Shown piece by piece: positions 1 to 64,000 of a stretch of DNA of 64,000 bases. This DNA is from Robiginitalea biformata HTCC2501 (GTDB lineage: Bacteria > Bacteroidota > Bacteroidia > Flavobacteriales > Flavobacteriaceae): positions 372,001-436,000 of the forward strand of contig NC_013222.1 in assembly GCF_000024125.1 (NCBI RefSeq), in the 5' to 3' direction. The notes beneath the pieces were generated by a model, which made no database searches, was not told the DNA's origin, and worked only from the letters and a program-made list of their open reading frames with translations. The position numbers and the translations under genes were made by a program. Position 1 is the stretch's first letter; every line of letters begins with the position of its first letter.

Positions 1-201
1 GGCACCACGGGCTATGCGCGATTCCGGTTCGGGATCGGGTCGGAATTCTCAAAAGGCCGGCAGGTGGATTACGTGTTGGGCAAATGGGAGGAAGCCGAGC
101 AGGAAGCCCTGCCTGAAAGGCTGGACCGCTCCGCGGAACTCATCCGGAGTTTTGCGTTGGCCGGGCCGGGAATTACGATGAACCAGTTCAACAATACCTG
201 A
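1..201 (+). CDS. pth: Peptidyl-tRNA hydrolase, C-terminal part (cut by window start)
   Basis: The last 66 codons of an open frame run from the first base to a TGA at 199-201. The peptide contains the segments YARFRFGIGSEF, VDYVLGKW and AEQEALPERLDRSAELIRSF, which match the C-terminal third of bacterial peptidyl-tRNA hydrolase (the 'RFRFGIG..VDYVLGKW' stretch is diagnostic). The enzyme recycles peptidyl-tRNA released from stalled ribosomes by cleaving the ester bond between peptide and tRNA. The catalytic histidine and asparagine lie upstream, outside the window. The gene converges on the lipoprotein gene ending at 235, with only 33 bases between the two stops. Confidence 0.9.
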   Translation, partial: GTTGYARFRFGIGSEFSKGRQVDYVLGKWEEAEQEALPERLDRSAELIRSFALAGPGITMNQFNNT

Positions 202-234
202 GGGTGCGGGTCCCGAATCACCCCGAATGGCCTG

Positions 235-918
235 TCAAAAGACCCGAAATGACGACACCCCGGAGCGGGAGGTATTCCCCTCGGAATCCCGGCTGAGGAT
301 TTCCCAGTAGTACACCCCGCCGGACTGTACGGGCACTACCAGGGACAACTGCCCGGAGCCCACCGTTTGTTCCAGGGAGAGATTGGAGGCATCCGTCCCA
401 AAATAAATTTCGAATTCCACCAGGTCGTTATCCGCATCGGCCCCGTCCCACCGCAGGGTAACTTCCCCGCTGGCGTCTGGCGTAACCGTTTCCCCGGACA
501 CCGGGTCTTTGTGCTGGGCAGGGAACGGCGGGTAGGTCAGGGCGGAACCCGCGTTGAAAAATTGCCAGGCTCCCCCGGCCGGTCCGTCCATACCGGACTC
601 GCTGCGGGCAATGACGTTCCAGGAATAGGCGGTCCCCTTCTCCAGGACCAGGCTGGCGCTCAGGCCCGATGTGATGACGTTTTCGGTGACGTTCGTCTGC
701 AGGTTGCGGACAGTTAGCTCATAGCGCACGGCATGGGGCGTGTCCGCCCACCGGAATTCCACTTCGCTGGTGGTCTCGCTCCGGGAAATGCCCGTGGTGC
801 ATTCCGAATTATTCTCCGGATAGGCCAGGCTAACGGCCGGCGGCACCTTGGGGGAATCGTCGCTCCCGCAGGACACCAGCAACCAACCGAATACCAACAT
901 AAGTAAAGCGCGCTTCAT
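235..918 (-). CDS. Lipoprotein with fibronectin-III-like domains
   Basis: A 227-residue protein with a lipoprotein signal: hydrophobic residues 4-15 lead into LLVSC with the acylated cysteine at position 17. The rest reads as two Ig/fibronectin-III-like beta domains. Each has the pattern 'P.....EVEFRWADTPHAVRYELTVR' (about residues 35-120) or 'SGEVTLRWDGADADNDLVEFEIYFG' (about 130-227), split here to the motifs VEFRWAD and VTLRWDGADAD. No enzymatic motif is visible. The start codon overlaps the stop of the upstream secreted protease in ATGA (915-918), so the two are translationally coupled and probably work together at the cell surface. The partner role is an inference; an adhesion or substrate-binding role is equally possible. 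Confidence 0.8.
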   Translation of the reverse strand: MKRALLMLVFGWLLVSCGSDDSPKVPPAVSLAYPENNSECTTGISRSETTSEVEFRWADTPHAVRYELTVRNLQTNVTENVITSGLSASLVLEKGTAYSWNVIARSESGMDGPAGGAWQFFNAGSALTYPPFPAQHKDPVSGETVTPDASGEVTLRWDGADADNDLVEFEIYFGTDASNLSLEQTVGSGQLSLVVPVQSGGVYYWEILSRDSEGNTSRSGVSSFRVF

Positions 919-3900
919 CTCCTGAAAACTTTTAAGAGTGCTTCCTGTTGCCCGGATTGCACCCGCAGCAGGTACAAGCCCGACGGAAGTACCGGCAGGG
1001 AAAATTCTTCATTGTGGCTCAGGGGCTGCCTGGCACTACGGTACAGCAGCCTCCCGGAAGTATTGAACAATTCCAGGGTGACGGGTTCCCGGATATCCGG
1101 CAAATACAAGCCGATGCGGTCCGAGAACGGGTTGGGTGCAGCCGAAATGGAATCCGATGAAAAGTAGGAGGCTTCATAGCTGCCCTTACAGGCCGGGACG
1201 GCCGTAACTTTCAGATCGTTGTTCCCGGGCTGTAATTCCAGGTGGAGCGGTCCGGAACCCACGGTGCGTTCCTCCCCGTTCAGGGAAACGACATAGGAAA
1301 CGGCCCCGTCCAGGTCCAGGTCAATCCCCGAGCCGCCCGCCGACCGGCTTACCAGCACACTCAGCGGATCCGGGCTGCCGATGGTGACGGTATAACACTG
1401 GGCTTCATAGGTTATGGGCCCGTCGGTGCCCGATATACAAATGTCGTATTGCCCGGTGGCCAGGTTCCTCAACTCAAAGGAGTTGCTGAACGCCCCGGAT
1501 TCGTCCAGGCCATTTCCCCGGATGGTAATGGTGTAATCCAGCGATCGGGAGGCGGTGACGCGAATGGCCCCATCGTCCGTACCCACACATTTCTCGCCCG
1601 AAATAGCGATGTCGAACTGGTCCGGGGCAAAGCGGTAAACCGGGCAGCCATTGGCATCGACCACAGCCCCGGGCGGGGTTCCCGGGCACAGGTCGTCCCC
1701 GTCGTCAAAAACCCCGTCCCCATCCGCATCCGGACGAAACTGGCCCTCCACGCAGAGTTCCAGGCTGAAACCATTCAGGGCACCGCCGTCCGCCGGGGCC
1801 GTATCCTCCACGATCAGCACCCATTCCCCGAAACTCGATTCCCCGTCGAAGGCGTTCAGCGAGCCGAGCGGCCGCACGAGCCCCGAAATGGCCGGGTTGT
1901 TCCCGCAAATAAACGACGGGGCATCGGCGTCAAAAGTGGCGTCCACATCGTTTGCCTCGGCACAGGAGTTGGAAATAAGCGTAATTTCTGTCCCGGCCGG
2001 GGAACGGAGTTTAATCACCAGGTCGGCGAGGTAGCTGTGGCTGAGGTCCAGCCCTACCCGCGCGCCGATGACCGTCTGATCGTCCGCGAAAAAAATGCTC
2101 GAGGTCACCGTGGGCGTCCCGGTGGACGAAATGGTGATGGGAGTTCCCTGGGCGGTAAGCGTCTTGCAATCCGTGGCGATGGTCCGGAAGGAAGCGGCCG
2201 CGCCAAAGGCGCCCTGACCGCAGTCGTTGATGGGCCTGACACGCCAGAAATAGGTGGTATCCGGCAGCAGCTCCTCGGGTTGGTATTCCGCAAGGTAAAC
2301 AACCTCATCTACCAGGATCCCCGAGAACCCGGCATCTAACGCCAGTTGGACCCGGTAGGAAGTGGCTTCCTGTGTCGCCTCCCACTGTAGCCGGGGCACC
2401 AGGCCGACATCTGTGGCATCTGCTTCCGGGCTGAGCAAGGCGGGAGCAGTAAAACTTCCGTCGGTAAGCCGCAACTGGACGGGCAGGTTGAAATTCCCGC
2501 CCGGGGCCGTCCCGGTAATCACCAGGGGGTAGAGCCCCGGCGCCGCGGCAGCAGTATTGGTAATGGTCAGCGTCAGGTCGGTACCGTCTGTCTGGACAGT
2601 CGGGCTGCTGAAGCCGGACCCGAGCCCGGCGGGCAGGCCGGATACCCCGAGGGTAACCTCTTCGGCAAACCCGTCAAAGTTGTGATAAGTAAAATCATAT
2701 ACGGCGTCCACAGGCTGGCATCCCACCGCTTCGAGTTCCTGTGCAGCGAGCACAAAGGGCTGCTGGGTAATCGTAAAATCGGCCTGGTTGACGGAAAAGA
2801 AAATATTGTCCGAGGCCTTGACCATAATCCGCCCCCCCGTGGTGGCCGTCCCGGGAAGCTGTACCTGGGCACTCCCGGTGTTCGGGACCCCGGAAGCCAG
2901 TAGTACCGGGAAGTCCTGCCCGCTGTTCAGGGACAGGAAAATATCCACCTCCTGGCAGTTGATAGGGGCCTGGTTGGTTGCGCCCGTCTCCCAGCTGATC
3001 GTCTGGATACTCCCCCCGGCAAAATTCTGGGTGCTCTGCTGGGAGATCACGCGGAAGGCATCCGGCTGCGAAACCACCCGCACGCTCACCAGGTCGGAAG
3101 CCACCTGCCCGCCCCCCGGGGCATTGTCCCGGACGGTCAGGGCAAAGGTCATGTCCCGTTCAATCTCCGATACGGTTTCCCAGGCGGAACCGGAAGCCGG
3201 GCTCACCTGGGTCAGGTTGCCGGAGGCCACCCGGCTCAGCCGGGGAAAGTACCGGCTGGGGGAAACCCCGGGCGGCAGGGAACGGAAATTGGCCCCGCTT
3301 GGGTTCTGCGGCCCGAAGGAGGCGCGGGTAACTACCCCGTCGTCTACCTGTTCCCATGCGTAGGTAAGGATATCCGACGCATCGGGGTCCGAGGCATCGG
3401 CTTCCAGAACAAAAGCGGTGCCGGCGGGAATGAAATAATCCGGCAGGGGGTTCACCGCGGGCGGGTTGTTGGCGAGGGCCGTCGTAGAGGCACAGGAGGT
3501 GCCGGCCACATATTGCGCAATCTGCACAATGCTGAAATAGTGGAAGTAGTCGTCCCCTTGTTGGGCCACGTTGTTGCCTTCTGCGATGCCTGCATACCCC
3601 ATGATAGTGGTCCCGGAAGCGGGTTCCGCCTGGACGCCGGAGCCCTCTGAATCAAAGGACCACGTGTGGTTTGCGCCGAACTGGTGCCCCATCTCGTGGG
3701 CCACAAAATCCAGGTCAAACCGATCGCCCTCCGGAGTGGGCGTAGCAGCATACGCGCTGCCCTTCCGGTTCTCGCTGCAAACCGCACCGATGAACCCGGC
3801 ATTCCCGGCTTCCGACCCCCGGTGGAACAAATGGCCGATGTCGTAGTTGGCCGATCCGATCTGGGCGTCGAGCGTGGTTTGGACCTCCGAGCTGAAATTC

Positions 3901-4703
3901 CCGCCAAAGGGATCCGTGGAAGGATCCGTATAGATTACCTGGTCGTTGCCTGCTACCAGCACGAGGCTGATGGCCAGGTCCGTCTCAAACACCTCGTTGA
4001 TCCGGGTAAGCGTGGCATTTACGGCCGACAGTGCGCTCCCGACGGTGCCCCCGTGGTATTCCGCGTACTCCCCTGTGGTTGCCACCGCCAGCCGGTAAGT
4101 CCGCAAGAGTTGGTCGTCTACCAACTTGGCCGCACGGGAGGAAGCCGGCTTGGCAAATTCCCGGTAAGCCCGGGTTCCGCATTTCCAGGCCGAAGGCAGG
4201 GCCTCCTTCTGGTCGCGGCGATAAAGCAGGTACCTGGCGCCGCTACCCGGCACTTTCTCCAGGAATCCGGACGCTTCCCGCCCGGGTTCGCTCACCATGC
4301 CCTGGAAACCCGAAGGGGACATACTGAAGCGGATCCTTCTTGCCGGGTTCTCCGGGCTGACCCCCAGGTAGGAGCGGATTTCCGGGTACCGCTCCTGGAG
4401 TTCAGGCGCCATGACCGACCGCTCGCGCACCAGATAGGGCTGCAATTCGCCCCGGCTGTCCGGGAAATACATACGCTTGGCGGACCCGGGGTTTCCGTTG
4501 AGTTCCTCCAATGCCCGGCGCATCCCCATTTCATCCAGGGTAAAGCCGCTGCCTTCCTGTGGTTTCAGCAGCTCCCCGGATGCCGTCCGGCGAAGCTGGA
4601 TGGCGTTATCACGTTCCCACAACCCACTGGTTTCCTGAGAGAAGGAACAAAAGCTGAGCAAGAATATGGGAATTGATAAAACAAGACGTAGCTTTGTCTT
4701 CAT
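915..4703 (-). CDS. Secreted reprolysin-like zinc metalloprotease with P-domain and T9SS sorting domain
   Basis: A 1262-residue exported protein. Residues 1-22 form a Sec signal peptide ending CSFSQ. A propeptide-like region follows, then a metzincin catalytic domain with the zinc motif HEMGHQFGANH at 336-346, as in M12B/reprolysin-like bacterial proteases. After it come Ig-like regions, a fibronectin-III-like domain (about 755-850), a proprotein-convertase P-domain (about 860-985, with GLDLSHSYLADLVIKLRSP and FGEWVLIVEDTA), a thrombospondin type 3 calcium-binding repeat (DADGDGVFDDGDD, about 990-1015) and a C-terminal type IX secretion sorting domain (about 1190-1262, with PNPFSD, LELFNTSGRLL and LPSGLYLLRV). 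It should be exported by T9SS and act on the surface or outside the cell. Only 51 bases separate it from divergent ribF. Confidence 0.92.
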   Translation of the reverse strand: MKTKLRLVLSIPIFLLSFCSFSQETSGLWERDNAIQLRRTASGELLKPQEGSGFTLDEMGMRRALEELNGNPGSAKRMYFPDSRGELQPYLVRERSVMAPELQERYPEIRSYLGVSPENPARRIRFSMSPSGFQGMVSEPGREASGFLEKVPGSGARYLLYRRDQKEALPSAWKCGTRAYREFAKPASSRAAKLVDDQLLRTYRLAVATTGEYAEYHGGTVGSALSAVNATLTRINEVFETDLAISLVLVAGNDQVIYTDPSTDPFGGNFSSEVQTTLDAQIGSANYDIGHLFHRGSEAGNAGFIGAVCSENRKGSAYAATPTPEGDRFDLDFVAHEMGHQFGANHTWSFDSEGSGVQAEPASGTTIMGYAGIAEGNNVAQQGDDYFHYFSIVQIAQYVAGTSCASTTALANNPPAVNPLPDYFIPAGTAFVLEADASDPDASDILTYAWEQVDDGVVTRASFGPQNPSGANFRSLPPGVSPSRYFPRLSRVASGNLTQVSPASGSAWETVSEIERDMTFALTVRDNAPGGGQVASDLVSVRVVSQPDAFRVISQQSTQNFAGGSIQTISWETGATNQAPINCQEVDIFLSLNSGQDFPVLLASGVPNTGSAQVQLPGTATTGGRIMVKASDNIFFSVNQADFTITQQPFVLAAQELEAVGCQPVDAVYDFTYHNFDGFAEEVTLGVSGLPAGLGSGFSSPTVQTDGTDLTLTITNTAAAAPGLYPLVITGTAPGGNFNLPVQLRLTDGSFTAPALLSPEADATDVGLVPRLQWEATQEATSYRVQLALDAGFSGILVDEVVYLAEYQPEELLPDTTYFWRVRPINDCGQGAFGAAASFRTIATDCKTLTAQGTPITISSTGTPTVTSSIFFADDQTVIGARVGLDLSHSYLADLVIKLRSPAGTEITLISNSCAEANDVDATFDADAPSFICGNNPAISGLVRPLGSLNAFDGESSFGEWVLIVEDTAPADGGALNGFSLELCVEGQFRPDADGDGVFDDGDDLCPGTPPGAVVDANGCPVYRFAPDQFDIAISGEKCVGTDDGAIRVTASRSLDYTITIRGNGLDESGAFSNSFELRNLATGQYDICISGTDGPITYEAQCYTVTIGSPDPLSVLVSRSAGGSGIDLDLDGAVSYVVSLNGEERTVGSGPLHLELQPGNNDLKVTAVPACKGSYEASYFSSDSISAAPNPFSDRIGLYLPDIREPVTLELFNTSGRLLYRSARQPLSHNEEFSLPVLPSGLYLLRVQSGQQEALLKVFRR

Positions 4704-4754
4704 TCATGGGGCTTTGCATCGCTAAAAATACGCCTTTTTTATTATTTTGATTCC

Positions 4755-5684
4755 GTGATAACCGTCCGAGGTCTTTCAGAATACCGTATTGAGCGGCCCA
4801 GCGTGGTTACCATCGGCACCTTCGATGGTGTCCATATCGGGCACAGGAAAATCCTTAGCCGGCTGACGGATTTTGGCAGGTCGCATGACATGCAGTCTAC
4901 CTTGCTCACCTTTTACCCGCATCCGCGGATGGTACTGCAGAAGGACAGCGGCCTGAAATTGCTGAACACTATTGAGGAAAAGACGGATATCCTCCGGGAA
5001 ACCGGCCTGGACTGCCTGGTTATCCACCCGTTCACCCAGCGTTTTTCGCGCCTAACTGCCACGCAGTTCGTGCGGGAAATGCTCGTGGAAAAACTCCACA
5101 CCAAAAAAATCATCATCGGGTACGACCATCGCTTTGGCCGGAACCGCACGGCAAACATCCAGGACCTGGAAGCTTTCGGGAACCTGTTCGACTTTTCCGT
5201 GGAGGAAATTTCTGCCCAGGAAGTGGACGAGGTATCGGTGAGTTCCACGAAAATCCGGAAGGCCCTGGAAGCCGGGGACCTGGAAACGGCCAATGCCTAC
5301 CTCGGGTATCCCTATATGCTCTCCGGCACCGTCCGACGGGGCAAAGGCCTGGGGCGGAACCTCGGTTTTCCCACGGCCAACCTCGGGATAGACTCCGAAT
5401 ACAAGCTCATCCCCGCCAATGGGGTGTATGCGGTTCGCAGCCAACTGGGAGACCGGGAGGTTTTCGGCATGATGAACATCGGGTCCAACCCGACGGTTGA
5501 GGACTCCGGCCAGCACATTGAGGTGCATTTTTTTGACCTGGACCAGGACCTCTACGACCAGCCCCTGCGCGTCGGCCTCCTGGCCCGTCTCAGGGACGAG
5601 CGGAAATTCGATTCCCTGGAAGCCCTGAAAGAACAGCTCTCCCTGGACCAACAAGCGGCCCGCCGGGCCATACGCCAACGATGA
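4755..5684 (+). CDS. ribF: Bifunctional riboflavin kinase / FAD synthetase
   Basis: A 309-residue protein that phosphorylates riboflavin to FMN and adenylates FMN to FAD. The N-terminal FAD synthetase domain carries VVTIGTFDGVHIGHRKIL (about 17-34), the nucleotidyltransferase GTFDGVHxGH signature. The C-terminal flavokinase domain carries GKGLGRNLGFPTANL and PANGVYAV (about 197-225). The start is a GTG at 4755; family members begin about 17 residues before VVTIGTFDGVH, which fits. A near-match promoter box (TTATTTTG, 4742-4749) ends five bases before this GTG. The stop overlaps the next gene's ATG (ATGA, 5681-5684). Confidence 0.97.
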   Translation: MITVRGLSEYRIERPSVVTIGTFDGVHIGHRKILSRLTDFGRSHDMQSTLLTFYPHPRMVLQKDSGLKLLNTIEEKTDILRETGLDCLVIHPFTQRFSRLTATQFVREMLVEKLHTKKIIIGYDHRFGRNRTANIQDLEAFGNLFDFSVEEISAQEVDEVSVSSTKIRKALEAGDLETANAYLGYPYMLSGTVRRGKGLGRNLGFPTANLGIDSEYKLIPANGVYAVRSQLGDREVFGMMNIGSNPTVEDSGQHIEVHFFDLDQDLYDQPLRVGLLARLRDERKFDSLEALKEQLSLDQQAARRAIRQR

Positions 5685-7006
5685 TCCGGCGCCTGCTCTA
5701 TTCCCGGATGGACAACAGCCCGCTGATCCTGTTCCGGATGTTTTACGGGGTATTACTGGCCCTGGAGTGCTTCGGCGCCATCGCCACCGGCTGGGTGCGG
5801 CGCTACCTGGTGGAACCCGAATTCACTTTTACCTTTATCGGCTTTGAGTGGCTGCAACCCCTGCCGGGTCCGGGGATGTATGTCTATTACGCCCTGATGG
5901 GGCTGCTGGGTATCGCCATCGCCCTGGGGTACCGCTACCGGCTGAGCATCATCCTGTTCACCCTGCTTTGGACAGGCACCTACCTGATGCAGAAAACCGC
6001 TTACAACAACCACTATTACCTGCTGATCCTCATATCCGGGCTGATGTGTTTCCTCCCCGCCCACCGGGCGAGGTCCCTGGACGCCAAACGCCGGCCGGAA
6101 ATACGCACGGATACCATGTACACGGCCGTAAAATGGACGGTTGTCCTGCAATTGTTCATCGTGTACACCTATGCGGCTATCGCCAAGATATACGACGACT
6201 GGCTGGATTTCAGTTTTATCGGGTTGCTGATGGCTGGTAAGGCAGATTACCCGCTGATCGGAACGATTCTGCAGGAGCCCTGGGTGCACCGGTGCATCGG
6301 CCTGTTCGGGATCGCATTCGATTTCCTGATCATCCCCCTCCTGCTCTGGAAGCCGACCCGAAAATGGGCCTTTGGCGCCTCCATTTTTTTCCACCTGTTC
6401 AACTCGGTGGTTTTTCAAATCGGGATATTCCCTTACCTGTCGCTGGCGTTTACCGCGTTCTTTTTTGAACCCGAAACCATCCGCCGCACCTTTTTCCCGA
6501 CCAAGGCCGCCGGGCAGTGGCAACCCCCCTCGGGCCGCCCCCGGTATGCCGGAATCCTGCTGGGTGTGGGCGCGTTGTATTTCACCCTGCAGGTGTTCCT
6601 GCCCATCCGGCATTACGCAATTCCCGGCGATGTCCTATGGACTGAAGAGGGACACCGCATGAGCTGGCGCATGATGCTCCGGAGCAGGCGGGGCACCATC
6701 CAGTTCCGCATTGTCGACAAGGCCACGGGCATCAGCGAACCCGTGAAACCGGAAAATTACCTGACCCCCCGACAGTACCGCAAAGTACTCGCCTACCCGG
6801 ATTTTATCTGGCAGTTTGCCCAATACCTCAAGAAATCCTATGCGCGGCAGGGGAAGGATATTGCCGTCTATGCGGCAGGCAACCTGCGGATCAACCGGCA
6901 GCCGGCAGCCCCCTTTATCGACCCGGAGGTAGACCTGGCGGCAGAACCCTGGGATCACTTCCGCCACCACCGCTGGATCCTGCCCGCCCCCTGGGAATTG
7001 GAGTAG
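5681..7006 (+). CDS. HTTM (vitamin-K-dependent gamma-carboxylase-like) membrane protein
   Basis: A 441-residue polytopic membrane protein with about eight hydrophobic helices between residues 15 and 310, then a soluble tail. Signatures of the HTTM family are visible: a first helix starting LILFRMFYGVLLALECFG, the segment TAYNNHYYLLILISGLMCFLPAH, and, after the last helix, LWTEEGHRMSWRMMLRSRRG, which closely resembles the post-membrane segment of bacterial gamma-carboxylase homologues. In animals this fold carboxylates glutamate using vitamin K; the bacterial substrates are unknown. It is translationally coupled to ribF by a 4-base overlap, although a flavin link is only a guess. Carboxylase activity is not assured from sequence alone. 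Confidence 0.85.
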   Translation: MIRRLLYSRMDNSPLILFRMFYGVLLALECFGAIATGWVRRYLVEPEFTFTFIGFEWLQPLPGPGMYVYYALMGLLGIAIALGYRYRLSIILFTLLWTGTYLMQKTAYNNHYYLLILISGLMCFLPAHRARSLDAKRRPEIRTDTMYTAVKWTVVLQLFIVYTYAAIAKIYDDWLDFSFIGLLMAGKADYPLIGTILQEPWVHRCIGLFGIAFDFLIIPLLLWKPTRKWAFGASIFFHLFNSVVFQIGIFPYLSLAFTAFFFEPETIRRTFFPTKAAGQWQPPSGRPRYAGILLGVGALYFTLQVFLPIRHYAIPGDVLWTEEGHRMSWRMMLRSRRGTIQFRIVDKATGISEPVKPENYLTPRQYRKVLAYPDFIWQFAQYLKKSYARQGKDIAVYAAGNLRINRQPAAPFIDPEVDLAAEPWDHFRHHRWILPAPWELE

Positions 7007-7064
7007 CCGGCATAACCCGCGCCGATCGGTGGCCGTTCCGTTGGCTGATTCCATATTTTACCCT

Positions 7065-7085
7065 TAAATTTGCAGCCTAAATTTG
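7065..7085 (+). promoter_or_regulatory. Two tandem TAnnTTTG promoter boxes before serS
   Basis: TAAATTTG occurs twice, at 7065-7072 and 7078-7085. Both match the Bacteroidota -7 consensus TAnnTTTG. A TTG at 7041-7043 lies about 21 bases before the first box. The second box ends nine bases before the serS ATG, leaving almost no leader, and argues against the alternative upstream TTG start that would lie inside the box. Confidence 0.65.
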
Positions 7086-7093
7086 CACGGAAC

Positions 7094-8365
7094 ATGCTGC
7101 CACTGCACACCTTGCGGGAAAATCCCGATTCAATCGCCCAAGCCCTCGGCAAACGGGGGATCGATGCCCAACCCATGATTCAGGAAGTACTGGAATTGGA
7201 CAAGCAGCGCCGTACCCTGCAGACCCAATTGGACGCCACACTGGCGGAGGCCAATACGCTCTCGCGGGAAATCGGGAATTTGTTTAAGGCGGGGAAATCC
7301 GAAGAAGCCCAGGAACTGAAGGCCCGTTCAGCGAAACTCAAGGAATCCTCCAAAGCCCTGACGGAATCCCTGAACGATGCAGCAGATACCCTGCAGCAAG
7401 CCCTCTACCAGGTACCGAACGCTCCCCATACCTCCGTTCCGGCCGGAACGGACGAGGAGGACAACGAGGTGGTCTTCACATCCGGGGACCTGCCGCAGGC
7501 CGGAGGCAGTGCCCTGCCCCACTGGGAACTCGCCGCCCAATACGACCTGATCGATTTTGAGCTCGGGGTGAAAATTACCGGGGCGGGATTCCCTGTTTAC
7601 AAGGGTAAATGCGCCCGGCTCCAGCGCGCGCTGGTGAGCTTTTTCCTGGACCGCAACACGGAAGCGGGATACCAGGAAGTTCAGGTCCCCCACCTGGTCA
7701 ATGAAGCCTCCGGGCTAGGTACGGGCCAGCTGCCCGACAAAGAGGGACAGATGTACGAACTCCGGGACGACAAATTGTTTTTGATCCCTACTGCAGAGGT
7801 CCCCGTTACCAATATGTTGCGGGACGAGTTGATGGACCTCGGCGACCTGCCGCTCTGCTATACGGCCTATACCCCCTGTTTCCGGAGGGAAGCCGGCAGC
7901 TATGGCGCGCATGTGCGGGGGCTCAACCGGCTGCACCAGTTTGACAAGGTGGAAATTGTGAGGGTGGAAGAACCCGGGAATTCCTACGCGGCCCTGGAGC
8001 AAATGGTAGAGCACGTCAAAGGCCTGCTCGGCGAACTGGGGCTCCCGTATCGCATCCTCCGGCTTTGCGGGGGTGATCTGGGCTTCACCTCCGCGCTGAC
8101 CTACGATTTTGAGGTCTGGTCGGCGGCCCAGGAACGCTGGCTCGAAGTGAGTTCCGTATCGAATTTTGAGGCCTTCCAGGCCAACCGCCTGAAACTGCGT
8201 TACCGGGACGAAAACAACAAGCCGCAACTGGCCCACACCCTGAATGGAAGTGCCCTTGCACTGCCGCGGATCCTGGCGTGTATCCTGGAGGATTACCAGG
8301 ACGAATCGGGCATCCGCATCCCGGACGTGCTGGTGCCCTATACCGGTTTCGACCGGATCGAGTAG
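7094..8365 (+). CDS. serS: Seryl-tRNA synthetase
   Basis: A 423-residue class II aminoacyl-tRNA synthetase that charges tRNA-Ser (and tRNA-Sec where present). An N-terminal helical tRNA-binding arm spans about residues 25-105 (DKQRRTLQTQLDATLAEAN, SREIGNLFKAGKSEEAQELK). The catalytic core has PTAEVPVTNMLRDEL, the motif 2 region FRREAGSYGAHVRGLNRLHQF and motif 3 NGSALALPRILACILEDYQ. I start at the ATG at 7094 (MLPLHTLRENPD), which gives the usual family N-terminus; an in-frame TTG at 7070 adds eight residues but overlaps a promoter box. The length matches the family norm of about 423. Confidence 0.97.
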   Translation: MLPLHTLRENPDSIAQALGKRGIDAQPMIQEVLELDKQRRTLQTQLDATLAEANTLSREIGNLFKAGKSEEAQELKARSAKLKESSKALTESLNDAADTLQQALYQVPNAPHTSVPAGTDEEDNEVVFTSGDLPQAGGSALPHWELAAQYDLIDFELGVKITGAGFPVYKGKCARLQRALVSFFLDRNTEAGYQEVQVPHLVNEASGLGTGQLPDKEGQMYELRDDKLFLIPTAEVPVTNMLRDELMDLGDLPLCYTAYTPCFRREAGSYGAHVRGLNRLHQFDKVEIVRVEEPGNSYAALEQMVEHVKGLLGELGLPYRILRLCGGDLGFTSALTYDFEVWSAAQERWLEVSSVSNFEAFQANRLKLRYRDENNKPQLAHTLNGSALALPRILACILEDYQDESGIRIPDVLVPYTGFDRIE

Positions 8366-8442
8366 CAGGCCCGGGGCGGGAGATCGCCCTGTCGGGACCG
8401 ATGCCCGGGGAACACCCGGAAAGGCCGCCCCGTATTACTTCG

Positions 8443-8450
8443 TATCTTTG
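8443..8450 (+). promoter_or_regulatory. Promoter box TATCTTTG before the TPR gene
   Basis: TATCTTTG matches the Bacteroidota -7 element TAnnTTTG exactly and ends 14 bases before the ATG at 8465, giving a leader of roughly 10 bases. This separates the TPR gene from serS transcriptionally. Confidence 0.65.
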
Positions 8451-8464
8451 TACAAAGCCCTGTT

Positions 8465-10249
8465 ATGAAACAATTCCTGTGCTCCCTGGCAGTCCTGTGC
8501 CTTTCGGTCGTTTCGGCCCAGGAAGATTTCCTGGCCAAGCAGTATTTCAACGACGGGGATTTTGACAAGGCGGTTGTGTATTACGAGAAGCTTGCGGAAA
8601 ACAACCCGAGACGGACGGACTACACGGAAGGCCTCGTGTTGTGCTACCACCAGCTGGAGGCCTACGACAAAGCGATCTCCTTTCTGAGCCGGCGCCTGGA
8701 GGAGGGCAATGCCTACCCGACACTCCTGATCGATATGGGGTATACCTACCTGCTTATGGATCGGCCGGAGGAGGCCGAAAAATGGTATCGCCAGGCACTG
8801 GAGACCATCGAATCCAACCCGAATTTCGGATATGGGATCGGGTTTAAATTTCAGCGGTATACCCTCCTGGATTATGCCCTGCAGGCCTATTCCCGCGCGA
8901 TGGAGCTCAACCCGGAACTCGATTTTAATTTTCAAATAGCCCGTATTTACGGGGAACAGGGACGTATCGGGGAAATGTTCGACGCCTATATGGACCTGTT
9001 GCAACAACGGGAGTCCGCCAAGGCGAATGTACTCCGGGTAATCGAATCCTTTATCGGTCCGGATCCGGAAGCCGAAAACAACCAGTTGCTCCGACGCGTC
9101 CTGCTTACCCGGGCGCAGAAAGACCCGGACCCGCTTTGGAACGAATTGCTCAGCTGGCTGTACCTGGAACAGGGGCAATACGCCAACGCGTTTAACCAGG
9201 AAAAGGCCATATACCGGCGCGTACCGGAGGTCCGGCTCGACCGCATGGTGAACCTGGGTCGCAGCGCGGAGGAGGCCGGGGCCGTTGAGGCTGCTGTCGC
9301 TGCATTTGAATTTGTGGTTGCCGAAAGCAACGACCCGGTAAGCCGGCTCAACGCACGCCTCCACCTGATCGATATCGGCCTGGCCGACAACCGGGAAAAA
9401 GACCTGCGGGAGGCCGAACAAGCCTACGAGGAGCTGATGGACGAATACGGCTATGCCGCTTCCACCCTGCAATTGCAGGTGGCCTATGCCAAATTCCTGG
9501 CCTTCCGCCTCTCCAAACCCGACCGGGCAATCCGCATCCTGAAAAACAGCCTGGACCTGCCGCTTCCGGAATATGCGGAAGGCTACGTAAAGCTCAGCCT
9601 GGGAGACATCCTCGTCTTTGACCAGCGGTTTAACGAGGCGCTCATCTTGTTCTCGCAAATCCAGAAATTGCTGAAAAACGACGTGATGGGGCAACAGGCC
9701 CGCTTTAAGGTTGCACAGACCAGTTTTTACAAGGGGGATTTTGACTGGGCGCTTACCCAGCTGAAGGTCCTCCGCAATTCCACGTCCCAGCTCATCGCCA
9801 ACGACGCCATGCAGCTCAGCCTGATCATTTCGGACAATTCGCTGGAGGACTCCACCCAGACCGCCCTGCGGAAGTACGCCCGGGCCGACCTGCTGGCGTA
9901 CCAGCAAAAAAACGCGGAAGCGCTCGCGGCCCTGGACGAAATACTGACCGGCCACAAGGGGGAGAAAATCGAAGACGAGGCCTTACTGATGCACGGCAGG
10001 TTGCTCGAAGCGGCCGGCGATTATTCAGGTGCCCTACTGAGTTATCGCAAAATCGTTGAGTTCTTTGGGCAGGACATCCTGGCGGACGACGCCCATTTTG
10101 CCATGGGGGAGCTGTACCGAACCCGCCTGGAAGACCCGGCCAAGGCCATGGAACACTACAGGGAAATCATCTATCGCTTCCAGGACAGTTACCACTTCCC
10201 GGAAGCCCGCAAACAATTCCGGAGGCTGCGGGGCGACCCCGTCAATTAA
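8465..10249 (+). CDS. Exported tetratricopeptide-repeat protein
   Basis: A 594-residue protein with a signal peptide (residues 1-19, VVSAQEDF after the likely cleavage site), so it should act in the periplasm or at the outer membrane. Degenerate TPR helices begin at once (AKQYFNDGDFDKAVVYYEKL, about 22-41) and recur along the chain, for example AISFLSRRLEEGNAYPTLL, AEKWYRQALETIE and ALLSYRKIVEFFGQD near the C-terminus. TPR proteins are scaffolds for protein complexes; no enzymatic motif is seen. The protein is conserved-looking and sits between serS and the DUF4286-rsmA-mgtE run. A role in envelope assembly or gliding machinery is possible but not shown. Confidence 0.88.
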   Translation: MKQFLCSLAVLCLSVVSAQEDFLAKQYFNDGDFDKAVVYYEKLAENNPRRTDYTEGLVLCYHQLEAYDKAISFLSRRLEEGNAYPTLLIDMGYTYLLMDRPEEAEKWYRQALETIESNPNFGYGIGFKFQRYTLLDYALQAYSRAMELNPELDFNFQIARIYGEQGRIGEMFDAYMDLLQQRESAKANVLRVIESFIGPDPEAENNQLLRRVLLTRAQKDPDPLWNELLSWLYLEQGQYANAFNQEKAIYRRVPEVRLDRMVNLGRSAEEAGAVEAAVAAFEFVVAESNDPVSRLNARLHLIDIGLADNREKDLREAEQAYEELMDEYGYAASTLQLQVAYAKFLAFRLSKPDRAIRILKNSLDLPLPEYAEGYVKLSLGDILVFDQRFNEALILFSQIQKLLKNDVMGQQARFKVAQTSFYKGDFDWALTQLKVLRNSTSQLIANDAMQLSLIISDNSLEDSTQTALRKYARADLLAYQQKNAEALAALDEILTGHKGEKIEDEALLMHGRLLEAAGDYSGALLSYRKIVEFFGQDILADDAHFAMGELYRTRLEDPAKAMEHYREIIYRFQDSYHFPEARKQFRRLRGDPVN

Positions 10250-10274
10250 ACCCCCGGGGAAACACCAACTCTAC

Positions 10275-10589
10275 ATGATCATTTACAATGTAACCATCAA
10301 CGTCGAAGATGCTATTCGCAAGGAGTGGCTCGAATGGATGCGCACCACCCACATCCCGGACGTAATCGCCACGGGCGCTTTTAAAAACGCGCGGATTTGC
10401 CGGGTACTCGTCGAGGAGGAGATGGGGGGGACCACCTATTCGGTTCAGTACCTGGCTCCGGATCGCCAGTCCCTAGAAGCCTATTACGGGGAACACGCGG
10501 CCAGGCTGCGGCAGGAAGTAACCGACCGGTACGGAGACCGTTTGGTGGCCTTCCGCACGGAACTTGAAATCATCAGCGAACACGAATGA
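10275..10589 (+). CDS. DUF4286 family protein
   Basis: A 104-residue protein starting MIIYNVTINVEDAIRKEWLE, typical of the small DUF4286 family found next to rsmA in Flavobacteriia. The frame is open further upstream, but family resemblance starts at the ATG at 10275, 25 bases after the TPR gene's stop. The fold is probably a ferredoxin-like alpha/beta dimer (NVTINVE at the start, TTYSVQYLA in the middle). Function is unknown. The position just before rsmA suggests co-expression with ribosome maturation, which is an inference. Confidence 0.88.
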   Translation: MIIYNVTINVEDAIRKEWLEWMRTTHIPDVIATGAFKNARICRVLVEEEMGGTTYSVQYLAPDRQSLEAYYGEHAARLRQEVTDRYGDRLVAFRTELEIISEHE

Positions 10590-10742
10590 CGGCGTCCCCC
10601 GCATACCGCTTTGTCCATGGCGCGCTACCCGATCCGGGGGTCCGGAACCGGGCATTCGGCTGTGAACCTCCGGCCGGAAATACCGCACCCGATGAGCAGG
10701 GATAGGGGCAAGCGGAGATCCCCGGCCAAAAAGGGAGGGGGC

Positions 10743-11576
10743 ATGGGGCGAAAAGGCGATACCCAGCGCACAACGGGGGTTCGCGCCAAAAAACACCTCG
10801 GCCAGCACTTCCTGACGGATGCTTCCGTCGCCATGCGGATTGCCGGAACCCTGAGCCCGGATGGTCCGCCCCGGATCCTGGAGATCGGGCCCGGCACCGG
10901 GGTGCTGACCGCTTTCCTGCTCAGGCGGCCCGTGGACCTGCTGGCCGTGGAACTCGACGGGGAATCCGTGAAGTACCTCCGGGAGGTTTTCCCTCTGGAA
11001 CTGGCTTCGGAAACGACGTCCTACAAGTCATTCGAGGTACTGCACGGAGATTTCCTGAAGCTCGACCTCCCCGGCCTCTTCGGCGGGAAACCCTTTGCGG
11101 TTACCGGCAACTTCCCGTACAACATTTCCACCCAGATCGTCTTCCGCGTCCTGGAAAACCGGGAGCGGATTCCGGAATTCAGCGGGATGTTCCAGCGGGA
11201 GGTGGCCGAACGCATCTGCGCAGGCCCCGGGAGCAAGACCTACGGCATCCTGTCGGTCCTGGTTCAGGCCTATTACCTGGCGGAATACCGCTTTACCGTG
11301 CCCCCGGAAGTCTTCGACCCCCCGCCCAAGGTAGAATCCGGGGTACTGCATTTACGCTACCGCACAGATACCCGGGCCGACTGGGATTACCAACACCTCA
11401 CCCGCCTGGTGAAAACCGCCTTCAACCAGCGCAGGAAAACGCTTCGCAACAGTCTTAAAAGCCTGCCCGTCCCCGATTATCTCAAAGAAGATGCTATCTT
11501 TGACCGGCGCCCCGAACAACTGGAAGTACGGGAATTTATCGCCCTCTCAAAGCGCATCTGGGATGACACCGTTTAA
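10743..11576 (+). CDS. rsmA: 16S rRNA (adenine1518/1519-N6)-dimethyltransferase
   Basis: A 277-residue KsgA-type methyltransferase that dimethylates two adenines in the 3' hairpin of 16S rRNA during 30S assembly. The sequence shows VRAKKHLGQHFLTD (family N-terminus, residues 13-26), the SAM-binding loop ILEIGPGTGVLTAFLL and the catalytic motif NFPYNIS. The frame is open back to 10611, but family members start only a few residues before KKHLGQHFL, so I choose the ATG at 10743, which is preceded by a purine-rich AAGGGAGGGGG; an ATG at 10692 is the alternative. The C-terminus overlaps mgtE by 14 bases and holds an mgtE promoter box. Confidence 0.95.
   Translation: MGRKGDTQRTTGVRAKKHLGQHFLTDASVAMRIAGTLSPDGPPRILEIGPGTGVLTAFLLRRPVDLLAVELDGESVKYLREVFPLELASETTSYKSFEVLHGDFLKLDLPGLFGGKPFAVTGNFPYNISTQIVFRVLENRERIPEFSGMFQREVAERICAGPGSKTYGILSVLVQAYYLAEYRFTVPPEVFDPPPKVESGVLHLRYRTDTRADWDYQHLTRLVKTAFNQRRKTLRNSLKSLPVPDYLKEDAIFDRRPEQLEVREFIALSKRIWDDTV
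11495..11502 (+). promoter_or_regulatory. Promoter box TATCTTTG inside rsmA, for mgtE
   Basis: An exact TAnnTTTG match lies within the last 27 codons of rsmA, ending 60 bases before the mgtE ATG at 11563. It could let mgtE be transcribed independently of the rsmA operon, for example in response to magnesium. Confidence 0.45.
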
Positions 11577-12915
11577 ACTCACCGACGAGCTGCTGGCGGA
11601 AATCCAGCAATTGATAGAAAACCGTCAGAACGATTCCCTGCGTTCGCTGATGGAAGAGGTGCACTATGCGGATGTGGCCGAAATTATCGACGAACTCCAC
11701 GAGGACCAGGCCACCTACCTGATCAAGCTGCTGGACAGCGAAAAAACCTCGGATGTCCTTACCGAACTGGACGAGGATGTGCGGGAAGCCATCCTGGGCA
11801 ACCTCTCATCCCAGGAGATCGCCGGGGAGCTCGCGGAACTCGATACGGACGACGCGGCCGACATCGTGGCGGAACTCCCCAAGGAAATTGTCCAGGAGGT
11901 CATCTCCAAGATCTCCGATCGCGAACACGCCCGCGACATCGTCGACCTGCTGCGATACGACGAGAATTCGGCCGGTGGACTGATGGCCAAGGAGCTCGTC
12001 AAGGTGTACGACCACTGGACGGTGCTCACCTGCGTCAAGGAAATGCGCCAACAGGCGGAAAACGTAACCCGGGTCCACTCCATCTACGTCGTCAACGACC
12101 AGGGCATCCTTATCGGCCGGTTGTCCCTGAAGGACCTGCTGACCGCTTCGACCCGCTCGCCGATCCGCGATATATATATATCCCACGTGGATTCGGTAAA
12201 CGTGAACGAAAAACCCGAGGAAGTGGCCCGGATCATGTCGAAATACGACCTGGAAGCCATTCCGGTGGTAGATGAAATCGGGCGCCTGGTGGGGCGGATT
12301 ACCATCGACGATATCGTGGACGTCATCCGGGAAGAAGCCGACCGGGATTACCAGATGGCGGCAGGTATCTCCCAGGATGTGGAAGCGGACGACAGCATCT
12401 GGGACCTGACCCGGGCCCGGTTGCCCTGGTTGTTCCTCGGCCTGATCGGCGGCCTGGGCGCCGCAGCCATCATGGGCGGCTTTGAGGAGATGATTGCCCG
12501 GCACGCCATCCTGTTCTTCTTCACCCCCCTGATTGCGGCCATGGCGGGGAATGTGGGCGTACAGTCCAGTGCAATTATCGTACAGGGGCTCGTCAACGAC
12601 GACCTGAAGGGGAGTGTCGGTAACCGGCTGATCAAGGAAATGCTCCTGGCCCTGCTCAACGGGGTGATCCTGGCCGTCGGCCTGCTGGTGTTTACCTGGA
12701 TCTGGAAAGGGAGCTTCCCCACGGCCCTGGCCATTTCCATCTCCCTGATCGCGGTGATTGTCGTAGCCGGCGTCATCGGCACATTTACCCCGCTCTTTTT
12801 ACACAAACGCGGCATCGACCCGGCCATTGCAACCGGGCCTTTCATCACCACGAGCAACGACATCTTCGGCATCCTGATCTATTTTTGGATCGCCCGGTTT
12901 GTGCTTGGGATTTAG
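11563..12915 (+). CDS. mgtE: Magnesium transporter MgtE
   Basis: A 450-residue magnesium channel. The N-terminal helical MgtE-N domain (about 1-130, with many acidic residues, for example ADVAEIIDELHEDQAT and LDTDDAADIVAELP) is followed by two CBS domains (about 135-255, ending VDEIGRLVGRITIDDIVDVI) and five transmembrane helices (about 290-450, LPWLFLGLIGGLGAAAI to FGILIYFWIARFVLGI). The pore-helix motif GNVGVQSSAIIVQGL is present. In this family the cytosolic domains sense magnesium and gate the channel. The start is the ATG at 11563, overlapping rsmA by 14 bases. Confidence 0.96.
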   Translation: MTPFKLTDELLAEIQQLIENRQNDSLRSLMEEVHYADVAEIIDELHEDQATYLIKLLDSEKTSDVLTELDEDVREAILGNLSSQEIAGELAELDTDDAADIVAELPKEIVQEVISKISDREHARDIVDLLRYDENSAGGLMAKELVKVYDHWTVLTCVKEMRQQAENVTRVHSIYVVNDQGILIGRLSLKDLLTASTRSPIRDIYISHVDSVNVNEKPEEVARIMSKYDLEAIPVVDEIGRLVGRITIDDIVDVIREEADRDYQMAAGISQDVEADDSIWDLTRARLPWLFLGLIGGLGAAAIMGGFEEMIARHAILFFFTPLIAAMAGNVGVQSSAIIVQGLVNDDLKGSVGNRLIKEMLLALLNGVILAVGLLVFTWIWKGSFPTALAISISLIAVIVVAGVIGTFTPLFLHKRGIDPAIATGPFITTSNDIFGILIYFWIARFVLGI

Positions 12916-12952
12916 ACGGGGCCTCCCGTTTCGCAAATGCCCGGAATCTTCT

Positions 12953-12960
12953 GTATCTTG
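12953..12960 (+). promoter_or_regulatory. Probable promoter box TATCTTGG before the dehydrogenase gene
   Basis: TATCTTGG differs from TAnnTTTG at one position and stands 32 bases before the ATG at 12993. It lies downstream of the mgtE stop, in a short gap otherwise without features. Confidence 0.35.
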
Positions 12961-12992
12961 GTCCCCTTCCGGACCCACGTAACTGCAATGCG

Positions 12993-13940
12993 ATGAAAAA
13001 AGTTCTGCACCTGGACGAAAACCACCCGCTGCTCGAGGAAGGCCTGGCGGCCCTGGGGTTCAAAAACCACAGGGACCACACCGGTACCCGGCAGGAAATC
13101 CTGGAAAAAATCGGGGCATACCACGGCATCATTATCCGCAGCAGGCTCCCCGTCGACAGGGAATTGCTGGACCGGGCCAAAAACCTGGAATTCATTGGGC
13201 GGGTAGGTGCCGGCCTGGAAAACATCGATACCCGGGCGGCGGGCGAACGGGGCATTTTCCTGGCTGCCGCACCCGAGGGCAACCGCAACGCAGTAGGCGA
13301 ACACGCCCTGGGCATGCTCCTCTCCCTGATGAACAAATTGCACACGGCCGATGCCGAGGTCCGGGAAGGCCGGTGGCGACGGGAGGCAAACCGGGGTGTG
13401 GAACTCGACGGCAAGACCGTGGGCATCATCGGCTACGGCAATACGGGCCAGGCCTTTGCGCGCAAACTCCGGGGTTTTGACGTACAGACCCTTTGTTATG
13501 ATATCGTGGGGGGCGTGGGCAACGGGGATGCCCGCCAGGTAGGGATGCCGGAATTGATGCAGCACGCCGACGTGGTCAGCCTCCACGTGCCGGAAACGCC
13601 GGAAACCATCGGGATGGTCGATGCCGGATTCCTGGGCGGTTTCGCAAAACCCATCTGGCTCCTCAACACGGCCCGCGGCAAATGCGTCCGGACCGGCGAC
13701 CTGGTGGATGCCCTGCGGACCGGTCGGGTTTTGGGCGCCGGCCTCGATGTCCTGGAATACGAGAAATCCTCCTTTGAATCCCTCTTCGGAGAGGACGGCA
13801 TGCCCCCGGACATGCAAGAGCTGATCCGGTCTCCCCGGGTCCTGCTGAGCCCGCACGTGGCGGGGTGGACTGTGGAGAGCAAGGAAAAGTTGGCTGCCAC
13901 CATTGTGCGAAAAATCAAGGAGCATTACCAGGGAAAGTGA
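12993..13940 (+). CDS. D-2-hydroxyacid dehydrogenase (phosphoglycerate dehydrogenase-like)
   Basis: A 315-residue NAD-dependent D-isomer 2-hydroxyacid dehydrogenase. The N-terminal substrate lobe has IIIRSRLPVDRELLD and FIGRVGAGLENIDT. The Rossmann lobe has VGIIGYGNTGQAFARKL (about 146-162). Catalytic residues are visible as Arg in LNTARGKCVRTGDL, Glu in the following helix and His in LLSPHVAGWT. The length fits SerA-like enzymes without a regulatory ACT domain, so the step may be 3-phosphoglycerate to 3-phosphohydroxypyruvate in serine synthesis, but the substrate cannot be fixed from sequence. The start is the ATG at 12993 (MKKVLHLDENHP); an upstream extension to 12885 overlaps mgtE and is unlikely. 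Confidence 0.9.
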   Translation: MKKVLHLDENHPLLEEGLAALGFKNHRDHTGTRQEILEKIGAYHGIIIRSRLPVDRELLDRAKNLEFIGRVGAGLENIDTRAAGERGIFLAAAPEGNRNAVGEHALGMLLSLMNKLHTADAEVREGRWRREANRGVELDGKTVGIIGYGNTGQAFARKLRGFDVQTLCYDIVGGVGNGDARQVGMPELMQHADVVSLHVPETPETIGMVDAGFLGGFAKPIWLLNTARGKCVRTGDLVDALRTGRVLGAGLDVLEYEKSSFESLFGEDGMPPDMQELIRSPRVLLSPHVAGWTVESKEKLAATIVRKIKEHYQGK

Positions 13941-13987
13941 TTCCCGGCGCCTCCCGCGGTTTACCCTGCATTTTATATCTTTCCCAT

Positions 13988-14407
13988 ATGTGGCGGACCA
14001 TTTGGATTTTCTCGGCCCTGGCTCTGGCAGTATGGATCCTGCTGCGCATTGGCCGTCTGGGGTACTATAGCGGGACCACTGACCCGGAATGGATATTCGG
14101 CAGCCTGGCCGTGCTATTCCTGCTGATCGGCATGGGATTGCAGCGGCATGCCCGCCCGAAACCCCCGTCCCGGGAAGCCGACCAACGGAAAATCCGCCAG
14201 CTCGGGCTCACCCCCAGGGAATGCGAAGTGCTCCTCCCCCTCTGCAAGGGTTTGTCCAATCGGGAAATTGCAGACGAACTCCACATCTCCGAAAGCACGG
14301 TGAAAACCCATGTTTCCAACCTGCTGGTTAAACTCGATGTCCGGCGCCGCACCCAGGTTATCCGCAAGGCCCGGGCGCTGAATCTCCTCCCCGAAGGCAG
14401 CGCATAA
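13988..14407 (+). CDS. Membrane-anchored LuxR-type HTH regulator
   Basis: A 139-residue protein with two hydrophobic helices (about residues 5-22 and 36-54), then a cytosolic GerE/LuxR HTH (about 74-135) with GLTPRECEVLLPLCKGLSN, ADELHISESTVKTHVSNL and LDVRRRTQVIRKA. No receiver or ligand domain is present, so activity may depend on membrane state or a partner. The start is the ATG at 13988; an upstream extension overlaps the dehydrogenase gene. A TATCTTTC near-match promoter box lies just before. It stands at the head of a run of small genes (DUF4199, DUF1801, VOC, TM2) that it might control, which is an inference. Confidence 0.85.
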   Translation: MWRTIWIFSALALAVWILLRIGRLGYYSGTTDPEWIFGSLAVLFLLIGMGLQRHARPKPPSREADQRKIRQLGLTPRECEVLLPLCKGLSNREIADELHISESTVKTHVSNLLVKLDVRRRTQVIRKARALNLLPEGSA

Positions 14408-14507
14408 ATTTCCGGGTCGGAAGGCCCAAAGGATAAAATTGGTACTTTAGTATGAAGCCCACTCCCCCCGGGCCGGGTATTTTTATACCAACCTAAAACC
14501 AGAACCC

Positions 14508-15032
14508 ATGAAAAAGACAATCATCCGGTACGGCCTTTACGGGGGCACGGTCATTTGCGTACTCTTCCTGCTGAGCCTTTACCTGGCCGACGGCCTGGAT
14601 TTTGGCGCCCAGGAAGTGATCGGGTACGCCTCCATGGTGGTGGCCCTCAGTTTTGTGTATTTCGGGATCCGGCATTTCCGGGACCGCGAAAACAGCGGTA
14701 CCCTGAACTTTGGAGCCGGGCTGAAAATCGGCCTGGGCATCAGCCTGATCACCGCCCTGATGTTCGGAATCCTGGACGTGATCTATGTAAAGTATATGAA
14801 CCCGGATTTTATGGAGACCTATTACGCCTCCGTCCTGGCCGACCTGGAAGCCTCCCTGCCCGAATCCGAATTCCAGGAGCGCGCCCGGGCCATGGAGGCG
14901 GAAAAGGAACTGTTTACCAACCCCCTGATGAATTTCTTCCTGATGTTTATCACGGTCTTCCTCATCGGGTTGATCATGAGTATTATATCCGCACAGATCC
15001 TGAAACGAAAGCCTTCGACGGCGACATCCTGA
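14508..15032 (+). CDS. DUF4199 membrane protein
   Basis: A 174-residue protein with four predicted transmembrane segments (about 7-27, 35-53, 70-95 and 142-164) and a soluble loop between helices 3 and 4 (METYYASVLADLEASLPESE). This layout and the opening MKKTIIRYGLYGG fit the Bacteroidota DUF4199 family, whose function is unknown. The last nine codons (KRKPSTATS) fall in a 29-bp tandem duplication, discussed separately, so the C-terminus appears recently altered. Confidence 0.85.
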   Translation: MKKTIIRYGLYGGTVICVLFLLSLYLADGLDFGAQEVIGYASMVVALSFVYFGIRHFRDRENSGTLNFGAGLKIGLGISLITALMFGILDVIYVKYMNPDFMETYYASVLADLEASLPESEFQERARAMEAEKELFTNPLMNFFLMFITVFLIGLIMSIISAQILKRKPSTATS

Positions 15033-15055
15033 AACCAAAGCCTTCGACGGCGACA
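14998..15055. repeat. 29-bp tandem duplication at the end of the DUF4199 gene
   Basis: Two adjacent 29-base copies at 14998-15026 and 15027-15055 differ at a single base (CGAAAG against CCAAAG); the first bases of a third copy (TCCTGAAA) follow. Because 29 is not a multiple of three, the second copy is read in another frame; the in-frame TGA of the gene lies at the start of the second copy. Confidence 0.9.
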
Positions 15056-15091
15056 TCCTGAAAACCGACAACAACCAAAAATATACCCGCC

Positions 15092-15547
15092 ATGCAATAC
15101 GAGGCAACCAGTGCAGACGACTACATTTCCCAGCTGCCGGAGGAGCGCCGGGAACCCGTCTCCAGACTTCGGGAAACCATCCGGACCCACCTGCCGGAAG
15201 GATTTGAGGAATCCATCAGTTATGGGATGATCGGATACGTGGTGCCCCATGCCCGCTACCCGGATGGCTACCACTGCAACCCGGAACTCCCGTTGCCCTT
15301 TATGAGCCTCGCCAGCCAAAAGAACTACATCGCCGTCTACCACAGCGGGATCTACGCGGACCCCGAACTCAACCAGTGGTTCCTGGACCGGTACAGGGCC
15401 CTGGATATCGGAAAGCCGGATATGGGCAAGAGTTGTATCCGCTTCCGGAAACCCGATAAAATACCCTATGGGCTCATCGGGGAACTCTGTGAAAAAATGG
15501 AGGTGGAGGATTGGGTTCGCATGTACGAAAAAGCAATAAAAAAATAA
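15092..15547 (+). CDS. DUF1801 domain protein
   Basis: A 151-residue cytosolic protein of the YdhG/DUF1801 type. Typical features are the N-terminal helix (ADDYISQLPEERREPVSRLRE, here given as ADDYISQLPEERREPVSRL), the segment EESISYGMIGYVVP and the core LASQKNYIAVYHSGIY. Members bind frataxin-like folds or act in unknown small-molecule processes; no catalytic residues are defined. Thirty-six bases separate it from the preceding repeat and 12 bases from the VOC gene after it, so DUF1801 and VOC look co-transcribed. Confidence 0.85.
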   Translation: MQYEATSADDYISQLPEERREPVSRLRETIRTHLPEGFEESISYGMIGYVVPHARYPDGYHCNPELPLPFMSLASQKNYIAVYHSGIYADPELNQWFLDRYRALDIGKPDMGKSCIRFRKPDKIPYGLIGELCEKMEVEDWVRMYEKAIKK

Positions 15548-15559
15548 ATAAGAGCAATC

Positions 15560-15949
15560 ATGGAGAAGCGAGTAACCGGCCTGGGAGGGTTTTTCTTTAA
15601 AACCAAAGACCCGGACCATATCAAGGAATGGTATAAAAAACATCTGGGGATTCCCACGGACAACTACGGGTGGACCTTCTGGTGGAAAGACGAGAACGGC
15701 AGGGATTGCAGTACCCAGTGGAGTCCCTTTAAAATGGACACAAAGTACTTTGAGCCAAGCGAAAAACCCTTTATGATGAATTTCCGGGTGGAAAACCTCC
15801 GCGAGCTCCTGGCCGCGTTACGGGAAGAAGGTGTACAGGTGGTGGGTGAGATAGAAGAATACGACTACGGGAAATTCGGCTGGATCCTGGACCCGGAAGG
15901 CAATAAAATAGAACTCTGGGAACCTGTGGATTCCGCATTTCTGGAATAA
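15560..15949 (+). CDS. VOC-superfamily (glyoxalase-like) protein
   Basis: A 129-residue single-domain protein of two beta-alpha-beta-beta-beta units. The first begins GLGGFFFKTKDPDHIKEWY and the second MNFRVENLRELLAALREEG, ending with FGWILDPEGNKIELWEP, the usual glyoxalase/bleomycin-resistance closing motif with a metal-ligand glutamate. It may be a lyase, dioxygenase or binding protein; substrate is unknown. It is 12 bases downstream of the DUF1801 gene. Confidence 0.88.
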   Translation: MEKRVTGLGGFFFKTKDPDHIKEWYKKHLGIPTDNYGWTFWWKDENGRDCSTQWSPFKMDTKYFEPSEKPFMMNFRVENLRELLAALREEGVQVVGEIEEYDYGKFGWILDPEGNKIELWEPVDSAFLE

Positions 15950-15995
15950 GGAATAATTTGCTACATTGGTGATACTAAAACCAACACCAATTACC

Positions 15996-16397
15996 ATGTC
16001 AGACGAAAATAAAGATTTCGGGGATAAGGCCCGGGAAGCCGGCGAAGATGCAAAAAAAGCTGCCGGAGATTTTAAAAGCGAAGCCAAGAAAACCGCCGAC
16101 GAATTCAAGGAAGGCCTCAACAGCGCCGGGGGGGAGAACAAAAAAATCCTGGCCGGGATACTCGCCATTGTGCTGGGCTCCCTGGGCGTGCATAAGTTTA
16201 TCCTCGGATACCAGAAAGAGGGGATTATCCTCCTGGTGGTCACGGTCATCGGCATGGTGCTGACCTGTATCGGCGTGGGCATCTTTGTGGTTTGGGCCAC
16301 CGGCCTGATCGGACTCATCGAGGGCGTCATCTACCTGACCAAAAGCGACGAGGAGTTCTACAATACCTACCAGGTGGGGAAAAAGCCCTGGTTTTAA
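15996..16397 (+). CDS. TM2 domain protein
   Basis: A 133-residue protein with a charged, lysine/glutamate-rich N-terminal helix (residues 1-50, DKAREAGEDAKKAAGDFKSE), then a TM2 domain: KKILAGILAIVLGSLGVHKF, a short loop with LGYQKEG and a second helix pair ending VVWATGLIGLIEGVIYL. The TM2 motif 'G.LG.HKF..G....G' is clear. Function is unknown. I start at the ATG at 15996; an upstream in-frame GTG or ATG would lie before a likely leader. It is followed by a strong terminator, so it closes the run of small genes beginning at 13988. Confidence 0.88.
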   Translation: MSDENKDFGDKAREAGEDAKKAAGDFKSEAKKTADEFKEGLNSAGGENKKILAGILAIVLGSLGVHKFILGYQKEGIILLVVTVIGMVLTCIGVGIFVVWATGLIGLIEGVIYLTKSDEEFYNTYQVGKKPWF

Positions 16398-16445
16398 GGG
16401 AAATCCGCACGGGTCCGGAGATAACCCCTTCTTTGGAAAAACGAA

Positions 16446-16480
16446 AAAAGCCGAAAAACACACTTCGGCTTTTATTTTTA
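16446..16480 (+). terminator. Intrinsic terminator after the TM2 gene
   Basis: AAAAGCCGAA (16446-16455) pairs with TTCGGCTTTT (16464-16473) around an 8-base loop, followed by a T-rich run to 16479. It separates the preceding genes from the arsenic cassette. Confidence 0.8.
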
Positions 16481-16487
16481 ATCTTAT

Positions 16488-16505
16488 TATCGTAATATTG
16501 CGATA
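16488..16505. promoter_or_regulatory. Candidate ArsR operator dyad
   Basis: TATCGTAATATTGCGATA is an 18-bp inverted repeat with one mismatched pair, 16 bases before the arsR ATG. Its position and AT-rich centre fit an autoregulatory site for the ArsR-family repressor encoded just downstream. Confidence 0.55.
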
Positions 16506-16520
16506 TATAAATTGTAAAAC

Positions 16521-16844
16521 ATGGGCGTTTCCAAAACCCAACTCTTCGACCAGCGACAGAATGAAATTGCGCAGATTGCCCGGGTACTGGCTCATCCCGC
16601 ACGGGTAGCCATCCTGCAGTACATCAGCCGGCAGGACTCCTGTATTTGCAGCGACCTGGTGGAAGAAACCGGCCTGGCCCAGGCCACCATCTCCCAGCAC
16701 CTGTCGGAAATTAAAAAAGTCGGGTTGCTCCGGGGGAATTTTCAGGGAAGGAACCTCTGCTATTGCATCGATACCGACCGGTGGAATGAAATACAGGGGT
16801 TATTCGGGTCTTTTTTCACCCGAATCAGCAGCCAGTGCTGTTGA
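16521..16844 (+). CDS. arsR: ArsR-family metal(loid)-responsive repressor
   Basis: A 107-residue winged-helix repressor. Residues 19-35 (ARVLAHPARVAILQYI) match the ArsR N-terminal helix. The alpha-3 region has the metal-site pattern DSCICSDLVEETGL with C41 and C43, as in As(III)-sensing ArsR (CxC before the recognition helix). The recognition helix is AQATISQHLSEIKKVGLL. The C-terminus ends in CC. The gene opens a four-gene cassette ending in arsenate reductase, and a near-perfect dyad lies in its promoter. It should release DNA when arsenite or a similar metalloid binds. Confidence 0.92.
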   Translation: MGVSKTQLFDQRQNEIAQIARVLAHPARVAILQYISRQDSCICSDLVEETGLAQATISQHLSEIKKVGLLRGNFQGRNLCYCIDTDRWNEIQGLFGSFFTRISSQCC

Positions 16845-16953
16845 CCCGCCCTGCGCATCAAATACCCGGCAGATCCCCGGCAAATCCCTGTTGATTCCCG
16901 CAAATCGAGCCACACAAAAACAGAAACAACAATTGAATCCAATACCCGAACCC

Positions 16954-17445
16954 ATGAAAACTTCTGAATTCCTGAATCTCCTGGAAAGGCACCCGGAAAG
17001 GGAGCTGAATTTTGAATACGCCCCCGGGAAGCTGCTGCGGCCCGATTACCATATCACGGAAGTCAAGAATATCCGTGTCGACGCCACGGATTGCGGCGGA
17101 CGCTCAGACGCGTGGACGGAAACCGTCATCCAGCTATGGGAAAGCCCTGTCCCGGAGCATACGGATCGCTCTATTACCGCACGGAAAGCCCTGGCCATCC
17201 TCTCCCGCGTCAACCGCAAGCAACCGCTGATGTTGGACAGCCCGGTAAAATTTGAATACGGCAACCGGCAATTCCACACCGCCCAGTTGCACGTTGCAGG
17301 GGAGGTGGTGGAAGGAGACCACCTGGTCCTCCGCCTCTCCCCGGAAGCCACCCAGTGCAAGGCGAGCGATATCTGCGGCACCCCGGAACCCGCCCCAGTT
17401 GCCGGGGCCCGGAATGGTTGCGACCCCGCGTCTGGTTGTTGCTGA
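16954..17445 (+). CDS. DUF6428 family protein, cysteine-rich tail
   Basis: A 163-residue protein that opens MKTSEFLNLLERHPERELNF and resembles the DUF6428 family found in Bacteroidota arsenic loci. The central region (YHITEVKNIRVDATDCGGR) is a predicted beta-rich domain. The last 30 residues hold C148-like clusters: TQCKASDICGTPEP and NGCDPASGCC, five cysteines in all plus one in DCGG, which could bind As(III) or another soft metal. The start is the ATG at 16954; the frame is open upstream into arsR but without similarity. Function is not established; an arsenite sink or chaperone is an inference. Confidence 0.85.
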   Translation: MKTSEFLNLLERHPERELNFEYAPGKLLRPDYHITEVKNIRVDATDCGGRSDAWTETVIQLWESPVPEHTDRSITARKALAILSRVNRKQPLMLDSPVKFEYGNRQFHTAQLHVAGEVVEGDHLVLRLSPEATQCKASDICGTPEPAPVAGARNGCDPASGCC

Positions 17446-17460
17446 TAACCTGAAGGCCCC

Positions 17461-17952
17461 ATGCAGATCCGAGACATGCAACCCGAGGACTGGCACGAGG
17501 TAGCCCGAATCTATGAAGAGGGGATCGCTACCGGGTATGCCACTTTTGAAACCCGGGTCCCGGCATATGAAGACTGGGACCGGGCACATCTCCCCTTTGG
17601 CCGTCTGGTAGCCGAAATCTCCGGACAGGTTGCGGGGTGGGCGGCTCTTTCTCCGGTCTCGGGCCGCTGCGTCTACGGCGGTGTGGCCGAGGTGAGCGTA
17701 TATGTGAGTTCCGCCCAGAGGGGTAAGGGAACGGGAAAAGCGCTGCTCAGGAAGCTGATCGCCGAGAGTGAACAGCAGGGAATCTGGACCCTGCAATCCG
17801 GGATTTTCCCGCAAAACGCCGGGAGTATCCGCCTGCATGAAGCCGTCGGCTTCCGCCGGCTGGGTTACCGGGAAAAAATTGCCAAAAGGGACGGTATCTG
17901 GCAGGACAATATCCTGTTTGAACGCAGAAGCAAAACCGTCGGCACCGATTAA
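17461..17952 (+). CDS. GNAT acetyltransferase, ArsN1/phosphinothricin type
   Basis: A 163-residue GCN5-type acetyltransferase with the phosphinothricin-acetyltransferase layout: IRDMQPEDWHEVARIYEEGI, ATFETRVPAYEDWD, GWAALSPVSGR, then the acetyl-CoA pyrophosphate loop SSAQRGKGTGKALLRKL (about 82-98) and the C-terminal IFPQNAGSIRLHEAVGFR. Members of this group in ars operons (ArsN1) acetylate the arsenic antibiotic arsinothricin. The location between DUF6428 and arsC supports that role here, but acetylation of another amine is possible. It is 15 bases after DUF6428. Confidence 0.85.
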   Translation: MQIRDMQPEDWHEVARIYEEGIATGYATFETRVPAYEDWDRAHLPFGRLVAEISGQVAGWAALSPVSGRCVYGGVAEVSVYVSSAQRGKGTGKALLRKLIAESEQQGIWTLQSGIFPQNAGSIRLHEAVGFRRLGYREKIAKRDGIWQDNILFERRSKTVGTD

Positions 17953-17986
17953 ACATTTATTTCACCAAAACAAGCATTCTACACCC

Positions 17987-18409
17987 ATGAAAAACATCCT
18001 TGTACTTTGCACCGGGAATTCCTGCAGGAGCCAGATGGCCCACGGATACCTGGAAGCCCTTCAGTCCGAGCCCGCCGCCCGCATCTATAGCGCCGGGGTG
18101 GAAACCCACGGGCTCAACCCGGACGCGGTCCGCTTTATGGCCGAAGACGGGATCGACATCTCGGGGCACACTTCCAACCATGTCGATGAATACGAAGGCA
18201 TTGCCTGGGACTATATCATCACCGTGTGCGACCACGCGCGGGAGAACTGCCCGTTTATCCCGGCGCCCGGCGCCAAACGGCTGCACCAGAACTTTTCGGA
18301 TCCGTCCAAAGTTACCGGTTCGGAAGCCGAGAAGCGGGAGGCCTTTATCGCTGCACGGGATCAGATCAAGGCGTATTGCCGGGATTTTATTGAGCGGGAG
18401 CTCCGCTAG
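17987..18409 (+). CDS. arsC: Arsenate reductase, low-molecular-weight phosphatase type
   Basis: A 140-residue thioredoxin-coupled arsenate reductase. The phosphatase P-loop is LCTGNSCRS with C8 and R14; the second and third redox cysteines are C81 and C88 in VCDHARENCP, the same 7-residue spacing as in Staphylococcus aureus ArsC, which passes the disulfide along C8-C81-C88 while reducing arsenate to arsenite. The start is the ATG at 17987, 34 bases after the acetyltransferase gene. The 3' end overlaps the convergent OlsF-like gene by 23 bases. No arsenite efflux gene follows. Confidence 0.93.
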   Translation: MKNILVLCTGNSCRSQMAHGYLEALQSEPAARIYSAGVETHGLNPDAVRFMAEDGIDISGHTSNHVDEYEGIAWDYIITVCDHARENCPFIPAPGAKRLHQNFSDPSKVTGSEAEKREAFIAARDQIKAYCRDFIERELR

Positions 18410-20222
18410 CCTGTTCCCCGCCGGCCCCTTCGGCCAGGCGTCGCTCGAGTTCTGCCTGGAATTCCTCCATGACCGGCTTTACGGTGTCCTCGGGGAGGTC
18501 GGCGATCCGGATATACATCAAACCGTCTACCGAATTGTTGAATAGCGGGTCTACGTTGAAGGCCACCACCCGGGCATTCTGCTTGATGTACTTTTTGATC
18601 AGTACGGGCAGTCGGAGGCTGCCGGGTTCCACCTCCTCGATGAGCTTGTCGAACTTGTTCAGGTCGGACTCGGTTTCGTCAAAGACGAACTCCTTGTCCG
18701 CATCGTTGAGCTTTACCTTGAATTCCTTTTTCGGGCGGATATACTGCGCCACATAGGGGTCCCAGTAATGGGACTTCATAAATTCGATCATCAGGGATTT
18801 CGAGAAGTTCGAGAACTGGTTGCTGATGCTCACCCCGCCAATCAGGTACTGGTGTTCCGGGTGCCGGAGCGTGGTGTGCACTATGCCCTTCCACAACAGG
18901 AACAGCGGCATGGGTTTCTGCTGGTATTCCTTGACGATATAGGCGCGGCCCATTTCGATGGAACGGCTCATCATGCCGAATAGTTCGGGTTCAAACCGGA
19001 ATAGGTCCTGCAGGTAGAACCCGTCGATGCCGTATTTCTCGAATATTTCCGACCCCATCCCCATCCGGTAGGCCCCGACGATTTTCTTCTCCTGGTCGTC
19101 CCAGAGGAAAAGGTGGTGGTAGTAGTCGTCAAAGCGGTCCAGGTCGATGGACTTGTTGGTCCCTTCCCCAATGGCCCGGAAGGTCACTTCCCGCTGCCGG
19201 CCAATCTCCTGCAGGATAAAAGGCATGTCCTTCTTCTGGGCGAGGAATACTTCGTAATTCCGGTTTTGCAGCAGGCGGCAGTTCTTTTCGCGCAGCTTCT
19301 CAATTTCCCCCTGGATCACTTCGCTCCGTACGGCATCGGCAATGCGACGGGGCGGCTTGGGGATTTTCAGGCTGCCGGGGATCTGGTCTATGAGTCGCTC
19401 CCGCTCATAGGCATTTGCCAGGAGGTAGGTCTTCCTCCTGAGCAGGTCCGAGAATTCCTCCAGGGTATCGTGTTCCTTTTGCACGGCAACCGAAATGGGG
19501 TGGCCAATCCGCACCTTGATGCTCCGGTTCCGCTGGGTGGTGAGTTCCGAAGGGAGTTTGGCGGTTCGGAAAATATCGTTGATCCGGGAGAGGTAATAAA
19601 ACAACCGGCTGTTCCGGGCGTGGAAATAAATGGGGACTACCGGGACCTCGGCGCGGCGGATCAGCTTCAGGGCCGCTTCCTCCCAGGGCTTGTCCACGAA
19701 GTGCTGGCCTTCCTTGTAGGTGGAGACCTCCCCGGCAGGGAAAATGCCCAACGGGTGGCCACCCCCCAGATGTTCCATGGAGCGCTTGAAACCCGCCACC
19801 GAACTCTTGGCGTCCCGGTGGTTTTCAAAGGGGTTGACAGGCATGATAAACGGGGCCAGCGGTTCAATCCGCTGCAACAGGAAATTGGCGATGATCTTGT
19901 AGTCCTGCCGGTGCTGCAGCAGGAGTTTCAGCAAGAGCACCCCGTCAATCCCGCCCAGGGGGTGATTGCTGATTGTGATAAAAGCCCCTTCCTTAGGCAA
20001 CCGTTTAATGTCCTCTTCGGGGATTTCAAAGTCGATTTCGTAGTGCTCGAGGATCCGTTCCAGGAACTCGGTACCCTCCAGGTGCCGGTGCCGCTTGTAA
20101 AAGCGGTTGATGCTGCTGATCCGCGTAATTTGCATCAGGACCCAGCCCATCAGGGTTCCGAGGAATCCATACCGGTCCAGGTTGATGGCCCGGGACACCT
20201 CCTTGGCAGTCACTAAACTCAT
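18387..20222 (-). CDS. Bifunctional N-/O-acyltransferase for amino-acid lipids (OlsF-like)
   Basis: A 611-residue two-domain protein. The N-terminal half is a glycerophosphate-acyltransferase-like domain with TISNHPLGGIDGVLLL (about residues 80-95), FIMPVNPFENH and GIFPAGEVSTYKEG. The C-terminal half (about 320-560) is a GNAT-like N-acyltransferase with VGAYRMGMG, LFRFEPEL, EMGRAYIVKEYQ and LLWKGI. This order matches OlsF, which in Flavobacterium johnsoniae and Serratia makes ornithine lipids: the C-terminal domain N-acylates ornithine and the N-terminal domain adds the second, ester-linked chain. Glycine lipids are an alternative product. It is membrane-associated and monocistronic, with a TATCTTTA box 22 bases upstream. 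Confidence 0.85.
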   Translation of the reverse strand: MSLVTAKEVSRAINLDRYGFLGTLMGWVLMQITRISSINRFYKRHRHLEGTEFLERILEHYEIDFEIPEEDIKRLPKEGAFITISNHPLGGIDGVLLLKLLLQHRQDYKIIANFLLQRIEPLAPFIMPVNPFENHRDAKSSVAGFKRSMEHLGGGHPLGIFPAGEVSTYKEGQHFVDKPWEEAALKLIRRAEVPVVPIYFHARNSRLFYYLSRINDIFRTAKLPSELTTQRNRSIKVRIGHPISVAVQKEHDTLEEFSDLLRRKTYLLANAYERERLIDQIPGSLKIPKPPRRIADAVRSEVIQGEIEKLREKNCRLLQNRNYEVFLAQKKDMPFILQEIGRQREVTFRAIGEGTNKSIDLDRFDDYYHHLFLWDDQEKKIVGAYRMGMGSEIFEKYGIDGFYLQDLFRFEPELFGMMSRSIEMGRAYIVKEYQQKPMPLFLLWKGIVHTTLRHPEHQYLIGGVSISNQFSNFSKSLMIEFMKSHYWDPYVAQYIRPKKEFKVKLNDADKEFVFDETESDLNKFDKLIEEVEPGSLRLPVLIKKYIKQNARVVAFNVDPLFNNSVDGLMYIRIADLPEDTVKPVMEEFQAELERRLAEGAGGEQASGAPAQ

Positions 20223-20243
20223 AGGTTGCTGTTGCTATACAGG

Positions 20244-20251
20244 TAAAGATA
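20244..20251 (-). promoter_or_regulatory. Probable promoter box TATCTTTA for the acyltransferase gene
   Basis: On the minus strand TATCTTTA ends 22 bases before the ATG at 20222; it matches TAnnTTTG except the last base. Confidence 0.4.
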
Positions 20252-20323
20252 GAAAATTGACCGGGGAGGACCCCTACAATCCGGGAATTTCGAAATGTCT
20301 GTGAAGGAATTACCGCCCCGCGG

Positions 20324-21574
20324 TCACTTCACCACCAACTGCACGGTTTCCTTGCTCCGCTGTTCCAGGAGTACCTCCCGGCCATTCTGCAAAGAGCGGA
20401 TCGCCTCCGCATTGAAATGGCGGATGGTATAAAGGGATACGTTCTCGTGGTGGACCACCTTGAAGCGTCCCCGGAGCTGTTGGAGCAATTCGGGCAACCG
20501 GCCAAACTTGTTGTCGATGCACACGGAGAAACTGATGGCCGAATTCTGGATCATATCGACCTTCATCCGGTGGTCGTGGAGCAATTTGAACAGGTCGCCG
20601 ATGCTGTCCTCCACAATAAAGGAAAAATCCAGGGAAGACAGCCGCATGAGTACCTGGTCCTTCTTGACGATAAAGCACGGGACCTCGGGTTCGATCCCCT
20701 TGCCGGAGCCCACCGTGGTCCCCGGGTCGGCCGGCTTCAGAAAGGACTTGACGTGCAGCGGGATTTCCTTTCGCTGCAGGGGTTGCAATGTCTTGGGGTG
20801 GATAACCGATGCCCCGTAAAACGCCAGCTCAATGGCCTCCCGGTAGGAGATCCGGTTCAGGAGGCTCGCCTGCTCAAAATAGCGCGGGTCCGCGTTGAGG
20901 ACCCCGGGCACGTCCTTCCAGATGGTAACCGATTGGGCATTCAGGCAATAGGCGATAATGGCCGCCGTATAATCGGATCCCTCCCGGCCCAGGGTTGTGG
21001 TGAAGTTGTTCTCGTCACTCCCCAGGAACCCCTGGGTAATGAAGAGCTCTTTCCCCGGGGCCAGGGTGGCGATTGCCTCCTGGGTACGCTCCCACTGGAC
21101 GTTGCCGTCCCGGTAATTCGAATCCGTTTTGATGTATTTGCGGATGTCCAGCCAGGTATTCGCGATGCCGCTATCCTCCAGGAAGGCGCTGACAATTACT
21201 GTGGAGAGCAGTTCCCCATAGCCGACGACCTGGTCGTAGACAAACCCGTATTTGGGCGACTTGTTCCAGGCGAGGAAACCTCGCACCTCTTCGAAGAGTC
21301 CGCGAAGCCTGTCGAAAACCGGGTGCCCTTCGGCCGGGAACAATTCCCCGGCGATACCGAGGTGATAGGCCACCACCTCATCCAGCGCAGCGGCCAGCGT
21401 GCCTTTGTCCTCAAAATAGGCGCGCACCACGGCTTCCATCGCGTTGGTGGTCTTTCCCATGGCGGATACCACCAGGAATGTCTTTTCCGTCCCCGTCTCG
21501 CTGAGCACCTTCAACACATTGCGGACTCCGTCCGCATCCTTTACCGAGGCACCCCCGAATTTAAATACTCGCAT
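20324..21574 (-). CDS. lysC: Aspartate kinase (monofunctional)
   Basis: A 416-residue aspartokinase that phosphorylates aspartate at the head of lysine, threonine and methionine synthesis. The start MRVFKFGGASVKDADG gives the KFGGxS ATP-binding motif at residues 4-9. Further kinase signatures are TTLGREGSDYTAAIIAYCL and VTIWKDVPGVLNADPR. The C-terminal 120 residues carry two ACT subdomains (VLMRLSSLDFSFIVEDSI and ISFSVCIDNKFGRLPELLQQ) for feedback control. The ATG at 21574 is chosen because the longer frame to 21619 runs into the GNAT gene. It overlaps the stop of that gene by 14 bases, so the two are co-translated. Confidence 0.95.
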   Translation of the reverse strand: MRVFKFGGASVKDADGVRNVLKVLSETGTEKTFLVVSAMGKTTNAMEAVVRAYFEDKGTLAAALDEVVAYHLGIAGELFPAEGHPVFDRLRGLFEEVRGFLAWNKSPKYGFVYDQVVGYGELLSTVIVSAFLEDSGIANTWLDIRKYIKTDSNYRDGNVQWERTQEAIATLAPGKELFITQGFLGSDENNFTTTLGREGSDYTAAIIAYCLNAQSVTIWKDVPGVLNADPRYFEQASLLNRISYREAIELAFYGASVIHPKTLQPLQRKEIPLHVKSFLKPADPGTTVGSGKGIEPEVPCFIVKKDQVLMRLSSLDFSFIVEDSIGDLFKLLHDHRMKVDMIQNSAISFSVCIDNKFGRLPELLQQLRGRFKVVHHENVSLYTIRHFNAEAIRSLQNGREVLLEQRSKETVQLVVK

Positions 21575-22049
21575 ATTCCTTGAGATAAGCTTCAATCCCC
21601 GCCTCGTCCAATTGGACAACGTCCCAGTCCCTCAGGACCCGGGCTCCGCGGGCTTCATAAAAGTCAATTGCAGGTTCGTTCCAGTCCAGAACTTCCCAGC
21701 ACACGCGCTTAACCCCCTGCCCGGAGGCGTACCGGATCACTTCGGTGAGCAGCGCACTGCCCACCCCCAGGCCGCGCGCCTCCTCGGTGACGATCAGGTC
21801 TTCCAGGTGGATGGCCGGGCCCTTCCACGTCGAATAACGGGGATAGATCAGGGCCATACCGACGATCCCGCCATCCCGTTCCGCAACAAAGCAGCGGAAC
21901 TTCGGGTCGGGTCCGAAACCGTCCCGGAGCAGCTGCTGCTCGGTCACTTCAACGGCATCGGGTTCCCGTTCGTAAACGGCGAGCTCCCGAATCAACCGGT
22001 ATACTTCTTTCATGTCCGCCTCCTCAGCGGGTCGTATGCTGGTTTCCAT
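21561..22049 (-). CDS. GNAT acetyltransferase, diamine/thialysine type
   Basis: A 162-residue GCN5-type acetyltransferase close to the spermidine/thialysine N-acetyltransferase group: IRPAEEADMKEVYRLIRELA at the start, then IHLEDLIVTEEARGLGVGSALL with the acetyl-CoA loop (about 88-109), and the closing VCWEVLDWNEPAIDFYEARGA. Thialysine acetylation would detoxify a lysine analogue and fits the tight overlap with lysC, but diamine acetylation is equally plausible. It is first in an operon with lysC; an exact promoter box lies 19 bases upstream. Confidence 0.88.
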   Translation of the reverse strand: METSIRPAEEADMKEVYRLIRELAVYEREPDAVEVTEQQLLRDGFGPDPKFRCFVAERDGGIVGMALIYPRYSTWKGPAIHLEDLIVTEEARGLGVGSALLTEVIRYASGQGVKRVCWEVLDWNEPAIDFYEARGARVLRDWDVVQLDEAGIEAYLKEYASI

Positions 22050-22068
22050 ATCTGTTACAAATAAAACA

Positions 22069-22076
22069 CAAAGTTA
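22069..22076 (-). promoter_or_regulatory. Promoter box TAACTTTG for the GNAT-lysC operon
   Basis: Exact TAnnTTTG match on the minus strand, 19 bases before the ATG at 22049. Confidence 0.6.
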
Positions 22077-22163
22077 TAAATCTTAAAAACGACTGATAAG
22101 CGAAAACGATATAGTTTCACAAAATAAACGATATTTGTGGGCACAACCACCTAATACGCCCGG

Positions 22164-23171
22164 ATGCAGAGAAAAAACAAGACCCTCGGGGAGTTCATCA
22201 TTGAGAACCAGCAGGAATTCCAGTATTCCACGGGCGAATTGTCCAAACTGATCAACGCGATCCGCCTTGCAGCCAAGGTGGTTAACCACGAGGTGAATAA
22301 GGCCGGGCTGGTGGACATCCTGGGAGCTGCCGGCGAAACGAATATCCAGGGTGAGAGCCAGCAGAAACTCGATGTGCTGGCCAATGAAAAATTCAAACAG
22401 ACATTGCAGAACCGGGAGATCGTCTGCGGCATTGCCTCGGAGGAAGAAGACGATTTCATCACCATCAATTCCCAGGACGAACAGCACCAAAACAAATACG
22501 TCGTACTGATAGACCCCCTGGACGGCTCGTCAAATATCGACGTGAATGTGTCGGTGGGAACCATATTTTCGATCTACCGGCGGGTCACCCCCATCGGGTC
22601 GCCTGTGTCCCTGGAGGACTTTTTGCAACCCGGGGTGAACCAGGTAGCGGCCGGGTATATTATCTACGGCACCTCCACGATGCTCGTCTATACCACCGGG
22701 CACGGGGTAAACGGCTTTACCCTCAACCCGGCCATCGGCACGTTTTACCTCTCCCACCCCAACATGCAGTTTCCGGAAACGGGCCGTATCTACTCGGTCA
22801 ACGAAGGGAATTACACGCACTTTCCGCAGGGGGTCAAAGACTATATCAAATACTGCCAGAAGGAAGAGGACGACCGGCCCTACACGTCCCGGTACATCGG
22901 TTCCCTGGTATCGGATTTCCACCGGAATATGATCAAGGGGGGCATCTACATCTACCCAAAGAGCAGTACGGCCTTCAACGGCAAACTCCGGTTGCTCTAC
23001 GAATGCAACCCAATGGCTTACCTGGCCGAACAGGCCGGGGGCAGGGCATCGGACGGGTACCGCCGGATCCTGGAGATTACGCCTACAGAACTGCACCAGC
23101 GCGTGCCGTTTTTCTGCGGGAGCCGTAAAATGGTGGAGAAAGCCGAGTCCTTTATGGCGCAATACGCCTGA
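22164..23171 (+). CDS. fbp: Fructose-1,6-bisphosphatase, class 1
   Basis: A 335-residue gluconeogenic enzyme that hydrolyses fructose 1,6-bisphosphate to fructose 6-phosphate. The metal-binding region is visible as ASEEEDDF (about residues 92-99) and [19 protein letters not shown] (about 114-132), the class 1 FBPase signature. The substrate site includes [12 protein letters not shown] and [19 protein letters not shown] near the C-terminus. Length and order match the family. It is divergent from the GNAT-lysC operon across 114 bases; a near-match box GATATTTG stands at about 22130-22137. Confidence 0.97.
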
Positions 23172-23224
23172 GCCCGGGGGTGAGAACGGGGCAGAGGAAC
23201 GGCCATCGCAATTCTTCCGGCACT

Positions 23225-23653
23225 TTACTTCCGGCGCTCCATGAGCAGCAGGTAGTCTTCAAACGGAATCTGCCCGCTGAAAATTTCCGTAGAACTTTTA
23301 AGCACCTTGTCGGCCATTTCTGAGCTGAAGCCGATCCCGATAGCGTACTTGCGTACCAGATCCTCTTCTTCCGCGTCGATTCCGTGGTCCGAGAAGATGA
23401 TCCGGAAGAAATCGTAGAGCCGCTCGTAGCGCTTCTTCATCTCGAAGGGGGCCTCAATCGGGTATTTGTTTTCCTTCTTCATCACCTCCTTATATTCGGC
23501 ATCGGTGATATTGAGTTTCTGGGCAAAACGGTCCAGGATTTCCTTTTCCGCCGGGTTGACCGCTCCGTCAACGGCCGCCAGGGAGGCGATGGCTGCAAAG
23601 TGCGCCAGGTTGCGGCGTTTCTCGGAGTGGTTGTATAAATCTAAAATGGGCAT
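23225..23653 (-). CDS. TerB-like protein
   Basis: A 142-residue all-helical cytosolic protein with LAHFAAIASLAAVDGAVNPAEKEIL (about residues 14-38, shortened to VDGAVNPAEKEIL) and IDAEEEDLVRKYAIGIGFS. The 'A.ADG.....E...' pattern repeated twice is that of TerB/TerB-C proteins, whose acidic residues bind metal ions. The longer frame to 23695 would begin upstream of the promoter box at 23677-23684, so the ATG at 23653 is preferred. Function is unknown; a tellurite role should not be assumed without other ter genes, and none are seen. Confidence 0.75.
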   Translation of the reverse strand: MPILDLYNHSEKRRNLAHFAAIASLAAVDGAVNPAEKEILDRFAQKLNITDAEYKEVMKKENKYPIEAPFEMKKRYERLYDFFRIIFSDHGIDAEEEDLVRKYAIGIGFSSEMADKVLKSSTEIFSGQIPFEDYLLLMERRK

Positions 23654-23676
23654 GGTCTGCAATGCGTTTATCTCTG

Positions 23677-23684
23677 CAAATATA
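23677..23684 (-). promoter_or_regulatory. Promoter box TATATTTG for the TerB-like gene
   Basis: Exact TAnnTTTG match on the minus strand, 23 bases before the ATG at 23653. It decides the start codon, since the alternative ATG at 23695 would not be in the transcript. Confidence 0.6.
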
Positions 23685-23881
23685 TTTCTTTTCAAAGGAT
23701 TTGCCCGCTTCCCCGAAGGGTTTTAACCCTTCATGGCGCAAAGATTTACAGGTCCCTTAGAAGGGGGTTTTACCATGGGTTCCCACGGGGGAAACACAAC
23801 GGGTAATGCCGGCCAAATCGAAACGGACGCCAAACGTTCGGGGTCCTTCCTGTTCCCGGAATTCCGTACCTTCACACAGCT

Positions 23882-24895
23882 ATGGAAAAACCGCTTCTGG
23901 AATTCACCGACAGGGGCATTTACTGCCCGCCTGCCGACGTCTACCTGGACCCCTGGAAACCCGTGGACCGCGCCCTGATTTCCCACGGCCATGCCGACCA
24001 CAGCCGGCCCGGTCACGGCCGGTATATCACCCATCATAGAAACGTACCGATTATCCGCCACCGGCTGGGCGATATCCGCGTCAGTGGCCGGGAATGGGGG
24101 GAATCCTTTACCGTCAACGGCGTGCGCTTTAGTTTTCACCCGGCCGGACATATTATCGGATCGTCCCAGATTCGGGCGGAATACCAGGGGGAAGTCTGGG
24201 TGTTTTCGGGCGACTATAAAACCGAAGACGACGGCCTGGCCACGCCGTATGAACCTGTGCGTTGCCATAGTTTTATCACGGAATGCACATTTGGGTTGCC
24301 GGCGTTTAAATGGCGGCCGCAAGCGGAAGTACTGGGGGATATCAACGCCTGGTGGGCGCGGAACCGGGAAGGGGGGAAAACCTCCGTTTTGCTCGCCTAT
24401 TCCCTGGGAAAAGCCCAACGACTCCTGGCTGGCCTGGACCCGGACATCGGCCGGATCTATACCCACGGGGCCATTGAAAATATGACGGAAGTACTGCGCC
24501 CGCTGGCCGGATTCCCGGAAACCACCCGGGTAACCGGGGAAACCACGAGGGAGGAACTCCGCGGCAACCTCGTTCTGGCCCCGCCCAGCGCCCATGGCAG
24601 TACCTGGATGCGGCGGATGGTGCCCTATGAGGTAGCCGCTGCCAGCGGCTGGATGGCTTTTCGGGGGGCAAGGCGCCGGCGTGCGGTAGACCAGGGTTTT
24701 GTCCTGAGCGACCACTGCGACTGGCAGGGGCTGCTTGATAGCATCCGGGCCACCGGGGCGGAGCGCGTCATCTGCACGCACGGATACGCCCATATTTTTT
24801 CGCGCTTCCTGGCCGAAAACGGGTACGACGCACGTACAGAGGAAACCCAATACGAGGGGGAAACCCCCGAAAACGACACGCAGGTAGTGACATGA
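23882..24895 (+). CDS. Ligase-associated DNA exonuclease (MBL / beta-CASP fold)
   Basis: A 337-residue metallo-beta-lactamase-fold nuclease. The metal motif is SHGHADHSRPG with H35, H37, D39 and H40; further motifs are HPAGHIIGSSQI and VFSGDYKTEDDG. The C-terminus has the beta-CASP-type VICTHGYAHIF. Domain and context match the family annotated as ligase-associated exonuclease (TIGR04122, by recollection), related to SNM1/Artemis nucleases. The ATG is at 23882. Its stop overlaps the ligase start (ATGA, 24892-24895). It should trim DNA ends before ligation; 5' or 3' polarity is not visible. Confidence 0.93.
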   Translation: MEKPLLEFTDRGIYCPPADVYLDPWKPVDRALISHGHADHSRPGHGRYITHHRNVPIIRHRLGDIRVSGREWGESFTVNGVRFSFHPAGHIIGSSQIRAEYQGEVWVFSGDYKTEDDGLATPYEPVRCHSFITECTFGLPAFKWRPQAEVLGDINAWWARNREGGKTSVLLAYSLGKAQRLLAGLDPDIGRIYTHGAIENMTEVLRPLAGFPETTRVTGETTREELRGNLVLAPPSAHGSTWMRRMVPYEVAAASGWMAFRGARRRRAVDQGFVLSDHCDWQGLLDSIRATGAERVICTHGYAHIFSRFLAENGYDARTEETQYEGETPENDTQVVT

Positions 24896-26499
24896 GGGCA
24901 TTTGCGGAACTCATACGGACCCTGGATGCCACCAACAAGACGAACGTCAAGGTGGATGCCCTGAGCAGCTACTTCGACAGCGCCCCGGGGCCGGATAAGG
25001 TCTGGACCATCGCCATCCTTTCGCACCGCCGCCCACCCCGTCCGGTCAATACCCGCCTGCTTCGGGAATGGGCGTCGGAACTGGCGGGCATCCCGCTCTG
25101 GCTATTCGAGGAGAGTTACCATATCGTGGGCGATCTGGCTGAGACTATCGCCCTGGTGATCCCGCAGTCGGGGAACCCGGATTCGGGAGCCCGTTCCCTG
25201 TCCGATTACCTGGAGGACATCGTGGCGCTCAGGGGCCGTGAAGAATCCGGAAAAAAAGCCTACCTCCAGGAAAACTGGCAAAAACTGGGGTTCTATGAGC
25301 GATTTGTCCTCACCAAATTCATGACGGGCGGCTTCCGGATCGGGATCAGCCAGAAACTCATGACCCGGGCCCTGTCGCAGGCCACGGGCATCGGGGAAGA
25401 CCTGCTCGCCTTCCGGCTGATGGGCAATTGGGACCCGGCCAATACGAGTTTCCAAGAGTTGGTGTTGCAGGAGCAGCAGGCCGAAAATCAGTCCCGACCC
25501 TACCCCTTCTACCTGGCCTATCCGGTGGATGAGACGCCCGAAGACCTGGGGGATCCCTCGGCATGGCTGATGGAGCACAAATGGGATGGGATCCGGGCGC
25601 AACTCATTGTGCGCGGGGGGACCCATTTCCTCTGGAGTCGGGGCGAAGAGTTGATCACCGGGAGCTACCCGGAACTCGCGGACCTGGCGGAGGCCCTGCC
25701 CGACGGCACGGTCATCGACGGGGAGATACTGCCCTACCCCAAGGGACAGGTAGGAAGCTTCAACGACCTGCAAAAGCGACTGGGCCGTAAAAAAGTCACC
25801 AACGCCCTGCTTCAGAAGATTCCGGTAATCCTCAGGGCCTACGACCTGCTGGAATGGAAAGGCAAGGACATTCGGGACCTGCCCTATACGGAGCGCCGGG
25901 CCCTGCTCGACCCGCTGATCGAACCCCTGCAGGCAGACCCCAACTTGCCGGCAGACCTCTCGGCAACGCTGGAAATCAAGGACTGGGATGCGGCCCGGAA
26001 AGAACGCGGGCGGGCACGGGAACTCCGGAGCGAGGGGCTCATGCTCAAACGACGGGCATCGGCTTACGGCGTGGGAAGGAAAAAAGGGGATTGGTGGAAG
26101 TGGAAGGTAGACCCCTTCACGGTGGATGCCGTGCTCACCTATGCCATGCGCGGCCATGGACGGCGCAGCAACCTTTTTACGGATTACACCTTTGCGCTCT
26201 GGGCCGATACGGAAAACGGCCGCGAGCTGGTTACGTTTGCCAAGGCGTATTCCGGACTGACGGATGCCGAATTCCGGCAGGTGGATGCCTGGATCAAGCG
26301 GAATACCCTGGAGCGTTTTGGTCCGGTCCGTTCCGTGAAGCCCGAACACGTTTTTGAAATTGCCTTTGAGGGGATTGCCCGGTCCGGGCGGCATAAAAGC
26401 GGCTTTGCCACCCGTTTTCCGCGGATCGTCCGCTGGCGGAAAGACAAACCCATTTCCGAGGCAAACACGCTTGCGGAACTCGAAAACATGATCCCCTGA
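24892..26499 (+). CDS. ATP-dependent DNA ligase of the repair cassette
   Basis: A 535-residue ATP-dependent ligase. An N-terminal helical DNA-binding domain (about 1-200) precedes the adenylation domain; the lysine that forms the adenylate is K230 in EHKWDGIRAQLI. Other nucleotidyltransferase motifs are LPDGTVIDGEILPY and EGLMLKRRASAYG with DWWKWKVDP (motif V). The C-terminal OB-fold domain ends KHKSGFATRFPRIVRWRKDK or similar, here GRHKSGFATRFPRIVRWR. It matches the TIGR04120 (PP_1105-type) ligase group. The housekeeping NAD ligase would be elsewhere. Four-base overlaps and short gaps bind it to the exonuclease and helicase genes. Confidence 0.94.
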   Translation: MRAFAELIRTLDATNKTNVKVDALSSYFDSAPGPDKVWTIAILSHRRPPRPVNTRLLREWASELAGIPLWLFEESYHIVGDLAETIALVIPQSGNPDSGARSLSDYLEDIVALRGREESGKKAYLQENWQKLGFYERFVLTKFMTGGFRIGISQKLMTRALSQATGIGEDLLAFRLMGNWDPANTSFQELVLQEQQAENQSRPYPFYLAYPVDETPEDLGDPSAWLMEHKWDGIRAQLIVRGGTHFLWSRGEELITGSYPELADLAEALPDGTVIDGEILPYPKGQVGSFNDLQKRLGRKKVTNALLQKIPVILRAYDLLEWKGKDIRDLPYTERRALLDPLIEPLQADPNLPADLSATLEIKDWDAARKERGRARELRSEGLMLKRRASAYGVGRKKGDWWKWKVDPFTVDAVLTYAMRGHGRRSNLFTDYTFALWADTENGRELVTFAKAYSGLTDAEFRQVDAWIKRNTLERFGPVRSVKPEHVFEIAFEGIARSGRHKSGFATRFPRIVRWRKDKPISEANTLAELENMIP

Positions 26500-26502
26500 A
26501 CC

Positions 26503-29007
26503 ATGGCAGGCCCCAAGCACCCTACCGGGCAACCCCCGGATACCGACGCCCTGATGGCCATCGCCTCCGATTGGTTTAAACGGCAAGGCTGGGACCCATT
26601 CCCCTTCCAGCACAAGACCTGGGCCGCCTTTATGGAGGGCCGCCACGGCTTGTTGAACGCCCCCACCGGAAGCGGGAAAACCTACGCCCTCTGGTTCCCG
26701 ATCCTCCTGGAGTATATGCGGCAGCACCCAAATTTCCGGGATGGGCACAAAAAAGGTCTCAAGGCCATCTGGATCACCCCGCTGCGCGCCCTGTCCCGGG
26801 AAATCCACCAATCGGCCGAACGAATCACCCGGGACCTCGACATCCCATTTGAGGTGGGGATACGGACCGGCGACACCTCCAGTGCCGAACGCGCCCGGCA
26901 ACGCAAGATCCTCCCCGACCTGCTGATCACCACCCCGGAAAGCCTGCAGTTGCTCCTGGCCACCAAGGGCTATAAAAAGCTGTTCGCGGACTGCTATGCC
27001 ATTGTCGTGGACGAGTGGCATGAACTGCTCGGCAGCAAACGAGGGGTACAGATGGAGCTGGCCCTCTCCCGCCTGAAAACCATTTGTCCTGCCCTGCGGA
27101 TCTGGGGGATTTCCGCCACCATCGGCAACCTGGAACAGGCCCGGCAGGTGTTGCTCGGTCCGGAATCCGGCGCCCTGGAAAATTCCGTGCTGATCCGCGC
27201 GCAAATCGACAAGAAAATTACGGTCCGGAGTATTATCCCGGATACGATGGAGACCTTTCCCTGGCGGGGCCACCTAGGGCTCCACCTCCTGGAACACGTC
27301 ATCCCGATTATCCGGAACAGCAAGACCACGCTGCTCTTTACCAATACCCGGGGCCAATGCGAGATCTGGTTCCGGGCCTTGCTGGAAAAACACCCGGAAC
27401 TCGCCGGGGACATTGCCATGCACCACGGGAGCATCGACAAGGCCACCCGGAACTGGGTGGAACAGGCCATCCGGAACGAAAGCCTCCGCGCCGTGGTCTG
27501 CACCTCCAGCCTGGACCTGGGCGTGGATTTTGCACCCGTGGAGACCGTGGTGCAGATTGGCGGGCCCAAGGGGGTGGCCCGGTTTCTGCAGCGGGCCGGC
27601 CGGTCCGGGCATCGGCCGGGGAGGGAAAGCGTCATCTATTTCCTGCCCACCCACGCCATGGAACTCATCGAGGCCTCCGCCCTGCAACAGGCCGTTCGCA
27701 AGCAGGCCGTGGAAGACCGCATCCCGTACCTGGCCAGTTACGACGTCCTGGTCCAGTACCTGACTACCCTGGCCGTGTCGGATGGCTTCCTGCCGGAGGA
27801 AATCTACCGGGAGGTGACCGGAACGTTCTGCTACCAGGCCATGAGCCGGGAAGACTGGGAATGGCTGCTGAACTTCCTGGTGATGGGGAGCCAGAGCCTG
27901 GCCAGTTACGACGAATACAAAAAGGTGGAGGTACTGCCCGACGGGTTGTTCAAGGTTACCAACCGGGGCGTCGCCATGCGGCACCGGTTTCAGATCGGCA
28001 CGATTGTGGGGGACGCGCACATGACTGTAAAATACCAGAAAGGCGGGTACATCGGGACGATCGAGGAGTGGTTTATCTCCAAACTCAACCCCGGCGACGT
28101 CTTTACTTTTGCAGGGCGCAACCTGGAATTTATCCGGATCCGGGACATGGTGGCCCAGGTGCGGAATTCCAGCAGGAAAACCTCTAAGGTGCCCAGCTGG
28201 ATGGGCGGGCGATTGACCCTGTCGAGCGAGATGTCCGAACTGCTCCGGGAAGAACTCTATTCGCACCGCCGGCCGGCCGGGGAGCAATCCCGGGAAATCC
28301 GATCCCTGGACGCACTCTTTAAACGGCAGCAACTCGAGAGTATCGTCCCGGGGCCGGACCAGTTCCTGATTGAAACCTTCCAAAGCCGGGAGGGGTACCA
28401 CCACCTGTTCTACCCCTTTGAAGGACGGTTTGTACACGAGGCCATGGCGAGCTTGCTCAGTTACCGCATCAGCCTGCTGTCCCCGATCACCTTTTCCCTG
28501 GCCTACAACGACTACGGCTTTGAGCTCCTGTCCGACCGGGAACTGAATATCGGGGTGATCCTGGACAACGACTTGTTCAGCCCGGAATACCTGCTGGACG
28601 ACTTGCAGAAAAGCCTGAACGCCACTGAAATGGCCCGGCGGAAATTTCGCGACATCGCTGTGATCAGTGGCCTGGTGTTTACGGGTTACCCGAAAAAGGG
28701 GATCAAGATGAAGCACCTGCAGAGCAATTCCCAATTGCTCTTTGAGGTGTTCCGCGACTACGAACCGGACCACCTGCTCTTCCGGCAGGCTTTCCGGGAG
28801 ACCTTTGAGCACCAATTGGAAGAAGGACGCCTGCGAAAAGCCCTGGAACGGATCTCCCGGCAGGAAATCCTCTGGAAGGCCTGCGAAAAATACACGCCGT
28901 TTTCCTTCCCGATTATCACGGACCGGCTGCGGGAAAAGCTCTCCAGTGAAAAACTCGCCGACCGCATCCGCCGGATGACACGGATCCTGACCCGCGGAGG
29001 TCGCTGA
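26503..29007 (+). CDS. Ligase-associated DEXH helicase (Lhr-Core type)
   Basis: An 834-residue superfamily 2 helicase. Walker A is NAPTGSGKT with K59; motif II is DEWH at 170-173; motif III is WGISATIG; the second RecA domain has LLFTNTRGQCEIWF, VVCTSSLDLGVDF and FLQRAGRSGHRPG (motif VI). A winged-helix and Lhr-type C-terminal region follows. It matches the ligase-associated DEXH group (TIGR04121), homologous to the Lhr core. Pseudomonas homologues are ATP-dependent 3'-to-5' DNA or RNA:DNA unwinding enzymes. It begins 3 bases after the ligase stop and is followed after 20 bases by pdeM. Confidence 0.94.
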   Translation: MAGPKHPTGQPPDTDALMAIASDWFKRQGWDPFPFQHKTWAAFMEGRHGLLNAPTGSGKTYALWFPILLEYMRQHPNFRDGHKKGLKAIWITPLRALSREIHQSAERITRDLDIPFEVGIRTGDTSSAERARQRKILPDLLITTPESLQLLLATKGYKKLFADCYAIVVDEWHELLGSKRGVQMELALSRLKTICPALRIWGISATIGNLEQARQVLLGPESGALENSVLIRAQIDKKITVRSIIPDTMETFPWRGHLGLHLLEHVIPIIRNSKTTLLFTNTRGQCEIWFRALLEKHPELAGDIAMHHGSIDKATRNWVEQAIRNESLRAVVCTSSLDLGVDFAPVETVVQIGGPKGVARFLQRAGRSGHRPGRESVIYFLPTHAMELIEASALQQAVRKQAVEDRIPYLASYDVLVQYLTTLAVSDGFLPEEIYREVTGTFCYQAMSREDWEWLLNFLVMGSQSLASYDEYKKVEVLPDGLFKVTNRGVAMRHRFQIGTIVGDAHMTVKYQKGGYIGTIEEWFISKLNPGDVFTFAGRNLEFIRIRDMVAQVRNSSRKTSKVPSWMGGRLTLSSEMSELLREELYSHRRPAGEQSREIRSLDALFKRQQLESIVPGPDQFLIETFQSREGYHHLFYPFEGRFVHEAMASLLSYRISLLSPITFSLAYNDYGFELLSDRELNIGVILDNDLFSPEYLLDDLQKSLNATEMARRKFRDIAVISGLVFTGYPKKGIKMKHLQSNSQLLFEVFRDYEPDHLLFRQAFRETFEHQLEEGRLRKALERISRQEILWKACEKYTPFSFPIITDRLREKLSSEKLADRIRRMTRILTRGGR

Positions 29008-29014
29008 GATTCGG

Positions 29015-29022
29015 TATCTTTG
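29015..29022 (+). promoter_or_regulatory. Promoter box TATCTTTG five bases before pdeM
   Basis: Exact TAnnTTTG match between the helicase stop (29007) and the pdeM ATG (29028). With the box centred near -7 the transcript would start at or next to the ATG, which implies a leaderless pdeM message in addition to operon read-through. Confidence 0.5.
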
Positions 29023-29027
29023 ACCAG

Positions 29028-29702
29028 ATGACGCACTCCCTGGAACTCGCCGGCGAATCTGTGGTATTCCACCCCTGGGGCGGCCTGTTCTGGCCAGCCG
29101 CCTCCACGCTGTTGCTCAGCGACCTGCACCTGGGGAAGGTGATGCATTTCCGCAAACACGGGGCTGCCGTACCCCGCGCTGCGATCCGTCGAAATTTCGA
29201 TAGGCTTGAGGCCATCCGCAGGCATTTTGAGCCCCGGACGCTCTGTTTTCTGGGCGACCTCTTCCATTCGCATATCAACCGCGAATGGCAGCTGTTTTCC
29301 GATTGGGCCGGGGCGTGCACTTCCCGGATGCAACTGGTGGTCGGCAACCACGACGTTATTTCCCCCCTGCGCTACGAGGCCCTGGGCATTGAATTGTACG
29401 ACTCCCTGGAAGCCGGGCCGTTTACCCTGACCCACCACCCGGAGGCAGCCGCGGGCCGGTTTAATATTGCAGGACACATCCATCCGGCGGTCCGGTTGGG
29501 TGGCGCGGGGCGGCAGACGCTTCGCCTGCCCTGCTTCCACCTGAAAACCAACCAACTGATCCTCCCGGCATTCGGGGCGTTTACCGGCACCCATGCCCTG
29601 GACCCGGAACCGGGCGACCGGTTTTTTGCCCTGACCGGGGATGCAGTGGTTCCCCTGGAGGCCGCTATTTCCGGTACCCCAACTAAAAGCAGCAAGTCAT
29701 GA
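29028..29702 (+). CDS. pdeM: Ligase-associated endonuclease PdeM
   Basis: A 224-residue binuclear metallophosphoesterase. Metal-ligand motifs are visible in order: LLLSDLHLGK (about 29-38), CFLGDLFHSH (about 72-81), VVGNHD (about 104-109), LTHHPEAAAGRFNIAGHIHP (about 136-155). This is the calcineurin-like set D-x-H, GD, GNHD, GHxH. It matches the ligase-associated family (TIGR04123); the Pseudomonas homologue is a manganese-dependent single-strand DNA endonuclease. It is fourth in the repair set. Its stop overlaps the next gene's ATG (ATGA, 29699-29702). Confidence 0.93.
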   Translation: MTHSLELAGESVVFHPWGGLFWPAASTLLLSDLHLGKVMHFRKHGAAVPRAAIRRNFDRLEAIRRHFEPRTLCFLGDLFHSHINREWQLFSDWAGACTSRMQLVVGNHDVISPLRYEALGIELYDSLEAGPFTLTHHPEAAAGRFNIAGHIHPAVRLGGAGRQTLRLPCFHLKTNQLILPAFGAFTGTHALDPEPGDRFFALTGDAVVPLEAAISGTPTKSSKS

Positions 29703-30514
29703 ACAAGACCTGGTCGTACCTGAACCTTTTATCCGCGATGCTGGTCCTGGCAGTCAACGGGATATCCCAATCCGGTATGTGGCCCTATCCGGCTGTCGGG
29801 GAAATCAGCCGGAAATACGATACGCTCTTCACCCCGGCAGGATATGCCTTTGCCATCTGGGGTCTTATTTTTATCGGGTTGCTGGCCTTTGCGATCTACG
29901 GTATCTACCGGAGTTCCCGCTACGATCGGGACAACGAATTTATCGCCCGTTCCGCCCCCTGGTTTATCGGGGCAAACCTCCTGAATGCCGCCTGGGTGGT
30001 GGTCTTTACCAGGGAGTGGATCGGCATGTCCCTGCTGGTGATCGTTGGGTTGCTGGCCTGCCTGGCCGCAATCATCCGCAGGCTAAATATGGAGCGGTGG
30101 GACGCCCCGATTGGCACCATCGCCTTTGTCTGGTGGCCCATCTGTTTCTATTCCGGTTGGGTTTCGGTTGCGGTTATCGCCAATGCCGCCCTCTACCTGG
30201 AATACCTCGGGTGGGACGGCTGGGGGATCGGTCCTGTTCAATGGGCCCTGGCCCTGGTCCTGGTGGCATTTGCCCTCAACGTATTTATGGTATTGAGCCG
30301 AAACATGCGGGAATTTGCCCTGGTCGGTATCTGGGCCCTGGCTGCCATCGCCTTCCGCCACCAGGAGTCTTCCGGGCCGCTTTTTTACGTGCCCCTGGCC
30401 GGCGCCGCCCTGCTCCTGCTGCTCGTCGGGTGGCACGGCTACCGAAACCGCAGGACCAATCCGATGCGGAAGTTTCAGGAGCGCTTTACCCACGGCGATC
30501 CCGAAAAATCGTGA
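29699..30514 (+). CDS. TspO/MBR-like tryptophan-rich membrane protein
   Basis: A 271-residue membrane protein with about seven hydrophobic helices. The N-terminal region has the TspO-like pattern TLFTPAGYAFAIWGLIFIG (about 42-60) and later WFIGANLLNAAWVVVF and WWPICFYSGWVSVAV, rich in tryptophan and tyrosine. It is longer than bacterial TspO (about 160 residues) and belongs to the wider TspO-related group in Bacteroidota and eukaryotes. TspO binds porphyrins and is linked to oxidative or photo-stress. It is coupled by ATGA overlap to pdeM, which suggests a stress link with the repair set; this is an inference. Confidence 0.78.
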   Translation: MNKTWSYLNLLSAMLVLAVNGISQSGMWPYPAVGEISRKYDTLFTPAGYAFAIWGLIFIGLLAFAIYGIYRSSRYDRDNEFIARSAPWFIGANLLNAAWVVVFTREWIGMSLLVIVGLLACLAAIIRRLNMERWDAPIGTIAFVWWPICFYSGWVSVAVIANAALYLEYLGWDGWGIGPVQWALALVLVAFALNVFMVLSRNMREFALVGIWALAAIAFRHQESSGPLFYVPLAGAALLLLLVGWHGYRNRRTNPMRKFQERFTHGDPEKS

Positions 30515-30552
30515 AACCCGCACCAAAAATTGCCCACTTGCTGGCATCCCCC

Positions 30553-30560
30553 TATTTTTG
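30553..30560 (+). promoter_or_regulatory. Promoter box TATTTTTG before mfd
   Basis: Exact TAnnTTTG match ending nine bases before the first possible TTG start of mfd at 30570, so the leader is only a few bases long. Confidence 0.55.
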
Positions 30561-30569
30561 CACAAAATT

Positions 30570-33500
30570 TTGCCTTTGAATCTGGAAACGATCCGGGAAA
30601 AATTCCAACAGGCCCCTTTTTTCAGGGATCTGCAGGACGCTATTGCCCAACCCGCCGCAACGGTGTCCCTGGACGGGCTCACCGGATCTTCCCTCTCGTT
30701 TGTCGTTGCGGAAACCTTTAAAGCACAGGTCTGCCCCATGCTCGTCCTGCTGGGCGATAAGGAAGAAGCCGCCTATGTGCTGAACGACCTGGAGGAACTG
30801 CTGGGCCGGGACAATGTGCTTTTTTACCCGGGCAGCTACCGCAGACCCTACGAGATTGAGGAAACCGATAACGCCAACGTACTGTTGCGGGCGGAAGTGC
30901 TCAGCCGTATCAGTTCCCGCAAGAAGCCGGCCCTGATTGTCAGTTACCCGGATGCGCTGTTCGAGAAGGTGGTTACCCGGAAAGAACTCAGCCGCAATAC
31001 GCTGAAAGTCCGGGTGGGCGACAACCTCTCCCTCGACTTTTTGAACGAAACGCTCTTTGAGTACCATTTCAAGCGGGTCGATTTTGTAACCGAGCCGGGC
31101 GAATTTTCGGTGCGGGGAGGCATCGTGGACGTATTCTCCTTCTCCCATGACGAACCCTACCGCCTGGAATTCTTCGGGGACGAAATCGACAGCATCCGGA
31201 GCTTTGACGTGGAAACCCAGTTATCGACGGACAAACACAAGAAGATTACCCTGGTACCCAATGTTGCCGACAAGATACTGCACGAGGCCCGGGAGAGTTT
31301 CCTCAAATACATATCGGACCGGACCCTGCTGTTTATCAAGCAGCCCGAACTTTGTTTTGCCCAGCTGGACAAGCTTTTTAAGAAAGCCGGGGAAGCCTTT
31401 ACAAAACTGGAGGGCGAACTGGCCCATGCCGAACCGGGAGCGCTCTTCCTGGACGGGCGGTCGTTTCGGGAGGAGCTCGGCGGGTTCCGCACGGTGGCCC
31501 TGGACGGGAAATCCGGCGAAACCGGAACGGCCGGTACAGCGCTTCGCGTCCGGGTCATGCCCCAACCCGCCTTTAATAAGCAATTTGAACTGCTTCGGGA
31601 CACCCTGGCGGAAAACGCAGAAAAGGGAATGCAGAACTTCCTGTTCTGCTCCTCCCAACAACAGGCCAACCGCTTCCGGGATATCTTTGAAGAGATCGGC
31701 CGGGATGTCCCCTATTCCACCATTGTCCGGCCGCTTTACCGGGGTTTCCAGTCCGAGGAACTCGGCCTCAGCTGCTACACGGACCACCAGTTGTTTGAGC
31801 GCTACCACCGCTTCCACTTGCGCAACGGGTACGCCAAGAAGCAGGCAATTACCCTGAAGGAACTCAACAAACTCGAAATCGGCGATTACGTCACCCACAT
31901 CGACCACGGGATCGGCAAATTCGGAGGGCTGCAGAAAATCGATGTGGAAGGCCGGCAGCAGGAGGCCATCAAACTGATCTACGGCGACCGGGACATCCTC
32001 TATGTCAGCATCCACTCCCTGCATAAAATCGCCAAATACAACGGCAAGGACGGGACCGTGCCGAAGATCTACAAACTCGGGTCGGCTGCCTGGAAGAAAC
32101 TCAAGGCGAAAACCAAGTCGCGCGTCAAGAAAATCGCCTTCGACCTCATCCAGGTCTATGCGAAGCGACGGATGAAAAAAGGATTCAGCCACGCCCCCGA
32201 CAGCTATCTCCAGCACGAACTGGAGGCCTCTTTTGTCTATGAGGACACCCCGGACCAGAGTACCGCCACCGAAGCCGTGAAGGCAGATATGGAAAGTGAA
32301 CGCCCCATGGACCGGCTGATTTGCGGGGATGTGGGATTCGGAAAAACCGAGGTGGCCATCCGGGCCGCCTTCAAGGCGGTGGATAACGGGAAGCAGGTGG
32401 CCGTCCTGGTGCCGACGACCATCCTGGCCTTCCAGCACTTCCGCACCTTCGGGGAACGGCTCGCCGAGATGCCGGTAACCGTCGATTACCTCAACCGGTT
32501 CCGAAGTGCAAAGGAGCGGCGCACGCTGTTGGAGAACCTGAAATCCGGGAAACTCGATATCGTGATTGGCACGCATCAACTGGTGGGCAAACAGGTGGAA
32601 TTCAAGGACCTGGGCTTATTGATTGTGGACGAGGAACAAAAATTCGGCGTCTCGGTCAAGGACAAACTCAAGAGCCTGAAGGAACATATCGACGTGCTGA
32701 CCCTTACGGCAACCCCCATCCCGCGCACGCTTCAGTTCAGCCTGATGGCCGCCCGCGACCTTTCCGTCATCAACACGCCGCCCCCAAACCGCTACCCGAT
32801 CGAAAGCCGGGTGGTCCGATTTGGCGAGGAGGTAATCCGCGATGCCATCCGATATGAGATCCAGCGCGGCGGGCAGGTCTTTTTTGTCCATAACCGGATC
32901 GAGAATATTGCAGAAGTGGCCGGGCTCATCCAGCGCCTGGTCCCGGATGCCCGCGTCGGCATCGGCCACGGCCAGATGGAGGGGAAAAAGCTGGAGAAGC
33001 TCATGCTCGATTTTATGAACGGCGAATTCGACGTACTGGTTTCCACGACGATCATCGAGAGCGGCCTGGACGTAACCAATGCGAATACGATACTGATCAA
33101 TAACGCGAATAATTTCGGCCTGAGCGACCTGCACCAGATGCGCGGCCGGGTGGGGCGGAGCAACAAAAAGGCCTTTTGCTATTTTATCACGCCCCCCTAC
33201 CACGTGATGACAGCGGAGGCGCGCAAGCGAATGGAAGCCCTGGAGCAATATACCGAGCTGGGCAGCGGCTTCAACATCGCGATGAAAGACCTTGAAATCC
33301 GCGGGGCGGGCGATTTGCTGGGAGGCGAACAGAGCGGGTTTATCAATGAAATCGGCTTTGAGACCTACCAGAAAATCCTGGCCGAAGCCATTGACGAACT
33401 CAAGGATAACGAATTCAAGGACCTCTACCGGGAAACGGAAGGCCCCCGGCAGCAATACGTCCGGGACTGCCAGATCGACACGGATTTTGAGCTCCTCTTC

Positions 33501-33941
33501 CCGGACGATTACATCAATAGCGTTTCGGAACGGCTCAGCCTGTATACCGAATTGAACGATACGGACAATGAGGAGGATCTGGCCGCATTCCGGAGGAAAC
33601 TGGAAGACCGTTTTGGCCCGCTGCCGGAACCCGCGTCCGACCTGCTGGAATCCGTCCGGCTGAAGTGGATGGCGACCGCCCTGGGGCTGGAAAAAATCGT
33701 GATGAAAAAAGGGAAACTGATTGGTTACTTCATCGCCGACCAACAATCGGAATTCTACCAAAGCGCCGTCTTCAAACGGATGCTGCAATACGTGCAATCC
33801 CACCCCGGGAGTGGCCGCCTGAAAGAAAAGCAAACCCGCAACGGGCTGCGGCTGCTGCTGGTTTTTGAACGGGTGACCTCCATCGGGAAAGCCCTTGGGG
33901 CCCTGGAACCCATTGCCGGTTCGCGCGTACCCCAGGCCTGA
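30570..33941 (+). CDS. mfd: Transcription-repair coupling factor
   Basis: About 1123 residues. Mfd displaces RNA polymerase stalled at DNA lesions and recruits UvrA. The N-terminal UvrB-like part has VLFYPGSYRRPYE and VRGGIVDVFSF. The RNA-polymerase-interacting domain has IGDYVTHIDHGIGKFGG. The helicase part has the Walker A GDVGFGKTEVAIRAAF with the lysine near residue 592, DEEQKFGV (motif II) and LTATPIPRTLQ; the TRG motif region follows (MRGRVGRSNKKAFCYF). No ATG lies near the correct N-terminus; TTG at 30570 (MPLNLETIREKF) or 30576 is the start. The reading frame upstream of 30561 overlaps the TspO-like gene and should be ignored. Confidence 0.95.
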   Translation: MPLNLETIREKFQQAPFFRDLQDAIAQPAATVSLDGLTGSSLSFVVAETFKAQVCPMLVLLGDKEEAAYVLNDLEELLGRDNVLFYPGSYRRPYEIEETDNANVLLRAEVLSRISSRKKPALIVSYPDALFEKVVTRKELSRNTLKVRVGDNLSLDFLNETLFEYHFKRVDFVTEPGEFSVRGGIVDVFSFSHDEPYRLEFFGDEIDSIRSFDVETQLSTDKHKKITLVPNVADKILHEARESFLKYISDRTLLFIKQPELCFAQLDKLFKKAGEAFTKLEGELAHAEPGALFLDGRSFREELGGFRTVALDGKSGETGTAGTALRVRVMPQPAFNKQFELLRDTLAENAEKGMQNFLFCSSQQQANRFRDIFEEIGRDVPYSTIVRPLYRGFQSEELGLSCYTDHQLFERYHRFHLRNGYAKKQAITLKELNKLEIGDYVTHIDHGIGKFGGLQKIDVEGRQQEAIKLIYGDRDILYVSIHSLHKIAKYNGKDGTVPKIYKLGSAAWKKLKAKTKSRVKKIAFDLIQVYAKRRMKKGFSHAPDSYLQHELEASFVYEDTPDQSTATEAVKADMESERPMDRLICGDVGFGKTEVAIRAAFKAVDNGKQVAVLVPTTILAFQHFRTFGERLAEMPVTVDYLNRFRSAKERRTLLENLKSGKLDIVIGTHQLVGKQVEFKDLGLLIVDEEQKFGVSVKDKLKSLKEHIDVLTLTATPIPRTLQFSLMAARDLSVINTPPPNRYPIESRVVRFGEEVIRDAIRYEIQRGGQVFFVHNRIENIAEVAGLIQRLVPDARVGIGHGQMEGKKLEKLMLDFMNGEFDVLVSTTIIESGLDVTNANTILINNANNFGLSDLHQMRGRVGRSNKKAFCYFITPPYHVMTAEARKRMEALEQYTELGSGFNIAMKDLEIRGAGDLLGGEQSGFINEIGFETYQKILAEAIDELKDNEFKDLYRETEGPRQQYVRDCQIDTDFELLFPDDYINSVSERLSLYTELNDTDNEEDLAAFRRKLEDRFGPLPEPASDLLESVRLKWMATALGLEKIVMKKGKLIGYFIADQQSEFYQSAVFKRMLQYVQSHPGSGRLKEKQTRNGLRLLLVFERVTSIGKALGALEPIAGSRVPQA

Positions 33942-33975
33942 TTTGCCGCCCGCGCCAATTCCCGTGATGAATGGT

Positions 33976-33983
33976 TATCTTTA
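33976..33983 (+). promoter_or_regulatory. Probable promoter box TATCTTTA before the CocE-type hydrolase
   Basis: TATCTTTA matches TAnnTTTG except for the last base and lies 62 bases upstream of the ATG at 34046, in the only gap after mfd. Confidence 0.4.
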
Positions 33984-34045
33984 GGTCTGTGAACGCACGC
34001 ATCTAAACCGAATTCCATCAACCGAAAACAGATACGGATTACCCT

Positions 34046-35965
34046 ATGAAACGACTCTTCCTTCTCCTCGTCCTCTGCCTGCTCGCCCTTCCCGCCCACA
34101 GCAGCGAACCCATCGACTCCGTTTACCTCCGCCAGCACTACGACCTGGCCGAATACCACATCCCCATGCGGGATGGGGTGGAACTGTTTACGGTGGTCTA
34201 CACGCCGAAAGACCAAAGCCGGACCTATCCGATCCTGCTTAACCGCACCTGTTATAACGCCTCGAATTACTCCAATTACCAGGTGAACCGCTACCCTTCG
34301 GATTACCTGGTCCGGGACGGGTATATCCTGGCCTACCAGGATGTGCGGGGCCGGTACATGAGCGACGGCACCTTCGACAATATGACCCCGAATATCCCGG
34401 GAAACGACCCGGACGACCCGACTGCCATCGACGAAAGTTCGGATACCTACGACACCATTGAATGGCTGATAAACAACATCGGCAACAACAACGGACGCGT
34501 GGGCATGTACGGGGTGTCCTATCCGGGTTTTTACACGGCTGCCGCCCTCCCGGATGCCCACCCGGCCCTGAAAGCTTCCTCCCCTCAGGCGCCGATCTCG
34601 GATTTCTGGTTCGACGATTTCCACCACCAGGGGGCCTACCTCCAAAGCTATACGGCGGCCTTTGCCGTGTTCGGATACCAGAAGGAAGAACGGACCCGGG
34701 AACCCTGGTACCGGGACAAGATCATGCGTTTTTACGGGGAGCCGGCCAGCGACGGGTACGATTTTTACCTGCGAAAAGGCCCGTTAAAAAATATCACCGA
34801 ACAATTCCACCACGATAATTTCTTCTGGGAACAAATCGTGGAACACCCGAATTACGACGACTTCTGGCAAAAACGGAATATCCTGCCCCACCTGCGCGGG
34901 ATCGACCATGCGGTGATGACCGTCGGGGGGTGGTTCGACGCCGAGGACCTGTACGGGCCGCTGAATATCTACAAAACCATCGAGGCCCACAACCCGCAAG
35001 CGAAGAACACCCTGGTGATGGGACCCTGGGACCACGGGGGCTGGACGCGGGAGCGCGGGCAGACCACCCATAACCACATCTATTTCGGCGACAGCATTTC
35101 CACGCACTATCAAAAGGAAATCGAACGGCAATTCTTCAACTACCACCTCAAGGACGAGGGCACCCTGACCCTCCCCGAGGCCTATATGTTCGATACGGGC
35201 ACCAAGCAGTGGAGGAGCTTTGATCAGTGGCCCCCGAAAGACGTGGCGCCGCTCTCCCTGTATTTCGGGGAAAACGGGACGCTTTCCCTGGACAGCCCAA
35301 CGGACCCCGATGCCGTGTTCTCCTATACCAGCGACCCGGACAAGCCGGTTCCGTATACCTCCCAGACCGAGGGGCTCACCTTTACGCCCCGCCGGTTCAT
35401 GAGCGACGACCAGCGGTTTGCCTCCCGCAGGCCCGATGTGCTCACCTTTGAGACTGAGCCCCTGGAGGACCCGCGGACCATCGCCGGGGAAATCCTGGCC
35501 AAACTACAGGTATCCATGACGGGCAGCGATGCGGATTTTGTGGTGAAACTCATCGACGTGTATCCCCAGGACCACGAAAACTACGAGCACAACCCGGGAA
35601 ACATCGTCATGGGCGGGTACCAGCAACTCGTTCGTTCCGAGGTATTCCGCGGCAGGTTCCGCAACAGTTTTGAACACCCGGAGCCCTTTGTGCCCGGGGA
35701 GGTATCCGAGGTAAATTTCCGGTTGCAGGATGTGCTGCACACCTTTAAGGAGGGCCACCGGATCATGATACAGATTCACAGTACCTGGTTTCCCTATATC
35801 GACCGGAACCCACAGAAATATGTGGACAACATCTACAAGGCCGACGAGGAGGATTTTATCAAATCCACCATCAGCGTCCACGGGAGCTCGGTGATTGAAG
35901 CGGGCGGCAAGGTGGGCGAAGCCGGCCCGGTGGAAGTCCGTTTCGAATCGTTTATACGCGATTAA
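34046..35965 (+). CDS. CocE/NonD-family hydrolase (X-Pro dipeptidyl-peptidase-like)
   Basis: A 639-residue exported alpha/beta hydrolase. The signal peptide (residues 1-19) ends LPAHSSEP. The catalytic domain opens YHIPMRDGVELFTVVYTP, typical of the S15/CocE group; the nucleophile is S158 in YGVSYPGFY; the catalytic aspartate and histidine are likely in the later WFDAEDLYG and GPWDHGGW segments. A C-terminal jelly-roll domain (about 410-639, with LSLYFGENGTLSL and DFVVKLIDVYP) matches the family. It may cleave peptides or amide/ester bonds such as acylated beta-lactam-like compounds. It is monocistronic. Confidence 0.93.
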   Translation: MKRLFLLLVLCLLALPAHSSEPIDSVYLRQHYDLAEYHIPMRDGVELFTVVYTPKDQSRTYPILLNRTCYNASNYSNYQVNRYPSDYLVRDGYILAYQDVRGRYMSDGTFDNMTPNIPGNDPDDPTAIDESSDTYDTIEWLINNIGNNNGRVGMYGVSYPGFYTAAALPDAHPALKASSPQAPISDFWFDDFHHQGAYLQSYTAAFAVFGYQKEERTREPWYRDKIMRFYGEPASDGYDFYLRKGPLKNITEQFHHDNFFWEQIVEHPNYDDFWQKRNILPHLRGIDHAVMTVGGWFDAEDLYGPLNIYKTIEAHNPQAKNTLVMGPWDHGGWTRERGQTTHNHIYFGDSISTHYQKEIERQFFNYHLKDEGTLTLPEAYMFDTGTKQWRSFDQWPPKDVAPLSLYFGENGTLSLDSPTDPDAVFSYTSDPDKPVPYTSQTEGLTFTPRRFMSDDQRFASRRPDVLTFETEPLEDPRTIAGEILAKLQVSMTGSDADFVVKLIDVYPQDHENYEHNPGNIVMGGYQQLVRSEVFRGRFRNSFEHPEPFVPGEVSEVNFRLQDVLHTFKEGHRIMIQIHSTWFPYIDRNPQKYVDNIYKADEEDFIKSTISVHGSSVIEAGGKVGEAGPVEVRFESFIRD

Positions 35966-36062
35966 ATCGCGACCCGGGACCGACCGGGATTAGGCTACTG
36001 CCCTGAACCGAATGGGCTTCCCGGGGCCACGGCCAGGGGAAATTATTATGCCCCGTGAAAAT

Positions 36063-36722
36063 TTAAAGGGATTTCAGGTCTTTGATGACCGTAAACGCAT
36101 TGTCTACCTGATCCTCGTCCACGAGGATGGTAAATTCATTCGTGGTGGAGATCACCTCGTAGAGTACGATGCCCTCCCAGGCCAGGCGCTGGAAAATAAA
36201 GTAATAGATACCGGGGACCGAAACATTCTCCGCAGGCAGTTTTACGGTGATGGACGAGAGGTTTTCGGCCTTTTGAGTTTGCCGCTCGGCGCTGAAAACA
36301 TCTTCCACTACGTCGTCCAGGCTGTTGCTGACCACGATGTTTAATTCATTGACCCCCCGGGACGAGGTATAGAAAACATCCTTGTTCTTGTTAACCACCT
36401 CCAGCAGGCGCCCCTGGTTGCGGAGGATCGTATCCGAAATCAGGAAGGTAAAATCGGTCAGGGAGGACCTGACAGTTATTTCCCCGATATTCTTCAGCAC
36501 TTTGACAATCCGGTGGGTGGCCCGGAACTCCAGGTCGTCGGAGAGTCTTTTCAGGGCCATCACAATGGCCCCGTTTCGCACTTCCTTGCCCAACTGGGCT
36601 TCGATCTCGGGGCGAACCTGGCGGGAAAGCGAAGTCAGGTTGATGATGCCCTGGGCCAGCGCGGTCTGCAGGAAGGGTTTCTTTTTGATGTAGTGCTCGA
36701 CGACGGAGGAAATCGTTTTCAT
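36063..36722 (-). CDS. ACT-domain regulatory protein with winged-helix-like N-terminus
   Basis: A 219-residue protein. Residues 1-75 look like a winged-helix (VVEHYIKKKPFLQTALAQG, IEAQLGKEVRNGAIVMALKRL). The rest holds two ACT-like beta-alpha-beta units: ISSITVKLPAENVSVPGIYYF and FTILVDEDQVDNAFTVIKDL, the latter close to the C-terminal ACT of aspartate kinases. There is no kinase domain, so it is a free-standing amino-acid-sensing regulator. I start at the ATG at 36722 because the longer frame to 36827 would cross the promoter box at 36774-36781 and yraN's stop. The ligand is unknown. Confidence 0.8.
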   Translation of the reverse strand: MKTISSVVEHYIKKKPFLQTALAQGIINLTSLSRQVRPEIEAQLGKEVRNGAIVMALKRLSDDLEFRATHRIVKVLKNIGEITVRSSLTDFTFLISDTILRNQGRLLEVVNKNKDVFYTSSRGVNELNIVVSNSLDDVVEDVFSAERQTQKAENLSSITVKLPAENVSVPGIYYFIFQRLAWEGIVLYEVISTTNEFTILVDEDQVDNAFTVIKDLKSL

Positions 36723-36773
36723 GTCAGTCTGCTTAATTCGTTGATTACTGGTTGATTGGTTACTTATCAGGAA

Positions 36774-36781
36774 CAAACATA
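36774..36781 (-). promoter_or_regulatory. Promoter box TATGTTTG for the ACT-domain gene
   Basis: Exact TAnnTTTG match on the minus strand, 51 bases before the ATG at 36722. It separates this gene from yraN upstream. Confidence 0.6.
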
Positions 36782-36804
36782 ACAATTTGTTACAAAACAA
36801 ACAA

Positions 36805-37191
36805 CTATTGAAAAAAGTAAAATGCATCTTCCAGATGGACCAGCCGATACCCCTCGCGCAAACGGATTACCTGGATAATGTCGAACCGGACTTCCGCCCG
36901 TAGGCCGTTACTGCGGACATAATGGTCGGCAGCCCGCACGAGCCGGGCTATTTTTGACCTGGGGATGCTTCGGGAAAGCGCCTCGTAAAATGCCCGGGTA
37001 CGGGTTTTCACTTCGATGACCACCAGGACCCCTTCCCTGAAGGCCAATACGTCAATTTCAGCCCGTCGGTACCGGTAATTCCGGCACAGGATCCGGTAAC
37101 CCGACGCGAGCAGATAGCGGACGGCATAGTCCTCCCCTTCCCGGCCGATGTCGCAGGTGGTCTCCTCTGGCATGTTCTGGTTGGGTTTCAA
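36805..37191 (-). CDS. YraN-family (UPF0102) endonuclease-like protein
   Basis: A 128-residue protein of the UPF0102/YraN family, which has a restriction-endonuclease-like fold. The signature GREGEDYAVRYLLASGYRIL (about 16-35) is followed by the catalytic-type acidic patch RRAEIDVLAFREG with E and D and the ExK motif VVIEVKTRTR (about 57-66). A nuclease role in Holliday-junction-like DNA has been suggested for the family, but activity is not proven. It is transcribed toward the ACT-domain gene. Confidence 0.92.
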   Translation of the reverse strand: MKPNQNMPEETTCDIGREGEDYAVRYLLASGYRILCRNYRYRRAEIDVLAFREGVLVVIEVKTRTRAFYEALSRSIPRSKIARLVRAADHYVRSNGLRAEVRFDIIQVIRLREGYRLVHLEDAFYFFQ

Positions 37192-37390
37192 TAAACGTAC
37201 AACCCGCGGATTGTGAATATTTTGTGCATTTCATCGAAAAAATATGCCGTTTACCGCAATTCTCAAGCATTCCCCTTACTTTGAGACCGCAATACAACGA
37301 AAATAGTTTCTATGCGATACTAAGCAGATTGTAAGCGCGTTAAGAATTTGCCCCCTAAACACATGAACGTTCTTAAAGCCTACAACTACT

Positions 37391-38899
37391 ATGGAATACT
37401 TCGTGAACTGCAATACGGCCCCCCTTACGCCGTATGCACCCCCCCTGGACAAAACCCGGGTGGAACACCTGTTTAGACGGGCCGGCTTCAGCGCTTCGGT
37501 GCAGACAGTGGACCAATCGGTGGGCCAGACTGCCGGGACGCTGGTGGACAGCCTGGTTAACGACGCCCTGGCCCTCCCGCCACTACCGGCTCCTGCCTGG
37601 CAGGATTGGAACCGGGCCAACTACCCGGCCGACGACGATGCGGCCGGACCCATCATCCGCAGCCAGCGGGATTCCTGGCGCCTGGATTACACCCAGGCCC
37701 TGTTGGACAATAACCTGAGGGACCGGATGAGTTTCTTCTGGAGCAACCACTTTGTTACGGAGCTCGAGATTTACGAGAGTCCTTCGTACCTGTATTACTA
37801 TACGGATTGCCTGCAGCGTAATGCCCTGGGCAATTTCAAGACATTCGTCAGCGAAATAGGCTTAACCTACGCCATGCTGTATTACCTGGACGGGGTTTAC
37901 AACAACGGGGACAACCCGAACGAAAACTACGCCCGGGAGCTGTACGAACTTTTCACCCTGGGAGAGGGCAACGGCTACACGGAACAGGATATTATCGAAA
38001 CCGCACGGGCCCTGAGTGGGTATACCGAACGGGGCGAGGAGCGCTGGGACCCGGTGATTTTTGACATCACTACCTTTGACCCGGGGGTAAAGACCATCCT
38101 CGGCCAATCCGGGACCTGGGGGTACGACGACGTCATCGATATCCTCTTTGAGCAGCGGCCCAACGAAATTGCCACATTCATCTGCCGGAAAATCTACGAG
38201 TTCCTGGTTCACCCGGATTCCAATGATGCCACCGGAAATGCAGAGGCCATCATTTCCGGGATGGCCACTACGTTTATCTCCAACAATTTTGAACTGGCCC
38301 CGGTTGTTTCCCAACTGCTGAAAAGCCAGCATTTCTTTGACGACAACGCCATTGGCGTAATTATCAAGAGCCCGTTTGATTACTATCTCAATTTTATCAA
38401 CGAAACGGGTTTTGGCTACGACGACACAAACCTGTCCTTTGCACTGGAGTCCTCCCGCCTTATCGGGCAGGAGCTTTTTGAACCGGTGGACGTAGCCGGT
38501 TGGCAACGCGACCGCCAGTGGATCAACACGAATTTCATTATCGGCCGCTGGCTGACCATCGAAGTGATGATCCAGGGTTTCTTCCAGGCCAACCAGGAAC
38601 AATTCCGGACCCTGGCCATGGATGCCGTGGGCCCGGCAGACAGCAATACGAGCAACCCGGAAACCGTCGTGCGCGCCCTGGTAGACAAGTTCCTCCCCAA
38701 AGGACTCCTGACACCCCAGGATTTTGAGAACGCCATGGACGTCTTTAAGATCGACGATGTCCCTGAAAACTACTACGGGTCCGATAACATCCCCGGGGGC
38801 CTCGGCCTCTGGATGCTCGCGGTCAGCCCCGAAGTCCCACAGCAGGTTTTCCTGCTGCTGATGTACCTCTCACGGCAACCCGAATTTCAACTCAAATAA
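37391..38899 (+). CDS. DUF1800 family protein
   Basis: A 502-residue protein of the DUF1800 family, typically paired with DUF1501 and thought to work with it at or outside the cell surface. Family blocks are visible as VEHLFRRAGFSASVQTVDQS, FFWSNHFVTELEIYESPSYL, YARELYELFTLGEGNGYTEQ and FICRKIYEFLVHPDSNDA. The DUF1800 core includes HxxxxP-like and DNPNENYARELYEL segments whose role is unknown. No clear signal peptide at the ATG at 37391, so export may rely on the DUF1501 partner or on an unseen start. It is nine bases upstream of the DUF1501 gene. Confidence 0.9.
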   Translation: MEYFVNCNTAPLTPYAPPLDKTRVEHLFRRAGFSASVQTVDQSVGQTAGTLVDSLVNDALALPPLPAPAWQDWNRANYPADDDAAGPIIRSQRDSWRLDYTQALLDNNLRDRMSFFWSNHFVTELEIYESPSYLYYYTDCLQRNALGNFKTFVSEIGLTYAMLYYLDGVYNNGDNPNENYARELYELFTLGEGNGYTEQDIIETARALSGYTERGEERWDPVIFDITTFDPGVKTILGQSGTWGYDDVIDILFEQRPNEIATFICRKIYEFLVHPDSNDATGNAEAIISGMATTFISNNFELAPVVSQLLKSQHFFDDNAIGVIIKSPFDYYLNFINETGFGYDDTNLSFALESSRLIGQELFEPVDVAGWQRDRQWINTNFIIGRWLTIEVMIQGFFQANQEQFRTLAMDAVGPADSNTSNPETVVRALVDKFLPKGLLTPQDFENAMDVFKIDDVPENYYGSDNIPGGLGLWMLAVSPEVPQQVFLLLMYLSRQPEFQLK

Positions 38900-38908
38900 C
38901 CTACGACT

Positions 38909-40606
38909 ATGTGCAATAATCATATACCGCTTCCCAAAGACCCCCAGAGTGCCCACGACAAGGAGCACATTGTCTGGAGCCGCCGCTCATTTTTACAGGC
39001 ATTAGGCATTGCCGGGTCAGGGTCCATGATGCTTGGCAGCAACATGCTCAGCGCATCGGCCCCATCCCCACTGACTGCGGCAATCGCCAATGCCCCGGGC
39101 GACGGAATCCTCATCCTGATCCGCCTCTCCGGCGGGAATGACGGCCTGAGCACGGTAATCCCCATTGAACAGTACGACACCTATGCAAATGCGCGGCCAA
39201 ACATCTATATCCCGGAAAGCAAGGTCCTGAAACTGACCGACGAATTCGGGGTGCCTTCCTATATGCAAGCCCTGGAGGAAATGTGGGGCGAGGGGTCTTT
39301 CAAGGCCGTCCACGGAGTCGGTTATGAAAACCAGAGCCTCTCCCACTTTACCGGTTCGGATATCTATGCGAACACAGACCTGACAACCACCGGGTTTTCC
39401 GGGTTGGATACCGGTTGGATGGGGCGCTACTTTGAAAACATCTACCCGGATTACCTGATCAACCCGCCGGCAGCCCCGGCCGCCATCCAGATCGGGCAGT
39501 ACGGCAATCTGGTTTTCCAGGGGGAAGAGACGAATTACGCCTTTGTCGCCTCGAACATCAACCAGCTGGAGGAAATTGCCGAAACCGGCGTACAGTACAG
39601 CCTGGATGCCGCCCTGTTTGACAATTGCATGTACGGCGACCAGCTCCGGTTCCTGCGCGGGGTGGCCAACACCACCTACGAATATTCCGGGCTGATCCAC
39701 GAAGCCTATATGCGCGGCCAGAACCAGGTGGAATACCAGGACAACGGCTTTGCCCGGCAGCTGGCCCTTTTGGCCCGCCTGATCAAGGGGAACCTGGGTA
39801 CCCGGGTCTACATGATCTCCATGGGCGGTTTTGATACCCACGGGAACCAGCCCCTGATCCACGAACGCCTGATGACCAACCTGTCGGTAGCCGTCAAGGA
39901 CTTCTATGAGGACCTGACCTTTACCGAGCAGGACGACAAGGTGCTCAGCATGACTTTCTCTGAGTTTGGCCGCCGGATCTACGAAAACGGGTCCAACGGC
40001 ACCGACCACGGGAAGGCTGCCCCCACCTTATTCTTTGGTGCCGGCCTGAACGGCAGCGCCTTTGTGGGCGACCACCCCTCCCTGGACGACCCGAACAGCC
40101 GGGGGAACCTGGAGTACACCATGGATTTCCGCGACCTGTACGCCACGGTCCTGGCCGAATGGCTGTGCGTGGATATCCCGCTGGTGGAGCAACACCTGCT
40201 GGGGCATGCCTACAACCCGGTGAACCTCGGGTTCAATTGTTCCGGGGTGGACTTCGACGATATCGCTTACAGCGACCAACCCCCTACACCCCCGACGCCC
40301 GGGGACGGCACCCCGGGAGACGAACCTACGCCTGAAGAGATCGAAGCCATCGTCCACAAGCCCTATTACCCGACGGAATCCAACCCGCACATCCACGTGG
40401 AGATGCCCTTCAGCGCCCATATCGATATCTCGCTCTACAACATACTCGGGCAGAAAATCGCAACCCTCTTCAACGAAATGGTCTTTGAGGGCAGCCTGGA
40501 GATCAACGTCCGCGACCGGGTGCCGCGCCACCTGGCAACCGGCAAGTACATCTACCGGATCGGCGTACAGGACCGCCACCTGGCCAAATCGATCATGGTG
40601 GCCTGA
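38909..40606 (+). CDS. DUF1501 protein with Tat signal and T9SS-like C-terminal domain
   Basis: A 565-residue exported protein. Residues 20-40 contain the twin-arginine signal SRRSFLQALGIAGSGSMMLG, so it crosses the inner membrane folded. The DUF1501 core, related to alkaline-phosphatase/sulfatase folds, has IRLSGGNDGLSTVIP (about 72-86), VHGVGYENQSLSHFTGSDIY and GGFDTHGNQPLIHERL. A Pro/Thr-rich linker (about 455-475, PTPPTPGDGTPGDEPTPEE) leads to a C-terminal domain ISLYNILGQKIATLFNE and LATGKYIYRIGV that reads as a T9SS sorting domain. Tat export followed by T9SS is unusual. It forms a pair with DUF1800. Confidence 0.9.
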   Translation: MCNNHIPLPKDPQSAHDKEHIVWSRRSFLQALGIAGSGSMMLGSNMLSASAPSPLTAAIANAPGDGILILIRLSGGNDGLSTVIPIEQYDTYANARPNIYIPESKVLKLTDEFGVPSYMQALEEMWGEGSFKAVHGVGYENQSLSHFTGSDIYANTDLTTTGFSGLDTGWMGRYFENIYPDYLINPPAAPAAIQIGQYGNLVFQGEETNYAFVASNINQLEEIAETGVQYSLDAALFDNCMYGDQLRFLRGVANTTYEYSGLIHEAYMRGQNQVEYQDNGFARQLALLARLIKGNLGTRVYMISMGGFDTHGNQPLIHERLMTNLSVAVKDFYEDLTFTEQDDKVLSMTFSEFGRRIYENGSNGTDHGKAAPTLFFGAGLNGSAFVGDHPSLDDPNSRGNLEYTMDFRDLYATVLAEWLCVDIPLVEQHLLGHAYNPVNLGFNCSGVDFDDIAYSDQPPTPPTPGDGTPGDEPTPEEIEAIVHKPYYPTESNPHIHVEMPFSAHIDISLYNILGQKIATLFNEMVFEGSLEINVRDRVPRHLATGKYIYRIGVQDRHLAKSIMVA

Positions 40607-40630
40607 TCCCCCGCCCGCGGCAAGATTAAT

Positions 40631-40692
40631 GCCCCCGGACACTGGACGCCCCGGATATTCATATCTGTCCAGTGTCACGGGGGCTTTTCTTT
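40631..40692 (+). terminator. Strong intrinsic terminator after the DUF1501 gene
   Basis: GCCCCCGGACACTGGAC (40631-40647) pairs with GTCCAGTGTCACGGGGGC (40667-40684) with one bulged base, followed by TTTTCTTTT. The stem is 17 bp. It ends the DUF1800-DUF1501 transcript before metG. Confidence 0.9.
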
Positions 40693-40702
40693 TGATGACG
40701 GG

Positions 40703-40735
40703 TTTGCCGGCACCGGTTTAATTTGGTTATTTTTG
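40703..40735 (+). promoter_or_regulatory. Promoter of metG (TTTG-N21-TATTTTTG)
   Basis: A TTTG at 40703-40706 and TATTTTTG at 40728-40735 fit the Bacteroidota -33/-7 pair. The -7 box ends 18 bases before the ATG at 40754. It lies just after the terminator. Confidence 0.7.
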
Positions 40736-40753
40736 TGGCTTAACCAAACGCCT

Positions 40754-42829
40754 ATGTCCGACGCGAAAGGCTCCTTTGAGAGGACCACGATTACCGCCGC
40801 CCTCCCCTATACGAATGGCCCGATCCACATTGGCCACCTGGCCGGGGTCTACGTCCCGGCAGACATATACAGCCGGTACCTGAGGCTCCGTGGCGAAGAA
40901 GTACTGTTTGTCTGCGGCAGCGACGAACACGGGGTGGCGATCCCGATGAAAGCCGGTAGGGAAGGCATTTCCCCCAAAGAGCTCATCGACAAATACGATG
41001 CGCTGATCCGCGAGTCCTTTGAGGCCTTCGGCATCGCCTTCGACAATTATTCCCGTACCTCCGCCCCCATCCACCGCGAAACCGCCTCGGCATTTTTTAC
41101 CAAACTCCACGACCAGGGCGATTTTGAGGAGCAGGTAACCGACCAGCTCTTCGACCCGGAGGCCGGGCAATTCCTGGCAGATCGTTTTGTGGTGGGAACC
41201 TGTCCGAAATGCGGGCACACGGAAGCCTATGGGGACCAGTGCGAAAACTGCGGCTCCTCCCTGAATGCGACAGACCTGATCGACCCCCGGTCTGCAATTA
41301 GCGGGGCCCAACCGGTCCTAAAGCAGACCCGGCATTGGTTTTTACCCCTGGACCGCTATGAGGGCTTCCTCAGGACGTGGATCCTCGATGGCCATAAAAA
41401 CGACTGGAAACCTAACGTCTACGGACAATGCAAGTCCTGGATTGACGAAGGACTGAAACCCCGTGCTGTAACCCGCGACCTGGAATGGGGCATCCCGGTT
41501 CCCCTGGAAGGGGCTGAAGGGAAAGTACTTTACGTATGGTTCGATGCGCCCATCGGCTATATTTCTTCCACCCGGGAATGGGCCCGGCGGGAAGGCGCGG
41601 ATTGGGAAATCTGGTGGAAGGACCCCGGTACCCGGCTGCTGCACTTTATCGGGAAGGACAACATTGTCTTCCACTGCATTATCTTCCCTTCCATGCTCAA
41701 GGCCCATGGAGATTTCATCCTGCCCGAAAATGTACCGGCTAACGAATTCCTGAACCTGGAGGGGCAGAAGCTCTCCACTTCCAAAAACTGGGCGGTCTGG
41801 CTGCACGAGTACCTGGAGGAGTTCCCGGATATGCAGGATGTGCTCCGGTATGCGCTCACCGCAAATGCCCCGGAGACCAAGGACAACGACTTTACCTGGA
41901 AGGATTTCCAGGCCCGGAACAACAACGAGCTCGTAGCGATTTTCGGGAACTTTATCAACCGGGTGGCCGTACTGACGGATAAATACAAAGGCGGCCAGGT
42001 GCCCGCCCTGCAAAACCTCAGCGAAAACGACCGCAATACCCTGCATGCGATGCGGGCCTATCCCGCCCGGATTGCAGACTGCCTGGACCGGTTCCGGTTC
42101 CGTGAAGGCTCCCAGGAGTTGATGAACCTGGCACGCCTGGGCAATAAATACCTGGCGGACGAAGAGCCCTGGAAGGTGATCAAGGAAGACCCGGACCGGG
42201 TGGGCACCATCCTGGGGGTCGGGCTGCAGGTAGCGGCTGCCCTGGCCGTGCTCTGCGAACCCTTCCTCCCGTTTACCGCCGGACGGCTGCGGGAGATCCT
42301 GAATCTGGGCGCACTGGATTCCCCCCTGGAGTGGGAAGCCGTATCCCGGGAGGCAGTGTTGCTTCCCGCCGGGCACGCCATCGGGGAAACCCGCCTGTTG
42401 TTCCGAAAAATAGAAGACGCAGAAATCGAAAAACAACTGCAAAAACTACACGAGACGAAAAAACAGAACGAAATGGACAATTCTTCCGTAACCCCGCAAA
42501 AAGACACCATCCAGTACGACGATTTCACGAAACTCGACCTGCGCGTGGGCACCATCCTCGAAGCCGAGAAAATGCCGAAGGCGGACAAGCTCATCGTGAT
42601 GAAAGTGGATACGGGTATCGATACGCGGACCATCGTTTCGGGGATTGCCAAGCAATTTGCGCCTGAAGACCTCGTCGGGAAACAGGTAACCGTGCTGGTG
42701 AACCTGGCCCCCCGGCCGTTGCGCGGGGTGGAGAGCCAGGGGATGATCCTGCTCGCTGAGGATGCGGAGGGCAACCTCGTGTTCCTTACCCCCGAACAGG
42801 CCCTCGCCAACGGTTCGGTGATCAGCTGA
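40754..42829 (+). CDS. metG: Methionyl-tRNA synthetase
   Basis: A 691-residue class I synthetase that charges tRNA-Met. The HIGH motif is in [16 protein letters not shown]; the zinc knuckle is [19 protein letters not shown]; the KMSKS-equivalent loop is [15 protein letters not shown]. The anticodon-binding domain follows. The C-terminal tRNA-binding domain (Trbp111/EMAP-like) has [19 protein letters not shown]. The start is the ATG at 40754; a GTG at 40733 overlaps the promoter box and is rejected. Confidence 0.97.
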
Positions 42830-42833
42830 GGCC

Positions 42834-43736
42834 TTGCTGAAAATTGCCTTCCATCCCATCTATGCCCATCCGCTGCCGGAAGGCCACCGCTTCCCGATGC
42901 AGAAATACGAGCTCCTGCCCCAGCAGCTCCTGCACGAGGGTACTGCGGAGCATGAAAATTTTTTCACCCCCGGCCTCCCGGAGGATTCCGAAATTCTCAG
43001 GGCCCACGATGCCGCGTATTTTGAGGATTTACAAACCGGCCGCATCCCGCCACGGGAGATGCGCAAGGTGGGTTTTCCCTGGAGTGAGGCCCTGGTCCTG
43101 AGGGAGCGGACCATTGCACAGGGGACCATCCGATGTTGCCACTACGCCCTGGAGAACGGTGTTTCCATGAATATTGCCGGCGGCACCCACCACGCGTACC
43201 GGGACCGGGGGGAGGCATTCTGCATGCTCAACGATCAGGCCATCGGGGCCTGCCACCTGCTGGCAAACAACCTGGCCGAACGCATCCTGATGCTCGACCT
43301 GGATGTGCATCAGGGGAATGGAACCGCGGCAATATTCCGGGAGGAACCCCGGGTATTCACCTATTCCATGCACGGACAATCCAACTACCCGTTCCGCAAA
43401 GAAGTGTCTGACTGGGACGTCCCCCTGGCCAAACAAACCGGTGACACCGAGTACCTGACCACCCTGGAGACCCATCTTGAAAACTTGTACGCGCAAGTAC
43501 GGCCGGATTTTGTATTTTACCTCTGTGGAGTGGATGTCCTGGCCACCGATAAGCTGGGCACCCTTGCGCTGACCCCTGAAGGTTGCCGGCAGCGGGACGC
43601 AATGGTATTCCGGTGGTGCCGCAGCCATGGCCTTCCCGTTCAATGCAGTATGGGAGGTGGATACTCCCCCCAGATACGCACAATTGTGGAGGCCCACGCC
43701 CAAACGTTCCGAACCGCCCAAAGCCTGTATTTCTGA
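42834..43736 (+). CDS. Histone-deacetylase-superfamily amidohydrolase
   Basis: A 300-residue zinc-dependent deacetylase of the HDAC / acetoin-utilisation group. Zinc-site residues are visible in GGTHHAYRDRGEAFCMLND (two histidines, about 119-120) and LMLDLDVHQGNG with D and H (about 153-164), with a later aspartate in FYLCGVDVLATDKLG. Such proteins in bacteria remove acetyl groups from polyamines or from unknown amides. The start is a TTG at 42834, only four bases after the metG stop; no ATG gives the family N-terminus KIAFHPIYAHPLPEGH. It overlaps the PAP2 gene by one base. Confidence 0.9.
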   Translation: MLKIAFHPIYAHPLPEGHRFPMQKYELLPQQLLHEGTAEHENFFTPGLPEDSEILRAHDAAYFEDLQTGRIPPREMRKVGFPWSEALVLRERTIAQGTIRCCHYALENGVSMNIAGGTHHAYRDRGEAFCMLNDQAIGACHLLANNLAERILMLDLDVHQGNGTAAIFREEPRVFTYSMHGQSNYPFRKEVSDWDVPLAKQTGDTEYLTTLETHLENLYAQVRPDFVFYLCGVDVLATDKLGTLALTPEGCRQRDAMVFRWCRSHGLPVQCSMGGGYSPQIRTIVEAHAQTFRTAQSLYF

Positions 43737-44575
43737 TGGTTAGAAATATTTTTATCGCCTTCCTGTGTTGTCTGGCCGTCCCCGTATCCGCTCAGCAATC
43801 GGGACGCAGCATCGACGCCGGTACCTGGCAGCAATTCACCTACGACCTGGGGAGTATTTTCGGGGGCGTTGGATATTCGTATTCCCGTCCACTCTACTGG
43901 GGTGGACAGCAGTGGGGTAATTTTGCGCTCCTGGTCGGGGCAACCGGCGGGGCCTACCTGGCGGATGTACCAGTGTCGGATTATTTTATCGGGATCCGGG
44001 AGGACGTACCCAAATTTATCCGGGATTACGGTTGGGAAATTGGGAGCCCGGCAAACAACTATATGCTGACGGGGGGCGTGTACCTCACCGGCCTCTTCCT
44101 GAAAGATCCTAAACTGCGGCGGACCGGGGTTTTGCTGGTGGCATCGGCCACCTCGGCGGGATTCCTGCAGCAGGTGCTGAAATCTGCTATTGGAAGGGCC
44201 CGCCCTTCGAGCGGCCTCGGGAAGGCTACATTCAGCCCGCTTTGGCCGGGGGACAACGACTTCCACTCCTTTCCATCGGGGCATTCCATCCTGGCCTTTA
44301 CCAATGCCTATGCCATTGCCAAACAGTTCCGCAACCCCTGGCTCAGAGCAGGGATCTATACCGTCGGGCTCGTACCGGGCATATCGCGCCTCTGGGAGGG
44401 GAAACACTGGCTTTCCGACGTGGTTTTCAGCATTGGCATCAGCATTTTCACCGTGGAAGCCATCGATCGCTACCTGGACCGGCGCTACGATGAAAAATAC
44501 GGACAGGATCCCGACCAGGCTCAATGGAACCTCACCTTCGGGCCGGGCACTATCGGGATGCAATACCGGTTCTGA
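43736..44575 (+). CDS. Exported PAP2-family phosphatase
   Basis: A 279-residue PAP2 enzyme with a signal peptide (residues 1-20, ending VPVSAQQ). The three phosphatase motifs are present: KSAIGRARPSSG (motif 1), PSGHSILAF (motif 2, about 187-195) and SRLWEGKHWLSDVV (motif 3). Such proteins dephosphorylate lipid phosphates (undecaprenyl-PP, PgpB/LpxE) or soluble acid phosphates. Several hydrophobic helices lie between the motifs, so it is membrane-embedded or periplasmic. The start is the ATG at 43736, within the stop of the deacetylase gene. Confidence 0.92.
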   Translation: MVRNIFIAFLCCLAVPVSAQQSGRSIDAGTWQQFTYDLGSIFGGVGYSYSRPLYWGGQQWGNFALLVGATGGAYLADVPVSDYFIGIREDVPKFIRDYGWEIGSPANNYMLTGGVYLTGLFLKDPKLRRTGVLLVASATSAGFLQQVLKSAIGRARPSSGLGKATFSPLWPGDNDFHSFPSGHSILAFTNAYAIAKQFRNPWLRAGIYTVGLVPGISRLWEGKHWLSDVVFSIGISIFTVEAIDRYLDRRYDEKYGQDPDQAQWNLTFGPGTIGMQYRF

Positions 44576-44697
44576 CGTTTCAGCTCATTCCGAATACCCG
44601 GAAAAGCTCCTTCCCTATTCCCCGGATCAGATGGACTCCACCCAAAAGAACTATTCCCTGGAGAAAAGGCTATATTGAGGAACCGAATTCCTTTCCC

Positions 44698-44913
44698 ATG
44701 AAAACAATACGTTTCGCCCATCTCGCAATTGCGGCAACCCTTTCCATCCTGTCGGCATGTGGTGAAAAAAAGAAACTGCAGAAAACCCGCCGGGTCCAAC
44801 GCCCGGGCCTGAAAGGCCCGATGCCGCCGCCGGCAAACTCAGCCCGTATTCTGCCGTATTCATCTTCTCCCTGGGCATTCTTGTCAGCAACTTTGCGTTT
44901 AACACACTGCTAA
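44698..44913 (+). CDS. Small lipoprotein frame with A_AAA_AAG slippery site
   Basis: A 71-codon frame begins MKTIRFAHLAIAATLSILSAC, a clean lipoprotein signal with the acylated cysteine at 21, then GEKKKLQKTRR and a low-complexity tail. At the lipobox exit the heptamer A_AAA_AAG (44766-44772) stands in phase for a -1 shift. The -1 frame from there reads ETAENPPGPTPGPERPDAAAGK and then the hydrophobic SPYSAVFIFSLGILVSNFAF, which looks much more protein-like than the zero frame. Either a programmed frameshift or a broken gene is indicated. It is not clearly matched to any family I know. Confidence 0.45.
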   Translation: MKTIRFAHLAIAATLSILSACGEKKKLQKTRRVQRPGLKGPMPPPANSARILPYSSSPWAFLSATLRLTHC

Positions 44914-45010
44914 GGAGTTCCGGGGCGCGCCCCGCGGGGTGACCCCATTATTGAACAGCATGCTGATCCTCTATATACTGGGACTCGCATGTATTGTGCT
45001 TTCCCGGTAG
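44772..45010 (+). pseudogene. Hydrophobic fragments in two other frames, possible gene remnant
   Basis: One frame (codons from 44772 to the TGA at 44940-44942) contains AAGKLSPYSAVFIFSLGIL and VSNFAFNTLLRSSG. A second frame (44939-45010) contains TPLLNSMLILYILGLACIVL and then a TAG. Both are membrane-helix-like and neither has its own start. They could be two helices of one former membrane protein separated by frameshifts. This explains part of the 480-base gap between the PAP2 and ferritin genes. Confidence 0.35.
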
Positions 45011-45032
45011 CGGGCTTCTCTGAAACAGTTTG

Positions 45033-45040
45033 TATCTTTA
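45033..45040 (+). promoter_or_regulatory. Probable promoter box TATCTTTA before ferritin
   Basis: TATCTTTA matches TAnnTTTG except the last base and ends 15 bases before the ATG at 45056. Confidence 0.4.
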
Positions 45041-45055
45041 TAAAAAACCGCAAAC

Positions 45056-45574
45056 ATGTTAAAAAAGAACGTAGAAACTGCCCTGAACGGACAGATCCGC
45101 GTAGAGGCACAATCCTCCCAGATCTACCTGTCCATGGCCTCATGGGCAGAGGTAAAAGGGCTGGAAGGCATCTCCCAATTCCTTTACAAACATTCCGACG
45201 AGGAACGGATGCATATGCTAAAACTTGTACGATACGTCAATGAACGGGGCGGACATGCCGTGGTTTCCGAGCTGGATGCTCCTGAAACCGATTTCGGGTC
45301 GTTCCAAAACCTGTTCAAAATGCTTTATGAACACGAAATTTACGTGTCGGAATGTATCAACGACCTGGTCCATGTGACCCTGGAGGAGAAGGATTACGCC
45401 ACCCATAACTTCCTCCAATGGTACGTGGCAGAGCAAATCGAAGAAGAAGCCCTTGCCCGGACCATCCTCGACAAGATCAACCTGATCGGCAATGACAAAG
45501 GCGGGCTTTACCTGTTTGACAGGGATATAAAGCAAATAAGCGCGGATAGCGCAGCCAGCGGGGAAACCGCCTGA
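45056..45574 (+). CDS. ftnA: Ferritin
   Basis: A 172-residue FtnA-type bacterial ferritin, the iron-storage 24-mer. Ferroxidase-centre residues are visible: E17 in RVEAQSSQIYLSM, E50 and H53 in EERMHMLKLV, E94 in YEHEIYVSE, and Q/E in VAEQIEEEA near 127. It has four-helix-bundle spacing and the C-terminal tail of FtnA, not of haem-bearing bacterioferritin. It stores Fe(III) and limits iron-driven oxidation. It is transcribed alone, with the cysteine-rich gene next. Confidence 0.96.
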   Translation: MLKKNVETALNGQIRVEAQSSQIYLSMASWAEVKGLEGISQFLYKHSDEERMHMLKLVRYVNERGGHAVVSELDAPETDFGSFQNLFKMLYEHEIYVSECINDLVHVTLEEKDYATHNFLQWYVAEQIEEEALARTILDKINLIGNDKGGLYLFDRDIKQISADSAASGETA

Positions 45575-45613
45575 CACCCTGCCACAACCCTATTTAGAAC
45601 GAATAAAAATTAC

Positions 45614-45621
45614 TACTTTTG
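45614..45621 (+). promoter_or_regulatory. Promoter box TACTTTTG before the cysteine/lysine-rich gene
   Basis: Exact TAnnTTTG match, 43 bases before the ATG at 45665. Confidence 0.55.
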
Positions 45622-45664
45622 AAGGCAGCCTGTCATTCCGATGGGTTTACGGTCTGTTGCCTGA

Positions 45665-45886
45665 ATGGGAAAGAAAAAGAAAAAAAAGAAATGTGCTGCC
45701 GAACTCCTGCTTCTGCGGGAGCAGCGCCTGCAGGAAATCCTCCGGACGGGATGTGCCCCCGAGGGCTGTAAATCCAAGTGCTGTAAGAAGTTTAAGAAAG
45801 GAGAGCACAAGCGGTGTCGCAAGTGCCCGTGCAAGGATTTATTGAAGCTGGCCCGGTCTAACCCCGGTTTTCAACAGGTGGCTTAA
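45665..45886 (+). CDS. Small lysine- and cysteine-rich protein
   Basis: A 73-residue protein. It begins MGKKKKKKKC (seven lysines in a row), then a helix (AELLLLREQRLQEIL) and a cysteine-rich C-terminal part with eight cysteines in all (10, 30, 35, 39, 40, 51, 54, 56): GCAPEGCKSKCCKKFKKGEH and RCRKCPCKD. The tail pattern 'CCKKFKKGEH..C.KCPC' recalls small hypothetical proteins in Flavobacteriia that I have seen without any function. The cysteines suggest a zinc or iron-sulphur site; the basic run suggests nucleic-acid or acidic-protein binding. The coding region has its own exact promoter box. Confidence 0.75.
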   Translation: MGKKKKKKKCAAELLLLREQRLQEILRTGCAPEGCKSKCCKKFKKGEHKRCRKCPCKDLLKLARSNPGFQQVA

Positions 45887-45908
45887 CCGGTTGCCGGCTG
45901 TACTCGCC

Positions 45909-45941
45909 GGCCTTCGGGCCAAACGACCTTCGGGCCAAACG
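45909..45941. repeat. 16-bp direct repeat with a UUCG hairpin
   Basis: CCTTCGGGCCAAACG occurs at 45911-45925 and 45927-45941, one base apart. The first copy, with the two bases before it, forms GGCC-TTCG-GGCC (45909-45920), a stable UUCG tetraloop hairpin. Lying 23 bases after the stop at 45886, it may act as a weak terminator or processing site. Confidence 0.6.
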
Positions 45942-45947
45942 GAATGC

Positions 45948-46427
45948 CTATTCAGGCCCGGCGGCAATCAAGCCGCCCCCCGAATCCAGGGACCCGAACA
46001 TCCAGGAATCCCCGTTGGAATCCGAACCCATTTGCAAATAGAACGAAGCCTGTAGATAGTAGTAATCCCCGTGCAAGCAGGAAGGGCCACAGCTTTGCTG
46101 ATGGGAGGAATACACATCCCTTTTCGCCTGGATGTACACTTTGTAGGCAGCCAGGTTTTGCCTGTATAACTCGCGTTCAAAAGCCCGTTGGTCCGTCCAG
46201 AAATCCATTTCCTCCTTGCCTCCCTCCAACTGCAGTTGTTGTTCATAGGCCGCATCCGTTTGTGCCTGCCGAACGAAAAACGCCGGATTGGGAAGCCCCG
46301 GGGTGGTTTCCCGAATTTGCTCCGTACCGGATTGGGCAAAACCCGTATGTTTCGCCACCGGTTGTGCCAGTGCCCCTGAACAGCTGATCAGGGCAGCAAA
46401 CAACCAATATGTGGCTTTAGAGGACAT
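45948..46427 (-). CDS. Exported hypothetical protein
   Basis: A 159-residue protein with a signal peptide (residues 1-21, LISCSGALAQPV). The mature part is mostly helical and glutamine-rich (QAQTDAAYEQQLQLEGGKEE, ERELYRQNLAAYKVYIQAKR), with one CGPSC pair (C113-like, about 111-117) and a C-terminal region rich in Gly/Ser. No family is recognised. The stop of the gene faces the cysteine-rich gene across a short gap holding the repeat. It may be a small periplasmic or surface protein of unknown function. Confidence 0.6.
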   Translation of the reverse strand: MSSKATYWLFAALISCSGALAQPVAKHTGFAQSGTEQIRETTPGLPNPAFFVRQAQTDAAYEQQLQLEGGKEEMDFWTDQRAFERELYRQNLAAYKVYIQAKRDVYSSHQQSCGPSCLHGDYYYLQASFYLQMGSDSNGDSWMFGSLDSGGGLIAAGPE

Positions 46428-46544
46428 GAGCGGGTGCTTCTATTATATTGGACGATCCAACCATCCAGAAGTTACCGAAACACCCGCTTTTTTCCTAAGA
46501 AATGAGGCAATACGCCCCTTTTCTCGTTCAATTGCGGTAAAATA

Positions 46545-46877
46545 CTACTTCCCCAGTAGCAGGAGTTCCGAACACCGCACCTCCGTCACGTATTTCCGCT
46601 GGCCTTCCTCGGTATCGTAATGCCGGTGTATGAGTTTGCCCTCCACCGCCACTTCTTTACCCTTGTTCAGGTAACTTTCCACAATATCCGCAATTTTACC
46701 CCAGGCTACTACCTGGTGCCATTGGGTGTCCGTTACTTTTTCGCCTTGCGCATTTTTGTAGATTTCATTGGTTGCCAGGGAGAACCGGGCCATTTTCCCG
46801 CCTCCGTCCAGCACGGTAACCTCCGGGTCCTGGCCGAGGTTTCCGATTAGTTGTACTTTGTTCCTTAGGGCATTCAT
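46545..46877 (-). CDS. ssb: Short single-stranded DNA-binding protein
   Basis: A 110-residue OB-fold SSB. It starts MNALRNKVQLIGNLGQDPEV and has MARFSLATNEIYKNAQGEKV, TQWHQVVAWGKIADIVESYL and GKLIHRHYDTEEGQRKYVTE, the family core. The acidic C-terminal tip (DDDIPF-like) used to recruit partners is absent: the protein ends ELLLLGK. It is therefore likely an accessory SSB, with a full-length SSB elsewhere. An exact promoter box lies upstream on the minus strand and tandem 10-bp repeats follow beyond it. Confidence 0.93.
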   Translation of the reverse strand: MNALRNKVQLIGNLGQDPEVTVLDGGGKMARFSLATNEIYKNAQGEKVTDTQWHQVVAWGKIADIVESYLNKGKEVAVEGKLIHRHYDTEEGQRKYVTEVRCSELLLLGK

Positions 46878-46931
46878 AGTGTTGTTAGGTATTTGTTAAA
46901 CATCGCTCCGGGTATTCGCCCCCCGAAAAAA

Positions 46932-46939
46932 CAAACATA
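46932..46939 (-). promoter_or_regulatory. Promoter box TATGTTTG for ssb
   Basis: Exact TAnnTTTG match on the minus strand, 54 bases before the ssb ATG at 46877. Confidence 0.55.
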
Positions 46940-46973
46940 ATCCCGGATCCAGCCCAAAATCGGTAGTTACGCA

Positions 46974-47030
46974 TTTATACCCGCGTCCACCCGTTTATAC
47001 CCGTTTATACCCGTTTGCTACCTGTTTGCA
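46974..47030. repeat. 10-bp tandem direct repeats (TTTATACCCG)
   Basis: TTTATACCCG occurs at 46974-46983, 46994-47003 and 47004-47013, with the related CCGTTTGCTA and CCTGTTTGCA following at the same 10-base phase (47011-47030). This is an iteron-like array in the 243-base region between ssb and the M28 peptidase gene. One turn of helix between repeats would place bound proteins on one face of the DNA. Confidence 0.75.
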
Positions 47031-47035
47031 AACAG
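47022..47035. promoter_or_regulatory. Perfect 14-bp palindrome CTGTTTGCAAACAG
   Basis: A perfect inverted repeat directly after the 10-bp repeat array and 86 bases before the M28 peptidase ATG. It may be an operator for a dimeric regulator; no regulator gene is adjacent. Confidence 0.5.
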
Positions 47036-47120
47036 CTGACCCTTCCCCGGCCGGGTAAGCCGCGAAATCAGAGGGATAATTCTTATATTTCCTGAATACG
47101 AAACCGAGAACCGACCCATT

Positions 47121-48689
47121 ATGAGAAATCATCCCATCCTGTTACTTCTCTGCCTCTTCGTCCTGGCCTCCGGGACGGCCCAGGAAACAGCCGCGGAACA
47201 GCAAACAGCCGCACTCGTTGCCCAAATCGAAAAGGAGGCAGTCGAAAATTCCCAACTGGAAACCCTTGCGCACCAGCTGATGGACGTCATCGGGCCGCGC
47301 CTGGTAGGCACCCCGCAAATGAATAAAGCACACGAATGGGCCGTAGCCACGTTTAAGGAATGGGGCATCCCGGCCGAAAACGAACAATGGGGTACCTGGC
47401 GGGGCTGGGAGCGGGGTATCTGCCACATCGACCTGCTGGAACCGCGGGTGGTAAGCCTCCACGGAAGGCAACTCGCCTGGAGCCCTTCAACTCCCGCCAA
47501 AGGCATTACGGCCGATTTGATCACCCTGCCCGAAGTGGCAGATTCCCTGGCATTTGCCCGCTGGCTCCCGGAAGTAAAGGGCAAATGGGTCCTGGTTTCC
47601 ATGCCGGAACCCACGGGCCGGCCCGATTATAACTGGGAGGAATGGGCAACGGAAGCCTCCTTTGAAAAAATGAAAAGCGATCGGGAGGCCCAAACAAAGG
47701 CCTGGCGACAAAACCTGAGGAATACCGGCTATTCCTCCCGGTCTATCAACCAGGCCCTGGAAGCCGCAGGGGCTGCAGGCATTGTCCAGTCGCGCTGGTC
47801 GGGGGCCTTCGGGGCCAACAAAATATTCAGTGCCAACACGGAGGAAATACCCGTGATTGACCTCTCCCTGGAAGACTACGGCATGCTCTACCGGATGGCC
47901 GAGAACGGGGATGGCCCGCGCCTCCGCGTGGTGGCCGAGTCCCGCGAATTGGGGCGTGTGCCCACTTTTAATACGGTGGCAACCATCCGGGGAACCGAAT
48001 TGCCGGACGAGTACATTGTGCTATCGGCGCACTTCGATTCCTGGGACGGGGGAACAGGTGCTACCGACAACGGCACCGGGACGCTGACGATGATGGAGGC
48101 GGCCCGGATCCTGAAAAAGGTATACCCGAACCCGAAGCGAACGATCATCGTCGGGCTCTGGGGGAGTGAGGAACAAGGGTTAAACGGCTCCCGGGCGTAT
48201 GTTGAGGACCACCCGGAGGTGGTCTCCGGCCTGCAGGCGCTCTTTAACCAGGACAACGGCACGGGCCGCGTGGTAAATATTTCCGGGCAGGGATTCCTGC
48301 ACGCCTACGAATATCTGGGCCGCTGGCTGGAAGCCGTGCCGGACCACGTGACGGAGCACATCGAAACCCAATTCCCCGGCAACCCGGGACGGGGCGGATC
48401 GGATTACGCCTCTTTCGTCGCCATGGGGGCGCCGGCCTTTTCCCTGAGTTCCCTGAGTTGGAGTTACTGGAACTACACCTGGCACACCAACCTGGACACC
48501 TATGACAAAATCGTATTTGACGACGTGCGCAACAATGCCATCCTGACCGCGGTACTCGCATATATGGCCAGCGAAGACCCGGAGCGGACCTCCCGGGAGA
48601 AGGCGGTCCTTTCCGTCAACCCCCGTACCGGGGAGCAGCGGGAATGGCCCGAACCCCGGTCGCCCAACCGGGAAGGAGGGCAGGACTGA
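47121..48689 (+). CDS. Exported M28-family zinc aminopeptidase
   Basis: A 522-residue exported peptidase with signal peptide (residues 1-20, ending ASGTAQE). The M28 catalytic core has zinc ligands in SAHFDSWDGGTGATDNGTG (H and D) and the catalytic/zinc glutamates in WGSEEQGLNGSRAYVEDHP; the last ligand histidine is likely in WNYTWHTNLDTYDK. Such enzymes remove N-terminal amino acids from peptides in the periplasm or outside. It is the first of an exported-enzyme run (followed by a serine hydrolase and a BNR protein). Confidence 0.93.
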   Translation: MRNHPILLLLCLFVLASGTAQETAAEQQTAALVAQIEKEAVENSQLETLAHQLMDVIGPRLVGTPQMNKAHEWAVATFKEWGIPAENEQWGTWRGWERGICHIDLLEPRVVSLHGRQLAWSPSTPAKGITADLITLPEVADSLAFARWLPEVKGKWVLVSMPEPTGRPDYNWEEWATEASFEKMKSDREAQTKAWRQNLRNTGYSSRSINQALEAAGAAGIVQSRWSGAFGANKIFSANTEEIPVIDLSLEDYGMLYRMAENGDGPRLRVVAESRELGRVPTFNTVATIRGTELPDEYIVLSAHFDSWDGGTGATDNGTGTLTMMEAARILKKVYPNPKRTIIVGLWGSEEQGLNGSRAYVEDHPEVVSGLQALFNQDNGTGRVVNISGQGFLHAYEYLGRWLEAVPDHVTEHIETQFPGNPGRGGSDYASFVAMGAPAFSLSSLSWSYWNYTWHTNLDTYDKIVFDDVRNNAILTAVLAYMASEDPERTSREKAVLSVNPRTGEQREWPEPRSPNREGGQD

Positions 48690-48770
48690 CCCGGTCGGAG
48701 GCCCTATCTGCCACCTGACTGCGCCGAATCGCATCCGCAAACCAAGACAACCACACCAAAAACAGACCTT

Positions 48771-50081
48771 ATGAAAAATACCATCTGCCTTCTGCTCCTC
48801 CTGGCCCTTGCGGTGGGATGCCGGCAGGACCCGCAGCCCGTCACACAGACTGAAGGAACTACCGAAAACCTGGTCATGGCCGACCCAACCGGCCAGGGCA
48901 TGTCAGACGAGCGCCTGGACCGCATCGATTCCATGCTGCATCACGCCATCGCCGGGGACCAGATTCCCGGTGCGGTGGCCCTGGTAGCCCGGAATGGAAA
49001 AATCGTGTTGCACAAGGCGTACGGCCTGGCAAATGTCCGGGACAGCCTGCCTTTCCGCCCGGACGGGATTTTCCGGATCGCTTCCCAAACCAAGGCCATT
49101 ACCGCAACCGCGGTGATGATGCTCTGGGAAGAAGGCCGTTTCCGGTTGGATGACCCCATTGCCGATTACATCCCTGAGTTTGCCGATACCGGTGTCCTGG
49201 ATACATTCCGCGAAGCGGACAGCAGTTTTACAACCACCCCCCTGGAAACCCCGATTACCATCCGGCACCTGCTTACGCACACCTCCGGGATCGGTTACGG
49301 GATGATCGACGGGGACCCCCGGTTCCGGAAGGCTTATGCCAAAGCCGGGATTGTCGATGCATTTACGGCCCGCCCGGTGACCCTTGCCGAAAACATCCCC
49401 AAACTCGCCCGCATGCCCCTCCACCACGAGCCCGGGGAGGGCTGGACCTACAGCGAAGGCCTGGACGTGCTCGGGTACTTTGTGGAATTGGTGTCCGGCA
49501 AGCCCTTTGACGCCTTCCTCAAGGAACGGATTTTCGACCCCCTGGGCATGGCGGATACCTGGTTCTACCTTCCGGAAGACCGCGCTGAGAGGCTGGTTCC
49601 CGTGCAATATTGGGACCCGGACGACGGGGATTGGAGGCCCTTCACCACGGATGTATTTGACATCGATTACCCGAAACAGGGCGCCCGCACCTACTTTGCA
49701 GGCGGTGCCGGCCTATCCAGTACAGCCATTGATTATGCGGCCTTCCTGCAGATGTACCTCAACGGGGGGGAATACAACGGACAGCGGCTCCTGAGCCGGA
49801 CAACTATTGAAACCATGATGGCCAACCAGATCGGCGATCTCTGGTCCGGCGGCCCGAAGGATTACGGCCTGGCCTTTGCCATCGTGAACCCGGACGGCGT
49901 GGCACAGGGGGGCGAAGGCGGAATCGGCACCTTTGATTGGGGCGGCTATTTCAACACCCAGTATTTTGCCGACCCCGGGGAGCAGCTGATCGGGATCCTT
50001 ATGAAGCAAACCCAGGGTGCTGGCAAGGACGAAACCGGATGGAAATTCCGACAGATGGTCTTCGCCGCCATCGACGACTGA
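48771..50081 (+). CDS. Class C beta-lactamase-like serine hydrolase, lipoprotein
   Basis: A 436-residue protein with lipoprotein signal (LLALAVGC, acylated cysteine about 17). The serine-hydrolase SxxK motif is in FRIASQTKAITATAVMML, the YxN-type motif in EGWTYSEGLDVLGYF, and a later HxG-type stretch near GGIGTFDWGGYFN replaces the classical KTG. This fits penicillin-binding-protein-like esterases/peptidases (family S12). It should act on D-amino-acid peptides or esters at the periplasm. It is separated by 81 bases from the M28 gene and 95 from the BNR gene. Confidence 0.93.
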   Translation: MKNTICLLLLLALAVGCRQDPQPVTQTEGTTENLVMADPTGQGMSDERLDRIDSMLHHAIAGDQIPGAVALVARNGKIVLHKAYGLANVRDSLPFRPDGIFRIASQTKAITATAVMMLWEEGRFRLDDPIADYIPEFADTGVLDTFREADSSFTTTPLETPITIRHLLTHTSGIGYGMIDGDPRFRKAYAKAGIVDAFTARPVTLAENIPKLARMPLHHEPGEGWTYSEGLDVLGYFVELVSGKPFDAFLKERIFDPLGMADTWFYLPEDRAERLVPVQYWDPDDGDWRPFTTDVFDIDYPKQGARTYFAGGAGLSSTAIDYAAFLQMYLNGGEYNGQRLLSRTTIETMMANQIGDLWSGGPKDYGLAFAIVNPDGVAQGGEGGIGTFDWGGYFNTQYFADPGEQLIGILMKQTQGAGKDETGWKFRQMVFAAIDD

Positions 50082-50176
50082 TGGTGCGATAACCCTTCCC
50101 GGGAGACCCGCCATAGCGGGCGCCCGCGGATATAACCGAAAATCAAAATTTCCTGAGCTTTAATCAACCTGTATCG

Positions 50177-53100
50177 ATGAAAAAACACCTGATCCTTCTT
50201 CTGACATTCACCCTTGTAGCGCAAGCATCTTACTCCCAACGCAATCGGCGGCAGGCACCCCGGGAAATCCTGCCGGATTCCCTGTATTCGGGCCTGGCCT
50301 GGCGGAACATCGGGCCCTTCAGGGGCGGTCGGAGTGTGGCGGCATGCGGGGTGGCAGACCAGCCGGGAACCTATTACATGGGGACTACCGGGGGTGGCAT
50401 CTGGAAAACCGGGGACAACGGCATTACCTGGAAAAATATTTCGGACGGCTTTCTGAAGACCGGGACGGTAGGCGATATCGCCGTGGCGCCTTCCGACCCG
50501 AATGTCGTACTCGCGGGGATGGGCGAACACGCAGCCCGAGGGGTGATGACTTCCATGGGGGACGGGGTTTACCTCTCCCGCGATGCCGGTACTACCTGGG
50601 AGCACATTGGCCTGGATAAGAGCCGGCACATCTCCGACGTGATCATCCATCCGACGGATCCGGACACCTTCTATGTGGCTGCCCAGGGGGCCCAGTACGG
50701 CCCGGGCGGGGACCGGGGAGTATACAGGACCGCCGACGGAGGGCAAACCTGGGAGCGCGTGCTGCATGTAAACGACTGGACGGGAGCCGCCTCCTTGAGT
50801 ATGGACCCCAAAAACCCGCGGATCCTCTATGCGGCCATGTGGGAACACCGCCGGTATCCGTGGACCATGGAGTCCGGGGGCAAAGGTTCGGGCATCTATA
50901 AATCCTCCGACGGCGGCACCACCTGGGAAAAATTGGGCAAAGGGCTGCCGGAGACATTCGGGAAGGCAGGGATATCCGCCTCCGGGGCGCGTTCCGGCCT
51001 CGTCTATGCCGTCCTGGAAGCCGAAGGCGAGCAGGCGGGGGTTTACCGCTCGGACGATGGGGGTGGCAAATGGCGGCAGGTGAATAAGGACCGGATCAAT
51101 GTCGCCCGGTCCTGGTACTACATGGAAATTTTCGCCGATACGCAGGACCCCGAGCGCGTCTATGTACTCAATGCCCCGATGACCCGCTCTATCGACGGGG
51201 GAAAGACCTTCCAGCCTATCCCCACGCCGCACGGGGATAACCACGATCTTTGGATCCACCCGGAGGACAACCAGGTGATGATCAATGCCAATGACGGGGG
51301 GGGCAACATTTCCCTCAACGGGGGAGCCAGCTGGAGCAGTCAGGAAAATCAGCCAACCGCCCAATTCTACCGGGTGATCACGGACAATCAGTTCCCCTAC
51401 CTGGTCTACGGCGGCCAGCAGGACAATTCCGCCATTGCAATTGCCAGCCGGACTTCGGACGGGGGCATCGACTGGAAGGACTGGCATTCGGTGGCGGGTT
51501 GCGAAAGCGCGTACCTGGCCTTTGACCCGGACGACCCGGACGTAGTTTACGGGGGATGTTACCAGGGGATCATCGAGAAGTGGTTCCGGGATCGCCGGAC
51601 GGCGAAGGAAATCCAGGAATACCCCGAACTCGGCCTGAGCAAAGCCCCGGAAGACCAAAAATACCGGTATAACTGGAATGCGCCCATTGTGAGCGACCCG
51701 TTTGACAGGAATACGATTTACCATGCCGGGAACGTCGTGTTCCGCTCTCAGGACGGGGGCCTGAGCTGGGAGGTCATCAGCCCGGACCTCACCCGGGACG
51801 AAGCCGACAAACAAGGGCCCGGAGGTGGCCCGTTCACCAACGAGGCGGCAGGGGGCGAAAATTACAACACGATCATGTACCTGACGGCATCCCCCCACGA
51901 ACAGGGGACGTTGTGGGCGGGAAGCGACGACGGACTGATCCACCTGACCCGCAACGGAGGCGAAAGTTGGGAAAACGTCACCCCGGAAGGTATGGGCCAG
52001 GGCATTGTCAACAGCATCGAGGTCTCCCCCCACCACCCGGCCACCGCCTACGCCACGCTGATGCGGTACAAATTTATGGACCTGACTCCCTACGTCTATA
52101 AAACGACGGACTACGGCGCCAGCTGGAGCCTGGTCACCGACGGCCTGGACGACCCGAATGGGTTTGTACGCGTTGTCCGCGAAGACCCCATACGCCCCGG
52201 CCTGCTCTACGCGGGTACGGAAACCGGGCTGTACATATCGCGGGACGCGGGAGGCTACTGGCAGCCCTTCCAGCTGAACCTCCCGGTAGTGCCCATCAAC
52301 GATCTCACATTCCGCAACAACGACCTGGTGGCGGCAACCGCCGGCCGGGCCTTCTGGATCCTGGACGACCTGTCCGCGCTCCAGCAGGATTACGACCGCC
52401 GGCAACCCATCTCCCTGATTCAGCCGCGGGAGACCGTGTTGTTTTCCGGGGGATACCAGGAAAAGCCGACACCCGGGCTGGGCCAGAACCCCAAATCCGG
52501 GGTCATCCTGGACTACTACCTGGGGCGTGAGGCGGATTCCGCCGAAATCGTCCTGGAAATCCTGGAGAATAACCGCGTAATCCGCAGCTATACGAACCAA
52601 CCCCCAAAAGATTTCAAAACCTGGCCGGGGGGGCCGTCCAAACCGGAAACCCTGACAGCCCATACCGGACTGAACCGATTTGTCTGGGACTTTCGCCGGG
52701 AAGCCATCCCGGCCGTGGACGGGGTATTTGTGATGGGGGATTATTCAGGTTCCCGTGTGGCACCCGGAAATTATACCGCCCGGATCCGCATGGATTCCAC
52801 AGAGGCTACCCAGCCCATCCGGATTGTGCCCCGGCCGGATATCGGGGCGACCCCGGCAGATTTCCGGGAACAACAGGAGGCCCTGTCGCAAATTGAGGAG
52901 GCCCTGCGCGACATGCACCGCGCCGTCAACCAGTTGCGTTCCGTCCGCTCCCAGCTGGAGACCTACGCCGATTTGCTTTCCGGGGATGAAAAGGCAGAAC
53001 CCCTGCTGAAGCTGGGCGACTCCCTGTTGCAACGGATTACGGACTGGGAAGAAGAACTGATCCAGCCCCGGCAGAAAACCTTCCAGGACGTCATCAATTA

Positions 53101-53317
53101 CAACAACCAGCTCAATGCCGAATTCATGTACCTGAAGGGTTACATCGACGGCGCGGAACCGGTCCTCACCCAGGGGGCGCGCGAACGCCTGCGCGACCTC
53201 ATGACTGCCTGGCGAAGCCTGGCACGCGAGCGGGACGCCATTGTAAACGAAGGCATGGAAGGCTACAACCGGAGTTACCGGGAGCTCGGGTTGCCGGCGC
53301 TGATTATGGAAGACTGA
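50177..53317 (+). CDS. Exported sortilin/BNR-repeat protein (VPS10-like beta-propeller)
   Basis: A 1046-residue exported protein. Signal peptide at 1-21 (ASYSQRNR). At least eleven Asp-box repeats with the pattern S/T-x-D-x-G-x-T-W occur, for example TGDNGITWKNI, SRDAGTTWEHI, TADGGQTWERV, SSDGGTTWEKL, SIDGGKTFQPI, SQDGGLSWEVI and TTDYGASWSLV, making two beta-propellers as in VPS10/sortilin proteins of Bacteroidota. The last 150 residues are a predicted coiled coil (DMHRAVNQLRSVRSQLETYA). It probably binds peptides or polysaccharide at the surface; glycosidase activity is not evident. Confidence 0.88.
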   Translation: MKKHLILLLTFTLVAQASYSQRNRRQAPREILPDSLYSGLAWRNIGPFRGGRSVAACGVADQPGTYYMGTTGGGIWKTGDNGITWKNISDGFLKTGTVGDIAVAPSDPNVVLAGMGEHAARGVMTSMGDGVYLSRDAGTTWEHIGLDKSRHISDVIIHPTDPDTFYVAAQGAQYGPGGDRGVYRTADGGQTWERVLHVNDWTGAASLSMDPKNPRILYAAMWEHRRYPWTMESGGKGSGIYKSSDGGTTWEKLGKGLPETFGKAGISASGARSGLVYAVLEAEGEQAGVYRSDDGGGKWRQVNKDRINVARSWYYMEIFADTQDPERVYVLNAPMTRSIDGGKTFQPIPTPHGDNHDLWIHPEDNQVMINANDGGGNISLNGGASWSSQENQPTAQFYRVITDNQFPYLVYGGQQDNSAIAIASRTSDGGIDWKDWHSVAGCESAYLAFDPDDPDVVYGGCYQGIIEKWFRDRRTAKEIQEYPELGLSKAPEDQKYRYNWNAPIVSDPFDRNTIYHAGNVVFRSQDGGLSWEVISPDLTRDEADKQGPGGGPFTNEAAGGENYNTIMYLTASPHEQGTLWAGSDDGLIHLTRNGGESWENVTPEGMGQGIVNSIEVSPHHPATAYATLMRYKFMDLTPYVYKTTDYGASWSLVTDGLDDPNGFVRVVREDPIRPGLLYAGTETGLYISRDAGGYWQPFQLNLPVVPINDLTFRNNDLVAATAGRAFWILDDLSALQQDYDRRQPISLIQPRETVLFSGGYQEKPTPGLGQNPKSGVILDYYLGREADSAEIVLEILENNRVIRSYTNQPPKDFKTWPGGPSKPETLTAHTGLNRFVWDFRREAIPAVDGVFVMGDYSGSRVAPGNYTARIRMDSTEATQPIRIVPRPDIGATPADFREQQEALSQIEEALRDMHRAVNQLRSVRSQLETYADLLSGDEKAEPLLKLGDSLLQRITDWEEELIQPRQKTFQDVINYNNQLNAEFMYLKGYIDGAEPVLTQGARERLRDLMTAWRSLARERDAIVNEGMEGYNRSYRELGLPALIMED

Positions 53318-53340
53318 AAGGCATTTACAGCCCCGGGAGG

Positions 53341-53348
53341 TACTTTTG
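53341..53348 (+). promoter_or_regulatory. Promoter box TACTTTTG five bases before the zinc-ribbon gene
   Basis: Exact TAnnTTTG match; the G at 53348 is followed by five bases and the ATG at 53354, the same spacing as at pdeM. Confidence 0.5.
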
Positions 53349-53353
53349 GGGCC

Positions 53354-53824
53354 ATGAGGGGGATATGCAGGGAATGCGGGGAAGGATTCAGCGGCCGGTC
53401 GGACAAGCGTTTTTGTTCGGATGCCTGCCGGAACGCCTATCACAATTCGCGAAACCGGGAAACCAACGGGCTGTTCCGTTCGGTGAATAGGCGGCTTAAG
53501 CAAAATTACCGCATCCTGCACGCCCACCTCAGGGGGCAGACCTGCGGGGTTATCCAAAGACAGGAGTTACTCGCCGGGGGTTTTGATCCAAACCTGTTTA
53601 CCGGTATCGCGCGGGATGCCGGGGGTAAGCCAGGTCATCTGGTATACGATTTCCGCCTTGTTTGGCGGGGGGATACCTGCTGGGTACAAAGGGTACAATG
53701 CGGCCCGGGGACTCCCGGGGGCGGTGCGCTATTTCCAGTTTTGGGAATTCAGCTTCAGGGCAGCCACAACGATATCCTTCCGGCTGATCTGCCCGATGAG
53801 CAACCCATCCTTCATAACGGGTAA
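53354..53824 (+). CDS. Zinc-ribbon protein with C-terminus read into the next gene
   Basis: A 156-codon frame starting MRGICRECGEGFSGRSDKRF with two Cys pairs (C5, C8, C22, C26-like: CRECGEGF and FCSDACRNAYHN) forming a zinc ribbon. The middle, NRRLKQNYRILHAHLRGQT, and LAGGFDPNLFTGIAR match small Bacteroidota proteins of about 120 residues. Beyond about residue 110 the frame becomes low-complexity and overlaps antisense the last 96 bases of the CBS gene, so the natural stop may have been lost or a frameshift exists. A TACTTTTG box ends five bases before the ATG. Confidence 0.65.
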   Translation: MRGICRECGEGFSGRSDKRFCSDACRNAYHNSRNRETNGLFRSVNRRLKQNYRILHAHLRGQTCGVIQRQELLAGGFDPNLFTGIARDAGGKPGHLVYDFRLVWRGDTCWVQRVQCGPGTPGGGALFPVLGIQLQGSHNDILPADLPDEQPILHNG

Positions 53825-54199
53825 GCGACGGCGGTTGTTTTTGTGAAACACCCCGGCCGCGTCGAAAATGGACATGTCATGGGGGATTGTTTCCACCTCC
53901 TTGGTCATAAAACGCTCGACGCTTTTATCCAGGATCGGCTGGTTGAAATACCTGCTTTCCGAGATTTGCTTCATGCAGTCGGCCTCGGAGACAATGCCGA
54001 CCAAAAACCCGTTGTCGTCCAGTACGGGACCCCCGGAAATCCGGTGGCGCGTAAAGGCTTCCATCACTTCGAGAATCGACTGATCGGGTCGGAAAGTGAC
54101 CAGGTTACGCGTCATATAATCGGACACCAGGATGGGGGCGTCGTATTCTTTTTTCGATGGATCCTTGGCCCTGCGGCCCTGAAAACTCTTAATAGCCAT
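53729..54199 (-). CDS. Paired CBS-domain protein
   Basis: A 156-residue protein with two CBS domains: VSDYMTRNLVTFRPDQSILE to HRISGGPVLDDNGFLVGIVS (about 31-80) and SVERFMTKEVETIPHDMSIF to RRRLPVMKDGLLIGQISRKD (about 95-148). Such pairs bind adenine nucleotides or SAM and sense energy state. The start is the ATG at 54199 (MAIKSFQGRRAKDPSKKEYD); an upstream frame to 54247 crosses an AT-rich promoter region with TATATTTA. The last 96 bases face the zinc-ribbon frame on the other strand. No partner enzyme domain is attached. Confidence 0.9.
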   Translation of the reverse strand: MAIKSFQGRRAKDPSKKEYDAPILVSDYMTRNLVTFRPDQSILEVMEAFTRHRISGGPVLDDNGFLVGIVSEADCMKQISESRYFNQPILDKSVERFMTKEVETIPHDMSIFDAAGVFHKNNRRRLPVMKDGLLIGQISRKDIVVAALKLNSQNWK

Positions 54200-54320
54200 G
54201 GAGTTATATTTAGTCAGGTTATTCTTAAATATAGTATTTTCTTTCAATACCTTCTAAATTAAATCGCTGAAATGCCGGGGCCCTGCAATTTTTTATACTT
54301 TTAATTGCGAAATCCTCAGT

Positions 54321-56606
54321 ATGAAACCTACCGCTACCGTCCTCTGCCTGCTCCTGCTGCTGGCAGCCACCTTCTGGGCTTTTGAAAGCGCTACTCCCCG
54401 CTACCATGAGGACGCGGATGTCCCGGCGGCCGAATTCTCCACCGACCGGGCGATGGAGCACGTTGTAGCGATAGCCCGAAAACCCCACGGGGTAGGTTTT
54501 CCTGGACACGATGACGTACGGGAATACCTGGTGCGCACGCTTCGCGGAATGGGCCTGGAACCCGAATTGCAGGAAGGATACACGGCCGGCGACTGGGGCA
54601 ACCTGAGCAAGGCGGTCAATATTCTGGCCCGGATACCCGGGACGGGGTCCGGAAAAGCGCTCCTGCTCCTCTCCCATTACGACAGCAGCCCGCATTCCTC
54701 CTTCGGGGCGAGCGACGCGGGCAGCGGAGTGGCCGTGATCCTGGAGGCCGTCCGCGCCTACCGCGAATCTGGTGAGCAGCCTGCCAACGACATCATCCTC
54801 CTGTTTTCGGATGCCGAAGAGCTCGGCCTGAACGGGGCCGACCTTTTTGTCAACCAGCACCCCTGGGCCCAGGATGTGGGCCTTGTGCTGAACTTCGAAG
54901 CACGGGGCAGCGGGGGGCCCGGGTACATGCTCCTGGAGACCAACGGCGGAAATTCCGGACTCGTGGACGCTTTTGTTGCTGCCGGGGCCGAATACCCCGT
55001 CGCGAATTCGCTGGCCTACAGCATTTATAAAATGCTTCCCAACGATACGGACCTGACGGTCTTCCGGGAGGACGGGGATATCGAGGGGATGAACTTTGCC
55101 TTCATCGACGACCACTTTGACTACCATACAGCCCTGGACACCCCGGAACGATTGGATCTCAGAACCCTCGCGCATCAGGGCAGTTACCTGGTCCCCCTCC
55201 TGGAACACTTTAGCCAGGCTTCCCTGGACGGCCTGAAAAGCGGGGAGGATTCCGTCTATTTCAACCTGCCTTTTTTTGGGCTGGTCACCTATCCCTTTCG
55301 CTGGATCTGGCCGATATTTGGCCTGGCGGTGCTCGGTTTCCTCCTGGTCTGCGCGATTGGTTTACGCAACGGGCAACTGCACGGGAGGGGAATCCTCAAA
55401 GGGTTTGCCCCGCTATTCGCCTGCCTGATACTCAACGGCGCGGCCGGCTACTTTGCCTGGCCGCTGCTCAAAACCCTCTACCCGGGCTATGGGGATATCC
55501 TGCAAGGCTTCCCCTATAACGGCTACCTGTATATCGCTGCCTGGGCGGCCCTGGCGGCCGGCATCTGTTTCCTGGTGTATTCCAGGTTCCGGAAACTCCC
55601 ACCGGCCGATACACTGGTGGCCCCACTCCTCCTTTGGTTGGTACTTTGCGGGGTGCTGAACATCTACCTGCCCGGGGCAGCTTTTTTCCTGATCCCGGGG
55701 ATCGCCCTGTTGATGGCGCTGCTGATCAGCTGCCTGAAGGAGTCCCCCAATCCGTACGTCCTGTGCCTGTTGGGCATCCCCGCCCTCTGGATTTTTGCGC
55801 CGTTTGTTAAAATGTTTCCGGTGGGTCTCGGGATGAAAATGCTGATCGCGGCGAGCCTGATGACCACCTTCCTGTTTTTGTTGCTCCTCGGGCTGCTGGC
55901 AAGGCTTCCCAACAAAGCGCGCCTCGGCGGGTTGGGCCTCCTGTTGTTTGCCGGGTTCCTGGCAGGGGCGCATTTCTCCAGCCGGTATACCCCCGAAAAC
56001 CCTAAGCCCACCAGTTTGCTGTACGTGGGCCAAACCGATACGCAACAGGCCTTCTGGGCCACGTACGAACAGGTCCCTTCCGATTGGACGCAGGCCTACC
56101 TGGGCCCCGAACCGGAGCGGCCGGAAACCGCCGGCCTGCATACGCTGAGCAGCAAATACAATTCGGGTTTCACGTTTATCCGCGAAGCGAGCCGCAAACC
56201 CATCCCGGAACCCGCCGTGGAAATCCTGACGGATACCCTGATCGGCGGCCGGCACCACCTGGTTCTGGAAATTATCCCCCAAAGGGATATTAACCGCCTG
56301 GAAGTCTTTGCCACCGGGGCGGAACTCAGCGCTGCCCGTGTCAACGGGGTGGAGCTTTCCGAGGATTACCTCGACCGGCGACGAGGCGGCAAACTGGTCA
56401 CCCACTATGTGAGCGACAATGCCCCGACCCGTCTGGATTTGGAATTCCCGGCCGGGGAGGCCCTGGAACTGACCCTGTACGAAGCCTCCAACGACTTGCT
56501 GGATAACCCCTGGTTCAGCATCCCCCCGCGGCCCGCTGAAACGATCCCCATGCCATTTATACTGAACGATGCCGTCCTCTTGATTAAATCCCTGCATTTT
56601 GAGTGA
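54321..56606 (+). CDS. Membrane M28-family metallopeptidase
   Basis: A 761-residue protein with an N-terminal membrane anchor or signal (residues 4-20), an M28 catalytic domain (about 30-315) and about eight transmembrane helices in the C-terminal half. Metal ligands are visible in LSHYDSSPHSSFGASDAGSG (H and D), LLFSDAEELGLNG (E pair) and DYHTALDTPER (last H). The layout matches ER-metallopeptidase-1/Pff1-like vacuolar proteins. It would face the periplasm with its peptidase. It overlaps the SDR gene by eight bases. An inverted repeat GCAATT/AATTGC (54285-54308) flanks the probable -7 region. Confidence 0.93.
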   Translation: MKPTATVLCLLLLLAATFWAFESATPRYHEDADVPAAEFSTDRAMEHVVAIARKPHGVGFPGHDDVREYLVRTLRGMGLEPELQEGYTAGDWGNLSKAVNILARIPGTGSGKALLLLSHYDSSPHSSFGASDAGSGVAVILEAVRAYRESGEQPANDIILLFSDAEELGLNGADLFVNQHPWAQDVGLVLNFEARGSGGPGYMLLETNGGNSGLVDAFVAAGAEYPVANSLAYSIYKMLPNDTDLTVFREDGDIEGMNFAFIDDHFDYHTALDTPERLDLRTLAHQGSYLVPLLEHFSQASLDGLKSGEDSVYFNLPFFGLVTYPFRWIWPIFGLAVLGFLLVCAIGLRNGQLHGRGILKGFAPLFACLILNGAAGYFAWPLLKTLYPGYGDILQGFPYNGYLYIAAWAALAAGICFLVYSRFRKLPPADTLVAPLLLWLVLCGVLNIYLPGAAFFLIPGIALLMALLISCLKESPNPYVLCLLGIPALWIFAPFVKMFPVGLGMKMLIAASLMTTFLFLLLLGLLARLPNKARLGGLGLLLFAGFLAGAHFSSRYTPENPKPTSLLYVGQTDTQQAFWATYEQVPSDWTQAYLGPEPERPETAGLHTLSSKYNSGFTFIREASRKPIPEPAVEILTDTLIGGRHHLVLEIIPQRDINRLEVFATGAELSAARVNGVELSEDYLDRRRGGKLVTHYVSDNAPTRLDLEFPAGEALELTLYEASNDLLDNPWFSIPPRPAETIPMPFILNDAVLLIKSLHFE

Positions 56607-57453
56607 TTCCCCCGACTCCGCCCGTCACACTTTACCGGATGCCCCCGGGACCATCGGCATCCTCGGTTGCGGCTGGCTGGGTTTCCCCCTGGCCGGCAGG
56701 CTACTGGAATCCGGTTATTCGGTACGGGGAACCACTACGCGGGCCGAAAAGTTGGACAAGCTGGAAAATGCCGGGATACGAGCTTTTCAAGTGGTGTTGA
56801 CGGAAACCGGCTTTACCGGGGATTGGCGGGAATTTCTGCAAGGGCTCGACCTGTTGGTATGCAATATTCCCCCGGGGATCCGGGCAAATCCGCAAACGGA
56901 TTATCCGGCCAAAATACGCCACCTGGTCCGCGCCCTTGAAGACCATGGGGTCCCCCGCCTGATCTACATCGGGAGTACTTCGGTCTACGGCCGCAGCCAG
57001 GGGGTGGTGGACGAAGCCGCGGAACCCGAACCGGACAGCGAAAGCGGCAGGCAACTGCTGCGGGCGGAAGAAATCCTCCGGGCTTCCCCTCTCGCCGGGT
57101 CTTCACTCATCCTTCGATTTGGCGGGTTAATCGGTCCGAATCGCCACCCGGTGACGATGCTCTCCGGGCGGACGGGGCTTTCCGGGGGGAATGACCCGGT
57201 GAATCTCATCGAACGTACAGACTGCCTGAACCTCATTGAACGGGCGATACGCGACCCTTCCCAGGTAGGTATTGCCAACGGGGTAGCCCCGGGCCACCCG
57301 GCCAAGGCCGATTATTATCAAGGCGAAGCCCTGGAACGGGGCATCCCGCCACCCCAATATGTGGATTCCACAGGACAAAAACCGGGCAAACGCATAAAAA
57401 GTAGGCATTTTCTTGTTAATACGTACGAATTTCTGACAACTCCTGAGGCCTGA
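56599..57453 (+). CDS. NAD(P)-binding SDR / epimerase-like protein
   Basis: A 284-residue extended short-chain dehydrogenase. The Rossmann dinucleotide loop is IGILGCGWLGFPLAGRLLES (about 20-39). The active-site region has LIYIGSTSVYGRSQGVVDEA, which contains S-T-S and the YGxxxxxxDE of extended SDRs but no clear YxxxK, as in the atypical YeeZ-type members. Substrate unknown. The start is the TTG at 56599 overlapping the peptidase stop by eight bases; no in-frame ATG precedes the Rossmann loop. No promoter box is seen, so co-transcription is likely. Confidence 0.85.
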   Translation: MSDSPDSARHTLPDAPGTIGILGCGWLGFPLAGRLLESGYSVRGTTTRAEKLDKLENAGIRAFQVVLTETGFTGDWREFLQGLDLLVCNIPPGIRANPQTDYPAKIRHLVRALEDHGVPRLIYIGSTSVYGRSQGVVDEAAEPEPDSESGRQLLRAEEILRASPLAGSSLILRFGGLIGPNRHPVTMLSGRTGLSGGNDPVNLIERTDCLNLIERAIRDPSQVGIANGVAPGHPAKADYYQGEALERGIPPPQYVDSTGQKPGKRIKSRHFLVNTYEFLTTPEA

Positions 57454-57542
57454 TTCACCACATCCCAGGTGTGTTTCACAACAAAATCATCGACAAATGG
57501 TTAATTTATTCCGTTGATTTACAGTTTTTTATCGATAAACGG

Positions 57543-57550
57543 TAACTTTA
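57543..57550 (+). promoter_or_regulatory. Probable promoter box TAACTTTA before the small gene at 57572
   Basis: TAACTTTA matches TAnnTTTG except the last base and ends 21 bases before the ATG at 57572. A 12-bp perfect palindrome, TTTATCGATAAA, stands at 57528-57539, overlapping the spacer. Confidence 0.35.
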
Positions 57551-57571
57551 GTATAGTTAAAACCACATGTC

Positions 57572-57946
57572 ATGGAAACAAAACACATCGAAGAACGGAT
57601 CGTTTCCGACCTCGAGGAGTTGATCTCCGAGAGTTGCGGAAAAAATCAGAATGACGAGCGATATCGCGAACTCCACCGCGATCTGCTGCGCAACCATTAC
57701 AATGCGGCAGACGTGGACATCGACTACCATCGCAAACGCATCAGGATGTTTGTACTAGCGGACAATGCCAGTTACCGGCCGGGAAAAGTCAACCTGAACC
57801 TGCCGGTGCTGCACGTCAACCTATTGTTTAAAAACCTGAAGGCATTCCTAACCGGATGTTTGCAGACAGACCGCAAAAGTCTGTCTTTCTACGCCCAATT
57901 GCTCAGGCGGTTCCGGGCCGGCAAACGCCAGGCCGTCCTGTACTGA
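57572..57946 (+). CDS. Hypothetical protein (124 residues)
   Basis: A soluble protein of 124 residues with an acidic N-terminal helix (METKHIEERIVSDLEELISE), then NDERYRELHRDLLRNHYNAA and DYHRKRIRMFVLADNASYRP, and a basic C-terminus (RRFRAGKRQAVLY). No signal, no membrane helix, no family recognised. Its own promoter-like box and palindrome and the strong terminator after it indicate a single-gene unit. The charge distribution (acidic start, basic end) could mean a small nucleoid or signalling protein, but nothing specific supports that. Confidence 0.65.
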   Translation: METKHIEERIVSDLEELISESCGKNQNDERYRELHRDLLRNHYNAADVDIDYHRKRIRMFVLADNASYRPGKVNLNLPVLHVNLLFKNLKAFLTGCLQTDRKSLSFYAQLLRRFRAGKRQAVLY

Positions 57947-57981
57947 TCTGTCCCGCTAACCAACCATGACCCAATTCAAGA

Positions 57982-58009
57982 GGGGGGCCGAATGACGCCC
58001 CCCTTTTTT
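57982..58009 (+). terminator. Intrinsic terminator after the small gene at 57572
   Basis: GGGGGGC (57982-57988) pairs with GCCCCCC (57997-58003) around an 8-base loop, followed by TTTTTT. Confidence 0.85.
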
Positions 58010-58109
58010 GTGCCCGCTTGTATCCTCGTAATGCGAGTTCCCTGCCAATCAGGATCAGACCGGGACACCCGGCTTTCAGGGGTTGCTGGTGCGACTACAA
58101 AAAATAACG

Positions 58110-58117
58110 TAATTTTG
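58110..58117 (+). promoter_or_regulatory. Promoter box TAATTTTG before the TPR gene
   Basis: Exact TAnnTTTG match ending 21 bases before the ATG at 58139. Confidence 0.55.
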
Positions 58118-58138
58118 CCCACCTGAAACACTGTCAAA

Positions 58139-58846
58139 ATGAAAAAACTGGTTTGGCTTATCCTGCTGGCCGCAGGATTCCAGCTGACTGCCCAAACGGA
58201 GTCGGCCCTGAAAAAACACTATGAGGATTACTACCGCCAAATGCGCGTGCAGGGCGATGTGCGCGGAGTGATCAACGCCCTCACCCACCTGAACCTCCTG
58301 GATTATTCCGTGGAGCGGCGGGACACGCTGGCCTACGTATACGCCAACAACGACCAGCACCTGCAGGCGCTTAACCTGCTGGGGGTGGACCTCAGCCCGG
58401 AGGATTCGGATATCGCCCTGCAGGTCAAAGCCCTTTCCCTGAAATCCCTGAACCAGCCCAAACGTTCGCTGGAGCATTTCGAAGCCCTGTTCGACCGCAA
58501 CCCGAACCCCTACCTCTCGTATGAGATCGCCGATCTGAAAATCCAGGTGGGAGAAAATGCCGGGGCGCTAACCGCCATCGAATACGGTATTGAACACGCT
58601 ACGGACGAGATGAAATACGCCTTTTACGAAAGGCAGCAGCCCTACGAGGTCTCGCTGAAGTCCGCATTGATCCACCTCCGCGGCCTGGCGCAATACGGTA
58701 TGAACCGCAACAACATCGACAAGGCGATTGCCAGTTTTGACGAGGCCCTGGCCATGGATCCCAATTTCAACCTGGCCAGCCTGAGCAAGCAGGCACTCGA
58801 ATCCAGGAAACAACAGGCGCAGGAAGGGGAAAACCCGGATAACTAA
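58139..58846 (+). CDS. Exported small TPR protein
   Basis: A 235-residue protein with a signal peptide (residues 1-19, GFQLTAQT). TPR-like helices follow: VINALTHLNLLDYSVE, AYVYANNDQHLQALNLLGVD and KSLNQPKRSLEHFEALFDRN, ending with IDKAIASFDEALAMDPNFNL, a classic TPR closing (A....F..AL..DP). It is probably periplasmic scaffold. No partner gene is obvious. Confidence 0.85.
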   Translation: MKKLVWLILLAAGFQLTAQTESALKKHYEDYYRQMRVQGDVRGVINALTHLNLLDYSVERRDTLAYVYANNDQHLQALNLLGVDLSPEDSDIALQVKALSLKSLNQPKRSLEHFEALFDRNPNPYLSYEIADLKIQVGENAGALTAIEYGIEHATDEMKYAFYERQQPYEVSLKSALIHLRGLAQYGMNRNNIDKAIASFDEALAMDPNFNLASLSKQALESRKQQAQEGENPDN

Positions 58847-58940
58847 CCGGATAACTCCAGGGAAGCAAAGGCCGCATACCAAAAGCGTGCCGACCCGCCG
58901 GTATCAATGGCGCGATACGTATCAATCCCTTCGAATCCGG

Positions 58941-59441
58941 CTATTGCCCGTCACCGGTAAGGCGGGCGCGAACCAGGCTATCTCGTTCTCTCTTCAGGGC
59001 AACAGCCCCCTCCACCTCTTCATTGGGAATGGTCATCGACAGGACATAGTGCGCAATCTTCCAGCCTTCCGGGGTTTTCACCAGTGTCCCGGACCCCCTG
59101 CAGAGTTGCATCCAGGTATCCAGCAGTTCGTCGAACCAGGCGGTTTTTCCCCCGGGCCCAAGGTAGATATTCCGCTCGATAGCCCGGAATGACCAGGCCT
59201 TCCCCTGGTCAAAATACGGCCTGGAAAATTCCATGAAGGCCTCCCGGTCCCAATTTTCAGAGGCATCCGTGCCGATGAACACCCCGCCGGGGGCCATCAA
59301 ACCGAAATACGCATCAAAATCGGCGTCCGAAGCGGCCTGGTGCCAGGCCGTTAGCAAACTGTCCAAATGTTTTTTTTCGGCTTGCTGCCCCGCCACCATC
59401 AGGGGCAGGCAACACATGAATAACAGGGAGAATCTTTTCAT
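58941..59441 (-). CDS. SnoaL/NTF2-like domain protein, exported
   Basis: A 166-residue protein with signal peptide (residues 1-18, LPLMVAGQQ). The core is a cone-shaped NTF2/SnoaL-like domain: LDSLLTAWHQAASDADFDAY, GVFIGTDASENWDREAFMEF and KTPEGWKIAHYVLSMTIPNE. Members are ketosteroid-isomerase-like enzymes or binding proteins. I start at the ATG at 59441 because the longer frame overlaps the upstream lipoprotein gene. It is ten bases after that gene's stop, in one operon. Confidence 0.87.
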   Translation of the reverse strand: MKRFSLLFMCCLPLMVAGQQAEKKHLDSLLTAWHQAASDADFDAYFGLMAPGGVFIGTDASENWDREAFMEFSRPYFDQGKAWSFRAIERNIYLGPGGKTAWFDELLDTWMQLCRGSGTLVKTPEGWKIAHYVLSMTIPNEEVEGAVALKRERDSLVRARLTGDGQ

Positions 59442-59451
59442 GGTCTGGGTT

Positions 59452-59946
59452 TTAGTCCTCGTCAAAGAGGGACGGGTCGAGCTGGCTGGACTCCACGCGG
59501 TTGAGCTGAGACCGGAAGGCGTTATAGGCTTCCAGGAACTGGCGCAGTGCCGGGCGGTAATCCCTGCGGTAATACAGGGCCGCCTGGGTTTTCAGCAGGA
59601 ATGTCCGGACCACCCGCTCCCTGCTCCTGACCGATGGGATATTAAATAGTTCCGGGAATTCCGATTCCTCGAGGGCCTGAAAATCGGCGGTGAGTTCCTC
59701 GAGTTTTAATTTCATTTCTTCAGGACCCTGCACGTTGTATAGGGATGCGATGCGCTCCTCGAGCGCGGTAAACGCCTCCCAATCTGCCACTGCAGTGCGG
59801 ACCGGACCCTGCAGACCCACCGGTTCCGGCAGGGGGAGCGTGTCCGGGAGGGTTCCCTCAGGGGGGCTGTCAATCCGCGGGCCCGCCGGCTGGTCACAAC
59901 CGGAAAGCACGCATAAGAGCAGGAAAAAAGCGCACAATTTCTTCAT
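59452..59946 (-). CDS. Lipoprotein of unknown function
   Basis: A 164-residue lipoprotein (LLLCVLSGC, acylated cysteine about 17), then a Pro-rich linker and a helical domain (WEAFTALEERIASLYNVQGP, RERVVRTFLLKTQAALYYRR). No family is recognised. It is the first gene of the minus-strand pair with the SnoaL-like gene, and an exact promoter box stands 11 bases upstream. Confidence 0.8.
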   Translation of the reverse strand: MKKLCAFFLLLCVLSGCDQPAGPRIDSPPEGTLPDTLPLPEPVGLQGPVRTAVADWEAFTALEERIASLYNVQGPEEMKLKLEELTADFQALEESEFPELFNIPSVRSRERVVRTFLLKTQAALYYRRDYRPALRQFLEAYNAFRSQLNRVESSQLDPSLFDED

Positions 59947-59957
59947 AATCGAAGGTA

Positions 59958-59965
59958 CAAATTTA
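59958..59965 (-). promoter_or_regulatory. Promoter box TAAATTTG for the lipoprotein-SnoaL operon
   Basis: Exact TAnnTTTG match on the minus strand, 11 bases before the ATG at 59946. It lies eight bases from the TATCTTTA box (59974-59981) of the divergent SDR gene, so the two promoters are back to back. Confidence 0.55.
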
Positions 59966-59973
59966 CAAAGAGT

Positions 59974-59981
59974 TATCTTTA
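59974..59981 (+). promoter_or_regulatory. Probable promoter box TATCTTTA for the TDH-like gene
   Basis: TATCTTTA matches TAnnTTTG except the last base and ends 27 bases before the ATG at 60009. Confidence 0.4.
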
Positions 59982-60008
59982 GCCGCGCAAACTATTAGCG
60001 CACGCGAT

Positions 60009-60959
60009 ATGGCCAAAACCATCTTGATTCTGGGCGCCTGCGGGCAGATCGGCACGGAACTCACCCTGGCCCTGAGGGGGATTCACGGGCCGGAGGCCGT
60101 GGTGGCGAGCGACATCCGGGAGGGCGATTCCGAACTGATGGGTTCCGGGCCGTTTGAAATCCTGGATGCCACAGACGCCGACGCCATGGAAGAGGTGGTA
60201 GTGCATTACGAGGTGGACGAGATTTACCTGATGGCTGCTATGCTGAGCGCTACGGCCGAAAAGTTCCCGGACCGGGCATGGAACCTGAACATGAATACGC
60301 TGTTCAACGTCCTGAAGCTCGCCAGGGAAAACAAGATTTCCAAAATATTCTGGCCATCGAGCATTGCGGTCTTCGGGGGTACGACCCCCAAGGAGGATAC
60401 CCCCCAGTCCACCGTGATGGAACCGAGTACCGTATACGGCATCAGCAAACAATCCGGGGAACGCTGGTGTGCCTACTACCATCGGAAATTCGGCGTGGAT
60501 GTGCGCAGCCTCCGATATCCCGGGCTCATCAGCTGGAAGACTCAGCCGGGAGGGGGCACCACGGACTACGCGGTAGAGATCTTTCACGAAGCCTTGAAAA
60601 ACGGCACCTATACGAGTTTCCTGGACCGGGATACACGCCTGCCCATGATGTATATGGACGACGCGATCCGGGCGACCATCGAATTGATGCGCGCCGATGC
60701 GGAGGCCCTGAGCATCCGCTCTTCCTACAACCTGCAGGCAATGACCTTCAGCCCGGAGGAACTCGCAGAGGCCATCCGGCGGGAGATTCCGGATTTCAGA
60801 ATTGAATACGCCCCGGATTTCCGGCAGGAAATCGCCGATTCCTGGCCGAGCCGCATAGACGATTCCCAGGCCCGGGAGGACTGGGGCTGGCAGCCGGAAT
60901 ACGACCTGCAGAAAACCACCGCTACCATGTTGGCTGAATTGCGGGCTCAGGCAGGCTGA
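60009..60959 (+). CDS. L-threonine dehydrogenase-like SDR
   Basis: A 316-residue extended SDR with the Rossmann loop [20 protein letters not shown] (about 4-23), [20 protein letters not shown] and the catalytic [12 protein letters not shown] (Tyr, Lys). The length and motifs ([16 protein letters not shown]) fit the NAD-dependent threonine 3-dehydrogenases of the epimerase fold, which oxidise threonine to 2-amino-3-ketobutyrate for glycine formation. Other sugar-nucleotide substrates are possible. The stop overlaps the convergent RimB-RimK gene by 13 bases. Confidence 0.9.
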
Positions 60960-62320
60960 TAGTTGAGCTTCTTCTCTATCGCGCGGATCATGCTGTCCGC
61001 AATGTCCTTGCCGGTGGCATTTTCGATGCCCTCCAGGCCCGGCGACGAGTTGACTTCCAGCAATAACGGCCCCTTGTTGGACCGGATGATATCCACCCCG
61101 GCGACCGCCAGGTTGAGCACCTTGGCCGCCTTGATAGCCAGCTTCCGCTCCTCGGAGGTGATTTTTACCGGGGAAGCACTCCCCCCCTGGTGGATGTTTG
61201 CCCGGAATTCGCCTTTTTCCGCCTGCCGCTGCATGGAGGCCACCACCTTGTTGTTGATCACAAAGCAGCGGATATCCTGGCCATTGGCCTCCTTGATAAA
61301 TTCCTGCACCAGGATGTTTGTCTGGACGCTTTTAAAGGCATTGATTACGCTTTCGGCGGCCTTGTTGGTTTCGGCCAGCACCACCCCTTTGCCCTGCGTG
61401 CTCTCGAGGAGTTTGATGATCAGGGGCGCCCCGTTCACCATCTTGATCAGGTCCCGGGTGTCGTTCGGGGACTTGGCAAATCCGGTAATGGGGATATGGA
61501 TGTCGTGGCGGGAAAAAAGCTGGGAGGCAAATAGTTTGTCGCGGGATTGCGTAATGGCCTCGGCGGAATTCAGGCAATAGACCCCCAGGTTGTCGAATTG
61601 CCGGATCAGCGCGCAACCGTAAAACGTGACGGCGGGCTTGATCCTCGGGATGATCGCGTCGAATTCATTGAGGATGTTGCCCCCACGGTAGCGGATTTCC
61701 GGGGAGCGGGCATCGAGTTTCATGTAGGCGAGCTCCACGTTGAGGAACACGATTTCGTGCCCCCTGCCCTGGGCGGCTTCCATGATGCGCTTGTTGCTGT
61801 AGAGCTGCGGGTTGCTGGCAAGGAGCGCAATCTTCAGGCCGGACCGGGAAGGGCGATGTGGCTTGTACAGCCCTTCGAGTTCCGCGTCGCTGATCTCCTG
61901 CTGGCTGAAACTCGCAGCGGGGTTTACCAGGTAGCGTCCCGAGAGGGCCTCCCGGCCCAGGAGCATGCGGTACTCCATCGTGTCCCGGCTGGCCAGGGTT
62001 ACTTCGATTTCAAAGGTATCCTCCCCCAGGCGTACAGGTGTCCGGATAACCAGGCGCTCCTCGGTGATCCCCGAGGAACTTTTTACATACCGCCGGTCTA
62101 CCAGTTTCGCTTCGCACGGAATAGTGATACTGCGCGTATCCTGGAGCGGGTGTACCTCAAAGTGCACCCATTCTTCCCCGTGCTTCATCACCACCTTGAT
62201 ATTGGTGGCCTGCATGGAGGATGTCTTGGCCCCGGAATCCACCCGGGCCTTTATTGCCGGGATGCCCAGGTCGTCAAAGACGCACCACTCTTCGCTCCCG
62301 AGCGTTGGTAATTGGGTCAT
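60947..62320 (-). CDS. rimK: Fused RimB-type protease and RimK-type glutamate ligase
   Basis: A 457-residue fusion. The N-terminal 145 residues match the RimB/DUF (retropepsin-like, 'ATP-dependent zinc protease') family: [19 protein letters not shown] with the aspartyl motif D-S-G-A, and [15 protein letters not shown]. The rest is a RimK ATP-grasp ligase: [57 protein letters not shown] and [20 protein letters not shown]. RimK adds glutamates to ribosomal protein S6; RimB trims them. Joining both activities in one chain is notable. The start is the ATG at 62320. Confidence 0.9.
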
Positions 62321-62400
62321 GGAAATCTAAATTTAAGGGCTGGCCACCGGAAGCTGCAGGCGGCACGGGAAAAAGTTGATTGCATTCGGTTTGGGCGGAA

Positions 62401-62709
62401 TCACATTTCCGGGTCGTCTTCCGAATCGATTTCGACGTCCGGAATGGCCTCCGGGTCATCGTCGTCAAAATCCTCGTAGTCTTCCTCCTCGTAGTTGGCC
62501 ATGGTTTTCTCCAGCTTGGCGCTGATTTTAACCAGGTATTTCGTGTCGTCCGTGGTAACTTCTACCGCTTCCACGCGTTCGCCCTGCGCATTCCTGAAGG
62601 TGATGATGTTGTCGTCGTCGTAACCGTCCGGATACTTCTCGACCAGCAACTTCAGCACCTCGGGGGTCAGTTTCTTAAAATCTACTATGACGCGCTTGAG
62701 GTTATCCAT
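62401..62709 (-). CDS. Small acidic protein in the polyamine segment
   Basis: A 102-residue protein that begins MDNLKRVIVDFKKLTPEVLK, has a beta-rich core (IITFRNAQGERVEAVEVTTD, YLVKISAKLEKTMANYEEED) and ends in a very acidic tail of about 28 residues (EDYEDFDDDDPEAIPDVEID). The acidic tail could bind polyamines or metal ions. It sits two bases after the deoxyhypusine-synthase-like stop and on the same strand, so it is co-transcribed. Related proteins are conserved hypotheticals in Flavobacteriia; no function is known. Confidence 0.75.
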   Translation of the reverse strand: MDNLKRVIVDFKKLTPEVLKLLVEKYPDGYDDDNIITFRNAQGERVEAVEVTTDDTKYLVKISAKLEKTMANYEEEDYEDFDDDDPEAIPDVEIDSEDDPEM

Positions 62710-62711
62710 AA

Positions 62712-63686
62712 TTACATGTTTAAAAGGTAAGCAAAAATTAAGGGCGCGACAATCGTCGCGTCGCTCTCCACGATAAACTTCGGTGTGTCGATCCCCAGTT
62801 TTCCCCAGGTGATCTTCTCGTTGGGCACCGCGCCGGAGTAGGATCCATAGCTCGTGGTGCTGTCGCTGATTTGGCAGAAATAGCTCCAGAACGGCGTCTC
62901 GGTGCGCTCCAGGTCCTGGTAGAGCATCGGTACCACGCAGATGGGGAAGTCGCCGGCTATGCCGCCCCCGATCTGGAAGAATCCGATCCCCTTATCGGAA
63001 TTGTCCGTATACCAGTCGGCCAGGTAGGTCATGTACTCAATGCCGGATTTCATCGTGCTGGCTTTCAGTTCGCCCTTGACCACGTAGGAAGCAAAGATGT
63101 TTCCCATGGTGCTGTCCTCCCAACCCGGGCAAACCAGGGGCAGGTTCTTTTCCGCCGCCGCGTACATCCAGGAATCCTTTAAATCTATCTCGTAATGGGG
63201 TTCCAGCACGCCGGAGAGCAGGAGCTTATACATAAATTCATGGGGGAAATACCGCTCCCCGGCCGCTTCTGCATCCTTCCAGATCTTAAAAATGTGCTCC
63301 TGCAGCCGCCGGAAAGCTTCTTCCTCCGGGATGCACGTGTCGGTTACCCGGTTGAGGCCTTTTTCCAGCAGCGCCCATTCGTCTTTCGGGGTGAGGTCCC
63401 GGTATTCGGGGACCCTCCGGTAATGGCTGTGGGCCACCAGGTTCATGATGTCCTCCTCCAGGTTGGCGCCCGTACAGCTGATAATATGCACCTTGTCCTG
63501 CCGGATCATCTCGGCAAAAATCCGCCCGAGCTCGGCAGTGCTCATCGCCCCGGCCAGGGAGACGAGCATTTTTGCGCCCTGGTCCAACTGGTCCTGGTAG
63601 CCTTTGGCGGCGTCCACCAGGGCGGCGGCGTTGAAGTGGCGGAAGTATCGGGTAATAAAATCGGTAACCGGGGCATTTGAATCCAT
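62712..63686 (-). CDS. Deoxyhypusine synthase-like protein
   Basis: A 324-residue protein of the deoxyhypusine synthase fold. NAD-site and active-site segments are conserved: SLAGAMSTAELGRIFAEMI, SCTGANLEEDIMNLVAHSHY, VCPGWEDSTMGNIFASYVV, GIGFFQIGGGIAGDFPIC and the lysine segment EKITWGKLG, which corresponds to EAVSWGK with the catalytic lysine in the eukaryotic enzyme. Bacteria lack the eIF5A substrate, so family members here are thought to make homospermidine or spermidine from putrescine. It adjoins agmatinase, which supplies putrescine. The start is the ATG at 63686. Confidence 0.88.
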   Translation of the reverse strand: MDSNAPVTDFITRYFRHFNAAALVDAAKGYQDQLDQGAKMLVSLAGAMSTAELGRIFAEMIRQDKVHIISCTGANLEEDIMNLVAHSHYRRVPEYRDLTPKDEWALLEKGLNRVTDTCIPEEEAFRRLQEHIFKIWKDAEAAGERYFPHEFMYKLLLSGVLEPHYEIDLKDSWMYAAAEKNLPLVCPGWEDSTMGNIFASYVVKGELKASTMKSGIEYMTYLADWYTDNSDKGIGFFQIGGGIAGDFPICVVPMLYQDLERTETPFWSYFCQISDSTTSYGSYSGAVPNEKITWGKLGIDTPKFIVESDATIVAPLIFAYLLNM

Positions 63687-63742
63687 GTTCTTAACTTTTA
63701 TCGGGAGGCGACATTGGGGCATAGGGCAAGGCGCCGCGGCGC

Positions 63743-64000
63743 TCAGGCATCCCCTTCGATCGCATCCTCCCTGAATTTATAACTCAACATTTTATAATAC
63801 AACTTGGCCGCCAGGAAATCCGAGGACCGGTCGGCCGGGTTGGGGCAGAGCTCCACGATGTCGAAGCCCACCACGTTTTTTTCCTCAAAGACCCGAAATA
63901 AAAATTCCAGGGTCTCGTACCAAAAGAGGCCCCCGGGCTCCGGGGTGCCCGTGGACGGCAAAATGGACGGATCCAAGGCGTCCAGGTCAAAAGTGATAAA
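63743..64000 (-). CDS. speB: Agmatinase/arginase-family ureohydrolase, C-terminal part
   Basis: The frame runs off the end of the window. The first visible residues FITFDLDALDPSILPSTGTP match the metal-binding motif SFDxDxxDP of ureohydrolases, followed by PEPGGLFWYETLEFLFRVFE and a C-terminus ending EDAIEGDA. It hydrolyses agmatine to putrescine and urea in the arginine-decarboxylase route; an arginase role cannot be ruled out from the tail alone. It lies upstream of the deoxyhypusine-synthase-like gene in the same direction. Confidence 0.88.
   Translation of the reverse strand, partial: FITFDLDALDPSILPSTGTPEPGGLFWYETLEFLFRVFEEKNVVGFDIVELCPNPADRSSDFLAAKLYYKMLSYKFREDAIEGDA

Follow-up and report, generated by a model that had tools for sequence, protein, structure and literature searches.

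Is the widespread set of a predicted exonuclease, an ATP-dependent ligase, an Lhr-Core helicase and a metallophosphoesterase, usually described as one four-gene operon, really one unit? The copy considered here lies in a window of 64,000 nucleotides (G000:C1:372001-436000), taken from a 3.53-Mb single-contig genome. Among named relatives, Robiginitalea sp. SC105 of the Flavobacteriaceae is the closest, with identities of 87% for exo and 91% for lhr. The initial annotation had treated the set as one unit; the gene content of related genomes instead gives two separable pairs. We consider it fairly probable that the known exo-lig-lhr-pdeM set is kept and lost as two pairs, with Lhr-PdeM opening and nicking DNA, and Exo-Lig trimming and sealing it.

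The presence of a complete set at 23882..29702 was confirmed, each of the four genes scoring above its curated NCBIfam cut-off within one gene cluster. All are on the plus strand: exo, for a predicted MBL-fold beta-CASP nuclease (23882..24895; TIGR04122, 458 bits); lig, for an ATP-dependent DNA ligase (24892..26499; TIGR04120, 636 bits; PF04675, PF01068 and PF04679); lhr, for a DEXH helicase of the Lhr-Core type that includes WH_Lhr and DEAD_assoc domains (26503..29007; TIGR04121, 1143 bits); and pdeM, for an MPE-family metallophosphoesterase (29028..29702; TIGR04123, 235 bits). The coordinates and motif positions also bear out the single direction, the 4-base overlaps or gaps of 3-20 bases, ligase K230 in EHKWDGIR, helicase DEWH at 170-173 and the other active-site motifs reported earlier. 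All four genes are already named in public annotation. Upstream lies fbp, for class 1 fructose-bisphosphatase (22164..23171, plus strand; PF00316, 266 bits; NF006778, 565 bits), a housekeeping flank outside the set that is retained next to it in many Flavobacteriaceae loci among the 80 named loci compared. Between the two is a TerB-like gene (23225..23695, minus strand; PF05099, 33 bits against a cut-off of 24.4), which is divergent from the set and marks its left edge, as well as the left edge of the gap in relatives without exo-lig. The Rfam search of the window gave no matches over gathering scores.

The ligase contains N-terminal, catalytic and C-terminal domains and the KxDG lysine K230, which places it in the multi-domain LigB class. 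The helicase carries RecA1, RecA2, winged-helix and Domain 4 regions (PF00270, PF00271, PF19306 and PF08494), as in the Lhr-Core (bLhr) class defined in PMC8301817, which, like the other PMC articles below, is cited from partial text. No match to the C-terminal extension HTH_42 was found in this Lhr by the Pfam search. It matches the Mycobacterium smegmatis Lhr structure 5v9x with an E-value of 1e-54, and is the single Lhr over the cut-off in its genome, where four weaker matches (34-61 bits) fall in other frames. PdeM matches the solved Pseudomonas putida MPE 6nvo over residues 18-210 (E 2.8e-27), and its stretches SDLHLGK, GDLF, GNHD, THHPE and GHIHP align to that protein; these phosphoesterase motifs are presumably metal ligands. 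Its kinship to P. putida MPE and these motifs point to a putative nuclease of the MPE/PdeM type.

How are the four genes distributed within the family of the window? Among 149 genomes of this family, one per genus, 50 carry lhr, with 49 of these matches over the cut-off, and exactly those 50 also carry pdeM; exo and lig likewise share one group of 43 genomes, every one of which has lhr-pdeM. The remaining seven of the 50 have lhr and pdeM alone, 99 genomes have none of the four genes, and other combinations do not occur (0/149). The lhr and pdeM genes are separated by contig or strand in 3 of the 50 genomes and lie more than 3 kb apart in two more, and still neither was observed without the other. 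The exo-lig distance is below 500 bp in all 43 genomes, and so linkage alone could explain their joint pattern in the family, through single deletions rather than function. Conserved gene order, which the initial annotation had proposed to check in other Bacteroidota, holds in the family, with 38 of the 43 complete sets showing exo-lig-lhr-pdeM in order and less than 3 kb between neighbours (less than 500 bp in 30); the genes are thus not unlinked in most relatives, the outcome that it had named as counting against the set. This linkage is looser in the phylum sample.

The wider sample comprised 118 genomes spread over Bacteroidota. Here lhr was found in 30 and pdeM in 31, with 30 common to both and one genome (G104) having pdeM without lhr. 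The exo and lig genes occur together in 36; exo without lig was seen in G006, G086 and G101, plus G099 below the cut-off, and in G004 the sole match of the two is a weak, partial one to the ligase. Of the 118, 26 genomes have both pairs, 4 have lhr-pdeM but not the exo-lig pair, and 10, including G104, have exo-lig but not the full lhr-pdeM. The partners are on one strand and within 1.5 kb of each other in 31/36 genomes for exo-lig and in 19/30 for lhr-pdeM, versus only 12/26 for lig and lhr, so linkage is commoner inside the pairs than between them. In the other 11 of 30 genomes lhr and pdeM are more than 1.5 kb apart or unlinked, yet they co-occur. These counts include matches that all miss the curated cut-off in 17 of the 40 exo-matching and 20 of the 37 lig-matching genomes; a diverged exo type of the phylum, part of it from Balneolaceae, has 25-29% identity to the exo of the window.

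The loci of close relatives provide natural half-deletions. Comparison of the 80 named loci, the best 80 of 272 matches to the Lhr of the window and therefore close relatives only, revealed all four genes in 64, lhr-pdeM without exo-lig in 14, and exo-lig-lhr without pdeM in two, of which L122 stops soon after lhr and L160 does not. Two of the 14 (L125 and L143) were excluded because their sequence begins too near lhr. The other 12 show the order fbp, terB (reverse), lhr, pdeM; mfd comes next in 11, and L119 stops short of that point. A search of the whole genomes of these 12, several of them metagenome-derived and of ungraded completeness, found lig in none and exo over the cut-off in none, whereas both genes were recovered in 2/2 controls. 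Four of the 12 gave partial matches to exo, scoring 29-36 bits in open frames of 458-483 aa; these are probably other beta-CASP proteins, since a second match of the same kind is present in both controls. On the lhr tree, the absence of exo-lig needs five changes, and strong branch support makes at least four of these unavoidable; a clade of seven Flagellimonas/Muricauda/Allomuricauda rows has lhr-pdeM without exo-lig throughout. The site of exo-lig between terB and lhr is common to Maribacter, Robiginitalea and Aequorivita, and we therefore infer that loss is a simpler direction than gain. Two-gene and four-gene relatives with an otherwise unchanged neighbourhood were found in Croceitalea (L105 versus L109, L112 and L122) and in Robiginitalea (L091 versus L089). 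These contrasts would offer a paired view of which damage needs Lhr-PdeM only, and which also needs Exo-Lig.

What would the two pairs do? Lhr-Core would open damaged DNA and expose a strand, which PdeM would likely nick; the predicted exonuclease would then trim the end made by PdeM, and sealing of the trimmed end would probably fall to the ATP-dependent ligase. The observations beneath this scheme are the four families, their active-site residues, the gene order, and the joint keeping and loss of the pairs, in the family and, with few exceptions, in the phylum. The order of the steps, the meeting of all four proteins on one lesion, and the action of the exonuclease on a PdeM-made end are what we infer from them. 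Because Lhr-PdeM is a stand-alone pair in the family of the window, family genomes with this pair alone may hand the nicked DNA over to general trimming and ligation enzymes. Overall, the content data fit an Lhr-PdeM unit able to work alone, and an Exo-Lig unit working alone or with Lhr-PdeM.

The same data can be read as an indivisible four-protein pathway, in which the two-gene genomes are decaying remnants and exo and lig were lost by one deletion. The adjacency of exo and lig in 43/43 family genomes and the 99 of 149 family genomes without any of the four genes speak for this reading, as does G235, one of the seven family genomes with lhr-pdeM only, whose lhr is frame-broken and below the cut-off, as expected of decay. 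However, lhr is intact and over the cut-off in the other six of these seven, lhr-pdeM alone persists across the seven-row Flagellimonas/Muricauda/Allomuricauda clade in a tree with five changes, and the converse state, exo-lig without full lhr-pdeM, was found in 10 phylum genomes. We regard the single pathway as a somewhat unlikely account.

The active site of the exonuclease bears on a different possibility, that the set handles RNA in DNA. Its metal and motif residues D23, H35, H37, D39, H40, H90, D111, E134, H278 and H300, together with Y173 and K177, were found to be invariant in 31/31 aligned relatives. In a wider count, the motifs were present in 239 and 238 of 240 sequences, a non-random sample made up of the 120 top-ranking relatives for each of two queries; the three exceptions, inspected by eye, retain the Tyr, Lys and His. 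At motif C, the enzyme has the histidine of the CPSF-73 type (His300), described as a sign of RNA substrates in the available text of PMC3095777. SNM1 enzymes are reported to have valine at this place, and the change of this Val to His in SNM1A to leave both activity and preference unchanged (PMC4678830, PMC7458816). SNM1 was rejected as the family of exo, His300 being found in 31/31 relatives where valine was expected.

Compared with SNM1A, Apollo and Artemis, exo has a similarly compact MBL/beta-CASP fold of similar length (TM-score of 0.68 to SNM1A) and a Tyr-Lys pair that may correspond to theirs in spacing, but differs in His300. Compared with the RNA nucleases CPSF-73, Ysh1 and TTHA0252, it has its best sequence and fold matches and the motif C His in common, but its beta-CASP part is shorter and it aligns Tyr-Lys with the Phe-Arg of Ysh1. 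Y173 and K177 are a possible counterpart of the Apollo pair, Y182 and a Lys four residues on, judging by the spacing and the Ysh1 alignment. The assignment of exo to the RNA type is based on one residue and on fold rank. The predicted substrate markers thus appear to conflict, with an RNA-type His300 set against a putatively DNA-type Tyr-Lys pair.

In the RNA reading, Lhr would open RNA:DNA hybrids, the exonuclease would remove RNA from hybrids or ribonucleotide ends, and the ligase would seal. This would suit the motif C His, the RNA-type enzymes that make up the VIA-align rows shown for the exo fold, the preference of mycobacterial Lhr-Core for 3'-tailed RNA:DNA hybrids, on which it is described as most active (PMC7437997, partial text), and the presence of mfd as a neighbour in 44 of 80 loci. 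It is unlikely nonetheless: the SNM1A substitution was without effect, Tyr173 resembles the tyrosine of DNA-repair enzymes, PMC8301817 presents the relative of PdeM as a DNA endonuclease, and mfd has its own promoter-like box. A related and equally doubtful proposal is that of two independent machines, an old Lhr-PdeM for opening and nicking and, as an option, an Exo-Lig that combines an RNA-type two-metal centre with a DNA-type 5'-phosphate pocket and strips RNA from DNA ends before sealing, both together mending RNA-containing breaks, for example at stalled transcription.

Downstream of the set are two genes on the plus strand, one for a TspO-like membrane protein whose C-terminus is extended by helices (29699..30514), here called an accessory neighbour, and mfd, for the transcription-repair coupling factor (30576..33941; TIGR00580, 980 bits on the 30315-33938 frame), with its start placed at TTG by reading the sequence. 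The initial annotation was right that both follow directly. As core parts of the set they did not hold up, the TspO-like gene being found in 28 of the 80 related loci and mfd, downstream in 44, being preceded by a box of its own. In the window this is a promoter-like TTG-N20-TATTTTTG (30530..30560, plus strand), and the box TAnnTTTG was found in 43 of 45 mfd upstream regions against a shuffle mean of 4.4 and maximum of 9, the shuffles being a loose control for related sequences. The TAnnTTTG / TTG-N20 box resembles the Bacteroidota promoter consensus. Adjacency of mfd to the set is real and recurs in several genera; given this conserved box, however, it says little for the two acting together. 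In 29 other Bacteroidota neighbourhoods (tblastn, >60 bits), mfd was near lhr in none, and a TspO-like piece in one (L038), a gene remnant next to an open frame of transposase type. The TspO-like protein itself has the TSPO five-helix fold over residues 1-173, followed by the helical extension; no TspO profile in Pfam or NCBIfam matched it over the cut-off, and TSPO is absent among the 50 Foldseek matches listed.

A TAnnTTTG promoter shared by the set was rejected, as only 6 of 80 loci have the box ahead of their first gene. A variant, TTTGTAnnTT, precedes the first gene in 20 of 79 loci, where shuffles gave a mean of 1.3 and at most 5; 7 of the 20 belong to the 12 loci without exo-lig. This hints that the leader is kept when exo-lig is lost, but is only a lead because the sequences bearing the variant are related. 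Sigma-70 consensus sites occur at chance level (4 versus 3.7 expected), and terminator-like sites number 21 versus 13.2 expected. Open frames of DUF559 and GIY-YIG type located at the junctions were considered as fifth parts and rejected, being more likely mobile inserts; for DUF559, two of seven copies are interrupted (L150 and L109) and short palindromes lie near the copies whose flanks were viewed.

An anti-phage defence system instead of a repair pathway is very improbable: the patchy gene content and the cross-matches of Lhr to the defence helicase models SngC, BrxHI and DpdJ (244, 216 and 206 bits) speak for it, but no PADLOC model was matched by exo, lig, pdeM or the TspO-like protein, so that several genes do not fall into one system, and the chromosomal housekeeping neighbourhood is common to several genera.

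How does the set compare with known systems? The four-family set was described in P. putida (Ejaz and Shuman, 2018; Ejaz, Goldgur and Shuman, 2019), as cited in PMC8301817, PMC10140301 and PMC7437997. The available text of PMC10140301 calls the role of the four-gene operon unknown and mentions fused exo-ligase proteins. It credits the helicase and the MPE nuclease and describes the MBL protein only as "with putative nuclease function", and so the statement of the initial annotation that each part has been studied in Pseudomonas goes too far. Lhr-Core is reported to translocate 3' to 5' on single-stranded DNA, driven by ATP, with activities of relatives given in PMC7437997 and PMC8301817. E. 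coli cells that lack Lhr are reported to be more sensitive to peroxide, though not to mitomycin C (PMC10953399, in part); this Lhr is longer and of a different class, and its loss phenotype says little about the four-gene set.

The set of the window shares all four families with the P. putida cluster of Lhr-Core, MPE, ligase and MBL protein, but belongs to the Flavobacteriaceae and has the TspO-like gene and mfd behind it. A long Lhr match was found in 43 plasmid records, four of which were examined. The sets of Comamonas endophytica and Ideonella dechloratans have the same exo-lig-lhr-pdeM order with short overlaps or gaps, but are on plasmids, the Lhr of the window being 43-44% identical to theirs; the Paraburkholderia and Sinorhizobium plasmid records have only lhr-pdeM at that plasmid locus. 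Pairing of Lhr with PdeM is likewise described in PMC8301817, where an MPE gene is near the bacterial Lhr-Core gene in 276/319 genomes and a related phosphoesterase is near archaeal lhr genes; exo and lig are not handled as a second unit in the part of that account available. The view of two pairs was stated in no title or abstract opening found, and is not claimed to be unpublished, as the original P. putida papers lay outside the search. Thus, the set itself is already in print, and its two-module behaviour is the addition of the present analysis.

Small DUF559 nuclease-like genes (PF04480) were found at the lig-lhr junction in five fetched loci of relatives (L150, L172, L174, L175 and L176) and directly downstream of lhr in two others (L109 and L122), the gene of L174 matching the profile at 113 bits. 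A DUF559 match occurs in 7 of 93 loci, and all seven matches are at the lig-lhr junction or just 3' of lhr; four of these seven loci had entered the sample on account of a gap. On the lhr tree, the presence of DUF559 requires seven changes, and two of the seven copies, those of L150 and L109, are interrupted. Short palindromes were observed close to the DUF559 copies whose flanks were inspected; of the seven cases in the palindrome search, 6 fell inside the operon span, versus 1.9 expected. The boundary between the exo-lig and lhr-pdeM pairs is likely a hot spot for mobile inserts.

Other open frames were also seen between genes of the set. In Maribacter, a GIY-YIG open frame (PF01541; about 9622-9940) lies between lig and lhr in L098, L102, L107 and L117, with a profile match of 58 bits in L098, and a fifth match was found at a different place (L109:19086-19343). 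A reverse transcriptase gene (RVT_1, 56 bits) stands on the minus strand between lhr and pdeM of Flagellimonas pacifica (L101:12799-14370). Just upstream of exo, at L038:13500-15900, a remnant of a TspO-like gene is broken by a transposase-like open frame.

Changes within the genes themselves were also observed. The lhr of G235 (L180), a genome with lhr-pdeM only, has a frame change near window residue 238-240, and a single internal TAG was reported in that of G204 (L181). In the ligases of three relatives (L178, L179 and L110), low-complexity stretches of about 30-65 residues are inserted in frame, all at one position, after window residue 344-346.

The exo-lig pair of Balneolaceae and their kin is diverged (L081:564-1550 and relatives P0241-P0360) and scores under the NCBIfam cut-offs, with 217 versus 325 bits for exo; the deposited entries are labelled, for example, "hypothetical protein" or "mRNA 3-end processing factor".
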